A stretch of 37,102 bases of DNA from a bacterium. Its GTDB lineage: Bacteria > Patescibacteriota > Saccharimonadia > Saccharimonadales > UBA4665. The stretch spans positions 1 to 37,102 of the forward strand of contig JAJYDV010000006.1 of the NCBI GenBank assembly GCA_021777375.1. Reading direction: 5' to 3'. The translations under genes were made by a program, and so were the position numbers. This document shows, in pieces, positions 1 through 37,102 of this stretch; positions within the stretch are counted from its first letter, which is position 1, and each line of letters starts with the position of its first letter. The notes under the pieces were generated by a model, which saw only the letters and a program-made list of their open reading frames with translations, did not search any database and had not been told where the DNA came from.

Positions 1-725
1 CTAGGGGGGTCGTCAGAGTTGTCCCAAATATCTCCAGCCTGCGGGAAATTAGATACCTGAACATTCCAATTAACATTACCCTCCGATCTTTCCTGGTTAT
101 ATCTTAGCTGCCAAGCAGCCACAATAACCTGTCGAGAGAATCCGGCTGTAGCTGGGTTATTAACGCAAGTTCCATTAGGAGACGTAGATGTTACGGGAGT
201 CCCGTTGATACTGTATAGCTCAAAGCCTGAGTATTGGTAAACTGATCCTCCGTCTGGACAGTTGTAACCTAAAGCTTGGGTATATGCAGTGACGGTGCAC
301 CCATATAATCCTGTACCATCTAACAATCCCTCTTCTTTTTCTAGAGTGGTCAGTAAAACTTGGGGATTAAGACCGTATACTTTAGCGGCATCATAGATGA
401 CTGTCCCAGCTGAAACATCTCCTCCATAGGTAAATCCTCCAGTCGCGGCTGGTCCGGTCGGTGAATATCCTATTGGCTGCGGTGCAGCGAAGCCATGATC
501 GGTGCTGATACAACTTGCACTACCCCAGTTGGAGTTTAACCAACTGTCGATTTGTGCAGCAGTCATTGTTCCGGAATTGTCAAAAACCCCATCATCCATC
601 AAGTTGTTCGCATTAAAGGCTGCGCTAACGGGCCTTGAAATTAAAATAAAGCTTGAGAGAACAAAGATGAACGCTCCAAATAATAGGAACGTCCGTTTTA
701 AAGTCAATGACTTAATTCTTTTCAT
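1..725 (-). CDS. Secreted protein with transglycosylase-like domain (partial, 3' end outside window)
   Basis: This reading frame is open from its ATG (complement of 723-725) to the left edge, giving 241 codons without a stop; the C-terminus is missing. An N-terminal basic stretch (MKRIK) followed by a hydrophobic helix of about residues 13-31 looks like a signal peptide ending near SAA. The body contains the stretch NPQVLLTTLEKEEGLL and, further on, a QVIVAAWQLRY stretch. I recall this pairing from exported actinobacterial and Patescibacteria proteins related to lysozyme or transglycosylase folds; that link is from memory. The start overlaps the stop of the upstream gene as ATGA, so the two are translationally coupled. 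Likely an envelope or cell-surface protein; enzymatic activity is not established. Confidence 0.7.
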   Translation of the reverse strand, partial: MKRIKSLTLKRTFLLFGAFIFVLSSFILISRPVSAAFNANNLMDDGVFDNSGTMTAAQIDSWLNSNWGSASCISTDHGFAAPQPIGYSPTGPAATGGFTYGGDVSAGTVIYDAAKVYGLNPQVLLTTLEKEEGLLDGTGLYGCTVTAYTQALGYNCPDGGSVYQYSGFELYSINGTPVTSTSPNGTCVNNPATAGFSRQVIVAAWQLRYNQERSEGNVNWNVQVSNFPQAGDIWDNSDDPP

Positions 726-1291
726 TGGGTTACTGTTAATGTTTCAGAGGCGCTCTTAGTTTGACTTCCCAAAGTAGCTATGGCAGTAACTTGCCAAGTT
801 CCTGTCGTAAAGCCTTCATTAGATAAATTCCAGCTCCAAGATGCTACTCCTTGAGAGTTTGTTACTTGAGTAGGAAGGGTTATTGTTGGGCTTTCACTTT
901 TAGTAAACTGAATATAACAATTTGCACCGGGCGTTGTTTCACATACAGACTCTTCTAATTGTTGAGAGGGATTACTCAAGCTTGGGTTTTGATTACTAAC
1001 GAATTGGCCGAAAGGAGTTTGGAGCAACGTGCTAGAGCCAGATTGATTTGAACCTGAGGCCTTAGCCGTAGGGCTTGGCTGGCTACTAGTGCTGCTCGAT
1101 GAAGGGGAAGAGGGTGACTGGCTCTGACTAGACTTTGTAGGCTGAGATTTGCTTTGCGTATCGCTTTGTTTATTGGTGGTCGTACTAGATTTCTGGGTGT
1201 TTTTAAAAGCACCCAAATAGAAAGCTCCTCCGATAACTAGAGCCAGAATTATTATGCTACTAACCAATAGAATTTTTTTATTTTTACTCAC
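722..1291 (-). CDS. Membrane-anchored protein with Ser-rich linker and Ig-like C-terminal domain
   Basis: 189 residues. A basic N-terminus (MSKNKK) precedes one transmembrane helix (about 8-27), then an extremely Ser/Thr/Gln/Pro-rich linker (about 33-88), then a compact domain with two cysteines (VCETT...ANCYI) and beta-rich segments ending TGTWQVTAIATLGSQTKSA. The tail reads like an Ig-like or bacterial surface-repeat domain, and the layout is typical of Patescibacteria surface proteins. It is first in a two-gene unit and overlaps the following secreted protein by ATGA. The protein is probably displayed outside the membrane on a flexible stalk; adhesion or complex formation with its neighbour is inference. 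Confidence 0.75.
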   Translation of the reverse strand: MSKNKKILLVSSIIILALVIGGAFYLGAFKNTQKSSTTTNKQSDTQSKSQPTKSSQSQSPSSPSSSSTSSQPSPTAKASGSNQSGSSTLLQTPFGQFVSNQNPSLSNPSQQLEESVCETTPGANCYIQFTKSESPTITLPTQVTNSQGVASWSWNLSNEGFTTGTWQVTAIATLGSQTKSASETLTVTQ

Positions 1292-1421
1292 CTTCTATAT
1301 TCTAATAAATTTAATATAAAAATAAAGCCAATATGGCCAAGTGACCAAGTTAATTCCGATAATCTAAGAGATAATTCAAAAGCTACTCATAAATTGAGAA
1401 AGTTAGATTGAGTACATATCT

Positions 1422-1709
1422 CTATTGGGACGAAGGTACCGATATAATTGTAGCAGTGCCGACAACCAGTGTTCTCCAATGTAGGGATTCAAGAGCGCCT
1501 TTTAAGTACGGGCTTATTGATGGGGTATAGATTATCTTAATAACAGCATGCGCTTTGCAGAAGCGGTATAAGTCGGTTTTAAAATTTGGATCGGGCATCT
1601 CGTTTAGCAGAGAAGCAATCAGGGGCAAATTGGAGAATGCTGTTGGTGTCGTGCCTACATACCCGCCAGCTTGCTTGAACTCCATTCCTGAGGAGTACTG
1701 ATAGTACAT
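1422..1709 (-). pseudogene. C-terminal remnant of a membrane glycosyltransferase-like protein
   Basis: A 95-residue frame (MYYQYSSGMEFKQAGGYVGT... to ...VPSSQ) reads like the soluble C-terminal end of a large GT-C/GT39-type membrane protein, where a periplasmic domain follows many TM helices. No membrane part remains: the same frame meets a TAA about 18 bases upstream of the ATG. It lies directly downstream of the 543-residue membrane protein in the same orientation. I read it as a leftover of a decayed gene. A short free-standing protein is the alternative, since an AAGAAAAAGG stretch before the ATG could serve as a ribosome site. Confidence 0.45.
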
Positions 1710-1779
1710 GCCTTTTTCTTGATAGCTTTAAAAAGTAAATTTTAGTACTGTTCTTATGCTCTACGGATATATGAAATAT

Positions 1780-3411
1780 TTACTTTGCTTTGAGTATTGA
1801 ACCAATATCGTAATTATATACGAGGATCTTTAAGCCATCTATGCTAAATGAACTTTCGGGTTTACCGAATTGCGAGGAAATACTTGTCATTGTGCACATA
1901 GGAGTGCCTGTATAATCTAAAATTATAAAACTATTTTTGCTTGGCTTATTAAGTTGGTTTCCTGCAACAAACCAATTAAAAGGGATTGTTTTATTATAAT
2001 CAGAACACACTACCGGAGAAATATCTATTTTATTATTTGACAAATAAGAAGTTATATTTGCATCCCAATACTGGCTGTATCCTTTATATAGACCCTTAGC
2101 TTCTAAAACTTTAATTAAATTAAAGTTTAGAGAATTTGGCTGATTTGTTACTGAGCCATAGCTAACAATATTTGGCGCTTTGGAATATGCGAGCAAGGTA
2201 CCTACATTAAATACTATGCTTAGAATAAGAACCATACCAATAAGATTCTTTATATTTTTATCATAAAAATAAGATTCGCCGGCTAGAAGGATGATTGCAA
2301 TAAAGGGCAGCATTACTAAGTAGCGATACGTATATAAATTGAGTAATTGATTACTTATTACATATATAATAAAAATATAAACCGACAACCAAGCGAAGAA
2401 GTGTTTTATTATTGATGACGAATCAATAGGAGTAGATTTTAATATTGGCTTAAGTTTAGTGCTAGAAAAAATTATGTAAATTATTAACCCCAATAATACT
2501 AAATTTAATAAGGAACAAATGGTGGCCAGGTTAAGGACTGCTCTTCCGAATATATTTGCTCCGAATAGTAGAATCAGACCATGGGTTGCGGTACTTAGAT
2601 TAGAAAAAATACTAGAAAAATGGACAAAAGATATTGGCTGAGGGCTAATATCTATTCCGCTTTTTATGACGATAAATTTAGTAATTTCATAAAAAACCCC
2701 TGACAATAATAATCCATAAAAAATAGTTCTTATTATTCTTCTGGTACCAGGAGATTTTAAATAAAAAATAAAGACCAAAATTATTAATGGCAGAACTCCG
2801 TAGTAAAGGAACATAGGATCATTTAAAATTAAAACTCCAATTAACGCACAGAACAGTACACTTAGAAGGATAGACTTTACTGATTTTAGTGGATCAAATT
2901 CACCAGATAAAATTTTTGATACCAGCATGAATAAAATAAAAGTTAGACCTATCTCAAAGTTACGCAGATTAGTATTTAAAAATAAAATTGTGTAGTAATA
3001 GCCAAAACTTGCTACCCAGAGAATTGGTAAGATTGTAAAGATGTTGAATTTTATTTTCAGTTTATTATAGAAATATTTTACCGCCACATAAAATAGCGCA
3101 AGATTAATGACTGCAAAAAACACTCCTTCGACAAAAACTAAACCCCTACTAGGTGCAAATAAGTGTTGAAATACTTCATAGAAAGGGATGTTAATAATCC
3201 AAGTGTCCGGGCTTAAGTACAGTGTTTGGTGGTTAAAGGGAGTCCAGCTCAGCAGAGCGTTTTGAATTCCAACATCATCGCTGTTGTATGATCTTATGTG
3301 GTAGGTAAGAGCAAGGCTTAAGACTAAAAGAAAGAAAGAAAGAAAAACCCCTATGTATACAAATTTTTTATTTTCTATGATTTGTTTTGTATATTTTAGC
3401 GGTTTTTTCAT
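1780..3411 (-). CDS. Polytopic membrane protein, GT-C glycosyltransferase-like
   Basis: 543 residues with roughly 11-12 hydrophobic helices spread over residues 18-400, then a soluble C-terminal domain of about 130 residues. An early loop after TM1 carries YNSDDVGIQNALL, where the acidic pair resembles the first-loop catalytic Asp of GT-C transferases; this is a resemblance only. It starts 2 bases after the stop of a GT2 dolichyl-phosphate-sugar-synthase-like gene, so the pair plausibly acts in lipid-linked sugar transfer: GT2 loads a sugar on undecaprenyl phosphate and this protein uses it outside. The gene is strikingly AT-rich compared with genes after 7 kb. No specific family was recognised with certainty. 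Confidence 0.65.
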   Translation of the reverse strand: MKKPLKYTKQIIENKKFVYIGVFLSFFLLVLSLALTYHIRSYNSDDVGIQNALLSWTPFNHQTLYLSPDTWIINIPFYEVFQHLFAPSRGLVFVEGVFFAVINLALFYVAVKYFYNKLKIKFNIFTILPILWVASFGYYYTILFLNTNLRNFEIGLTFILFMLVSKILSGEFDPLKSVKSILLSVLFCALIGVLILNDPMFLYYGVLPLIILVFIFYLKSPGTRRIIRTIFYGLLLSGVFYEITKFIVIKSGIDISPQPISFVHFSSIFSNLSTATHGLILLFGANIFGRAVLNLATICSLLNLVLLGLIIYIIFSSTKLKPILKSTPIDSSSIIKHFFAWLSVYIFIIYVISNQLLNLYTYRYLVMLPFIAIILLAGESYFYDKNIKNLIGMVLILSIVFNVGTLLAYSKAPNIVSYGSVTNQPNSLNFNLIKVLEAKGLYKGYSQYWDANITSYLSNNKIDISPVVCSDYNKTIPFNWFVAGNQLNKPSKNSFIILDYTGTPMCTMTSISSQFGKPESSFSIDGLKILVYNYDIGSILKAK

Positions 3412-3413
3412 GT

Positions 3414-4136
3414 TTAGTTTTTCGTAAAGATATTAAAATATAATATTTCCCATATTGCCTTAAGCCCGTCCCTAAAACCTATTTTCTTACCTTCTTCTTT
3501 ACTACGGCCATAGTAACTTATCCCAATCTCGTAAACCCTAACTTTACGTTTAGCAATTCTGGCGGTTATTTCGGGCTCAAAACCGAACCGTTTTGCTTGT
3601 AACCCCATGGCTAATTGTCTAGCTAGTGAACCATCAATCATCTTGTAGCAAGTCTCCATATCGGTTAGATTTAGTCCTGTTAGCAGATTTGACAAGGTGG
3701 TTAATAATTTGTTAGCAATCTGGTTTCTGTAATAAATAATCCTGTGAGGCTCCCCGCCGATGAATCGTGAGCCGTAAACTACGTCAGCATGGCCTCGTTC
3801 TATCGGGTATATTAATCTTTTGTAATCTTGGGGATCATACTCTAGATCTGCATCTTGGATAACTAAAACATCCCCAGTAGATAATAGTATCCCTTTTTTT
3901 AAAGCTGATCCCTTTCCTGCATTCTTTTCTTGCAATACAATTCGTAAATCCTTATTTCTTTTTGCTATATTTTTTAAAATTTCTTTAGTGCCATCGGTTG
4001 ATCCGTCATCAACAACAATGATCTCCTTCTCAGTACTACCTAAATTTACTTCTTCTATCTCATTAAGAATTTTTTCAATTGTTTTACATTCGTTGAAGCA
4101 CGGGATCACAATAGATAGTTTTTTAGTCTTGCTCAT
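3414..4136 (-). CDS. GT2 family glycosyltransferase, polyprenyl-phosphate sugar synthase-like
   Basis: 240 residues, GT-A fold. Visible landmarks are SIVIPCFNE at about 8-16, VVDDGSTDG at about 41-49, and the DAD metal-binding triplet at 95-97 in IQDADLEYDP, followed by GSRFIGG. The order and spacing match dolichyl- or undecaprenyl-phosphate mannosyl/glucosyltransferases (DPM1-like), and there are no C-terminal TM helices. It would transfer a sugar from a nucleotide donor to a polyprenyl phosphate on the inner membrane face. It heads a minus-strand unit with the GT-C-like protein and is divergent from a GtrA flippase gene only 41 bases away; GtrA plus GT2 plus GT-C is the classic trio for moving and transferring lipid-linked hexose. 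Confidence 0.85.
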   Translation of the reverse strand: MSKTKKLSIVIPCFNECKTIEKILNEIEEVNLGSTEKEIIVVDDGSTDGTKEILKNIAKRNKDLRIVLQEKNAGKGSALKKGILLSTGDVLVIQDADLEYDPQDYKRLIYPIERGHADVVYGSRFIGGEPHRIIYYRNQIANKLLTTLSNLLTGLNLTDMETCYKMIDGSLARQLAMGLQAKRFGFEPEITARIAKRKVRVYEIGISYYGRSKEEGKKIGFRDGLKAIWEILYFNIFTKN

Positions 4137-4177
4137 AATAAACCAATCAGATTATTTTATGTTAACATATTTGAAGC

Positions 4178-4606
4178 ATGGCAACGGATATTGTCCAAAG
4201 GATTGACCGTTTACTTAAGATTGAATTTATACGTTTCTCCATAGTCGGGGGGACGGGTTTTGTAATAAACTTTATATTTTTGGTTTCTTTACGACATCTT
4301 TTTAATTTGCCAGTTTTCTTTGCTCAACTAATTGGTGCGGAAGTTGCACTTTTTTATAATTTTATTCTGCATGATCGGTGGACTTACAAGAAACACAACG
4401 TTCATAAAAGTATTAAAAGGCTATTAATTCAATTCCATATTTCCTCTTGGCCCGCTATTTTGGGGAGTTCTATAATGGTTAGTTTGCTTGAAAGATATGT
4501 GCATCTAGGTAATTTATACGCGTTAGCTCTTAGTTCTGCGGTTGCATTATTATGGAATTTTGGATGGACAAGATACGTTATATGGAAAGATGTTACCTAC
4601 AATTAA
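4178..4606 (+). CDS. GtrA-like membrane protein
   Basis: 142 residues with four hydrophobic helices and the GtrA signatures: FIRFSIVGGTGFVINF near the N-terminus, NFILHDRWTYK after helix 2 and LLWNFGWTRYVIWK at the end. GtrA-family proteins are thought to flip or help present polyprenyl-phosphate-linked sugars across the membrane. The divergent GT2 gene supports that role. A -10-like CATATT (4166-4171) lies six bases before the ATG, so the transcript may be leaderless. It is followed after 16 bases by ugd in the same orientation. Confidence 0.85.
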   Translation: MATDIVQRIDRLLKIEFIRFSIVGGTGFVINFIFLVSLRHLFNLPVFFAQLIGAEVALFYNFILHDRWTYKKHNVHKSIKRLLIQFHISSWPAILGSSIMVSLLERYVHLGNLYALALSSAVALLWNFGWTRYVIWKDVTYN

Positions 4607-4622
4607 TTAATGGAGTATTTAA

Positions 4623-5939
4623 ATGAAGATCGCTGTAGTTGGTACGGGTTACGTAGGTCTGGTCACCGGCACTTGCTTCGCAGAAAAAGGTAATGATGTT
4701 GTATGCGTAGATATTAATAAAGAAAAAGTTTCTAAAATGCAAAAAGGCATCATTCCTATTTATGAGCCGGGGTTAGAGCAAATATTCAAAAGGAATATTC
4801 AAGAAGGAAGAATTAAATTTACGACTAGCCTCCATGATGGCGTCAGAGATGCTCTGGTGGTATTTTTAGCGCTACCTACACCTCCTCGCGTAGACGGCTC
4901 GGCTGATTTGTCATCTGTCCTAGATGTTGCGGAAAGTATTGGCGAGACTATTACTTCATACAAGGTTATTGTTAATAAGAGTACTGTGCCTGTTGGGACT
5001 TCACCCAAAGTAGAAGAAAGGATTAGAAAACGCTCACAATCAGATTTTGATGTTGTATCTAACCCAGAGTTTTTAAGGGAAGGATTCGCTGTTCAGGATT
5101 TTATGAATCCAGACCGTATTGTCGTTGGGAGCTCATCAATAAAAGCAAAAGGTATACTGAGAGACTTATATGAACCATTTGTACGACAGGGTGATTCTAT
5201 TATTGAGATGGATGAAGCATCAGCTGAGGTTACTAAATATGCTGCTAATACTTTTTTAGCAACGAAGATATCTTTTATGAATGAACTAGCAAACTTATGC
5301 GAAAAAGTTGGGGCAAACGTAGACTGCGTAAGGCTAGGCATAGGTTCGGATGAGAGAATTGGCAAACGTTTTCTGTTCCCCGGCATTGGATATGGCGGAA
5401 GCTGTTTTCCAAAAGACGTGAAAGCCTTCATTGGAACCGCTCAAGAGCATGATTATTCTCTATCGATTATAGAAGCTGCTCAAGAAGTTAATGAAAGACA
5501 GAAACTAGTCCTGATTAGGAAAATAGAACGTTATTATAAGGGAGATATAGAGGGTAAACTTTTTGCACTTTGGGGACTGTCCTTTAAGCCTGATACTGAT
5601 GACATAAGAGAAGCGCCTTCATTAGAAATAATCAACATCTTAACTCGCAAGAATGCTAGAGTAGCAGCTTTTGACCCCCAAGCCATGAGCAATGTAAAAT
5701 CCAAGCTAGATACAAACTTAAAAATTAAGTTTGTAGAAAATGAATACCTTGCTGTTAAAGGAGCAGATGCATTAATAATCGCGACCGATTGGTCAGAATT
5801 CCAAAACCCAGATTTTAGAAAAATTAAGAGCAGTTTAAAAAATCCAGTGATTTTTGATGGCAGGAACTTATATAATTTGAATAAAATGAAGGAACTGGGA
5901 TTTCATTATGAGAGTATCGGCAGAAAGATAATAAACTAA
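4623..5939 (+). CDS. ugd: UDP-glucose 6-dehydrogenase
   Basis: 438 residues, the normal length for the family. The Rossmann motif GTGYVG is at 7-12, the substrate-binding NPEFLREG around 147-154, Lys205 in the EVTKYAANT helix, and the catalytic Cys261 in YGGSCFPKD. It oxidises UDP-glucose twice with NAD+ to UDP-glucuronate in the cytoplasm. Its TAA stop abuts the ATG of the UDP-glucuronate decarboxylase with no gap, so product and next enzyme are directly linked (UDP-Glc to UDP-GlcA to UDP-Xyl). Confidence 0.95.
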   Translation: MKIAVVGTGYVGLVTGTCFAEKGNDVVCVDINKEKVSKMQKGIIPIYEPGLEQIFKRNIQEGRIKFTTSLHDGVRDALVVFLALPTPPRVDGSADLSSVLDVAESIGETITSYKVIVNKSTVPVGTSPKVEERIRKRSQSDFDVVSNPEFLREGFAVQDFMNPDRIVVGSSSIKAKGILRDLYEPFVRQGDSIIEMDEASAEVTKYAANTFLATKISFMNELANLCEKVGANVDCVRLGIGSDERIGKRFLFPGIGYGGSCFPKDVKAFIGTAQEHDYSLSIIEAAQEVNERQKLVLIRKIERYYKGDIEGKLFALWGLSFKPDTDDIREAPSLEIINILTRKNARVAAFDPQAMSNVKSKLDTNLKIKFVENEYLAVKGADALIIATDWSEFQNPDFRKIKSSLKNPVIFDGRNLYNLNKMKELGFHYESIGRKIIN

Positions 5940-6884
5940 ATGAGTAAAGTTTTAATTACCGGTGGAGCAGGTTTTATTGGTTCGCATCTATGTTCCAGGT
6001 TGCTAAACGAAGGTCATGAAGTTGTATGCTTAGATAATTTTTTTACTGGTTCTCGTTCGAATCTTAAGAAGCTAGAAGGAAACAAACACTTTACCGTTAT
6101 TGTGCACGATATAGTTAATCCTATCGAAGTGAAAGGCATAGACAGGATTTTCAACTTGGCGTGTCCAGCATCTCCGCATCATTATCAGTTTGATCCCATA
6201 CACACGTTAAAGACGAGCGTGTATGGTGCAATCAATGTGCTTGAGTTAGCAAATAAAAACGAAGCTCGGGTGCTTCAAGCTTCAACCAGCGAAGTATATG
6301 GCGATCCCGATGTCCATCCTCAGCCGGAATCCTATTGGGGAAATGTTAACTCAATTGGACTCAGGTCTTGCTACGACGAAGGTAAAAGGTGCGCAGAAAC
6401 ACTATTTTTCGATTATAGTCGTAAATTCAAAACTGATATTAGGATCGTCAGGATATTTAATACCTATGGACCTAATATGAACCCTAATGACGGCAGGGTT
6501 GTTTCTAATTTTATAGTTCAGGCATTAAAGAACGAACCAATAACTATTTATGGAACAGGTAAACAAACTAGAAGTTTTCAGTATATAGATGACTTGGTAG
6601 AGGGGATGGTTAGGATGATGGATATCCAAGACTTTAGCGGCCCCGTAAACTTAGGGAATCCAAACGAGTTTACCGTTAAAGAGCTTGCTGAAAAAATATT
6701 ATACCTCTTACCAGACAGTACTAGCGAGATTGTTTACAAAGAACTACCGTCAGACGATCCTAGGCGAAGGCAGCCGGATATATCTTTAGCAAAAGACAAG
6801 ATAGACTGGGAGCCTGTCATACAGCTAGAGGAGGGATTATTAAAGACAATAGATTATTTCAAAGAAGTACTAATAGCTAGGTAA
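5940..6884 (+). CDS. UDP-glucuronate decarboxylase (UDP-xylose synthase), SDR family
   Basis: 314 residues, extended short-chain dehydrogenase. It shows [10 protein letters not shown] at 8-17, the ACPASP loop at 74-79 that is characteristic of UDP-glucuronate decarboxylases, the ASTSEVYG segment, catalytic Tyr145 and Lys149 (SCYDEGKR), and RIFNTYGP. It decarboxylates UDP-GlcA to UDP-xylose. The position directly behind ugd supports this over a 4-epimerase. It ends the gtrA-ugd-uxs unit. The neighbouring sequence is AT-rich, in contrast to manC downstream. Confidence 0.9.
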
Positions 6885-6982
6885 CATGTAACGCTATTGG
6901 GCCGCGCTATAAACTTCTGCGCCAGCCTAATTACTACCTAACAAATGGTTTTTTAGTAACCTTCTTTTTATCTAATAGAGGG

Positions 6983-7011
6983 TTGTTGGTAGTTTTATAT
7001 ATTGATATGAT
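6983..7011 (+). promoter_or_regulatory. Promoter of the manC-pmm unit (leaderless configuration)
   Basis: TTGTTG (6983-6988), a 17-base spacer and TATGAT (7006-7011). The expected start point at about 7018-7019 coincides with the ATG at 7019, which gives the canonical nucleotidyltransferase N-terminus MIVIIIAGGSGTRLWP. Upstream ATG/TTG codons exist but would overlap the promoter itself. Confidence 0.55.
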
Positions 7012-7018
7012 CATAATA

Positions 7019-8062
7019 ATGATAGTCATTATTATTGCCGGTGGTTCTGGTACTAGGTTATGGCCGTTATCAACACCAGGTTACCCGAAGCATCTCTTGA
7101 GAGTTAATGGTAGCAAGAGCTCATTACTGCAATTCACCTACGAGAGAGCAAAGCGGCTTACTGACAAAATTTATGTTGTCTCTGAAGTAGGACATATAGC
7201 GCATGTCAAAGAGCAGCTGAAAGACCTGCCAGATAGTGCCTTTATAGTCGAGCCGGAACGAAGGGGCACGGCTAACTGCATAGTCGCCGCTCTGGCATAT
7301 ATTGGCAAACATCACGACAAGGATGAGCCGATAGCATCAATCCATGCCGATCACTACATAAGAGACAATAAGGGGTTTCAACACACCTTTACTATTGCCG
7401 CGCAGACAACTTCTAAGGAAAAGAGAATTGTGCTTGTTGGCGTTGAGCCGGACTATCCGGCAACCGGTTTTGGCTACATCAAGAAAGGAGAGCTGCTTAG
7501 CGAGGAGCCCTACGTCTACAACGTAGACTCTTTCAAAGAAAAGCCAGGTTACGAATCAGCGGTCGCTTACTACAAGAGTGGCGAGTATTTGTGGAACTGC
7601 GGTTATTTCGTTGGCTCATTTAATACTTTTACGTCATCAATGAAAAACTACGCCCCAAAGCTATATAACAACTACCAACTTTTAGAAAAAGCAACCCCGG
7701 AAACTTACCAAAAGACTTATGTTAATTTTGAAAATGAAGCCATAGACTACGCTTTGATTGAAAAAGTCCCGAGCCTGTTAGTTACCCCAGCTTCTTTTGA
7801 CTGGATGGATCTTGGCTCATACGGCGACCTGCATAAGGCCGTCGGGTCAGATTTAAACGGTAACCATATACACGGCGACGTAGAGATCGAAGATGTCGAG
7901 AATGCTTTTATTCAAAACTTTGAGGATAAACCTCTAGCGGTAATTGGTTTAGATAATGTTGCAGTGATTAATACCGAAGAAGGAATACTGGTTACCAGGA
8001 AAGACCTGGCGCAGAAGGTGGGGGACATTGCTAAACGAGTTGCTGCCAGGAAGGACAAATGA
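7019..8062 (+). CDS. manC: Mannose-1-phosphate guanylyltransferase
   Basis: 347 residues from the chosen start. The pyrophosphorylase signature GGSGTRLWPLSTPGYPKHLL is at the N-terminus; VEPERRGTANCI, ASIHADHYI and the FKEKPG motif follow, as in single-domain GDP-mannose pyrophosphorylases. It makes GDP-mannose from mannose-1-phosphate and GTP. No phosphomannose isomerase domain is fused. The start at 7019 is preferred because the promoter places transcription initiation there; starts at 6983 (TTG) or 7007 would add hydrophobic residues not usual for the family. The stop overlaps the next gene as ATGA, coupling it to a phosphomannomutase-like enzyme. Confidence 0.9.
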   Translation: MIVIIIAGGSGTRLWPLSTPGYPKHLLRVNGSKSSLLQFTYERAKRLTDKIYVVSEVGHIAHVKEQLKDLPDSAFIVEPERRGTANCIVAALAYIGKHHDKDEPIASIHADHYIRDNKGFQHTFTIAAQTTSKEKRIVLVGVEPDYPATGFGYIKKGELLSEEPYVYNVDSFKEKPGYESAVAYYKSGEYLWNCGYFVGSFNTFTSSMKNYAPKLYNNYQLLEKATPETYQKTYVNFENEAIDYALIEKVPSLLVTPASFDWMDLGSYGDLHKAVGSDLNGNHIHGDVEIEDVENAFIQNFEDKPLAVIGLDNVAVINTEEGILVTRKDLAQKVGDIAKRVAARKDK

Positions 8063-8832
8063 AGAAAGTACTAGCTTTTGATCTAGACGGTACATTGGCG
8101 CCCAGCAAGTCAGCGGTGCCGGACCGGATTGCCGAACTTTTAGGGGAACTTCTAAAGACTTTCCATGTCTGTGTTATATCCGGCGGCAAATTCGAACAGT
8201 TCGACAACCAGCTCCTCTCTAACTTAAAGACCGGACAGGACGAGCTTAGCAAGCTGCATATTATGCCGACTTGCGGTACCCGCTACTACCTTTACGCAGC
8301 GCCTTCTAAATCCTGGGACAAGGTATATGCCGAAGATTTTAGTGCCGTCCAAAAGGCTCAGATTACTAAAACACTTCAGAGCGTAATTCATGCGCTCGGC
8401 CTAGACAAGGTTAAGGTTTACGGCGAGCAGATAGAAGACCGGGGCAGCCAGATTTCCTGGTCGGCATTGGGGCAGGATATTGTTGATGTTTTAGGCGAGG
8501 AAGGGGTCAAACAAAAAGAGGCCTGGGATCCGGATAACTCTAAAAAACTGAAAATTAGGGACATGGTGGCGCCGCTCTTGCCGGAGTTTGAAGTGCGTGC
8601 CGGGGGTACGACAACTATCGACATCACTAAGAAAGGCATCGATAAGGCTTACGGCATGCAGAAGCTCATTGAGCAGCTGGACCTAAGTAAAGAAGATGTC
8701 CTTTTCTTTGGCGATAAGCTCCAGGAGGGCGGCAACGACTATCCGGTTAAAGCTATGGGTATCGATAGCTTAGAAGTTTCGGATTGGCGGGATACGGCGC
8801 TGGCTCTTGAGGCTATCCTTCACGTTGTCTGA
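8059..8832 (+). CDS. HAD-superfamily hydrolase, phosphomannomutase-like
   Basis: 257 residues. DLDGT at 8-12 gives the nucleophile Asp8 and acid/base Asp10; VISGGKFEQF, a substrate-side ISWSALGQ, GGTTTIDITKKGIDKA and FFGDKLQEGGNDYP follow in order. This is the HAD-IIB pattern of eukaryote-type phosphomannomutases (PMM2-like), not the alpha-D-phosphohexomutase family most bacteria use. The ATGA overlap with manC supports conversion of Man-6-P to Man-1-P for GDP-mannose. A sugar phosphatase is the alternative. The last 13 bases overlap the convergent yvcK gene. Confidence 0.75.
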   Translation: MKKVLAFDLDGTLAPSKSAVPDRIAELLGELLKTFHVCVISGGKFEQFDNQLLSNLKTGQDELSKLHIMPTCGTRYYLYAAPSKSWDKVYAEDFSAVQKAQITKTLQSVIHALGLDKVKVYGEQIEDRGSQISWSALGQDIVDVLGEEGVKQKEAWDPDNSKKLKIRDMVAPLLPEFEVRAGGTTTIDITKKGIDKAYGMQKLIEQLDLSKEDVLFFGDKLQEGGNDYPVKAMGIDSLEVSDWRDTALALEAILHVV

Positions 8833-9815
8833 TCCTTTGATTTTAAGATATTTTCAAGTTGTTGTTTAACGGCCAAGGCGTCATGCCTGATCAGGGTGCG
8901 TTTAATTAAAGTATCGGCCGGATCTTGGCGGAAAGGCTTAGTGGCAACTAGGGGCGCGCCAATGAGTCGTGCACTGATGCCGGCAAAGCCTTCAGCGTCG
9001 GAGCGTGGCGGGAACTCTTGATCCCCGGCATATTTATCCAGGAGCTCTTTAGAAGGCGGCTTGGTGTTATAAAGGACAAAATCTATTGTGCCGGGACCAA
9101 TGTAGCGCTCCATTTCACGCAAATAGTCTGCAATATGCCAATTTAGAGTGTGCTTTGGTTTGTTAACTAGGTTAGCGACCATTACGACCATCGCTCCGGT
9201 ATCACTTAGGGCTTTAGGCATGCCCTCTACCGCAAGCATGGGCAGCAAGGACGAGTATAGATCTCCGGGAGCGAGAATTACCAGATCGGCTCGCTTTATG
9301 GCGCTTGCGCCGTCCCGGTTTAGTATAGCTTTTGGTTTCAGGCTAATTAAGGCGTCCCGGTTTTTAATCTTGTGTGTCTTAATTTTGTGCTCAGAACGGA
9401 CAATAACGTTTCCGTCGTTTAGAACTAAGGTATGTTTTTCGCTAGTTACCGGTACAACCTTACCGGTAATTTTGAGGAATTCTGAAGCAATCCGGATCGC
9501 TTTAATGATGCTCCCGGTCTGTAGCTCCAGTGCCGAAAGCATAATATTGCCAACAGCGTGACTGGATAATTTACCCTTAGCGAAGCGGTAGCTAAACAGG
9601 TCTCTGGTTTCCGGGTGGTTGCTGAGCGCCACCAAGCACTGTCTTAAATCTCCTGGCGGCAGCACACCGAGCTCGTCTCTAAGCATGCCGGTCGATCCGC
9701 CGCTATCGCTCATATTAACGATTGCCGTAATATTATTCGTCCAGTTCTTAAGTTCCTGCAGCAGAGTAAAACTGCCGGTGCCACCGCCAAGCAACACAAT
9801 TTGCGGCTGGTTCAT
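8820..9815 (-). CDS. yvcK: YvcK/GlmR-family UDP-GlcNAc-binding regulator
   Basis: 331 residues. The N-terminal GGGTGS (10-15), NMSDSGGSTGMLR and LPPGDLRQCL motifs define the UPF0052/CofD-like family; VGNIMLSALE and the LAPGDLYSSLLP stretch are also present. In Bacillus and Listeria this protein (GlmR/YvcK) binds UDP-GlcNAc and adjusts carbon flow into cell-wall precursors, acting through GlmS in Bacillus. Here it overlaps the stop of glmS by ATGA, so the regulator and its likely target are translationally coupled. It is the last gene of a four-gene minus-strand operon. Confidence 0.9.
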   Translation of the reverse strand: MNQPQIVLLGGGTGSFTLLQELKNWTNNITAIVNMSDSGGSTGMLRDELGVLPPGDLRQCLVALSNHPETRDLFSYRFAKGKLSSHAVGNIMLSALELQTGSIIKAIRIASEFLKITGKVVPVTSEKHTLVLNDGNVIVRSEHKIKTHKIKNRDALISLKPKAILNRDGASAIKRADLVILAPGDLYSSLLPMLAVEGMPKALSDTGAMVVMVANLVNKPKHTLNWHIADYLREMERYIGPGTIDFVLYNTKPPSKELLDKYAGDQEFPPRSDAEGFAGISARLIGAPLVATKPFRQDPADTLIKRTLIRHDALAVKQQLENILKSKDQTT

Positions 9816-11647
9816 TCTACTGTCACCGACTTGGCTAAATTACGCGGGCGATCAATGTCTAGGCCTTTTGCTTCCGCAACGAAATAGGCGAACAACTGCA
9901 TAGCGAGGGCTGCAAGAATCGGCTGAGTCTGCTCTAGAGTTTCCGGGAGATAAATTACTTCATCGGCTAAAGGCTGAATTTTCTTGTTGCCTAAGGTGGC
10001 CAGAGCAATAATTGGTCCGCCTCGGGCTTTTATCTCTTCAATGTTAGACAGGGTTTTCTCTAAGACAGCGGAATTTGTAGCCAAGGCAAATGTTGGAAAG
10101 TTTTTATCGATAAGCGCCAGCGGTCCGTGTTTCATCTCACCTGCCGCGTAGCCTTCAGCGTGGATGTAGGAGATCTCCTTAAGCTTGAGTGCTCCTTCCA
10201 AGGCGCACGGGTAGAGGATGGTGCGTCCAATATACAAGAACTCACTAGAATCCTTGTACTTTAAGGCAATCCGTTTAATCTCGTTTGCCTGATCGAGGAC
10301 GGCTTTGGCTTTTTCGGGCAATAGCTCGAGTTCTTTAAGCAGTTTACGGTATGATTTATGTTCACCTTTGGATAGATAGAGGGCGATCAGGGTAAGCACC
10401 GTTACCTGGGCAATAAAAGCTTTAGTTGAGGCCACAGCCCGCTCCGGCCCGGCATGGCAATAGACCCCTGCGTCCGTCAGTCTCGCTATGCTGCTGCCGG
10501 TAGCGTTTACAACCCCAAGCCTTAAGCAGCCAAAGTCTTTAACTTTTTCTAAGGCGGCCAGAGTATCGGCTGTTTCGCCGGACTGAGAAATGGCAAGAAG
10601 GATAGTAGAGCGCGAGAAAGGCTCATGGCGGTATTTAAATTCACTGGCTTGCTGAACTTCTACCGGAATTCCAGCCAGCTCCTCAATTAAGTATTCGCCA
10701 ACCATGCCGGCATAATACGACGTTCCACAAGCTACGATGACAATCCTATCAATATACCGAAGCTGAGCATTGATGCTTTCCAACCCGCCTAGCTTAATGA
10801 TTCCTTCATCAGCCAGCACTCTGCCCAGAGTTGCTGTCTTAATAGTTTGGGGTGCCTCAAATATCTCTTTAAGCATGAAATTAGGGAAGTCACCTAACGA
10901 GGCTTTTTCCTGGTCGTAGTCGAGCAGTTCAACTTTCGGGTCTTTAGCGGTATTGGCCTTAAAGTCGCTAATTTTAAGTTTGCCCTTTTTAATGACCGCC
11001 AGATCATTGTCGTCGAGGAAAATGACTTTCTTGGTGTGCTCCATGATGGCGTTTGGGTCGGAGGCTAGAATGTAGTCCTGGTTTTCGCCGACACCTATGA
11101 CGAGCGGGCTAGATACTCGGGCAGCATAGATAGTGTCAGGCTCGAGAGTAGATAATATGGCAACTGCGAAGGCTCCGGACAAATCGTTAAGAGTGTCTCT
11201 TATCGCTTGCTCTAATGAGCCGGTCTTTTTATTGTAGTAATCGATTAAGTTAGGGATAACCTCAGTATCGGTTTCTGAATAAAAGTTGTAGCCAATTTTA
11301 ATTAACTGATCGCGCAATTCCTGGTAATTTTCAATAATCCCGTTATGAACCACAAAAATAGTGTTGTCGTTATTGGCGTGCGGATGGGCGTTTTTGGAGT
11401 TCGGAAGACCATGGGTCGCCCACCTGGTGTGCCCGATTGAGATATGGCAACCAGCCAGGGCCTGCTGCTTAACCAAAGGTACTAGGCTTTCAACCCGGCC
11501 GGCCTGCTTAACGACCTTGCCGGCTCGGTCTTTACTTATGAAAGCTACTCCTACCGAGTCATAACCGCGGTATTCCAACGCCGCAAGTCCCTCAATTACT
11601 ACGTCGGTAGCTTGTTTATCGCCAAGGTAGCCAACAATTCCGCACAT
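9812..11647 (-). CDS. glmS: Glutamine--fructose-6-phosphate aminotransferase
   Basis: 611 residues, full family length. The glutaminase domain begins MCGIVGYLG with Cys2 as nucleophile, includes HTRWATHG and the EYRGYDSVG stretch; two SIS isomerase domains follow (ACGTSYYAG, SQSGETADT, EGALKLKEISYIHAEGYAAGEMKHGP), ending in the usual NLAKSVTVE. It makes glucosamine-6-phosphate for UDP-GlcNAc and peptidoglycan. It sits between a GT4 glycosyltransferase (2-base gap) and yvcK (ATGA overlap). No glmS ribozyme is possible at the 5' end because the gap is only 2 bases. Confidence 0.96.
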   Translation of the reverse strand: MCGIVGYLGDKQATDVVIEGLAALEYRGYDSVGVAFISKDRAGKVVKQAGRVESLVPLVKQQALAGCHISIGHTRWATHGLPNSKNAHPHANNDNTIFVVHNGIIENYQELRDQLIKIGYNFYSETDTEVIPNLIDYYNKKTGSLEQAIRDTLNDLSGAFAVAILSTLEPDTIYAARVSSPLVIGVGENQDYILASDPNAIMEHTKKVIFLDDNDLAVIKKGKLKISDFKANTAKDPKVELLDYDQEKASLGDFPNFMLKEIFEAPQTIKTATLGRVLADEGIIKLGGLESINAQLRYIDRIVIVACGTSYYAGMVGEYLIEELAGIPVEVQQASEFKYRHEPFSRSTILLAISQSGETADTLAALEKVKDFGCLRLGVVNATGSSIARLTDAGVYCHAGPERAVASTKAFIAQVTVLTLIALYLSKGEHKSYRKLLKELELLPEKAKAVLDQANEIKRIALKYKDSSEFLYIGRTILYPCALEGALKLKEISYIHAEGYAAGEMKHGPLALIDKNFPTFALATNSAVLEKTLSNIEEIKARGGPIIALATLGNKKIQPLADEVIYLPETLEQTQPILAALAMQLFAYFVAEAKGLDIDRPRNLAKSVTVE

Positions 11648-11649
11648 AG

Positions 11650-12789
11650 CTAGCTACCAGACTCTTTTAAAGACTGTTCAACTAGTTTTGTCATGCGTTC
11701 TCTAAATTTAGCGGCCGAGAAGTTTTCGCTGAAAGCCGAAATTTCCTTTGGATCATAGCGGTTTGGGTTAAAGTGCTCTAAGGTTTGGGCTAGGCTGCTG
11801 ACAGTTAACTTATCGAAAAAGAGGCCGGTTTTGTTGGGTTGAATATAGTCCTGCGGACCGCCCTTACGGTATGCAATTACCGGCGTACCGGCGGCCATCG
11901 CTTCAATTGGTGTGATGCCGAAGTCTTCAGTATTAGTCGGGAAGATTAAAGCTAGAGATGAACTGAAGTGCTTTGGCAGGTCCTCATCACTCACTGAAGT
12001 TAGGAAGGTCACATTGCGTCCGGCTAGTTTCTCGAGCTGTTTGTGCTCCGGCCCGTTGCCAATAACTACTAAGGGGAGCTTAAGTTTAGTGCAGGCCTGT
12101 ACTGCCAAATCGATCCGCTTATACGGTGCCTGTCGCCCGGCAACTACGAAGCCATGGCGATCCTGCGCCGCACCTCTCAGTTTAAAGCGTTCAATGTCTA
12201 CCGGAGGAAAGATGACACTTGATTCGCGCCGATAGTACTTCTTAATGGCTTCTTGAGTGTGCGTAGAATTGGCGATCATAATGTCCGGTTGTTTTGCGGC
12301 GTGGCGATCCCAGGCTCTAAGGGGAGAAACTAACAGACGCAAGCCAATTTTAGCTAGCCAGTTGGTACCGTGCGGAAAACCAGGACGCTTAATGTACTGC
12401 TCGTAACGCTGCCAATAGTAATGCGTCGGCGAGTGACAGTAGCAAATATGCAAGGTTTTCGCTTGGGTGTGAACGGATTTAGCCTCTGCTCCGGATGAAG
12501 ATATTACTAAATCGTATTCGCTTAAATCGATGCGCGGGAAAGTTAGAGCTCTTAAAACCGGCATGAATTTCTTCAGACTTTTAGGAAGCTTTTGGAGTTT
12601 GGTGGTCCGAATATCCGCTCCTTCAAACCAGTTATAGCCGTACCAGATCTTTGGGTTGCTATCGTACTGTGATGTATAAATTGGAGCCTCGGGATAAAGC
12701 TTGTGTAGTTCGTAAACTACCCGCTCAGCGCCGCCGGTTCCTAGCAGCCAGTCGCAGACAATGGCCACCTTTAGCTTTTTATTAGCCAT
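11650..12789 (-). CDS. GT4 family glycosyltransferase (mannosyltransferase-like)
   Basis: 379 residues, GT-B fold. The N-terminal LLGTGGAERVV glycine-rich loop (about 15-25), ICYCHSPTHYYW in the acceptor domain, PPVDIERF at the linker, FVVAGRQAPYKRIDLAV, and the donor-binding FGITPIEAMAAGTPVIAYRKGGP are all visible. The CHSPTHYYW form is common in mannosyltransferases of the WbaZ type, which fits the manC/pmm genes nearby, but the sugar cannot be read from sequence. Its start overlaps the stop of the priming transferase by one base (TAATG) and its stop is 2 bases before glmS. Confidence 0.88.
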   Translation of the reverse strand: MANKKLKVAIVCDWLLGTGGAERVVYELHKLYPEAPIYTSQYDSNPKIWYGYNWFEGADIRTTKLQKLPKSLKKFMPVLRALTFPRIDLSEYDLVISSSGAEAKSVHTQAKTLHICYCHSPTHYYWQRYEQYIKRPGFPHGTNWLAKIGLRLLVSPLRAWDRHAAKQPDIMIANSTHTQEAIKKYYRRESSVIFPPVDIERFKLRGAAQDRHGFVVAGRQAPYKRIDLAVQACTKLKLPLVVIGNGPEHKQLEKLAGRNVTFLTSVSDEDLPKHFSSSLALIFPTNTEDFGITPIEAMAAGTPVIAYRKGGPQDYIQPNKTGLFFDKLTVSSLAQTLEHFNPNRYDPKEISAFSENFSAAKFRERMTKLVEQSLKESGS

Positions 12790-14225
12790 TAGAAGGCTCC
12801 TTTATGGCTAAGTACCGCCTTAACCGTCTTCACTAAAATTACCAGGTCTCCCCAGAAGGTCCAGTTCTGGACGTAGTAGAGATCAAGCTGCCGTCTTTCG
12901 TCAAAAGAGATATCTCTTCGCCCGGACACCACGGCTAAACCGGTTAATCCGGACCGCACACTTAAAATAGCATAACGTTTGGTATACATATCGAGCTCGC
13001 TAGGAACCAAAGCTCTTGGCCCGACTAAGCTTAGATCGCCCTTAACTACGTTGATTAGCTGCGGCAGCTCGTCAATTGAAAAACGTCTGAGTTGTTTGCC
13101 GAGACGAGAGATGCGGGGGTCGCCGTTAATAAAATCGCCGTTTTTGCGGTAGGCAGCTGCTAAGTCCGGACGCCCCATTTTAGCAAAGGCTTGTTCTGGG
13201 GACAGTCCGTTATATTCGTTCTTGATAGTGCGGAACTTATAGACCTTAAATTTCTGGTCATACCGGGTCAAGCGGACCTGACGGAAAAATACCGGACCGG
13301 GATCGGACAACATTATAGACAAGGCCGTAAGGAGCATTACCGGCGAGGCGATGATTAAGGCTGGTACGCCAAGCACTAAATCAACAGTTCGCTTAACAAT
13401 TCTTCCCCAGCCAAAAAGGGCGGTTTGGTGGACTTCAATTACCGGAACGCCGCGGAAGACCTCAGCTTCCAGGTTACCGACAAATAATTCACTGTTTCCA
13501 GGTACAAAGCGGTAAGCAATGTGGTGTTCCTGAGCATAAGTCAGGACTTGACTGTTTTTGGCTTCATCACTGTAGAGCTCAGTCTGGATAATCGTGTCTA
13601 AGGCTGGACCGAGTTTACTGATTGCTTGTTCGAAATTGGCAAACAAGGCATAGGCGGCTGACGACTTTAGAGGCTGCTTTACGCCCCCGACCACACCCAT
13701 CACGCGGTATCCTGAAATCTCAGAAGGAGTCAGTAGATTAATTAATTTCCGGCTTAGTTTAGTGTCGCCGACTAGTAAAACGTTATTGATGCCCTTGCCA
13801 TAGCGGAACAGCAAACGGCGCGCTAGACGCATTAAATTACGGAAGGCCAGGATTAGAATTAAGGCCAGCAAAAAGCCATAAAGAATGACTAGTTTGGCTG
13901 GAAAGATTGACAAATTGAAGATATAGCCGTAACTAATAATAAATAGGATGCCGACAAATACGCCTACAATCAGGCGTCCGGTTTCTTTAAAACGCTGCTC
14001 ATATATCTCACGCGAGTAAAGCCCAAGCAGACCAAAGAAAAGGATAAAGAAGGGCAGTAGCACGAGGAAGGTTTCGAGGTACGTTAATGCCCTGATGGGA
14101 GTTGCAATATGACGGTGGCTGATGCTAACCCGAAGGATATAGGCGATGGAGAAAGCGCCCACTAACGCTAAAAAGTCACCGACGATTAAAAAAACGTTAT
14201 AAATAAGCGAGGCGTTATTTTTCAT
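12789..14225 (-). CDS. Polyprenyl-phosphate hexose-1-phosphate transferase (priming transferase)
   Basis: 478 residues. Four to five TM helices (about 10-125) lead to a CoA-binding-like Rossmann segment (VLLVGDTKLSRKL), then another hydrophobic helix and the catalytic bacterial sugar transferase domain (about 275-478) with KRTVDLVLG, GPVFFRQVRLT, KVYKFRTI, RRFSIDELPQLINVVKGDLSLVGPRALV and GLTGLAVVSGR. This architecture is WbaP/WcaJ-like. It loads the first sugar-1-phosphate on undecaprenyl phosphate and so starts assembly of the surface glycan. First gene of the operon running to yvcK; a TATATAAC stretch just before its ATG may be the -10 region. Confidence 0.92.
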   Translation of the reverse strand: MKNNASLIYNVFLIVGDFLALVGAFSIAYILRVSISHRHIATPIRALTYLETFLVLLPFFILFFGLLGLYSREIYEQRFKETGRLIVGVFVGILFIISYGYIFNLSIFPAKLVILYGFLLALILILAFRNLMRLARRLLFRYGKGINNVLLVGDTKLSRKLINLLTPSEISGYRVMGVVGGVKQPLKSSAAYALFANFEQAISKLGPALDTIIQTELYSDEAKNSQVLTYAQEHHIAYRFVPGNSELFVGNLEAEVFRGVPVIEVHQTALFGWGRIVKRTVDLVLGVPALIIASPVMLLTALSIMLSDPGPVFFRQVRLTRYDQKFKVYKFRTIKNEYNGLSPEQAFAKMGRPDLAAAYRKNGDFINGDPRISRLGKQLRRFSIDELPQLINVVKGDLSLVGPRALVPSELDMYTKRYAILSVRSGLTGLAVVSGRRDISFDERRQLDLYYVQNWTFWGDLVILVKTVKAVLSHKGAF

Positions 14226-14388
14226 GAGTTATATAGGTTTGTGTTGGCCGCCAAAACACAAGAGCAAACATCAGGCCGTATCCTTAGGATACCTTCTATA
14301 GAGGGTATTTGTACAGTAGGTGCCTTTTTAGAGGCAGATTCTTGCTCCTAATAGTAGCGCTGTAGGTATATAAGTATAATGGTTATTA
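14226..14388. promoter_or_regulatory. Divergent promoter region between the priming transferase and O-antigen-ligase-like genes
   Basis: It holds a perfect palindrome GTATCCTTAGGATAC (14278-14292), a second inverted repeat TGCCT/AGGCA further right, and a consensus -10 TATAAT (14375-14380) eight bases before the GTG start of the plus-strand gene. On the minus strand TATATAAC precedes the ATG by a few bases. The palindrome lies between both promoters and could be a regulator site; that role is inference. Confidence 0.45.
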
Positions 14389-15756
14389 GTGAGCGCCATA
14401 AGCCTAAAACACAGTAGAGCTTTGTCTTTAGTTCTTGCAATAATTACCGTAGTAATCTTGCTACTACCTTTCCATGCTTTCTTAACCGTTTGGGTGGCCT
14501 CTAACTTTGGTCATTACACGATCGCCCGTCTCTGGAAAGAGGGTTTAGTTACGATTGCCGGTCTGATTGTTATTGGGTGGTTAATAACTGACTCCAAGCT
14601 TCGTAGCGCAATCTTTGGTAACCGGCTTTCATGGTTGATTCTTGCTTACAGCGCGCTCGATCTAATTCTAGCCTTGGTGGCCAAAGAGCAACATTCGGTC
14701 AGCTCTAAAGCGCTAGCTTACGGTTTGCTGGATGATTTACGTTTTCTTGCAATGTTTATTATCTGCTATGCGGCGGCGATTAAATCCAAACTACTTAATG
14801 CCCATTGGCAAAAGTTAATCCTCTGGCCGGCGGTAATCGTAGTTTTGTTCGGATTGTTGCAAATGAGCGTTTTGCCGGCCAACGTACTTACCCATTTCGG
14901 TTATGGCCCCAAAACCATAATGCCCTTTGAAACAATTAATAATAACTCTCATTATGTGCGGATTCTTTCAACCCTGCGGGGAGCCGATCCGCTGGGAGCT
15001 TACCTGATTCTGCCAATTAGCGCTCTAGCGGTACTGCTGGTTAAGTTTAAAGGGCGCCTTAAAGACTGGTTAGCCTTAGCGCTATTAATCGCTGCCATGG
15101 TTGTTTTATTCGGCAGTTATTCGCGGGCCGCCTGGATTGGCGCGCTACTTTCGTTATTAGTTATTGGCCTAGTTATTATCAGCAAGCAATGGCTGCGCAA
15201 GCATCAAAAATTATTGTTCGGGGCGCTAGGATTAATAATTATTGCTCTCGCGCTTGGCTTTGTTTTATTGTCTCATTCATCGCGCTTTCAAAATATCTTC
15301 TACCACACTCAGAGCAACTCTAAAGTGGCCGTTAGCTCAAACCAGGCCCACTTAAGCGCCTTAAAAGACGGGGTGAAACAAGTCGTAAACCATCCGTTCG
15401 GTGAGGGTCCAGGGTCTTCCGGTCCGGCCAGTGTCTATAACCATTACCGCCCGCCGCTTATTCCGGAAAACTATTTCCTGTCGGTTGGAGCGGAGTCTGG
15501 TTGGATTGGGATGATTCTCTTCATGGCTATTAATGTCTATCTCGGCTGGCTGCTCTGGCAACGACGCCGTTCGCCGTTTGCCCTAACCCTACTAGCTTCA
15601 CTAGTCGGTATCACGTTTGTTAACTTACTGGCTCTGTCTTGGACCGATGACACATTAAGTTATCTTTGGTGGGGACTAGCCGGGCTCTGTATTGCCGTAG
15701 TGCCAAGCGTTACTAAGAGTAAAAAGTCGCTAACGGATCAGGTATCCAGGAGCTAA
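14389..15756 (+). CDS. O-antigen ligase/polymerase-like membrane protein
   Basis: 455 residues with about 11-12 TM helices. A large extracytoplasmic loop (about 305-375) with PFGEGPGSSGP and ENYFLSVGAESGWIGM is the Wzy_C/WaaL (PF04932) hallmark. The protein would polymerise lipid-linked glycan units or transfer them to an acceptor at the outer face. The GTG start is chosen because TATAAT ends eight bases upstream, suggesting a leaderless mRNA; an in-frame ATG is not available nearby. It is followed after 9 bases by the LexA-like gene. It is divergent from the priming-transferase operon with which it should cooperate. Confidence 0.85.
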   Translation: MSAISLKHSRALSLVLAIITVVILLLPFHAFLTVWVASNFGHYTIARLWKEGLVTIAGLIVIGWLITDSKLRSAIFGNRLSWLILAYSALDLILALVAKEQHSVSSKALAYGLLDDLRFLAMFIICYAAAIKSKLLNAHWQKLILWPAVIVVLFGLLQMSVLPANVLTHFGYGPKTIMPFETINNNSHYVRILSTLRGADPLGAYLILPISALAVLLVKFKGRLKDWLALALLIAAMVVLFGSYSRAAWIGALLSLLVIGLVIISKQWLRKHQKLLFGALGLIIIALALGFVLLSHSSRFQNIFYHTQSNSKVAVSSNQAHLSALKDGVKQVVNHPFGEGPGSSGPASVYNHYRPPLIPENYFLSVGAESGWIGMILFMAINVYLGWLLWQRRRSPFALTLLASLVGITFVNLLALSWTDDTLSYLWWGLAGLCIAVVPSVTKSKKSLTDQVSRS

Positions 15757-15765
15757 AATCTAGGT

Positions 15766-16242
15766 ATGGATGAAGCTACCCCCAGTAAACCTTCACACCA
15801 GATTCGCCCGACCAAAAAACAGCGTGAGTTACTTAACTATATCTCGGAATTCATTGCCGAGCATGGTTATAGCCCGAGCTACCGCGAAATTATGAACGGC
15901 CTTGGGTATAACTCCGTGGCGACTGTCGCTTTGCACGTCAGCAGTTTAATAAAACGCGGCCAATTAATTAAACGTGACCGTTCAGCTCGCTCTTTGGAGG
16001 TCGTAGGAGTGAATCCGGGCAAATCAGTACTTTTAACCAATGAGGTTACCCCGAACCAGGAAAAGTGGCTGATTGATAAGGTTGAACACCTTTTTCGTGA
16101 AGCAGAGCAGAGCGCCTTGCCTCAGCAAACCGAGGTAGATAATTTATTTGTTCTGATTGGCGCGCTCAAGGTTCTTGGCCTTGAGGCGGCGGCCCAAAGC
16201 TACTTACCACGCCTCAAAGCACTTAAAGCCAAACTAAGTTAA
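15766..16242 (+). CDS. LexA-like DNA-binding protein lacking the S24 protease domain
   Basis: 158 residues. Residues about 15-80 (PTKKQRELLNYISEFIAEHG, SPSYREIMNGLGYNSVATVALHVSSLIKRG) form a clear LexA-type winged helix with the recognition helix at SVATVALHV. The remaining 75 residues are helical and contain no Ala-Gly cleavage site and no Ser/Lys catalytic pair, so the protein cannot self-cleave like classical LexA. It may still bind an SOS-like operator or another site. It is transcribed behind the O-antigen-ligase-like gene and ends just before the riboswitch region. No obvious operator was found in the window. Confidence 0.8.
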   Translation: MDEATPSKPSHQIRPTKKQRELLNYISEFIAEHGYSPSYREIMNGLGYNSVATVALHVSSLIKRGQLIKRDRSARSLEVVGVNPGKSVLLTNEVTPNQEKWLIDKVEHLFREAEQSALPQQTEVDNLFVLIGALKVLGLEAAAQSYLPRLKALKAKLS

Positions 16243-16262
16243 TTTTACTGCGGTAATTTATA

Positions 16263-16301
16263 CTATATGTAGCGTAGTAGTTTATGCGCTACACTATATA
16301 G
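16263..16301 (+). promoter_or_regulatory. Leader hairpin upstream of the riboswitch
   Basis: GTAGCG (16269-16274) pairs with CGCTAC (16287-16292); the flanking CTATAT (16263-16268) pairs with ATATAG (16296-16301) across a 3-base bulge. A TATACT at 16259-16264 could be the -10 of the leader promoter. The hairpin may be a stabilising 5' stem of the transcript or an operator. I cannot separate these. Confidence 0.4.
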
Positions 16302-16320
16302 CGATACTTTAAAAAGTAGA

Positions 16321-16412
16321 TTATACCGGAATCAGGTGAGAAACCTGAGCTGTGCCGCAACTGTAAGCTATGAAGGAATAAGCCTAACTTAGCAAGCCAG
16401 ACACGGTAGAAA
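16321..16412 (+). promoter_or_regulatory. Cobalamin riboswitch-like aptamer
   Basis: The conserved core of the B12-box family is readable in order: GGAA, then the short stem TCAGG (16332-16336) with CCTGA (16344-16348) around GTGAGAAA, then GCTGTGCCGCAACTGTAAG (16349-16367), then GCAAGCCAGACACGG (16392-16406). The outer stem TACCG (16324-16328) with CGGTA (16404-16408) closes the core perfectly. The segment between the two conserved halves is only about 24 bases, so the peripheral helices of large class I aptamers are reduced. These are Rfam RF00174-type signatures from memory; no covariance search was possible. Confidence 0.8.
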
Positions 16413-16422
16413 ACGAAATATC

Positions 16423-16495
16423 TCTCGAGCAAGAGACGCATAGGTAATACCTAAGACCCTCTTTCTTGAGATAGATGAAATAAGAGGGTATTTTT
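16423..16495 (+). promoter_or_regulatory. Riboswitch expression platform: switching hairpins over the Shine-Dalgarno site
   Basis: ACCCTCTT (16456-16463) pairs perfectly with AAGAGGGT (16482-16489), which contains the ribosome site AGAGGG seven bases before the ATG and is followed by ATTTTT: at once an SD-sequestering hairpin and a possible terminator. An alternative helix, TCTCGAGCAAGAG (16423-16435) with CTCTTTCTTGAGA (16459-16471), pairs at 12 of 13 positions (one G-T) and shares 16459-16463 with the first, so the two are mutually exclusive. This is an off/on switch geometry between the aptamer and the 448-residue protein. Confidence 0.75.
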
Positions 16496-17842
16496 ATGTT
16501 TCCCGAAGTGGTTCTCGAGCATCACAATGTTTGGCAGGAGCCAATCCGAGCTCTGCCCGTCTCTGAAGTTCTTGATGAGCGGCAAACACTTGATCAAACC
16601 ATCCGTTTTGCCGGTTCAGTTTTGGTGGAGCAGCTTGTCGAGCTGGCAGAGAATGCTCCGGCTAATTCTTTAATGGACGCTTTAAGGCTCGCGCGCCAGG
16701 GAGACCAAAGGGCCGTTAGTCTGGTGCGCGCCAATGTCGCAACCGACCTCATGGAGCGCACCATTAAAGCCGGTTTTGTCTCAATTAGCAAGATGGAGAT
16801 TACAAAGGATAGCCAACTGTTCCAGCACGGACAAAGCTACCGTTCGGTTCAGGCCAACAGTCTGCGCTATACCTCTCAACCGGTAATGCGGGAGCGGGTC
16901 TGGGCGGAAACCAAGAATTATTTCCGTCTTGAAAAGCTGATTAATGAGCACTTGCTTGATGAGTATAGCTTTGTAGTTTTCTCATTGGCCGAGCGGGACA
17001 TGCCGGAGTATTTCTATAGCGACACCAACACTCTGGCGATTCAGGTCAGTCGTCGCCAAGGAGATGAGCTTGTTACAGAGACCGCCTTTGTGGCCGGTAA
17101 GGACGAGAGCGGAAGAGAGCACGACCGCGAAGTGGTGAGTCAAATTTATAACCAGCTTCTTGACCACGCAATAGGGGATAAAATATTAACTTTTTCCAAC
17201 GCCGAGATACTCGACCATCCCTTATTAGTTCACAACTCATTTTTAGAAAACGGAGCAGTTGAATTAGTTAAAATATATGATGACCTAAACGGGGGAACCT
17301 TTTACGGTCAACAGCGCCCGCGCCAGGACTACTTAACCCATAAAGAAGAGTGCCAAAAGCAGGCACTAGGATACAGGGAAGCCTGCGATCAGGTAGCCAG
17401 TCAGTTAATTGCCCAGTCGCCCGGCTTAGATACTCCGCTTAAGGCTTCAATAATGCTCGATCGACTGTCTCGGGAGCATAGTTTAAAAATGGCGGTAGGG
17501 AACACCTGGGTCGATCCGAAAGTGTTTGGTGCAATTTCAGCAAAGCATATCTTGGCGGCCCGTGAAGCATTAGTCCGCGGTGACCAAGAGAAACTTGATA
17601 GGTCCATCTCTCAGGCCCGGCTTTTTGACACTTCCACTTCTTGCCCCGGAGCAGCAAGTAGCTTAATGTCCAGGCTTGGGCTGGGCGAAGTACTCAATCA
17701 GACCAGCGCATTGAAAGAAGATGATACAGACAAATACGGGTCGCTTTCTTTCTTTTGTCCGAAGGGTCACCTGAACACTCGGCCTAAGAATCATCTCATT
17801 GAGCGCTGTAAGGTATGTAAAATTAGCGTCAAATGCAGCTAG
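16496..17842 (+). CDS. Unrecognised protein under riboswitch control, C-terminal zinc ribbon
   Basis: 448 residues, soluble, no signal peptide or TM helix. I do not recognise the family. The N-terminal two thirds are mixed helix/strand and rich in Glu, Gln, Asp and Arg; a TSTSCPGAAS stretch lies near residue 380. The C-terminus is a metal-site candidate: C421-x3-H425, C438-x2-C441 and C447 (CPKGHLN...ERCKVCKISVKC). It shows none of the ribonucleotide reductase, methionine synthase, methylmalonyl-CoA mutase or B12 transporter motifs that usually sit behind cobalamin riboswitches. The ATG follows AGAGGG by seven bases and that site is inside the switching hairpin. Codon usage looks like its neighbours, so recent transfer is not indicated. 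Confidence 0.9.
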   Translation: MFPEVVLEHHNVWQEPIRALPVSEVLDERQTLDQTIRFAGSVLVEQLVELAENAPANSLMDALRLARQGDQRAVSLVRANVATDLMERTIKAGFVSISKMEITKDSQLFQHGQSYRSVQANSLRYTSQPVMRERVWAETKNYFRLEKLINEHLLDEYSFVVFSLAERDMPEYFYSDTNTLAIQVSRRQGDELVTETAFVAGKDESGREHDREVVSQIYNQLLDHAIGDKILTFSNAEILDHPLLVHNSFLENGAVELVKIYDDLNGGTFYGQQRPRQDYLTHKEECQKQALGYREACDQVASQLIAQSPGLDTPLKASIMLDRLSREHSLKMAVGNTWVDPKVFGAISAKHILAAREALVRGDQEKLDRSISQARLFDTSTSCPGAASSLMSRLGLGEVLNQTSALKEDDTDKYGSLSFFCPKGHLNTRPKNHLIERCKVCKISVKCS

Positions 17843-17870
17843 GCTTAAGCTTAGATAGTAAAATATGACT

Positions 17871-18035
17871 ATGACTAGAGCCTTAACGGTCAATCTCAAG
17901 CCAGCAATCTTACCCTCACTGTATTCAATCTGTTATAACCGTGCCGTTTATTTAATTAATAACCTAGCATCGGGTCGTTACCTAAGCTCTAAACTATCAA
18001 CTTGGCAGTGCGTTGAAGGACTAATGAACCTATGA
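17871..18035 (+). CDS. Small ORF translationally coupled to nadD
   Basis: 54 codons (MTRALTVNLKPAILPSLYSI... to ...WQCVEGLMNL) whose TGA overlaps the nadD ATG as ATGA. A -10-like TAAAAT (17859-17864) lies six bases before this ATG; an earlier in-frame ATG at 17865 abuts the -10. No homologue is recognised. It may be a small protein or a translated leader that delivers ribosomes to nadD. Chance opening of a 165-base frame is possible. Confidence 0.4.
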   Translation: MTRALTVNLKPAILPSLYSICYNRAVYLINNLASGRYLSSKLSTWQCVEGLMNL

Positions 18036-18625
18036 AGCAACGGCGCATCGGTATCTACAGCGGAACCTTTAATCCAGTCCATGCCGGACACGTCAGTTTC
18101 GCTTTGCAGGCGCTCAAGGGAGCTAAACTGGACCGAGTTTATCTGATGCCTGAACGCTATCGCCCGCATAAAATCGATGTTGCGCACTATGGTCACCGGG
18201 TAGCCATGATACGCCAGGCAATTAAGCCGCACCGATCTTTAGGTATTATTGAAAATAGCGACATTACATTTAGCGTGGCAAAAACCCTCCCGAAACTTAT
18301 AAACCAATTTAAGGACGCCAAACTGGTCTTTCTCATGGGTTCAGATACTTTGAGCAACTTGCCGCAGTGGGAAGGCGTTAATCATTTACTGAAAGGCAGC
18401 GAGCTGGTGATTGGGGTTCGTGAGGGTGATGAAGCGGCGATTACTAGCTGGCTTGCGGCGTTGCCTCTCAAACCTAGCGCCGTCCATCTGATCACTAGTC
18501 TGAAACCAGCCGTTTCATCAACCAAAATACGCGAAGCTCTCAGACGGGATGAACATACCGATGGGATTCTGCCCAGTGTTCGGCGGTATAGCAACCGTAA
18601 CTGGTTATATATCTCCCTGGCTTAA
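18032..18625 (+). CDS. nadD: Nicotinate-nucleotide adenylyltransferase-like protein
   Basis: 197 residues. It shows the nucleotidyltransferase motif IYSGTFNPVHAGHVSFA (about 8-24) with the HxGH-type element, a MPERYRPHK loop, FLMGSDTLSNLPQW (substrate/ribose side) and the C-terminal SSTKIREAL. These define the NadD family, which makes NaAD from NaMN and ATP in NAD synthesis. It lies alone between the riboswitch-controlled gene and a long intergenic gap and is preceded by a possible coupled small ORF. Confidence 0.85.
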   Translation: MKQRRIGIYSGTFNPVHAGHVSFALQALKGAKLDRVYLMPERYRPHKIDVAHYGHRVAMIRQAIKPHRSLGIIENSDITFSVAKTLPKLINQFKDAKLVFLMGSDTLSNLPQWEGVNHLLKGSELVIGVREGDEAAITSWLAALPLKPSAVHLITSLKPAVSSTKIREALRRDEHTDGILPSVRRYSNRNWLYISLA

Positions 18626-18727
18626 AAAGTGCATATTTATTTTTTTATTCACCGGTCTTAAACCAATCCGCTTAAGGTGTTAGCTATTGCTTGATACTTT
18701 CTACTACCGAGTACACAAATTAACTCC

Positions 18728-18757
18728 TTGACAAAGGGGTTAGCGCTTAGTTACAAT
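18728..18757 (+). promoter_or_regulatory. Strong sigma70-type promoter in the 18.7 kb intergenic gap
   Basis: Perfect -35 TTGACA (18728-18733), 18-base spacer, -10 TACAAT (18752-18757). The expected start is near 18764. The next annotated gene in this direction is only a 30-codon ORF, so this is one of the best promoters in the window driving one of the smallest products. Confidence 0.7.
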
Positions 18758-18881
18758 CGGCCTAATCTAGTTTAAGCACCGAGCTTAAAGGATAAACAAA
18801 AACCAAAAAATATAAATTAACAAAAAAGTCTTAAAGCAAGACAAGGCTGATCTAGCTTGAGACCAAAAGAAGGGTAAGAAA

Positions 18882-18974
18882 ATGTCAATCACAGTCGAAA
18901 CAAACAATACCGCAGAGCAAACTGTTGAGGTTCGCGTTCGCCGACCAAGCTGGCAAGAGTTTATTGTCTACTAG
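18882..18974 (+). CDS. 30-residue small protein
   Basis: The frame ATG (18882) to TAG (18974) encodes MSITVETNNTAEQ... ending RRPSWQEFIVY. An AGAAGGGTAAGAA stretch before the ATG supplies a ribosome site, and a near-consensus promoter lies about 120 bases upstream with an A-rich leader. The peptide is hydrophilic with a basic centre (RVRRP) and an aromatic C-terminus; no TM helix. A possible hairpin terminator follows at 18998. No family is recognised. The alternative is that the transcript is a non-coding RNA and the ORF is incidental. Confidence 0.5.
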   Translation: MSITVETNNTAEQTVEVRVRRPSWQEFIVY

Positions 18975-18982
18975 GACGATTA

Positions 18983-19654
18983 CTACTTAGCAGTTTGAGC
19001 AGTGCTGCCACTGCTACTTTTGGTTACTTTGCCGTGAGCAGCGATTGCCGCATTAATTAACGATTCAAAGTTACTTACCTGGGGTCCAACCTGGATCTGC
19101 TTGCCGTCAAGGAAGAATGTCGGTGTGCCTTGGATATTTAGAGCGTTGCCCTTATTTAAGTCAGCTTCAATCATATTGTTAACCTTACTTGAATTGAAGT
19201 AATTCATGTAAGTAGTTACATTTAATCCTAGCTGCTTAGCGTAAGTCTGGAAGTAAGGTATTGGGTTTGATGCGGTGCTCCACTGCTGCCAGTTGGAGTA
19301 AGTGTAGAGGGCGTCATGCATTTGCCAGAACTTACCCATTAGGCCAGCGGCTTGAGCAGCTCGAGCACCGGCAAAAGCGTTCGGGTGAATATTGGTTAGC
19401 GGGAAGTTTACGAACTGGAAGCGAATATTGTTAAACTCGTCACTAACGACTTGTTTAACTACTGGGGCATACTCTTGGCAGTAGGGGCATTCATAGTCGC
19501 CATATTCAACTAAAGTAACTCCGGCTTTATCTAAGCCCTCAATATTTTGCGTCGGTTGTCCGCTACCTGTACTGCTCGAGCTATGATTAAAGTAAAAGAC
19601 CAGTCCAAAAATTAATACGATACCGACAATAATGCTCCAAAATCCTTTACTCAC
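18983..19654 (-). CDS. DsbA-like thiol-disulfide oxidoreductase, membrane-anchored
   Basis: 223 residues. One N-terminal TM helix (about 5-22), a short Ser/Gly linker, then a thioredoxin fold with the active site CPYC at 56-59 (YGDYECPYCQEYAP), an inserted helical region and the cis-Pro loop in QGTPTFFLDG. The tail is Ser/Thr-rich. This is the DSBA-like family used by Gram-positive-type and Patescibacteria cells to form or shuffle disulfides outside the membrane, relevant to the cysteine-bearing secreted proteins nearby. The start is GTG, preceded by GGGAGTTGGAG as ribosome site; a TATACT -10 lies further upstream, divergent to the CBS-domain gene. Confidence 0.88.
   Translation of the reverse strand: MSKGFWSIIVGIVLIFGLVFYFNHSSSSTGSGQPTQNIEGLDKAGVTLVEYGDYECPYCQEYAPVVKQVVSDEFNNIRFQFVNFPLTNIHPNAFAGARAAQAAGLMGKFWQMHDALYTYSNWQQWSTASNPIPYFQTYAKQLGLNVTTYMNYFNSSKVNNMIEADLNKGNALNIQGTPTFFLDGKQIQVGPQVSNFESLINAAIAAHGKVTKSSSGSTAQTAK
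18998..19020 (+). terminator. Possible terminator of the small-protein transcript
   Basis: AGCAGTG (18998-19004), loop CTGC, CACTGCT (19009-19015), then ACTTTTGG. The stem is perfect but the T-run is short. It lies inside the 3' end of the convergent DsbA-like gene. Confidence 0.4.
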
Positions 19655-19731
19655 GGCGTCTCCAACTCCCTAGATTAGATTGCTATAGTATACCAGATAC
19701 AGCTAACAAAAAGTGCTAAGATTGAAGATAT

Positions 19732-20736
19732 ATGACTAATCTAACTACGGCCGGTATTTACTTGTTGCTGGCTCTCTTAATGTCAATGCTCCGGAAGGGC
19801 TACTTTTCATTGCCGGTCTATGAACTGAAGCGCCGGGCGATTAACCAAGACAAAATTTTTAAAAAGTTGTATCCGCCCGCCGCCTACCCGTCGCTACGCG
19901 GGCTGCTCTGGCTGTTAATGACAGCACTAGTGGCTGCCTTCCTGGTGCTAGTGAGCCTTAATGTAGGCGTAGTGCTTGGTATCATTATTGCCGTTCTTTT
20001 CATCTGGTTATTTTACTCTTGGCTACCCAACCGTAACACTTCCAGTCTGGATTATCACTTAGCGGCATTCAGCGCTCCGTTTTTCATCTGGCTTTTTAAT
20101 TGGGCGCACCCAGTACTAAAGCATCTGGAGCGCATCCCCGAGCGCTATAACAAAGTTCATACCGGAGTCTATGAGTATCCGGATTTAAGACGCTTCTTAA
20201 GGCTGCAGGCTCAGCAGTCAGATAATCGTATTTCTCCGCAGCAACTCAATCGTCTAGATAAACTAGTCTCTTTTGAAGAAGCCAAAGTCAACCACTTCTT
20301 TAAGCCCTGGAAAGCAACCTTTAAACTGGCCGAGACGGATATCATTGGGCCGAAACTGCTTGATGAAATGCACCGCTCCAAACAACTATCCTTTGCCGTA
20401 ACCAAACAAAAGAACAGCCATCAAATATCCGGAGTGTTAAGCCGGGATGTTGTCGGGCTGACCAGCGAAGGTAAAGTCAGCGACTACATGCGCAGTGAAA
20501 TTGCAACTATCGGTCGTGACGACTCAATTGAAGACGCATTGCTGAGTTTTGCTCACAGTTCAACCCCATTACTGATAGTATTAGACAAGGAAAGTGAAGC
20601 GGTAGGGACACTAAGCCTAAAAGATGCCCTAGACGCCTTACTGGTTTTACATAAACCTTCAGCCGGTAACATTAAAGAAACGGCTGCTGAGAAAAATAGT
20701 GAAGAAGAGACCGAAGGAGAGTTAAGTCAGGCATGA
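19732..20736 (+). CDS. Membrane protein with CBS-domain C-terminus (CNNM/CorC-like)
   Basis: 334 residues. An N-terminal helix (about 5-20), two TM helices (about 55-95) and a possible further one (about 108-125) precede a cytosolic part with a CBS-like pair: VSDYMRSEIATIGRDDSIEDALLSF and PLLIVLDKESEAVGTLSLKDALDALL. The layout recalls DUF21/CNNM proteins, though the membrane part is shorter and divergent. The tail is acidic. An extended -10 TGCTAAGAT (19714-19722) lies nine bases before the ATG. The stop overlaps aspS as ATGA. Function is uncertain; ion transport regulation is inference. Confidence 0.7.
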   Translation: MTNLTTAGIYLLLALLMSMLRKGYFSLPVYELKRRAINQDKIFKKLYPPAAYPSLRGLLWLLMTALVAAFLVLVSLNVGVVLGIIIAVLFIWLFYSWLPNRNTSSLDYHLAAFSAPFFIWLFNWAHPVLKHLERIPERYNKVHTGVYEYPDLRRFLRLQAQQSDNRISPQQLNRLDKLVSFEEAKVNHFFKPWKATFKLAETDIIGPKLLDEMHRSKQLSFAVTKQKNSHQISGVLSRDVVGLTSEGKVSDYMRSEIATIGRDDSIEDALLSFAHSSTPLLIVLDKESEAVGTLSLKDALDALLVLHKPSAGNIKETAAEKNSEEETEGELSQA

Positions 20737-22037
20737 GAGTTATTTCGAGTGAACTTGCGAGCAAAGTCGGGGAAAACGTGCACCTCGAAGGCTGGCTGCA
20801 CAAAAAGCGTCTGCTCGGCGGGCTGACTTTCATTAACCTGCGCGACAGGGGCGGTATTGTTCAAGCCGTACTTAAGGACAAAGCTGAAGTAGATAAACTT
20901 AGAGGCCTGTATACCGGTACGGTACTAGCTTTAGATGGCGTAGTGGTTAAAGAAGAGCGTGCACCAGGCGGCGTCGAGCTGCATGATGCCAAAATTACGG
21001 TCATGGTAGCGGTAAGCGAAGAACCGCCAATTGAAATAGATAAACCGCTGAGTCATAAACCGGAGAACTTAGACACCTTGTTTGAATACCGTTCGATTGG
21101 TCTAAGGAATCCGACTGAATCCAAGGTCTTTTTAATCCGTTCGACGCTACTAAAGCTAATCCGTGAATTTCTTTACGCACAGGACTTTATTGAGATCCAG
21201 ACGCCTAAGCTGGTCGCTAACGCGGCTGAAGGCGGAGCCGAAGTATTTAAGCTGGACTATTTCGGCAAGCAAGCCTCTTTAGCTCAATCCCCTCAGTTAT
21301 ATAAGCAAGTTATGGTAGGAGTCTTTGAACGAGTTTTTGAAATCGGGCCGGCCTTTCGGGCGGAGCCAAGCGCTACTACGCGTCACGTATCAGAAGTCAC
21401 GATGCTGGATATTGAGATGGCCTTTATCCAAAATCATGAGGAGGTGCTGGATCTACTGCAGGACTTATTGAATTTTGTACTAACCAAGGTCTGGCAGGAG
21501 CAGGAGCGTGCTCTTGAAGAGTTAAAGGCGATTAAACCGGTTTTAAGTGCTAAATTTCCGTGTTACAGCATGCGCCAGATTCACGAGCTTTACGGCACAG
21601 CCAACAATAAGGATATGAGCCAAGAGATTGATTTAACACCCGACGAGGAGCGCTGGATCTGTGAGTACGCCAAAGAACATGATGGCTGCGAAGCGGTATT
21701 TGCTACCGATTTACCACGCGCCAAAATGAAGTTTTACCACATGGCCAAAGATGAAGATTCCGCTTTTAGTGCTGATCTTTTGTTTCGTGGGCTGGAACTG
21801 GCAACCATCCCGGTCCGAGAAAATCGTTATGATGTTTTAGTTAAGCAAATGGCGGCGGCTGGGATTAAAGAAGATGACCCGGCATATAAGTTCTATCTTC
21901 AGGCGTTTAAGCACGGTCTGCCGATGCACGGCGGATGCGGTTTTGGCATTGACCGTTTAACAGAGAAGGTAATCGGTTTAGGCAATATTAAAGAAGCCAT
22001 TTTATTCCCGAGAGATATTAACCGGCTGACCCCATAG
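20733..22037 (+). CDS. aspS: Aspartyl-tRNA synthetase, archaeal/eukaryal type
   Basis: 434 residues: N-terminal OB-fold anticodon-binding domain (about 1-105, with GWLHKKRLLGGLTFINLRDRGG), then a class II core with motif 2 FRAEPSATTRHVSEVT and motif 3 GCGFGIDRL near the end. It lacks the GAD insertion of the roughly 590-residue bacterial AspRS and so belongs to the compact archaeal-type AspRS group. Such enzymes are often non-discriminating and charge both tRNA-Asp and tRNA-Asn, with GatCAB completing Asn-tRNA; whether that applies here cannot be read directly. Translationally coupled to the CBS protein by ATGA. Confidence 0.85.
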   Translation: MRVISSELASKVGENVHLEGWLHKKRLLGGLTFINLRDRGGIVQAVLKDKAEVDKLRGLYTGTVLALDGVVVKEERAPGGVELHDAKITVMVAVSEEPPIEIDKPLSHKPENLDTLFEYRSIGLRNPTESKVFLIRSTLLKLIREFLYAQDFIEIQTPKLVANAAEGGAEVFKLDYFGKQASLAQSPQLYKQVMVGVFERVFEIGPAFRAEPSATTRHVSEVTMLDIEMAFIQNHEEVLDLLQDLLNFVLTKVWQEQERALEELKAIKPVLSAKFPCYSMRQIHELYGTANNKDMSQEIDLTPDEERWICEYAKEHDGCEAVFATDLPRAKMKFYHMAKDEDSAFSADLLFRGLELATIPVRENRYDVLVKQMAAAGIKEDDPAYKFYLQAFKHGLPMHGGCGFGIDRLTEKVIGLGNIKEAILFPRDINRLTP

Positions 22038-22041
22038 ATAG

Positions 22042-22070
22042 TTGACTAATAATCAAGAATATGCTACTAT
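22042..22070 (+). promoter_or_regulatory. Promoter of the 194-residue secreted protein (leaderless)
   Basis: TTGACT (22042-22047), 17-base spacer, TACTAT (22065-22070), six bases, then ATG at 22077. The predicted start point is the A of the ATG. Confidence 0.55.
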
Positions 22071-22076
22071 AATGTC

Positions 22077-22661
22077 ATGAATAAATCCATAGAACGTACG
22101 ACAAAAACAATTGCTTTAACCGCAGCGCTATTTGCGGGCGCTGCCCAGACAGCCGGAGCTGAATCAGCTACTCCGATGTCCCCAAGACAAGTGCAAGCGA
22201 CCCGTTTAGCTGCAAAAATTACACGTGAACTTTACGACGCTAGAAATTTCCCCAAAGGTGTAGCAGTGCCCGGAATTCTGAATGGCATGGTTGAGATCAC
22301 CGAACCTTCGATTCATAACAAAGTTGTTTTAAGAAACCCAATAATCTTAGAGGCAAGTCATACAGCCGCCCAGATAGATGAGAACAATAAGCTTCTAGAT
22401 GGGACTTGGGTTGGAATTCCGGTAAGTAATGCCAAAGGGCAAATTAGTATTAGCCCGCTAGAGATTCAGATGGGCAAACCAAAACAACCTGGCGAAAACA
22501 TGTCAGTACACCTTCAGAATCAACATGATGCCATACTTGAAGGCGCAGGTATCTACGCTTCGACATCAACTGCTAACGCAAATCCTTCACTGGTTGGTTT
22601 CAATATACAGGGCGGTGAAAACTACCCTAAGGTTCATATCACCGCTAACGGTATGAGGTAG
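22077..22661 (+). CDS. Secreted protein of unknown function
   Basis: 194 residues with a convincing signal peptide: basic N-terminus MNKSIERTTK, hydrophobic core TIALTAALFAGAAQTAG and an AGA/ES-type cleavage region near residue 29. The mature part has no cysteine, is predicted mostly beta plus loops, and contains no motif I recognise. It has its own promoter and lies alone between aspS and another exported protein. An export-only role at the surface is inferred from the signal peptide. Confidence 0.75.
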   Translation: MNKSIERTTKTIALTAALFAGAAQTAGAESATPMSPRQVQATRLAAKITRELYDARNFPKGVAVPGILNGMVEITEPSIHNKVVLRNPIILEASHTAAQIDENNKLLDGTWVGIPVSNAKGQISISPLEIQMGKPKQPGENMSVHLQNQHDAILEGAGIYASTSTANANPSLVGFNIQGGENYPKVHITANGMR

Positions 22662-22704
22662 CCTTCCTTTCGTTTGCACTGGGTAGTTTAAATCCCCTTA
22701 AAGC

Positions 22705-22733
22705 TTATTGTTTTAGCTAGATTGGATTAAACT
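22705..22733 (+). promoter_or_regulatory. Promoter of the 283-residue anchored protein (leaderless)
   Basis: TTATTG (22705-22710), 17-base spacer, TAAACT (22728-22733), six bases, ATG at 22740. Same geometry as the promoter at 22042. Confidence 0.5.
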
Positions 22734-22739
22734 AGTGGC

Positions 22740-23591
22740 ATGGATCCAGAACGTTTTAGAGGGTTTTCCTCACCTGAGTTAACCCCCAAAGACAACTTTC
22801 CCGTCTTACCCCCACCGCCGCCACATAAGTACGGCAAAAATAGCCTCCTTTCAAAAACGAAACGCCGTAGGATGGTAATGAGCGTGATTGTTGTAATTGT
22901 CTTGCTGGCAGTTGCCGTTCTGGGTGGCAATCTTTACCTGCACAAGCATCATAAATCCTCTAGCTCCTCTACCCCGGCCCCAACTAAGCAGCAGACCTCT
23001 ACGCCTAGTACTTCGCCTGCAACTCAGCCAACCCCTAATATCCCCAGCACTAGCTATACTTCGGTTAATTTTAGTACCACTTTCAATTACCCAAGCAGCT
23101 GGACAATTGTGGACAGCGGTAGCGCCCCGCTTAGCGTAACCTCACCGACGATGCAACTAAAAGCTGCTAACGGCTCAAGTGTCTTAGGCCAGGTGGTCTT
23201 AACCCTCGCTAATAAAGGCACTATGCCAAGCGCTTTCGGCACTCAATCGGTTGCCGTCATGACCTCCCAAAAAATCACCTTTACGCAGCCTTCAACCACA
23301 CAGGCCGCTGCTAGTTATATTAGCTTTATTCAATATCCTTCTACGGTGACGCCGGGCGGTATGGATGCAATATATTTAAGTGGTAACTATGGTTACCAAA
23401 AGGATCAAACAATACCGGCTTCTGATTTAGCTTCAGTAGACCCGCTGGTCTATGTTAGCTTCTACTCTTGTGCGAGCAGTCAGTGCCCAGTAACATCACG
23501 TCAGCCTTTAACGCTGGCTTCTACGGATTGGAACGACAATAGCTTTTCAGCCCCTATTTTAATAATGCTCGATTCATTTACCTTTGAATAA
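22740..23591 (+). CDS. Membrane-anchored protein with extracellular domain
   Basis: 283 residues. A Pro-rich cytosolic N-terminus (LPPPPPHKYGK) and the basic KRRRM stretch precede one TM helix (about 46-65), then a Ser/Thr/Pro linker (about 75-105) and a beta-rich domain with FNYPSSWTIVDSG near its start, a form seen in PsbP-like or lipoprotein domains. Two cysteines (SCASSQCPV) near the end could form a disulfide. Function unknown. Two further genes with TM segments follow in the same direction. Confidence 0.75.
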   Translation: MDPERFRGFSSPELTPKDNFPVLPPPPPHKYGKNSLLSKTKRRRMVMSVIVVIVLLAVAVLGGNLYLHKHHKSSSSSTPAPTKQQTSTPSTSPATQPTPNIPSTSYTSVNFSTTFNYPSSWTIVDSGSAPLSVTSPTMQLKAANGSSVLGQVVLTLANKGTMPSAFGTQSVAVMTSQKITFTQPSTTQAAASYISFIQYPSTVTPGGMDAIYLSGNYGYQKDQTIPASDLASVDPLVYVSFYSCASSQCPVTSRQPLTLASTDWNDNSFSAPILIMLDSFTFE

Positions 23592-23623
23592 TCTTAATTA
23601 GTTTGGATAATAGTTAGGAAGCT

Positions 23624-24313
23624 ATGGCAAAAAAAACAAATCAACCAAAAACGGATCTTTCGAAAGACGAGCAGCAGCTGATTGTTAAGGTAGATAAAAT
23701 GATGGCTACCGAACATCAGGACATGACACCCGATTATGAACCGGAGACCGCCATGCCGGAACCAAAAACCGCCACACCAAGCCCTAAATCCAAGAAAAAG
23801 ATTGCCATTATCACCGACGAAGCGAATTCTGAGGATCAATCATCTACCCCACTCTCGCCACTAGATATTTTTGCCGACACGCCAGGAGCGCCTCTTTTAG
23901 AGACCAGTCCGGATAACGCAGAAAACGAAGCTAAGATTGAAGTAAAGAAAGACAAGAAAAATTCCTCAAGGCCAGAAATAAAAGAGCCTAAGGAAGAAGT
24001 TACTCCGATTGAAGAAGAACCGGCCGCACCAAGATCTGAGAGTTTCGATGATCCATTAACGGCCAAGGCGATTGAAGATATTGTGGCTCACGAAGGCGAC
24101 ATTGCATTATCCGAGCAAGATGATCCAGAATCTAGTCCAGCAGTGGCGGAAAGAACAATAATTAGGGAGGGTAAGCATACGCATCGTATATTTTGGACAC
24201 TTGTAGCACTAGTTTGCATAATTGCCATTGCTATGGCCGTTTTTATTATTAACCCATCACTCCACAATCCGCTTAGTCATTTGCACTGGAGTGCAATTCG
24301 GCGCCATTTGTAA
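23624..24313 (+). CDS. Acidic protein with C-terminal membrane helix
   Basis: 229 residues. A long low-complexity segment rich in Glu, Asp, Lys, Pro and Thr (residues about 10-180) ends in a basic HTHRIF stretch and one TM helix (about 189-212), leaving a short outside tail. It is a tail-anchored-like layout with a large disordered cytosolic part. An AGGAAGC ribosome site precedes the ATG. No enzymatic motif is present. It is in line with the neighbouring membrane-protein genes, 32 bases after the previous stop. Confidence 0.7.
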   Translation: MAKKTNQPKTDLSKDEQQLIVKVDKMMATEHQDMTPDYEPETAMPEPKTATPSPKSKKKIAIITDEANSEDQSSTPLSPLDIFADTPGAPLLETSPDNAENEAKIEVKKDKKNSSRPEIKEPKEEVTPIEEEPAAPRSESFDDPLTAKAIEDIVAHEGDIALSEQDDPESSPAVAERTIIREGKHTHRIFWTLVALVCIIAIAMAVFIINPSLHNPLSHLHWSAIRRHL

Positions 24314-24337
24314 GGTATATAATAAACATAAGAAACT

Positions 24338-24631
24338 ATGAATGACGACAAAACGAATCAAGCGCCTCAGGAGCCTGAGACACCAGTTCCAGCTCCAGTT
24401 TCTCCACCTGTCCAGGCGGTTAATGACGTAAATCCTCCGGTAAAAGCGGCACCTCCATTGGCTGCGCCGACAGACGCTAGGGCCGGTTCTTCAACCCCAC
24501 CGCCTCAGCCTCAAAAGAGCAAAAAACCGTTGGACAAAACAGCTACAGCTGGAAGTTCGGCTACCGTTGTTGCCGCAATTATCATAATCATCATCGCAAT
24601 CTTAGTAGTTTTTGCCTACTTCAAAAAGTAA
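24338..24631 (+). CDS. Small Pro-rich protein with C-terminal membrane helix
   Basis: 97 residues. The first 65 are Pro/Ala-rich and probably disordered (PETPVPAPVSPPVQ), followed by a basic KSKKPLDK patch and a TM helix (about 73-94) rich in Ile (IIIIIIAILVVFAY). A TATAAT box at 24318-24323 gives a leader of about eight bases. Its stop is six bases from the convergent murC stop, with no terminator between. Function unknown. Confidence 0.65.
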   Translation: MNDDKTNQAPQEPETPVPAPVSPPVQAVNDVNPPVKAAPPLAAPTDARAGSSTPPPQPQKSKKPLDKTATAGSSATVVAAIIIIIIAILVVFAYFKK

Positions 24632-24636
24632 GCTTA

Positions 24637-25929
24637 CTAGACGTAGTAGCGTTCTCTTAGCCAGTCATCCAAGCTGTTACCGCCACCGCCAGCAATGCAG
24701 ACTACCATATCGCCTCTATCTAGATGCGCGTCAATCGTGCGTTTTAGTCCGTCATCGCGTTTAGCCGGAACGGCTAGTGTTGGATCAGACAGGTGAGTAA
24801 TTAACTCAGATGGTGGCAAAATGCGCATTGCGGGATCTTCACGCGCTAGGTAGCTGGGCAGCCAATAGACTTCTGCCGCTCCGTCAAAACAGTCCCGGTA
24901 ATCATTCATCATGTAGTGCTGACGCCGGTTAGTTAACGGTTCGTAGACCACGACAATATTTTGCCCAGGACTAGCCATTTCTTTAGCTACGCTCATCGCG
25001 GCTCTAATCTTTTCCGGGGTATGCGCATAATCGCTGTAAAGGTTAGGTATCAGTTGTTCCATGCGTCTGGACAGACCAGGGAAGAGGTTCAAGCTTGCAA
25101 TTAACTCTTGAGTAGAAGACGTAGCGATTCTTTCAACGGCCGAAACGGCCAGCCAACCGTCCAGACGGTTATAAAGGCCTCTTAACTTAATTGTACTTAG
25201 CTTCAGGTTGTCCGGCTCTTGAACAGAGATGCTGGGGCCATTCTTGAGACCTAAGTAAAGCGCGTCGTCTTGCCAGATTAGGGTATGGCGACTTTGGGAA
25301 ATAAACTCAATAAAAGCCTGTTGGTAGCTCTCTCGGGATGGAAAAATCTCATGATGATCCCAACTGACCCCACTGATTACACTCAGCCAGGGCTCAAAAT
25401 GAAGGAAATTACGGTCAAACTCATCTGCTTCAAAAACAAAATATTGACTATCTTTAAGATAACGCCCCATTGGACCGAAACTGGTCTTGGCCGGCAATAA
25501 ATAGCTGATTGGTATTTGGTGCTGATAGCAAAGCCAAACGATTTGAGCGGTTGTGGTTGTCTTGCCATGAGTACCGGCTACGGCAATCAGTTTTAAATGC
25601 TTATCTTTCGTTATCACGTTAATGAGCTCGTCACGTTTGCTGACACGGATATTATTATCTTGAGCAAAACGGATTTCCGGTGCGTCGGGCTGCTCCATAG
25701 TTAAGGCAGAACTGTAAACCAACCAATCAATTGGGTGTTTGGCATGGACCTGGGTAATACGCTCGTAACTTTGGTCTAGATAAATATCTGTAATGCCTAG
25801 CTTCTTTAGCTGATCGATGTAAGTACTATGCTGCTTATCGGATCCGGACACCTCATAACCGGCCTGCATGGCAATTTCAGCCAATGGACCGATTCCTGCG
25901 CCCCCGATACCGGAAAAATAAATGTGCAT
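24637..25929 (-). CDS. murC: UDP-N-acetylmuramate--L-alanine ligase (Mur ligase)
   Basis: 430 residues from the MHIYF start. The N-terminal MHIYFSGIGGAGIGPLAEIA is diagnostic of MurC/Mpl; the central ATP loop is VAGTHGKTTTTAQ (near residue 110), with EADEFDR and SWDHHEIF, then the C-terminal SDYAHTPEKIRAA. It adds L-Ala (MurC) or a recycled tripeptide (Mpl) to UDP-MurNAc in peptidoglycan synthesis; MurC is the likelier role in a reduced genome. An in-frame ATG two codons upstream exists, but the extended -10 TGCTAGACT puts transcription start at the MHIYF codon. Convergent with the small Pro-rich protein. Confidence 0.88.
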   Translation of the reverse strand: MHIYFSGIGGAGIGPLAEIAMQAGYEVSGSDKQHSTYIDQLKKLGITDIYLDQSYERITQVHAKHPIDWLVYSSALTMEQPDAPEIRFAQDNNIRVSKRDELINVITKDKHLKLIAVAGTHGKTTTTAQIVWLCYQHQIPISYLLPAKTSFGPMGRYLKDSQYFVFEADEFDRNFLHFEPWLSVISGVSWDHHEIFPSRESYQQAFIEFISQSRHTLIWQDDALYLGLKNGPSISVQEPDNLKLSTIKLRGLYNRLDGWLAVSAVERIATSSTQELIASLNLFPGLSRRMEQLIPNLYSDYAHTPEKIRAAMSVAKEMASPGQNIVVVYEPLTNRRQHYMMNDYRDCFDGAAEVYWLPSYLAREDPAMRILPPSELITHLSDPTLAVPAKRDDGLKRTIDAHLDRGDMVVCIAGGGGNSLDDWLRERYYV

Positions 25930-25935
25930 AACCAT

Positions 25936-25944
25936 AGTCTAGCA
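25936..25944 (-). promoter_or_regulatory. Extended -10 promoter of murC (leaderless)
   Basis: Read on the minus strand, TGC TAGACT is followed by six bases (ATGGTT) and then the ATG at 25929. No good -35 is visible, as is usual with a TGN extension. Confidence 0.5.
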
Positions 25945-25990
25945 CGCACCTACCTCTATGACTTTAGGATAGAATGGTATTAGAACAACT

Positions 25991-26623
25991 ATGCAAACCA
26001 AGCACCGAAGCAGAACACTAAGGCTTAATAAGCAAGTAACCAAGTACTTAACGCTGCTTAGCCTTGCCTTGACCCTTATCTGCGGTGGCATTACGGTTGC
26101 CGCACTGCGCTCCAACAATGAGCACATGGCAAAGCTTAGAAGTGCACTCTATGCAGCAGATAAAAGTGGCGTGAACGTCCCCCAGGCACTAACTAATCTT
26201 CAGGAGTATGTTACCGCGCATATGAATACTAACCTATCGAGTGGCGCCGGATCGGTTTATCCGCCAATCCAGCTTGAATATACCTACCAGCGGCTAGTTC
26301 AAGCGCAAAATCAGGCAGCACTAAGTGCCGACACCGGCCTATATACCGCTGCCCAGGCTTACTGCCAGACGGTTATACCTAATTACTTCTCTGGTCATAA
26401 CCGAGTTCCTTGTATCGAGAACTATGTCAGCACCCATGGCTCGTTAGGTAGCAAAGCTCCAACAATCCCAACCGCCCTTTATGAATTTGACTTTATCTCT
26501 CCGATCTGGAGTCCGGACTTGGCGGGTTGGATGATCTTAGCAACAATTCTTTTTGCGGTTCTAACCTTGTTCTTTACTTCTTCACTAGTATTTCACCGTT
26601 TCTTTAAAAAGACTGACTGGTAG
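25991..26623 (+). CDS. Membrane protein with N- and C-terminal TM helices
   Basis: 210 residues. A basic N-terminus (KHRSRTLRLNKQ) and TM1 (about 16-36) are followed by a mainly helical outside domain (about 40-165) with two cysteines (YCQTVIP and PCIENY) that could pair, then TM2 (about 175-198) and a basic tail RFFKKTDW. The family is not recognised. The upstream element TGGTATTAG ends seven to eight bases before the ATG. It is divergent from murC with about 60 bases between starts and shares a bidirectional terminator with the following convergent gene. Confidence 0.7.
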   Translation: MQTKHRSRTLRLNKQVTKYLTLLSLALTLICGGITVAALRSNNEHMAKLRSALYAADKSGVNVPQALTNLQEYVTAHMNTNLSSGAGSVYPPIQLEYTYQRLVQAQNQAALSADTGLYTAAQAYCQTVIPNYFSGHNRVPCIENYVSTHGSLGSKAPTIPTALYEFDFISPIWSPDLAGWMILATILFAVLTLFFTSSLVFHRFFKKTDW

Positions 26624-26630
26624 GTAATAA

Positions 26631-26666
26631 AAAACCCGCGATACTTTTTATGGCACCGCGGGTTTT
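26631..26666. terminator. Bidirectional intrinsic terminator
   Basis: AAAACCCGCG (26631-26640) pairs perfectly over 10 bases with CGCGGGTTTT (26657-26666). The stem is flanked by A-runs on the left and T-runs on the right, so it can end transcription of both convergent genes (stops at 26623 and 26681). Confidence 0.88.
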
Positions 26667-26680
26667 AGGGCAACTAAGCG

Positions 26681-27307
26681 TTATGGCTTAGTAGTGGCCG
26701 GAGTTACACTGCTAGGTGTTGAGCTAGAAGTGCTGTTGTTGGAACAGGTCTGACCGTGCGGATATGTTTTTTCGTACTGGGCTACAGCCTTAGCGACTTG
26801 GCCGGTAGCCTGTAGGTTCTCCCAGAAAGTAACTTGCTGCATGTTAATGACCATTTGGTCATATGGAGCATGAAGCTCACAGCCCAGCTTAACTAGCGAA
26901 ACATTAGAACTATTGCTGGTACTGGTAGATGACGAGCTGCTGGAATTAGATTGCAGGTAAAAAATGTTATCCAGTACCAGGTATTGGGCGTTAATAGAGG
27001 CAATGTTACCGAAATATACCTGGCCGGTGTTTAGAAATACTGCCTGTAGCTTATTGGAGTAGACATACTCTGATTGGGATTTTGGATTAGTGAAAACTAT
27101 AGCCAATAGCATCGCCACAACTAGTAGCACTACTATGACTCCTATGCCCATGGACCCCCATTTATACAAGCGGGCGTCTGATTTGGCTTTAGTTCGATGT
27201 GGGCGATTGCCGATATTGTTGTTTGGAAATGTCGGCGGGTTACTGTTGTTAGTATTGAGCGGCTGTCCTGCAGTTGGCGCATTGCTACCGCGATTGGTGA
27301 AATCCAT
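26681..27307 (-). CDS. Anchored protein with small extracellular domain
   Basis: 208 residues from the ATG at 27307. An Asn/Pro-rich cytosolic head with basic HRTKAKSDARLYK precedes one TM helix (about 50-73), then a domain AVFLNTGQVYFGNIASINAQYLVLDNIFYL, a Ser-rich insert, HAPYDQMVINMQQVTFWENL and two cysteines. The FLNTGQVYFGNI...LVLDNIFYLQ pattern recurs in Patescibacteria exported proteins as far as I recall. A GTG six codons upstream is an alternative start; the minus-strand GGTGGAG favours 27307 weakly. Function unknown. Confidence 0.72.
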   Translation of the reverse strand: MDFTNRGSNAPTAGQPLNTNNSNPPTFPNNNIGNRPHRTKAKSDARLYKWGSMGIGVIVVLLVVAMLLAIVFTNPKSQSEYVYSNKLQAVFLNTGQVYFGNIASINAQYLVLDNIFYLQSNSSSSSSTSTSNSSNVSLVKLGCELHAPYDQMVINMQQVTFWENLQATGQVAKAVAQYEKTYPHGQTCSNNSTSSSTPSSVTPATTKP

Positions 27308-27411
27308 AAGTGTTTTTTTCTCCACCCAAAATTAATGATAATGCTTAACCCTAACAGTGTATTACAAACCTTATAACTTACGCAACAATGAAGTGTTATT
27401 CTCTTTAAATA

Positions 27412-27441
27412 TTGACAAGCTGAAAGCTAACAGAGTATGGT
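27412..27441 (+). promoter_or_regulatory. Promoter of the 64-residue conserved protein
   Basis: TTGACA (27412-27417), 18-base spacer, TATGGT (27436-27441). The mRNA would carry a leader of about 35 bases with a strong AAGAGGGAGAGG ribosome site, unlike most genes here. Confidence 0.6.
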
Positions 27442-27482
27442 AGGTGTACCAACAACTTTTTAAGAGGGAGAGGTATACACAT

Positions 27483-27677
27483 ATGGCATACCAGCACACA
27501 AATTCAAAGGGTGTTACATACTACTTAAACTCGAAGCAGGTCACGCTTAGAGGTGGCAAGGTGCAGACCATTTACTACTTCAGTAAGGACAAGCGTCCTG
27601 AAGCAACTGATTTGCCTTCAGACCGCGAAGTCAACGAAAACCCACGTAACGGGTTCCTGACCGTTAAGCGCAAATAA
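27483..27677 (+). CDS. Conserved small protein (MAYQHTNSKG family)
   Basis: 64 residues, starting MAYQHTNSKGVTYYLNSKQV and containing GGKVQTIYYFSKDKRPE and a closing NENPRNGFLTVKRK. The ATG at 27483 is chosen because the strong ribosome site lies nine bases before it. The sequence is compact, basic and beta-rich, without TM helix. I recall near-identical small proteins in Saccharibacteria-type genomes; function is unknown to me. It is monocistronic, with its own promoter, a strong SD and a strong terminator, which suggests high expression. Confidence 0.88.
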   Translation: MAYQHTNSKGVTYYLNSKQVTLRGGKVQTIYYFSKDKRPEATDLPSDREVNENPRNGFLTVKRK

Positions 27678-27701
27678 TTTAGGCTATTACCTAAAAGATT
27701 G

Positions 27702-27731
27702 CTGCCGGCCTCTAATGGGCCGGCAGTTTTA
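27702..27731 (+). terminator. Intrinsic terminator of the 64-residue protein gene
   Basis: CTGCCGGCC (27702-27710), loop of seven, GGCCGGCAG (27718-27726), then TTTTATT. Perfect GC-rich stem. Confidence 0.92.
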
Positions 27732-27785
27732 TTAGTTTCGCAATCTCAATAAAATCTAGTTAACCCCTTTAGCTTATACTTAGCA

Positions 27786-28763
27786 ATGATGCATTCGATA
27801 CATAGCAAAAAGCCACTTTACATCCTGGCTCCAATGGACGATGTGACAGACATGCCATTCCGCCAGGTTATTAGTTCTTGTGCTAAACCTGATCTTTGCT
27901 TTAGTGAGTTTGTTAATGTCGACGGTCTAATGAGTCCAGGGCGCAAGCGTTTGCAAAGAAAACTAGAAAGTTCATCCAGCGAGCCGCCGCTAGTAGCTCA
28001 CATCTGGGGGCTTAAACCTCAAAACTTTGAAGCTGTCGCTGATTCGTTGTCCGGCGGGGAATTAGCTAAAGAGCTGGGAAACCCTAAAGAATTCGCCGGT
28101 ATTGATTTAAATATGGGCTGTCCGGCAAAGGCGGTACTTAAGGTTGGTGCCGGCGCAGGCTTAATTAAAACCCCGAACCTGGCAGCTGAAATTATTGCCG
28201 CTACGAAGCGAGGCGCTAAAGGCCGACTTCCACTAAGCGTGAAAACACGGCTTGGATATGACCACATTGATCCGGAATGGACCAGGTTTCTGTTTGCTAG
28301 CGGCATAGACATGCTAAGTGTGCATTTGCGTACTGTAAAAGAGATGAGTCTGGTACCTGCACACTACAAAGAGCTAACCCGTCTAGTTAAAGAGAGAGAC
28401 CGCATTTCGCCATCGACTTTGCTTATTGCTAACGGAGATATTTTAAACAGGGCTCAAGGCGAAGAGATAATTAAGGAGTACGGTATTGACGGCGTGATGA
28501 TTGGGCGGGGAGTATTTCATGATCCGTTTGCCTTTAGTTTTAACAGTCCCTGGCAAAACGTCCCTACCGAGGAACGTATTAAACTGTTTTTACGGCATCT
28601 GACGTTATATAGGGAATGGGCAGATAATCCCGACAAGGGAGTAAAGCGACTGAATAAGTACGCCAAAATATATATAAACGGATTTGATGGAGCTAAAGAA
28701 CTTAGAGAAAAACTAGCCCAAACAAATACTGTCCAGCAGATGCAAGAAGTAATTTTGGCTTAG
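27786..28763 (+). CDS. dus: tRNA-dihydrouridine synthase
   Basis: 325 residues. LAPMDDVTDMPFRQV at the FMN-binding start, DLNMGCPAKAV with the conserved GCP motif, VKTRLGYDH, MLSVHLRT, NGDI and DGVMIGRGVFHDPFAF are the ordered Dus/TIM-barrel motifs. It reduces uridine to dihydrouridine in tRNA D-loops with FMN and NADPH. TATACT (27775-27780) lies five bases before this ATG and eight before the next in-frame ATG (27789), so either start is near leaderless. The dusA/B/C subgroup was not assigned. Confidence 0.9.
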   Translation: MMHSIHSKKPLYILAPMDDVTDMPFRQVISSCAKPDLCFSEFVNVDGLMSPGRKRLQRKLESSSSEPPLVAHIWGLKPQNFEAVADSLSGGELAKELGNPKEFAGIDLNMGCPAKAVLKVGAGAGLIKTPNLAAEIIAATKRGAKGRLPLSVKTRLGYDHIDPEWTRFLFASGIDMLSVHLRTVKEMSLVPAHYKELTRLVKERDRISPSTLLIANGDILNRAQGEEIIKEYGIDGVMIGRGVFHDPFAFSFNSPWQNVPTEERIKLFLRHLTLYREWADNPDKGVKRLNKYAKIYINGFDGAKELREKLAQTNTVQQMQEVILA

Positions 28764-28768
28764 CTTAG

Positions 28769-28800
28769 CGACTTATTTAGAGAAGTCGTTGAGGTATTTT
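28769..28800 (+). terminator. Weak terminator after dus
   Basis: CGACTT (28769-28774) pairs with AAGTCG (28783-28788), followed by TTGAGGTATTTTGTT. Short stem and interrupted T-run. The rest of the 245 bases to the tRNA is AT-rich with no other feature seen. Confidence 0.35.
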
Positions 28801-29008
28801 GTTGGTTGAGGTTTTTATCGCTTAAAGTGCCTTAAAATGTACCAGTTAAACTTTTTAAATCAGCTTTTTGCCGATCTAGATTTAATTTTTCCTCATCCAC
28901 TCCCTGTTTTTAAATTTTTAATAGCATCTTAAGCATATGCGTAAACGTATCTTGTTTCAAGCTTTTGACGTAAAAATTAAACTTAGAACGTAAATTATAA
29001 ATATTCAA

Positions 29009-29084
29009 TGGTGGGGATGGCCGGATTTGAACCTGCGACCAATCGGTTATGAGCCGACTGCTCTAACCACTGAGCTACATCCCC
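29009..29084 (-). tRNA. tRNA with CAT anticodon, elongator Met (or Ile2)
   Basis: Minus strand. The acceptor GGGGATG pairs with CATCCCC, followed by discriminator A and an encoded CCA (29009-29011). The anticodon loop CTCATAA has CAT at 29049-29051 on a GTCGG/CCGAT stem (first pair G-T). The T arm is GCAGG-TTCAAAT-CCGGC with one A-G mismatch. A G1-C72 pair and no GGG/CCC anticodon stem mean it is not an initiator. CAT could also be a tRNA-Ile read by lysidine modification; sequence alone does not decide. Confidence 0.92.
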
Positions 29085-29157
29085 AGATAGCTACGTTAGC
29101 GGAGTATTCAACTACACTAGGTGCTTAAAGATATATAATTAGCTATAAGAGGCCATA

Positions 29158-29601
29158 ATGCAAATAAACATCAAATATCTGCGGGCAGTAGCCTCAGATT
29201 TTACCTATAGACTACGAGATATCCGCTTTACCGGACAGGTTGTGTTTGTGGTGATTGTTCTACTAATTAGCTGGAGCGGCGTAAAGGCTATTCAGCTGAA
29301 CTATAAACTAGAAAAACAGATAGCTACCGCGAAGCAGGAAAACGAGGTCCAGCAGCTCCAAAACAATAATCTGCAACTCCAAAACGAATACTATAATTCC
29401 AACCAGTACCTTGAGCTACAGGCCAGACTAAACTTCGGTTTGGCTAGCCCGGGAGAAAAAGAAATACTAGTACCGCAAAGTGTGGCATTATACTATGCCC
29501 CAAAAGTTAGTATCCAGAACACTGAACCCAAGCGGGTTTCGGTTCCATCGCTGCAGCAACACATTAATGACTGGGCAAACTTCTTTTTAAACCGTAAGTA
29601 G
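29158..29601 (+). CDS. FtsB/DivIC-like septum protein
   Basis: 147 residues. A basic cytosolic start (LRDIRF) precedes one TM helix (about 26-42), then a coiled coil (about 48-85, KLEKQIATAKQENEVQQLQNNNLQLQNEYY) and the short conserved ARLNFGLASPGEKEILVP, the typical post-coil motif of FtsB/DivIC (PF04977). It would join the divisome via FtsL/FtsQ-type partners outside the membrane. The start is supported by AAGAGG (29147-29152) five bases before ATG and TATAAT at 29134-29139. It lies between two tRNA genes. Confidence 0.82.
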   Translation: MQINIKYLRAVASDFTYRLRDIRFTGQVVFVVIVLLISWSGVKAIQLNYKLEKQIATAKQENEVQQLQNNNLQLQNEYYNSNQYLELQARLNFGLASPGEKEILVPQSVALYYAPKVSIQNTEPKRVSVPSLQQHINDWANFFLNRK

Positions 29602-29624
29602 ACCAACTTAATAATTTGCTTTCG

Positions 29625-29653
29625 TTGACTAAACTACCCCTGTTTGATAAGAT
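29625..29653 (+). promoter_or_regulatory. Promoter of the initiator tRNA
   Basis: TTGACT (29625-29630), exactly 17 bases, TAAGAT (29648-29653). Start expected near 29660, eight bases before the mature 5' end. Confidence 0.75.
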
Positions 29654-29667
29654 GTCATGGTATTTAT

Positions 29668-29742
29668 CGCGGGGTGGAGCAGCGGCAGCTCGCGTGGCTC
29701 ATAACCACGAGGTCGCAGGTTCGAGTCCTGCCCCCGCAACCA
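29668..29742 (+). tRNA. Initiator tRNA-fMet (CAT)
   Basis: 75 bases. C1 opposite A72 (acceptor CGCGGGG with CCCCGCA) is the bacterial initiator hallmark; the CCA is encoded (29740-29742). D arm GAGC/GCTC; anticodon CAT at 29700-29702 in CTCATAA on a CGTGG/CCACG stem; T arm GCAGG/CCTGC. The anticodon stem has T29-A41 followed by two G-C pairs, not the usual three G-C pairs. Its 3' end serves as the anchor of a repeat-bounded island. Confidence 0.95.
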
Positions 29743-29784
29743 AATCATGCACCCAAAATACGAGACCGTGTTCCATGACCGGTC
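29718..29784 (+). repeat. Island repeat copy 1: tRNA-fMet 3' end plus flank (reference, attL-like)
   Basis: The T-loop GGTTCGAG through the CCA end and the next 40 bases (CATGCACCCAAAATACGAG, GACCGTGTTCCATGACC). Degenerate copies occur at 35621-35683 and 36505-36565. The tRNA remains intact, as expected for site-specific integration into a tRNA 3' end. Confidence 0.75.
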
Positions 29785-29795
29785 TCTATTTATTT
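29762..29795 (+). terminator. Terminator of tRNA-fMet
   Basis: GAGACCG (29762-29768), loop TGTTCCATGAC, CGGTCTC (29780-29786), then TATTTATTT. This hairpin is part of the sequence that is copied at the other island repeats. Confidence 0.8.
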
Positions 29796-30125
29796 ACCCC
29801 TGTTGAGCCAAGCTTAAGAGCGAACCTTTAAATTACTTGAGAGGTGAGTGAGCTACGCTCGAACCGTCAAAAGCTCTTATAAATCGTTATTAACTTCTTA
29901 AAAACGTTCCGTAATTGACCGACCACTACCATGAGGACTGGACACTTCAAAAACTGACCGTGTTCCATGATCGGTTCCAATCCTAGATAACATTATTTTT
30001 TGGCTTTTTCCTAGTGGATGTGTTGTTGGTCATTTCTTCGTATTTATTAACTTCAGCTTAACCGTTCTAATAGGGGTTTTCAATCTGTATGTGTCTGATC
30101 TACCATTACGAATATCGGCTGTCGT
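29787..30125. other. Non-coding region at the left end of the island
   Basis: 339 bases with no supported gene. It contains AAGAGC...GCTCTT inverted ends (about 29816 and 29873), a T-rich stretch ATTATTTTTTGGC, and the copy of the tRNA terminator core at 29956. Nothing else is recognised. Confidence 0.5.
29956..29977 (+). repeat. Extra copy of the tRNA-fMet terminator core
   Basis: GACCGTGTTCCATGATCGGT matches the terminator at 29764-29783 at 19 of 20 bases (C to T). No tRNA end is attached, so it is a partial duplicate about 190 bases from the original, perhaps a scar of an earlier insertion. Confidence 0.65.
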
Positions 30126-30521
30126 CTATGCTCCTCGTACTATTACATGTTCGCCGGGTTCAAGGCACGGCACTACCGACATCATATGATTATGGCGTAC
30201 TTCGATCATTTTGCTGCCTGCTATGCGGATGTCATTCGTGCAGTGAGAGTACCCAGCCTGGTCGGGCGTACAATTTTTGTCAGTAGTGACAACTCCGGTC
30301 ACAGCACCGCTGGGCATAGTGCCTTTTAGGAGCACAGTGGTAAGATGGCCTGGAGTAGAGATCGTCCCTGAATCGCGGGTAAGTTGTACGACACGCTCGG
30401 AACCAGAAGGAGTTACGCTATTATTGGGCGAAGTTGTTCCCTTATTACCAATAATTGCTAGGCTGATTACTCCAATAATGGCTACGCTAACTGCGAGAGT
30501 AATAAAAACTCGCCGGTTCAT
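30126..30521 (-). CDS. Anchored exported protein of the copper module
   Basis: 131 residues from MNRRVFITLAVSV. The ATG at 30521 is chosen because a GGAGG lies seven bases upstream and the start overlaps the stop of the P-type ATPase as ATGA; a longer frame upstream only shadows the ATPase. One N-terminal TM helix (about 5-25) is followed by a small beta domain with NCTPDQAGYSHCTNDIRI and VRHNHMMSVVPCLEPGEHV, so three Cys, three His and a Met pair could bind metal. The CTPD...C...H-x-HMM...C-x-PGE pattern recalls a small actinobacterial family. Probably holds or hands over Cu outside the membrane (inference). Confidence 0.75.
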   Translation of the reverse strand: MNRRVFITLAVSVAIIGVISLAIIGNKGTTSPNNSVTPSGSERVVQLTRDSGTISTPGHLTTVLLKGTMPSGAVTGVVTTDKNCTPDQAGYSHCTNDIRIAGSKMIEVRHNHMMSVVPCLEPGEHVIVRGA

Positions 30522-32653
30522 TCCGTTGCCTCCTTGAGCTTCAAACGGCGCAGGAACTGCGCGTTGAAGGCCACGATGATGGTAGATAATGACATCAGTA
30601 TGGCACCGATAGCAGGCGACAGCACAAAGCCTAAGCTCGCCGTCACGCCAGCCGCCAGCGGAATGGCAAAGGCATTGTAGCCGGTTGCCCACGCCAGGTT
30701 CTGCTGCATCTTACGGTAAGTTGCCTTGGATAGCTTGACAACCTTGGCCACGCCGCGCGGGTCGCTAGAAGCTAGGACAATACCGGCTGATTCAATAGCT
30801 ACGTCCGTGCCAGCGCCTATAGCAATGCCGATGTCAGCTTGCGTTAGGGCCGGAGCATCATTTACTCCATCGCCGACCATGGCCACTCTGCTGCCGTCCG
30901 CCTGCAGCTGCTTGACTGTTTCTGCCTTATTCTCTGGCAATACTTCGGCAAAGTATTCTTTGATGCCCAGCTCTTTTGCTGCCCAGGCGGCCACACCCTT
31001 ATTGTCGCCGGTTAACATAGCTACGCGTTTGCCCATGGCATGCAAAGTATCGACTGCTTCCTTAGACTCTTCACGAATAACGTCAGCCAGCATGACAGCG
31101 CCGCGCACAGTCTTATGTTGGTCAATCACGTATACGACAGTTTTACCCTCCTCAGATGCCAGTTCCGCAGCCTTTTTAAGTGTTTCGGACATGTTGGCGT
31201 TCAGTTCTTGTACCAAGCGCGGACCGCCAACATATACTTCATGGCGACCCATAACTACTGCTTTGGCGCCGCGTCCGGCGAGCGAGGTAAAGCTTGACGC
31301 TTGCGGGACTTTTCGGTTTTGATCGTTGGCCGCCTTAACTATGGCCCGTGCTATAGGGTGCTCTGATTCGGCTTCGACTGCCGCCGCTATGCCGAGAAGT
31401 TCTTGCTTGTTGTCGTCGGTCACGATATCTACTACGCCTTGCTCGCCTTTGGTAAGCGTGCCGGTTTTATCAAAGAGAATCACGTCAATGTTACGGGCAG
31501 CTTCCAATGCCATGCGCTGGCGGATGAGCAGGCCGTTCTTAGCGGCCAGTGTGGTTGAAATAGCTGTAACGAGCGGAATAGCTAAACCAAGGGCGTGCGG
31601 GCAAGCAATGACCAGCACCGTAACGACCCGGGCCAGAATAAAGGTTGCTGGCTGGTTGCTGAAGATTGCCCACCCCAGTAGCGTAATTACTGCCGCGCCT
31701 ATAGCTATAAATGTCAGATAAAATGCCGCCCTGTCGGCCAGTATCTGAGTTTTGGACTTGCTGCTCTGGGCTTCCGCAACCAATTTCATAATTCCGGCCA
31801 GAGCGGTGTCGTCACCGATCTTACTGACCCGCACTGTCAGTGATCCACTACCGTTGATAGTTCCAGCCACAACTTGCGCTTTGACCACTTTTTTGACCGG
31901 TTTGGATTCGCCGGTCAGCATTGATTCATTGACGTCGGACTCACCCTTTACGACTTCACCATCGGCCGGCAGTTTGGCGCCTGGCCGTACCAGCACCTGA
32001 TCACCTACCTTCAGCTCACTGACAGCTACTTTCTTGGTACCGTCTTTGGTAATAAGTTCGGCTTCGTCGGGCAGTAGTTTAGCCAGTTCTTTTAAAGCTC
32101 CTTGGGCATTCTGCACCGAAGCCATCTCCATCCAATGGCCGAAGATCATGATGGTGATTAGCGTGGCAAGTTCCCACCAAAAGTCCATGCCGTGGAGTAA
32201 TTTGAGCGTTATGGCCAGGCTGTAGCCCAAGGCCACGGTGATGGCCATTGCTATCAGGGTCATCATACCGGGCTGGCGGCCTTCTATTTCAACTTTGGCG
32301 CTCTTTAGGAATACCAGGCCGCCGTACCAGAACAGGATGAGGCCAAAGACCGCCGAGATGTATTCGCTGCCGCTGAATGTCAGGCTGTAGTGCAGCCAGT
32401 GTTGGATGGAGTTTGAAAATACCAAAACAGGAATGGTTAGCGCCAGGCTCCACCAGAATTTCTGCTTGAACATGTTGGGGCTATGACCAGCATGTTTGTC
32501 GTGATCCGTGTGCTCCATGCTCTCATGGCCATGCTTTGGTGTACGCTTGGTTGGCACGAGCTGCATGCCGCATTCCGGGCACATACCAGGCCTATCCTGT
32601 TGGATATCCGGATGCATGGGACAGGTAAAAGTTTTGCCTATTTCATCGGTCAT
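30518..32653 (-). CDS. copB: Heavy-metal P1B-type ATPase, CopB-like
   Basis: 711 residues. The N-terminus carries a heavy-metal-binding domain (9-35: CPMHPD...CPECGMQLVP) and a His-rich segment (KHGHESMEHTDHDKHAGH). Core motifs are TGES 247-250, the membrane metal site CPH 351-353, the phosphorylation site DKTGT 395-399, the HP motif (EHPIARA) and GDGVND 594-599. CPH in place of CPC marks the CopB (P1B-3) subgroup, usually exporting Cu(II) or Cu(I). It lies between two exported metal-site-like proteins in one minus-strand unit led by a CsoR-like repressor, so induction by metal is expected. Confidence 0.93.
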   Translation of the reverse strand: MTDEIGKTFTCPMHPDIQQDRPGMCPECGMQLVPTKRTPKHGHESMEHTDHDKHAGHSPNMFKQKFWWSLALTIPVLVFSNSIQHWLHYSLTFSGSEYISAVFGLILFWYGGLVFLKSAKVEIEGRQPGMMTLIAMAITVALGYSLAITLKLLHGMDFWWELATLITIMIFGHWMEMASVQNAQGALKELAKLLPDEAELITKDGTKKVAVSELKVGDQVLVRPGAKLPADGEVVKGESDVNESMLTGESKPVKKVVKAQVVAGTINGSGSLTVRVSKIGDDTALAGIMKLVAEAQSSKSKTQILADRAAFYLTFIAIGAAVITLLGWAIFSNQPATFILARVVTVLVIACPHALGLAIPLVTAISTTLAAKNGLLIRQRMALEAARNIDVILFDKTGTLTKGEQGVVDIVTDDNKQELLGIAAAVEAESEHPIARAIVKAANDQNRKVPQASSFTSLAGRGAKAVVMGRHEVYVGGPRLVQELNANMSETLKKAAELASEEGKTVVYVIDQHKTVRGAVMLADVIREESKEAVDTLHAMGKRVAMLTGDNKGVAAWAAKELGIKEYFAEVLPENKAETVKQLQADGSRVAMVGDGVNDAPALTQADIGIAIGAGTDVAIESAGIVLASSDPRGVAKVVKLSKATYRKMQQNLAWATGYNAFAIPLAAGVTASLGFVLSPAIGAILMSLSTIIVAFNAQFLRRLKLKEATE

Positions 32654-32671
32654 AATGCTTCAATCCCAAGT

Positions 32672-33301
32672 TCACTTCCGTCGGCTTGTAGCACTAGTTT
32701 TTGTTCTCCGTGTCGGATTAGAGCGATGTATCCATCCATATGCTCCGGCAACGATCGCGATGGCTAACAATGCCGCCAACGTTGTATCCATGCCATTCCA
32801 AGAACTGTTGTTATAGCCGTACATCATAGTACCGTTGTCGCCGCCAGCGAGTCGGTCATTCATCATGCCGCTTATAAAAGAGGGGGTATTGGTAGGAATG
32901 GCGGCGTTGGTTTGGCAGCCGCTGCCTCGCTTGCCCCAGGCTATGTGGACATCGGTATCGCCTTGGTCGCCCATCATTTGCTGTATATTGTTATCCCAGT
33001 ACACATGGTTTTCAGTACTACCAGCCGATAGCCCCATGAAGTATTCACCCAGTTTTTCGTAGTCGTTATCGGTCAGCTTTTGGCAGGAAGTCTTACCGCT
33101 TTGCAGGTTGTTATATATCGCCTGACCGGCATTTTGCATATTAGTCTCATCCTGAAGCTCGCTTTGGGAAGGCGGTTTTTGTCCTTGATAACCCCCCATC
33201 ATTTGTGCCGAGACCATCGGCGAGAAAGTTAAAAAGGCAATCGATATCAAACTGATGGCAACGTAGGCTCCAACTCTTGGTTTTTTAATGCGATCTATCA
33301 T
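32672..33301 (-). CDS. Exported Met-rich protein with C-terminal TM helix
   Basis: 209 residues. N-terminal signal helix (about 10-31, ending VSAQ), a mature domain rich in Met and Asn (MMGGYQGQ, IQQMMGDQGDTDVHIAWGKRGSGC, MMNDRLAGGDNGTMMYGYNN), two Cys (TSCQKL and GSGC), then a TM helix (about 175-190) and a basic tail. Met-rich outside domains in copper clusters often bind Cu(I), so a sensor or scavenger role at the membrane is plausible but inferred. It lies eight bases after csoR and 18 before copB. Confidence 0.75.
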   Translation of the reverse strand: MIDRIKKPRVGAYVAISLISIAFLTFSPMVSAQMMGGYQGQKPPSQSELQDETNMQNAGQAIYNNLQSGKTSCQKLTDNDYEKLGEYFMGLSAGSTENHVYWDNNIQQMMGDQGDTDVHIAWGKRGSGCQTNAAIPTNTPSFISGMMNDRLAGGDNGTMMYGYNNSSWNGMDTTLAALLAIAIVAGAYGWIHRSNPTRRTKTSATSRRK

Positions 33302-33309
33302 ATGCCCCC

Positions 33310-33600
33310 CTACTTATTATTGGCCCTTATGTTGGTAAGCTCGTATAGATCAAGTAATTCCTGGGTAGCGTGTTGTCGGCGCTTGTCGCTGCCGGAAGAG
33401 AAGTCCTCTTTGATGTGGGTCTTAAGGTGGTTTTCCAATATAAGTTTGTTAAGAGAACTGAGTGATTTTTGAATAGCCAGCGACTGCGTGATTATGTCCA
33501 TACAGTAATCCTCGTTTTCGATCATTTTTTCAATACCTTTAAGCTGTCCTTGAAGGATCTTACTGCGGTGCAATGCTCTACGTTTAATGTCGTCAATCAT
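33310..33600 (-). CDS. csoR: CsoR/RcnR-family metal-responsive repressor
   Basis: 96 residues, all helical: a RSKILQGQLKGIEKMI helix, then DYCMDIITQSLAIQKSL with Cys33, then ENHLKTHIK with His58 and His62. The ligand set reads Cys-His-His, where classic CsoR has Cys-His-Cys and RcnR has Cys-His-His plus an N-terminal His. The neighbours (CopB ATPase, Met-rich proteins) argue for copper, the ligands leave Ni/Co or another cue open. It is the first gene of the minus-strand unit and sits right at a perfect operator palindrome in its own promoter, so it should autoregulate. Confidence 0.88.
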   Translation of the reverse strand: MIDDIKRRALHRSKILQGQLKGIEKMIENEDYCMDIITQSLAIQKSLSSLNKLILENHLKTHIKEDFSSGSDKRRQHATQELLDLYELTNIRANNK

Positions 33601-33602
33601 AC

Positions 33603-33636
33603 TTGCACTATATACCCCCTGGGGGTATTATGTCAA
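33603..33636. promoter_or_regulatory. Divergent CsoR-type operator-promoter
   Basis: The 17-base palindrome ATACCCCCTGGGGGTAT (33612-33628) has the G/C-run form of CsoR operators. Minus strand: -35 TTGACA (33631-33636), spacer 16, -10 TATATA (33609-33614). Plus strand: -35 TTGCAC (33603-33608), spacer 17, -10 TATTAT (33626-33631). Both promoters share the same 34 bases with the palindrome filling both spacers, so one bound repressor should close both directions. For csoR the ATG comes eight bases after the -10. Confidence 0.85.
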
Positions 33637-33663
33637 ATATGGTTATTAGTAATGGAGATATAC

Positions 33664-34293
33664 ATGCGTAAGTACTTACAGTTTGTAAAAAGCAAATGGT
33701 TTATTGGTGCGGCTTGCCTAGTTCTAGGGGCTGGTATTGTCCTTGGTATACGGTTCTTCACCTATAAACTGGATAACGTCCATTACCATGCCAACTTTGC
33801 GGTCTATGTAAACGGACAGCAGGAAATGTTTAAGGACGCCAGCTACTACACAGAGGTTCAGGCGTGTGTGGCAAGCAATGTTATGACGCCTGCGGAACGA
33901 GTCCATATGCACGACAATGTTAATAACGTTATACATGTCGAAGACCACGCTGTAACGTGGGGGCAGTTTTTCCAAAACCTAGGGTGGAGCTTGGGGCCGA
34001 CTTACATAGTTAATAAAGACGGCACAATGTACCAGGAAAGCGGCAACAACAAACTGAATCTCGTCCTAAATGGTCAGGACTACACTGATTTTGGCGGATT
34101 GCAGGATACGGTTATCAATGACAAGGACAAGCTACTGGTTAGCTTTGGCGACGAAAGCCAGTCAACGCGCAAGCAGGAATACAACGCCATTCCTAGCACT
34201 GCTAAACACTATGACAATACGCAAGATCCGGCTTCATGCAGCGGCAGCCACGATACCGTCACGACCCATGACCGGCTCGTGCACATGTTCTAA
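33664..34293 (+). CDS. Anchored His-rich exported protein, divergent from csoR
   Basis: 209 residues from the ATG at 33664, preceded by GGAG seven bases upstream; ATG 33652 is an alternative start. One TM helix (about 13-31), then an outside domain with VHYHANFAVYVNGQQ, a VHMHDNVNNVIHVEDH segment (five His) and WGQFFQNLGW, then a beta-rich end and a Cys in DPASCSGSHD. The H-x-H, H-x-H-D...HVE pattern recalls actinobacterial exported proteins of unknown function found with metal genes. Sharing the CsoR operator puts it in the same metal regulon. Last part of the copper cargo. Confidence 0.78.
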   Translation: MRKYLQFVKSKWFIGAACLVLGAGIVLGIRFFTYKLDNVHYHANFAVYVNGQQEMFKDASYYTEVQACVASNVMTPAERVHMHDNVNNVIHVEDHAVTWGQFFQNLGWSLGPTYIVNKDGTMYQESGNNKLNLVLNGQDYTDFGGLQDTVINDKDKLLVSFGDESQSTRKQEYNAIPSTAKHYDNTQDPASCSGSHDTVTTHDRLVHMF

Positions 34294-34366
34294 AAAGTTA
34301 GTTTACAAAGAGCCGGCCGTAAGCTATGGTAAGGCGAGCCTAAAATCAGGTGGTAATATGGGGTGG

Positions 34367-34391
34367 TTCGAGTCTATTCCTGGCAACCAAT
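34367..34391 (+). repeat. tRNA-end-like repeat a
   Basis: 25 bases from GGTTCGAGTC to GGCAACCA, the same length and same ends as bases 52-76 of tRNA-fMet. Upstream bases can form a weak T stem (GGTGG with CTATT, three G-T pairs) and a partial acceptor (GCCGG at 34312-34316 with CTGGC), but no proper D or anticodon arm, so it is a tRNA relic and not a functional tRNA. Confidence 0.55.
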
Positions 34392-34407
34392 GAGATTATT
34401 TTTTATA

Positions 34408-34482
34408 AAGCTTGGATGTTTGGCTTCTCTCCGACTCGTTTAACGGGCGGCTGAAAACCAACCCGTCCAAGCCTTTTAATTT
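34408..34482 (+). ncRNA. Candidate structured RNA
   Basis: AAGCTTGGA (34408-34416) pairs with TCCAAGC-C-TT (34466-34475) across about 50 bases, with an inner CCG/CGG and GTTTGG/CCAAC option, and the closing strand runs into TTTTAATTTT like a terminator. No promoter or family was identified, so this may be only a relic fold. Confidence 0.25.
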
Positions 34483-34488
34483 TATCAA

Positions 34489-34513
34489 AGTTCTAGACCG
34501 ATATGCTCAACCA
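34489..34513 (+). repeat. tRNA-end-like repeat b
   Basis: 25 bases from AGTTCTAGACC to CTCAACCA. It matches repeat c (34691) at 20 of 26 aligned bases and keeps the TTC-x-A spacing to CCA, but no T stem pairs. Not a tRNA. Confidence 0.4.
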
Positions 34514-34690
34514 AGCTAAGCACAGTATGCTGGTCTGTAAAGTCTAGGCCTTCCGGATTTTTTAATGGTAAAATTAGAACGCCTGGTTGGCTGTAAAATA
34601 ATGGTCAGGCAATTCGCTTGATATATCTCGAGCCAATTGTCCGGCCATTAAAACCAGCTTATTGCAAGGAAGGTTGGCCAACGGTATCCA

Positions 34691-34715
34691 GGTTCCAGAC
34701 CCAAGTGTTCAACCA
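34691..34715 (+). repeat. tRNA-end-like repeat c
   Basis: 25 bases from GGTTCCAGACC to TTCAACCA, sister of repeat b. It lies just before the terminator at 34725. Confidence 0.4.
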
Positions 34716-34724
34716 AAACCATTC

Positions 34725-34755
34725 AACCTCTGTTATTGCGACAGAGGTTTTTGTT
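34725..34755 (+). terminator. Strong intrinsic terminator
   Basis: AACCTCTGT (34725-34733), loop TATTGCG, ACAGAGGTT (34741-34749), then TTTGTTTG. It works on the plus strand only. The nearest upstream plus-strand gene ends about 430 bases away, so it ends either a long 3' UTR or an RNA from the intergenic stretch. Confidence 0.85.
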
Positions 34756-34838
34756 TGTCTAAATTCTTCAAGAAGTTAATTATCTCGAGTCCTGCTAGGA
34801 TAATTGGGGTCTGTTGACCATAGCAAACACTAAAAATC

Positions 34839-34866
34839 TTGATATTGATGAACATGTAATTATAAT
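34839..34866 (+). promoter_or_regulatory. Promoter of the AbrB/PIN pair
   Basis: TTGATA (34839-34844), 16 bases, TATAAT (34861-34866). The ATG at 34877 is ten bases after the -10, so the leader is only a few bases long. Confidence 0.6.
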
Positions 34867-34876
34867 AGTAGTTACT

Positions 34877-35140
34877 ATGAATAGATACATTACTACAGTC
34901 ATTAGAACCGGTAACTCGTATGCGCTGCGGGTTCCAAAGCAATATATTAACGACGCGAATCTGCAGCTAGGGCAAAAAGCTATCATACAGCTACCCATTC
35001 CTGAAGCTAAGCAGAATCGAGCCCGAGTTCAAGCACTTTTTAAGCAACTCCAGGAGCTTGGAGCTTACAAAGACATTAAAGACCCGGCCACTTGGCAGCG
35101 AGAAATACGCAAAGATCGACCGCTGCCTAGTAGAACCTAG
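34877..35140 (+). CDS. AbrB/MazE-type antitoxin
   Basis: 87 residues from MNRYITTVIRTGNSYALRVPKQY. The N-terminal 45 residues form a SpoVT/AbrB swapped-hairpin DNA-binding domain (VIRTGNSYALRVPKQYI...LGQKAIIQL), followed by a helical, charged tail (RARVQALFKQLQELG) that would wrap the toxin. The longer upstream frame is rejected because it would run through the promoter. The gene ends one base before the PIN toxin start, the usual antitoxin-first order, and should autoregulate its promoter. Confidence 0.8.
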   Translation: MNRYITTVIRTGNSYALRVPKQYINDANLQLGQKAIIQLPIPEAKQNRARVQALFKQLQELGAYKDIKDPATWQREIRKDRPLPSRT

Positions 35141-35141
35141 T

Positions 35142-35501
35142 ATGACTCTTCTTGATACGAACATCTTTATATACATTGCAAATGGTACTCTGCCTACTGA
35201 GATTATTGCTAAGACAGACATTGGGCATGCAAGTATCACTAAAATTGAAGCTCTCGGTTTTTCGACTATACCCGCAAACGAATTGTTAATACTTTCGAGT
35301 CTGTTCAATGAGTCATATAACATGCCGTTGACTGATGCGGTAGTTGACCGAGCTGTCCAGCTAAGACAGGCAAAAAGGATGAATCTTGGCGACGCCATAA
35401 TTGCTGCTACTGCTTTAGAGTATGACCTTGAGCTATGGACGGTGAACATTGAAGACTTTAAGCATATTGAAGGCATGAAAGTAGTCAACCCGTTACAGTA
35501 A
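35142..35501 (+). CDS. PIN-domain toxin (VapC-like ribonuclease)
   Basis: 119 residues starting MTLLDTNIFIYI. PIN acidic residues are in place: Asp5 (LLDTN), Glu36 (SITKIEALG), Asp84 (NLGDAIIAATA) and Asp105 (TVNIEDF), the set that binds Mg2+ for RNA cleavage. A longer frame upstream overlaps the antitoxin and is rejected. VapC-type toxins usually cut tRNA or rRNA and are held inactive by the cognate antitoxin; here that is the AbrB-type protein one base upstream. Confidence 0.87.
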   Translation: MTLLDTNIFIYIANGTLPTEIIAKTDIGHASITKIEALGFSTIPANELLILSSLFNESYNMPLTDAVVDRAVQLRQAKRMNLGDAIIAATALEYDLELWTVNIEDFKHIEGMKVVNPLQ

Positions 35502-35620
35502 GCTTTCTAAACTTCATATGGAGTCCGCGGGGTTCTAGTATGACGCGGTAGCGTAAGCACAACAGCGGTGCATTTCCTAAAAGCTTATTCCACCGACTCA
35601 ACTCCGCCAAGACAAGGTTT

Positions 35621-35683
35621 CAATTCGAATGTACATGGGCGACCAAATCATGCACTCAAAGTACGAGGCCGTGCTCCATGACC
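35621..35683 (+). repeat. Island repeat copy 2: degenerate tRNA-fMet 3' end plus flank
   Basis: CAATTCGAATG to GGGCGACCA (35621-35645, 25 bases) keeps T-loop and CCA spacing, and the flank AAATCATGCACTCAAAGTAC, GAGGCCGTGCTCCATGACC closely follows copy 1. About 95 bases earlier CGCGGGGT (35526-35533) equals the 5' end of the tRNA, so this may be the shell of a decayed tRNA with an insert. Confidence 0.7.
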
Positions 35684-35723
35684 TTTAAGCTCGAATAATT
35701 AATCTGTTATCAATAAATAATTA

Positions 35724-35752
35724 TTGACACTAATAAATCAGAAAGTTAGCAT
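35724..35752 (+). promoter_or_regulatory. Promoter of the RHH/PIN pair (leaderless)
   Basis: TTGACA (35724-35729), 17 bases, TAGCAT (35747-35752), six bases, ATG at 35759. The predicted first base is the A of the ATG. Confidence 0.65.
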
Positions 35753-35758
35753 ATTGTC

Positions 35759-36028
35759 ATGAGTACTATGAGCTTTTCAGTAGAAGAAGACATTAAGCGT
35801 GATTTTACGGCGTGGGCTAAACGCGCTAAAAAATCAAAGAGTGATTTATTCCGCGACATGATATATATCTACCAGTTTAACCAACAACTCGACAAAAATA
35901 CCGAGAAGTATGATACCGTGCTAGATAAACTTGGCATTCAGTCCGAGAACGAGCTCTATGAATATTTGGAGAACGATGAAACCTATAAAGACCGTATTCG
36001 ACACCAACGTCTATCTGGCAGCAAGTAA
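35759..36028 (+). CDS. Ribbon-helix-helix antitoxin
   Basis: 89 residues. MSFSVEEDIKRDFTAWAKRAKKSKSDLFRDMI is a ribbon-helix-helix motif (strand, helix, KKSKS turn, helix), followed by a charged tail with NTEKYDTVLDKLG. It overlaps the PIN toxin by 53 bases in another frame. The ATG at 35759 is preferred from the promoter spacing; 35768 is an alternative. It should repress its own promoter as dimer or toxin complex. Confidence 0.75.
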   Translation: MSTMSFSVEEDIKRDFTAWAKRAKKSKSDLFRDMIYIYQFNQQLDKNTEKYDTVLDKLGIQSENELYEYLENDETYKDRIRHQRLSGSK

Positions 36029-36383
36029 ACAAAGTAGCTACGCTCGAATACAGTTACAGCGAGCAAGGCCGAATGGGCCGTATCAACTCTATATTTCCCC
36101 GGAGATTATTATAGAGATACGAAGCAAGCTTGAATTAAAGTTTGGTTATACGGCTGAAGAGTCAGGGATATTTATTGAGATGGTCATGATATATGCAACA
36201 TTAATTCAACCGAAACAAAAAATAAGCGGAGTTTTAAAAGATGCTGCTGACCATATCATTTTAGAATGCGCTCTTGAAGCAAACGCCAAGATGATAGTAA
36301 GTGCAGACAAGGGCCTACTTAGGCTGAAAGAATTTCGAGGTATTACCATTATTCATCCTACCATGTTGCAATACCTAACTTAA
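35976..36383 (+). CDS. PIN-domain toxin (PIN_3 / COG1569-like)
   Basis: 135 residues from MKPIKTVFDTNVYLAAS. PIN acidic residues are Asp9, Glu47 (SPEIIIEIRS), Asp89/Asp92 (LKDAADHII) and Asp111 (SADKGLL). The ATG at 35976 follows GGAG by five bases, inside the antitoxin gene; longer frames upstream are shadows of the antitoxin. The family is annotated as PIN-type toxin of TA systems. It lies between repeat copies 2 and 3 as a separate cassette. Confidence 0.8.
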   Translation: MKPIKTVFDTNVYLAASKQSSYARIQLQRARPNGPYQLYISPEIIIEIRSKLELKFGYTAEESGIFIEMVMIYATLIQPKQKISGVLKDAADHIILECALEANAKMIVSADKGLLRLKEFRGITIIHPTMLQYLT

Positions 36384-36504
36384 CCTCAGCTCACTCAGAC
36401 TAAAATTATAAACAAAACTTGTGAACAAGAAATATCCTGACAGGGTCAAGAGCTATGCTAGTATAGGACGATTAGCAAAAGCCACGGTAATACGGTTATG
36501 GTTC

Positions 36505-36565
36505 GGTTCGAGCCCCCCGCAACCAGGATTATGCACCCAAAAGACGAGACCGCGTTCCATGACCC
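36505..36565 (+). repeat. Island repeat copy 3: tRNA-fMet 3' end plus flank (attR-like)
   Basis: GGTTCGAGCCCCCCGCAACCA shortened to 21 bases, then GGATTATGCACCCAAAAGAC, GAGACCGCGTTCCATGACCC. It ends the region of resemblance. An extended -10 TGCTAGTAT (36457-36465) with CTGACA upstream lies before it, resembling a tRNA promoter, but no full tRNA can be folded. Confidence 0.7.
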
Positions 36566-36574
36566 ACATGCGGA

Positions 36575-36796
36575 CTAGGGCGGCCGGACCACAATAACTT
36601 TTTCTCTAGCAACTGACCGTATTTTAGGCAAACTGTCAGAATCAAATCAGAAGTTGAGGCCGGCAGATAGGTTTTTTGTAAAACGAATATCAACTGGCTT
36701 TGCCTTGTTCCAATATTCAGCTGTCTGTGCTTCAAACCAAGCTACTTCTTCTTCACGACTTTTGAAGTTGGATATCTTGTTTTTTGTAGTTGTCAT
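36575..36796 (-). pseudogene. Decayed antitoxin (BrnA/CopG-like) with internal stop
   Basis: The frame begins MTTTKNKISNFKSREEEVAW at 36796 and reads 49 residues to a TGA (36647-36649) after KNLSAGLNF. The same frame then continues FDSDSLPKIRSVAREK for 23 more codons to a TAG at 36575. Intact relatives have NLSxxxxxR-F/LD here, so the TGA probably replaced an Arg CGA. The ATG overlaps the stop of the MazF-like fragment as ATGA. The missing C-terminus runs towards repeat copy 3, which may have cut it. Confidence 0.65.
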
Positions 36797-36984
36797 AGCT
36801 TCTCTTCCTTTATTACAAGCAACTTTTTTAAAGCCTTGAATAAACTAGCCTGATCGTCATTGCTCAATATACCAAGCTGGCTTGTTAATTCTGACTGAAG
36901 CAAGGCAGACAGACGATGTACTCTAGCAATAGAAGGCTCAATCAAACCGGCATCTCTCCAGCCCAGTAGAATAGCCCAAAGCGT
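36793..36984 (-). pseudogene. C-terminal fragment of a MazF/PemK-like toxin
   Basis: About 60 residues (LLGWRDAGLIEPSIARVHRL, SALLQSELTSQLGILSNDDQ, ...ALKKLL) read like the end of PemK/MazF toxins: the WRxAGL-xPSxxRVHxL stretch and the LGxLSxxD near the C-terminus. The N-terminal half with the RNA-binding barrel is absent. In its place a transposase-like frame runs into it around 36970-36990. A toxin gene followed by a coupled antitoxin was present once and is now dead. Confidence 0.6.
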
Positions 36985-37102
36985 TTAATGATGCGTCCAA
37001 TAGTAGCAGCCGAGTAGCCGATGCCGTAGTCTCTGAGTACTATCCGGGCCAGCTTCTTAGAGGAAAGGTAGGGATAGTCGGTTCTAAGCTTTCGGATAAG
37101 CC
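36942..37102 (-). mobile_element. Transposase HTH fragment (IS481/IS3-like), cut by the window edge
   Basis: On the minus strand from the right edge the frame reads LIRKLRTDYPYLSSKKLARI, then VLRDYGIGYSAATIGRIIKR, FG and a TGA. This is the helix-turn-helix part found before the DDE core in IS481/IS3-type transposases. No DDE segment follows: resemblance ends at about 36975, where the MazF-like fragment begins in another frame. The rest of the element, if any, is outside the window. Confidence 0.6.

Follow-up and report, generated by a model that had tools for sequence, protein, structure and literature searches.

In the genome of a member of the Saccharimonadales, we found a genuine cobalamin riboswitch in front of a gene for a probably soluble protein, and the arrangement recurs in related genomes, the order-wide riboswitch target being an undescribed family tied to B12. 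We consider it somewhat probable that this riboswitch acts as an OFF switch and represses a soluble protein that helps to capture, handle or conserve cobalamin for the class II ribonucleotide reductase of the organism. The elements on which this view is based are located as follows in the window, i.e., the whole stretch of 37,102 nucleotides that was analysed.

15766–16242 (+): LexA-like DNA-binding-domain protein of 158 aa, no peptidase domain (PF01726, E 3.8e-13)
16267–16457 (+): cobalamin riboswitch aptamer, full Rfam match (RF00174, 39.6 bits, gathering cut-off 31.5)
16290–16295 (+): putative -10 element TACACT; related loci are mostly TGnTAnAnT-like here
16325–16407 (+): covarying aptamer core with P3, the P5 hairpin and the B12-box GCTGTGCCGCAACTGTAA
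16422–16435 (+): aptamer 3' element CTCTCGAGCAAGAG (J6/3 region), from the minimum-energy fold of 16310–16498
16456–16489 (+): predicted OFF hairpin ACCCTCTT/AAGAGGGT, terminator-like or Shine-Dalgarno-sequestering, followed by ATTTTT and then ATG
16496–17842 (+): 448-aa protein, predicted to be soluble, the riboswitch-controlled family member and next ORF after the riboswitch
17642–17644 (+): codon of the invariant Cys383, part of [SG]-C-[GPAS] in most members and apart from the zinc ribbon
17756–17839 (+): C-terminal zinc-ribbon-like segment C421-x3-H425 / C438-x2-C441 / C447, read from the sequence
18032–18625 (+): NadD-like nucleotidyltransferase (PF01467, E 5.9e-20), located downstream in many related loci

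A preliminary description of this DNA had proposed a cobalamin-riboswitch leader at this place, and the Rfam search bears it out. The RF00174 match exceeds its cut-off with an E value of 9.4e-07 when the whole window is searched and 8.1e-09 when 321 bases are searched, RF00174 is the top-scoring model in the window (above one lower match of the same clan), and the match is the only one to this model in the organism's own genome (724 kb, 97.9% complete). In the core, P3 is formed by 16325–16328 paired with 16404–16407 and the P5 hairpin occupies 16332–16348, the covarying core and the 3' element together spanning 16325–16435. Covariation was assessed on 42 distinct related leaders, which were chosen by motif and are thus biased toward well-formed ones, with exclusion of the variable arm between the two conserved blocks. 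In this sample, P3, P5 and two further core helices (14 pairs) display standard pairs in 99.0% of cells, compared with 75.3% in shuffles and 20–38% when the helices are slid. Double-sided changes were observed in 147 cells against 42.6 in shuffled leaders, and the covariation score reaches 0.666 versus 0.194 for the control. These results confirm that the window element is a genuine cobalamin riboswitch, and a chance B12-box was rejected on the basis of the four covarying helices and of the linkage to the family reported below. The riboswitch belongs to a known class, and its ligand would be a cobalamin, probably AdoCbl.

The B12-box elements had also been described as bounded by closing stems. 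P3 and P5 covary, but a P1/P2 closing stem is doubtful because the first portion of the RF00174 match (16267–16324) overlaps a promoter-like -10 region recurring in related loci. Indeed, a -10-like motif is present 24–58 nt 5' of the core GGAA in 76 of 83 loci, with an extended TG in 53, so that transcription of the leader probably begins close to the core, which would leave it without a normal P1. In the window itself, a sigma-70 consensus scan called no site at 16290–16295. Besides, an inverted repeat (TGTAGCG / CGCTACA, 16268–16293) overlaps the putative -10 element, and TAGCGTA...GCTACAC-like motifs recur 5' of related loci. This repeat may be an operator, perhaps one bound by the LexA-like protein encoded next to it, whose gene is retained upstream of the riboswitch locus in most of the relatives inspected.

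The regulatory element extends beyond the Rfam match as far as the start codon. The hairpin at 16456–16489, which carries the Shine-Dalgarno sequence in its 3' arm, has a computed energy of -12.5 kcal/mol when folded alone (z -2.34), and its 5' side (16459–16470) can pair with the aptamer 3' element in a duplex of -10.5 kcal/mol (z -2.5). In the minimum-energy fold of the whole leader (16310–16498, z -3.44), CTCTCGAGCAAGAG pairs with CTCTTTCTTGAG and breaks the hairpin. This ability of the 5' arm to pair with the aptamer suggests an OFF switch, and we infer this direction for the riboswitch. Of 70 related leaders, 52 have an equivalent terminator-like hairpin, also containing the Shine-Dalgarno sequence, ahead of the start codon, compared with a mean of 5.65 and a maximum of 9 in dinucleotide shuffles of these 70. 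Complementarity of the 5' arm to the aptamer element is above that of shuffled arms (z < -1.5) in 32 of the 52 leaders and weak (z > -1.5) in the other 20. The resulting mechanism is well supported in silico. When B12 is plentiful, the ligand would hold the aptamer, the hairpin would form and the gene would be silent; under B12 shortage, pairing of the aptamer 3' element with the hairpin 5' arm would free the Shine-Dalgarno sequence and allow the protein to be made.

Across the order, RF00174 matches are found in 100 of 149 relatives, and a profile of 74 rows detects the family in 124 of the 149. A family member lies 3' of the riboswitch on the same strand in 96 of the 100 riboswitch-positive relatives, at 22–450 nt in 92 of them and 1039–1131 nt in four. 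This count of distances omits G050, G055, G087 and G124, the four riboswitch-positive genomes in which the family profile has no match; the first three possess DUF6580 genes. In G124, a riboswitch-like element of 27.4 bits is found 5' of an unrelated acidic protein of ~559 aa, probably disordered (L098, 2825–4501, minus strand). Iterated profile clustering of the long ORFs 3' of riboswitches placed 76 of 78 in one family, the two exceptions being NrdA in G046 and the acidic protein of G124. For genomes in which RF00174 made no call, we inspected ten family loci for an upstream riboswitch. Two of them (L018 and L132) score above the cut-off of RF01689, which is their best model, three (L128, L133 and L017) have weaker Cobalamin-clan matches, and four (L016, L020, L031 and L131) exhibit a B12-box and partner motifs by eye with model scores at most at chance level; the last one (L022) is a contig fragment that begins inside the family gene and comprises no upstream DNA. 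The switch thus appears to be present in all nine loci whose upstream DNA is available. Homologues keep the riboswitch, and the refuting case named in the preliminary description, homologues lacking the leader, did not materialise.

Beyond the order, the family profile finds little, since out of 380 genomes sampled from the phylum it matches 13, and nine of these are inside the order; cobalamin riboswitches are present in 73 of the 380. Four loci of other Patescibacteria (L138, L139, L140 and L146) contain riboswitch-controlled proteins of 302–443 aa with a similar layout, i.e., an SCP or CG motif and, except in L146, a terminal zinc ribbon. For their homology to the family, hhalign gave probabilities of only 0.3–30%. 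Viral contigs yielded neither a relative of the window protein, of another member or of a small alignment, nor a match to the riboswitch pattern. A literature search, which reached little of the subscription literature, retrieved no paper in which a cobalamin riboswitch or this family is connected with Saccharibacteria or Patescibacteria.

The ORF directly 3' of the leader encodes the 448-residue protein announced in the preliminary description, which had rightly depicted it as unrecognised and devoid of known B12-pathway motifs. Searches in Pfam, NCBIfam, PHROGs and PADLOC returned no relative, only weak and inconsistent matches below cut-off, and a PDB profile search with the whole and core family alignments found none either, the best match to a solved structure having an E value of 0.14. 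Structure predictions based on two rows, the window protein and that of L002 (Candidatus Saccharibacteria MAG, the nearest named relative), gave mean pLDDT values of 40.3 and 38.8, too poor for a fold search. Among the identities considered, the MrpR/tyrosine-recombinase catalytic domain (PF22823) was rejected at 13.4 bits for a cut-off of 27, a reductase or B12-independent isozyme was rejected since the target has no Pfam or NCBIfam match, and a corrinoid adenosyltransferase (PF02572, PF01923) was rejected since it matches neither family. The target protein likewise has no match to the B12-binding domain PF02310, and no homology to cobalamin-binding, transport or modifying proteins was found.

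A membrane-like segment is lacking in 73 of 74 family members, the exception being located at a doubtful start codon. The maximal 19-residue hydropathy is 0.87 in the window protein and exceeds 1.6 in one of the 74 members, and no signal peptide is evident in the family. The absence of membrane-like segments indicates that the family protein is not itself a transporter, and a transporter identity (DUF6580 or another membrane protein) was rejected for want of transmembrane segments. The family protein is thus predicted to be soluble and probably cytosolic. As to the zinc ribbon emphasized in the preliminary description, the metal site is present in the window protein (C421-P-K-G-H425, C438-K-V-C441 and C447), but the type and spacing of the ribbon differ widely between members, and the conserved residues of the family body are E87, S163 and the isolated Cys383, the latter kept in 73 of 73 aligned members reaching that position. 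Judging from the aligned members, the family is not defined by its C-terminal zinc ribbon, which is an appendage of variable form.

The family also diverges faster than its neighbour genes. In G003 and G008, which belong to the same genus, identity is 68–70% for the LexA-like gene and 66% for NadD, whereas the family protein falls below BLASTP detection at 60% coverage; the profile still finds it. In addition, 12 of 69 complete family members end with Ala-Ala, compared with 2.4% of ORFs in the retrieved loci, and these ends are reminiscent of an ssrA-like degron.

An aspect absent from the preliminary description is that the organism is a B12 consumer, equipped with a class II reductase and a CobA-type adenosyltransferase. 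Its ribonucleotide reductase (L106, 2948–5722, beside NrdR) is of the AdoCbl-dependent class II, with an NF005122 score of 1358 bits for a cut-off of 859 and a further match to PF08471. The CobA-type adenosyltransferase is encoded at C13:148197–148733, and CobA/BtuR (PF02572) is found in 91 of 100 relatives. Neither a PduO-type adenosyltransferase nor a B12-binding-domain enzyme was found in the own genome; the absence of the latter leaves the class II reductase as the only B12 user found. B12 would thus serve deoxynucleotide synthesis and nothing else as far as searched.

The family follows this reductase in other genomes. Among genomes at least 95% complete, 24 have the class II enzyme and 21 of these contain the family, compared with 0 of the 20 that lack the enzyme (Fisher 1e-9); this p-value overstates independence because most negatives belong to one clade (f35). 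These figures are drawn from 72 genomes scored with NF005122 and were tallied by hand, five family-negative genomes being deduced by elimination. Within clade f35, the class II enzyme is confined to G320 and G451, and so is the family gene, which lies behind a cobalamin riboswitch match in both. Conversely, G099, G122 and G130 have class I-type enzyme matches only and no family gene, CobA also not being above cut-off in G099 and G122. Contrary cases exist, since G021 and G108 combine the family, the riboswitch and CobA with no reductase match, and several class II genomes have no family member. As the riboswitch-protein pair occurs mostly where the class II enzyme is, the function of the protein probably lies in supplying B12 or in coping with its shortage.

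The other genes placed behind these riboswitches help to distinguish between the two. In G030, G047 and G062, the riboswitch is followed by a DUF4430-type protein, a DUF6580-type membrane protein and then the family gene; in G050 and G055, DUF4430- and DUF6580-type genes stand behind the riboswitch and the family gene is absent; and in G019 a second riboswitch precedes a DUF4430/DUF6580-type pair. Pfam assignment was run for G030 and DUF6580 was searched in all, the other DUF4430 calls being made by eye. DUF4430 is found as a C-terminal domain in transcobalamins (PMC4350170). Such pairs directly behind cobalamin riboswitches (L108, L085, L115, L070, L112 and L092) are candidate cobalamin uptake genes, and similar pairs were seen by eye in other Patescibacteria (L141, L148 and L149). 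Besides, a second riboswitch match is located directly 5' of class I NrdA in G046 (L107, 99–4002, with NrdB) and G081 (C26, 10991–13465). Since the riboswitch precedes both DUF4430/DUF6580 pairs and NrdA, it governs B12-linked genes in the order. Elsewhere in the window, translations examined by eye include a gene resembling those of copper-type P-ATPases, close to a CsoR-like regulator (30518–33600), as well as two PIN-domain-like ORFs that, together with an AbrB-like antitoxin, may be toxin-antitoxin genes (34814–36383).

Because putative uptake genes occupy the same place as the family, acquisition or handling of cobalamin is favoured over a backup function, short of proof. Acquisition or handling is the likeliest role of the protein, with about an even chance, and a B12-sparing backup comes next. 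The organism would probably obtain B12 from its surroundings, and the family protein would keep the AdoCbl-dependent class II reductase working. A more specific version, which we advance tentatively and hold to be plausible without being probable, is that the family is a new order-wide cobalamin acquisition or chaperone protein of these ultrasmall epibiotic bacteria, which would keep the class II reductase supplied, perhaps bind cobalamin via the invariant Cys383, and evolve quickly because the B12 source (host or neighbour) varies. If so, the riboswitch-controlled proteins of similar layout in other Patescibacteria would be further family members. The interpretation given in the preliminary description is thus partly supported: a scavenging or trafficking role gains indirect support, and the B12-substituting function stays as a rival reading.

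According to that rival, which we regard as unlikely, the protein does not acquire B12 but stands in for, or assists, the provision of deoxynucleotides during cobalamin shortage. Cobalamin riboswitches elsewhere control the B12-independent isozymes NrdAB or MetE, the NrdA genes of G046 and G081 show that this logic exists in the order, and the strong tie of the family to genomes with a class II reductase would fit as well. However, the family is unrelated to reductases or nucleotide-salvage families, it appears to be cotranscribed with genes of the DUF4430/DUF6580 type in G030, G047 and G062 and is replaced by them in G050 and G055, and G046 retains the family protein despite its NrdAB. Less likely still, the protein could act outside B12 metabolism, e.g., in host contact or competition, with B12 shortage as a mere cue. 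The Saccharibacteria group has a host-dependent lifestyle, and both the divergence of the family seen in G003 and G008, much faster than that of its neighbours, and its variable zinc ribbons would suit such a role. Yet, the lack of a membrane-like segment and of an evident signal peptide argues against it, as does the absence of the family from near-complete genomes without a B12-dependent reductase, although these belong mostly to one densely sampled clade. Finally, a decayed or coincidental B12-box in front of a constitutive gene, for which the modest RF00174 score and the overlap of the 5' part with a promoter-like element could be invoked, is very improbable in view of the covariation in four helices, the invariant B12-box, the sequence conservation, the linkage to the family and the conserved expression platform.

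Host-dependent Patescibacteria possess very small genomes, many of which encode a ribonucleotide reductase that depends on B12. The preferred reading, in which the riboswitch-controlled family supplies or conserves cobalamin for this enzyme, bears on how these bacteria obtain the cofactor, and it points to a single gene, a single switch and a testable cofactor dependency order-wide. The family is also a clean target for structural genomics, as its regulation is conserved and its annotation absent. Besides, this work offers a native riboswitch for a group still in need of an inducible expression system, which is yet to be developed (PMC11665869).

Compared with known systems, the window element shares with RF00174 and with AdoCbl-II (RF01689) the B12-box, P3, P5 and J6/3 elements in order; it scores above the RF00174 cut-off, and some family loci exceed that of RF01689. 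It differs from both in being short, since in elements of this type P1/P2 is reduced or missing and the peripheral arm is usually short, in the promoter-like -10 just 5' of the core, and in its target, a new protein family. The regulatory logic is the same as that of riboswitches preceding class I NrdAB or MetE, as seen with NrdA in G046 and G081, but the window target is neither a reductase nor a methionine synthase. CobA/BtuR, present in most relatives, is expected to act on imported cobalamin, whereas it is encoded by a separate gene elsewhere and bears no resemblance to the window protein. The DUF4430 and DUF6580 genes occupy the same chromosomal place behind the same riboswitch, sometimes ahead of the family gene in an apparent operon; these encode membrane or exported proteins, that of DUF6580 being a small membrane protein, whereas the family protein is predicted to be soluble and is unrelated to them in sequence.
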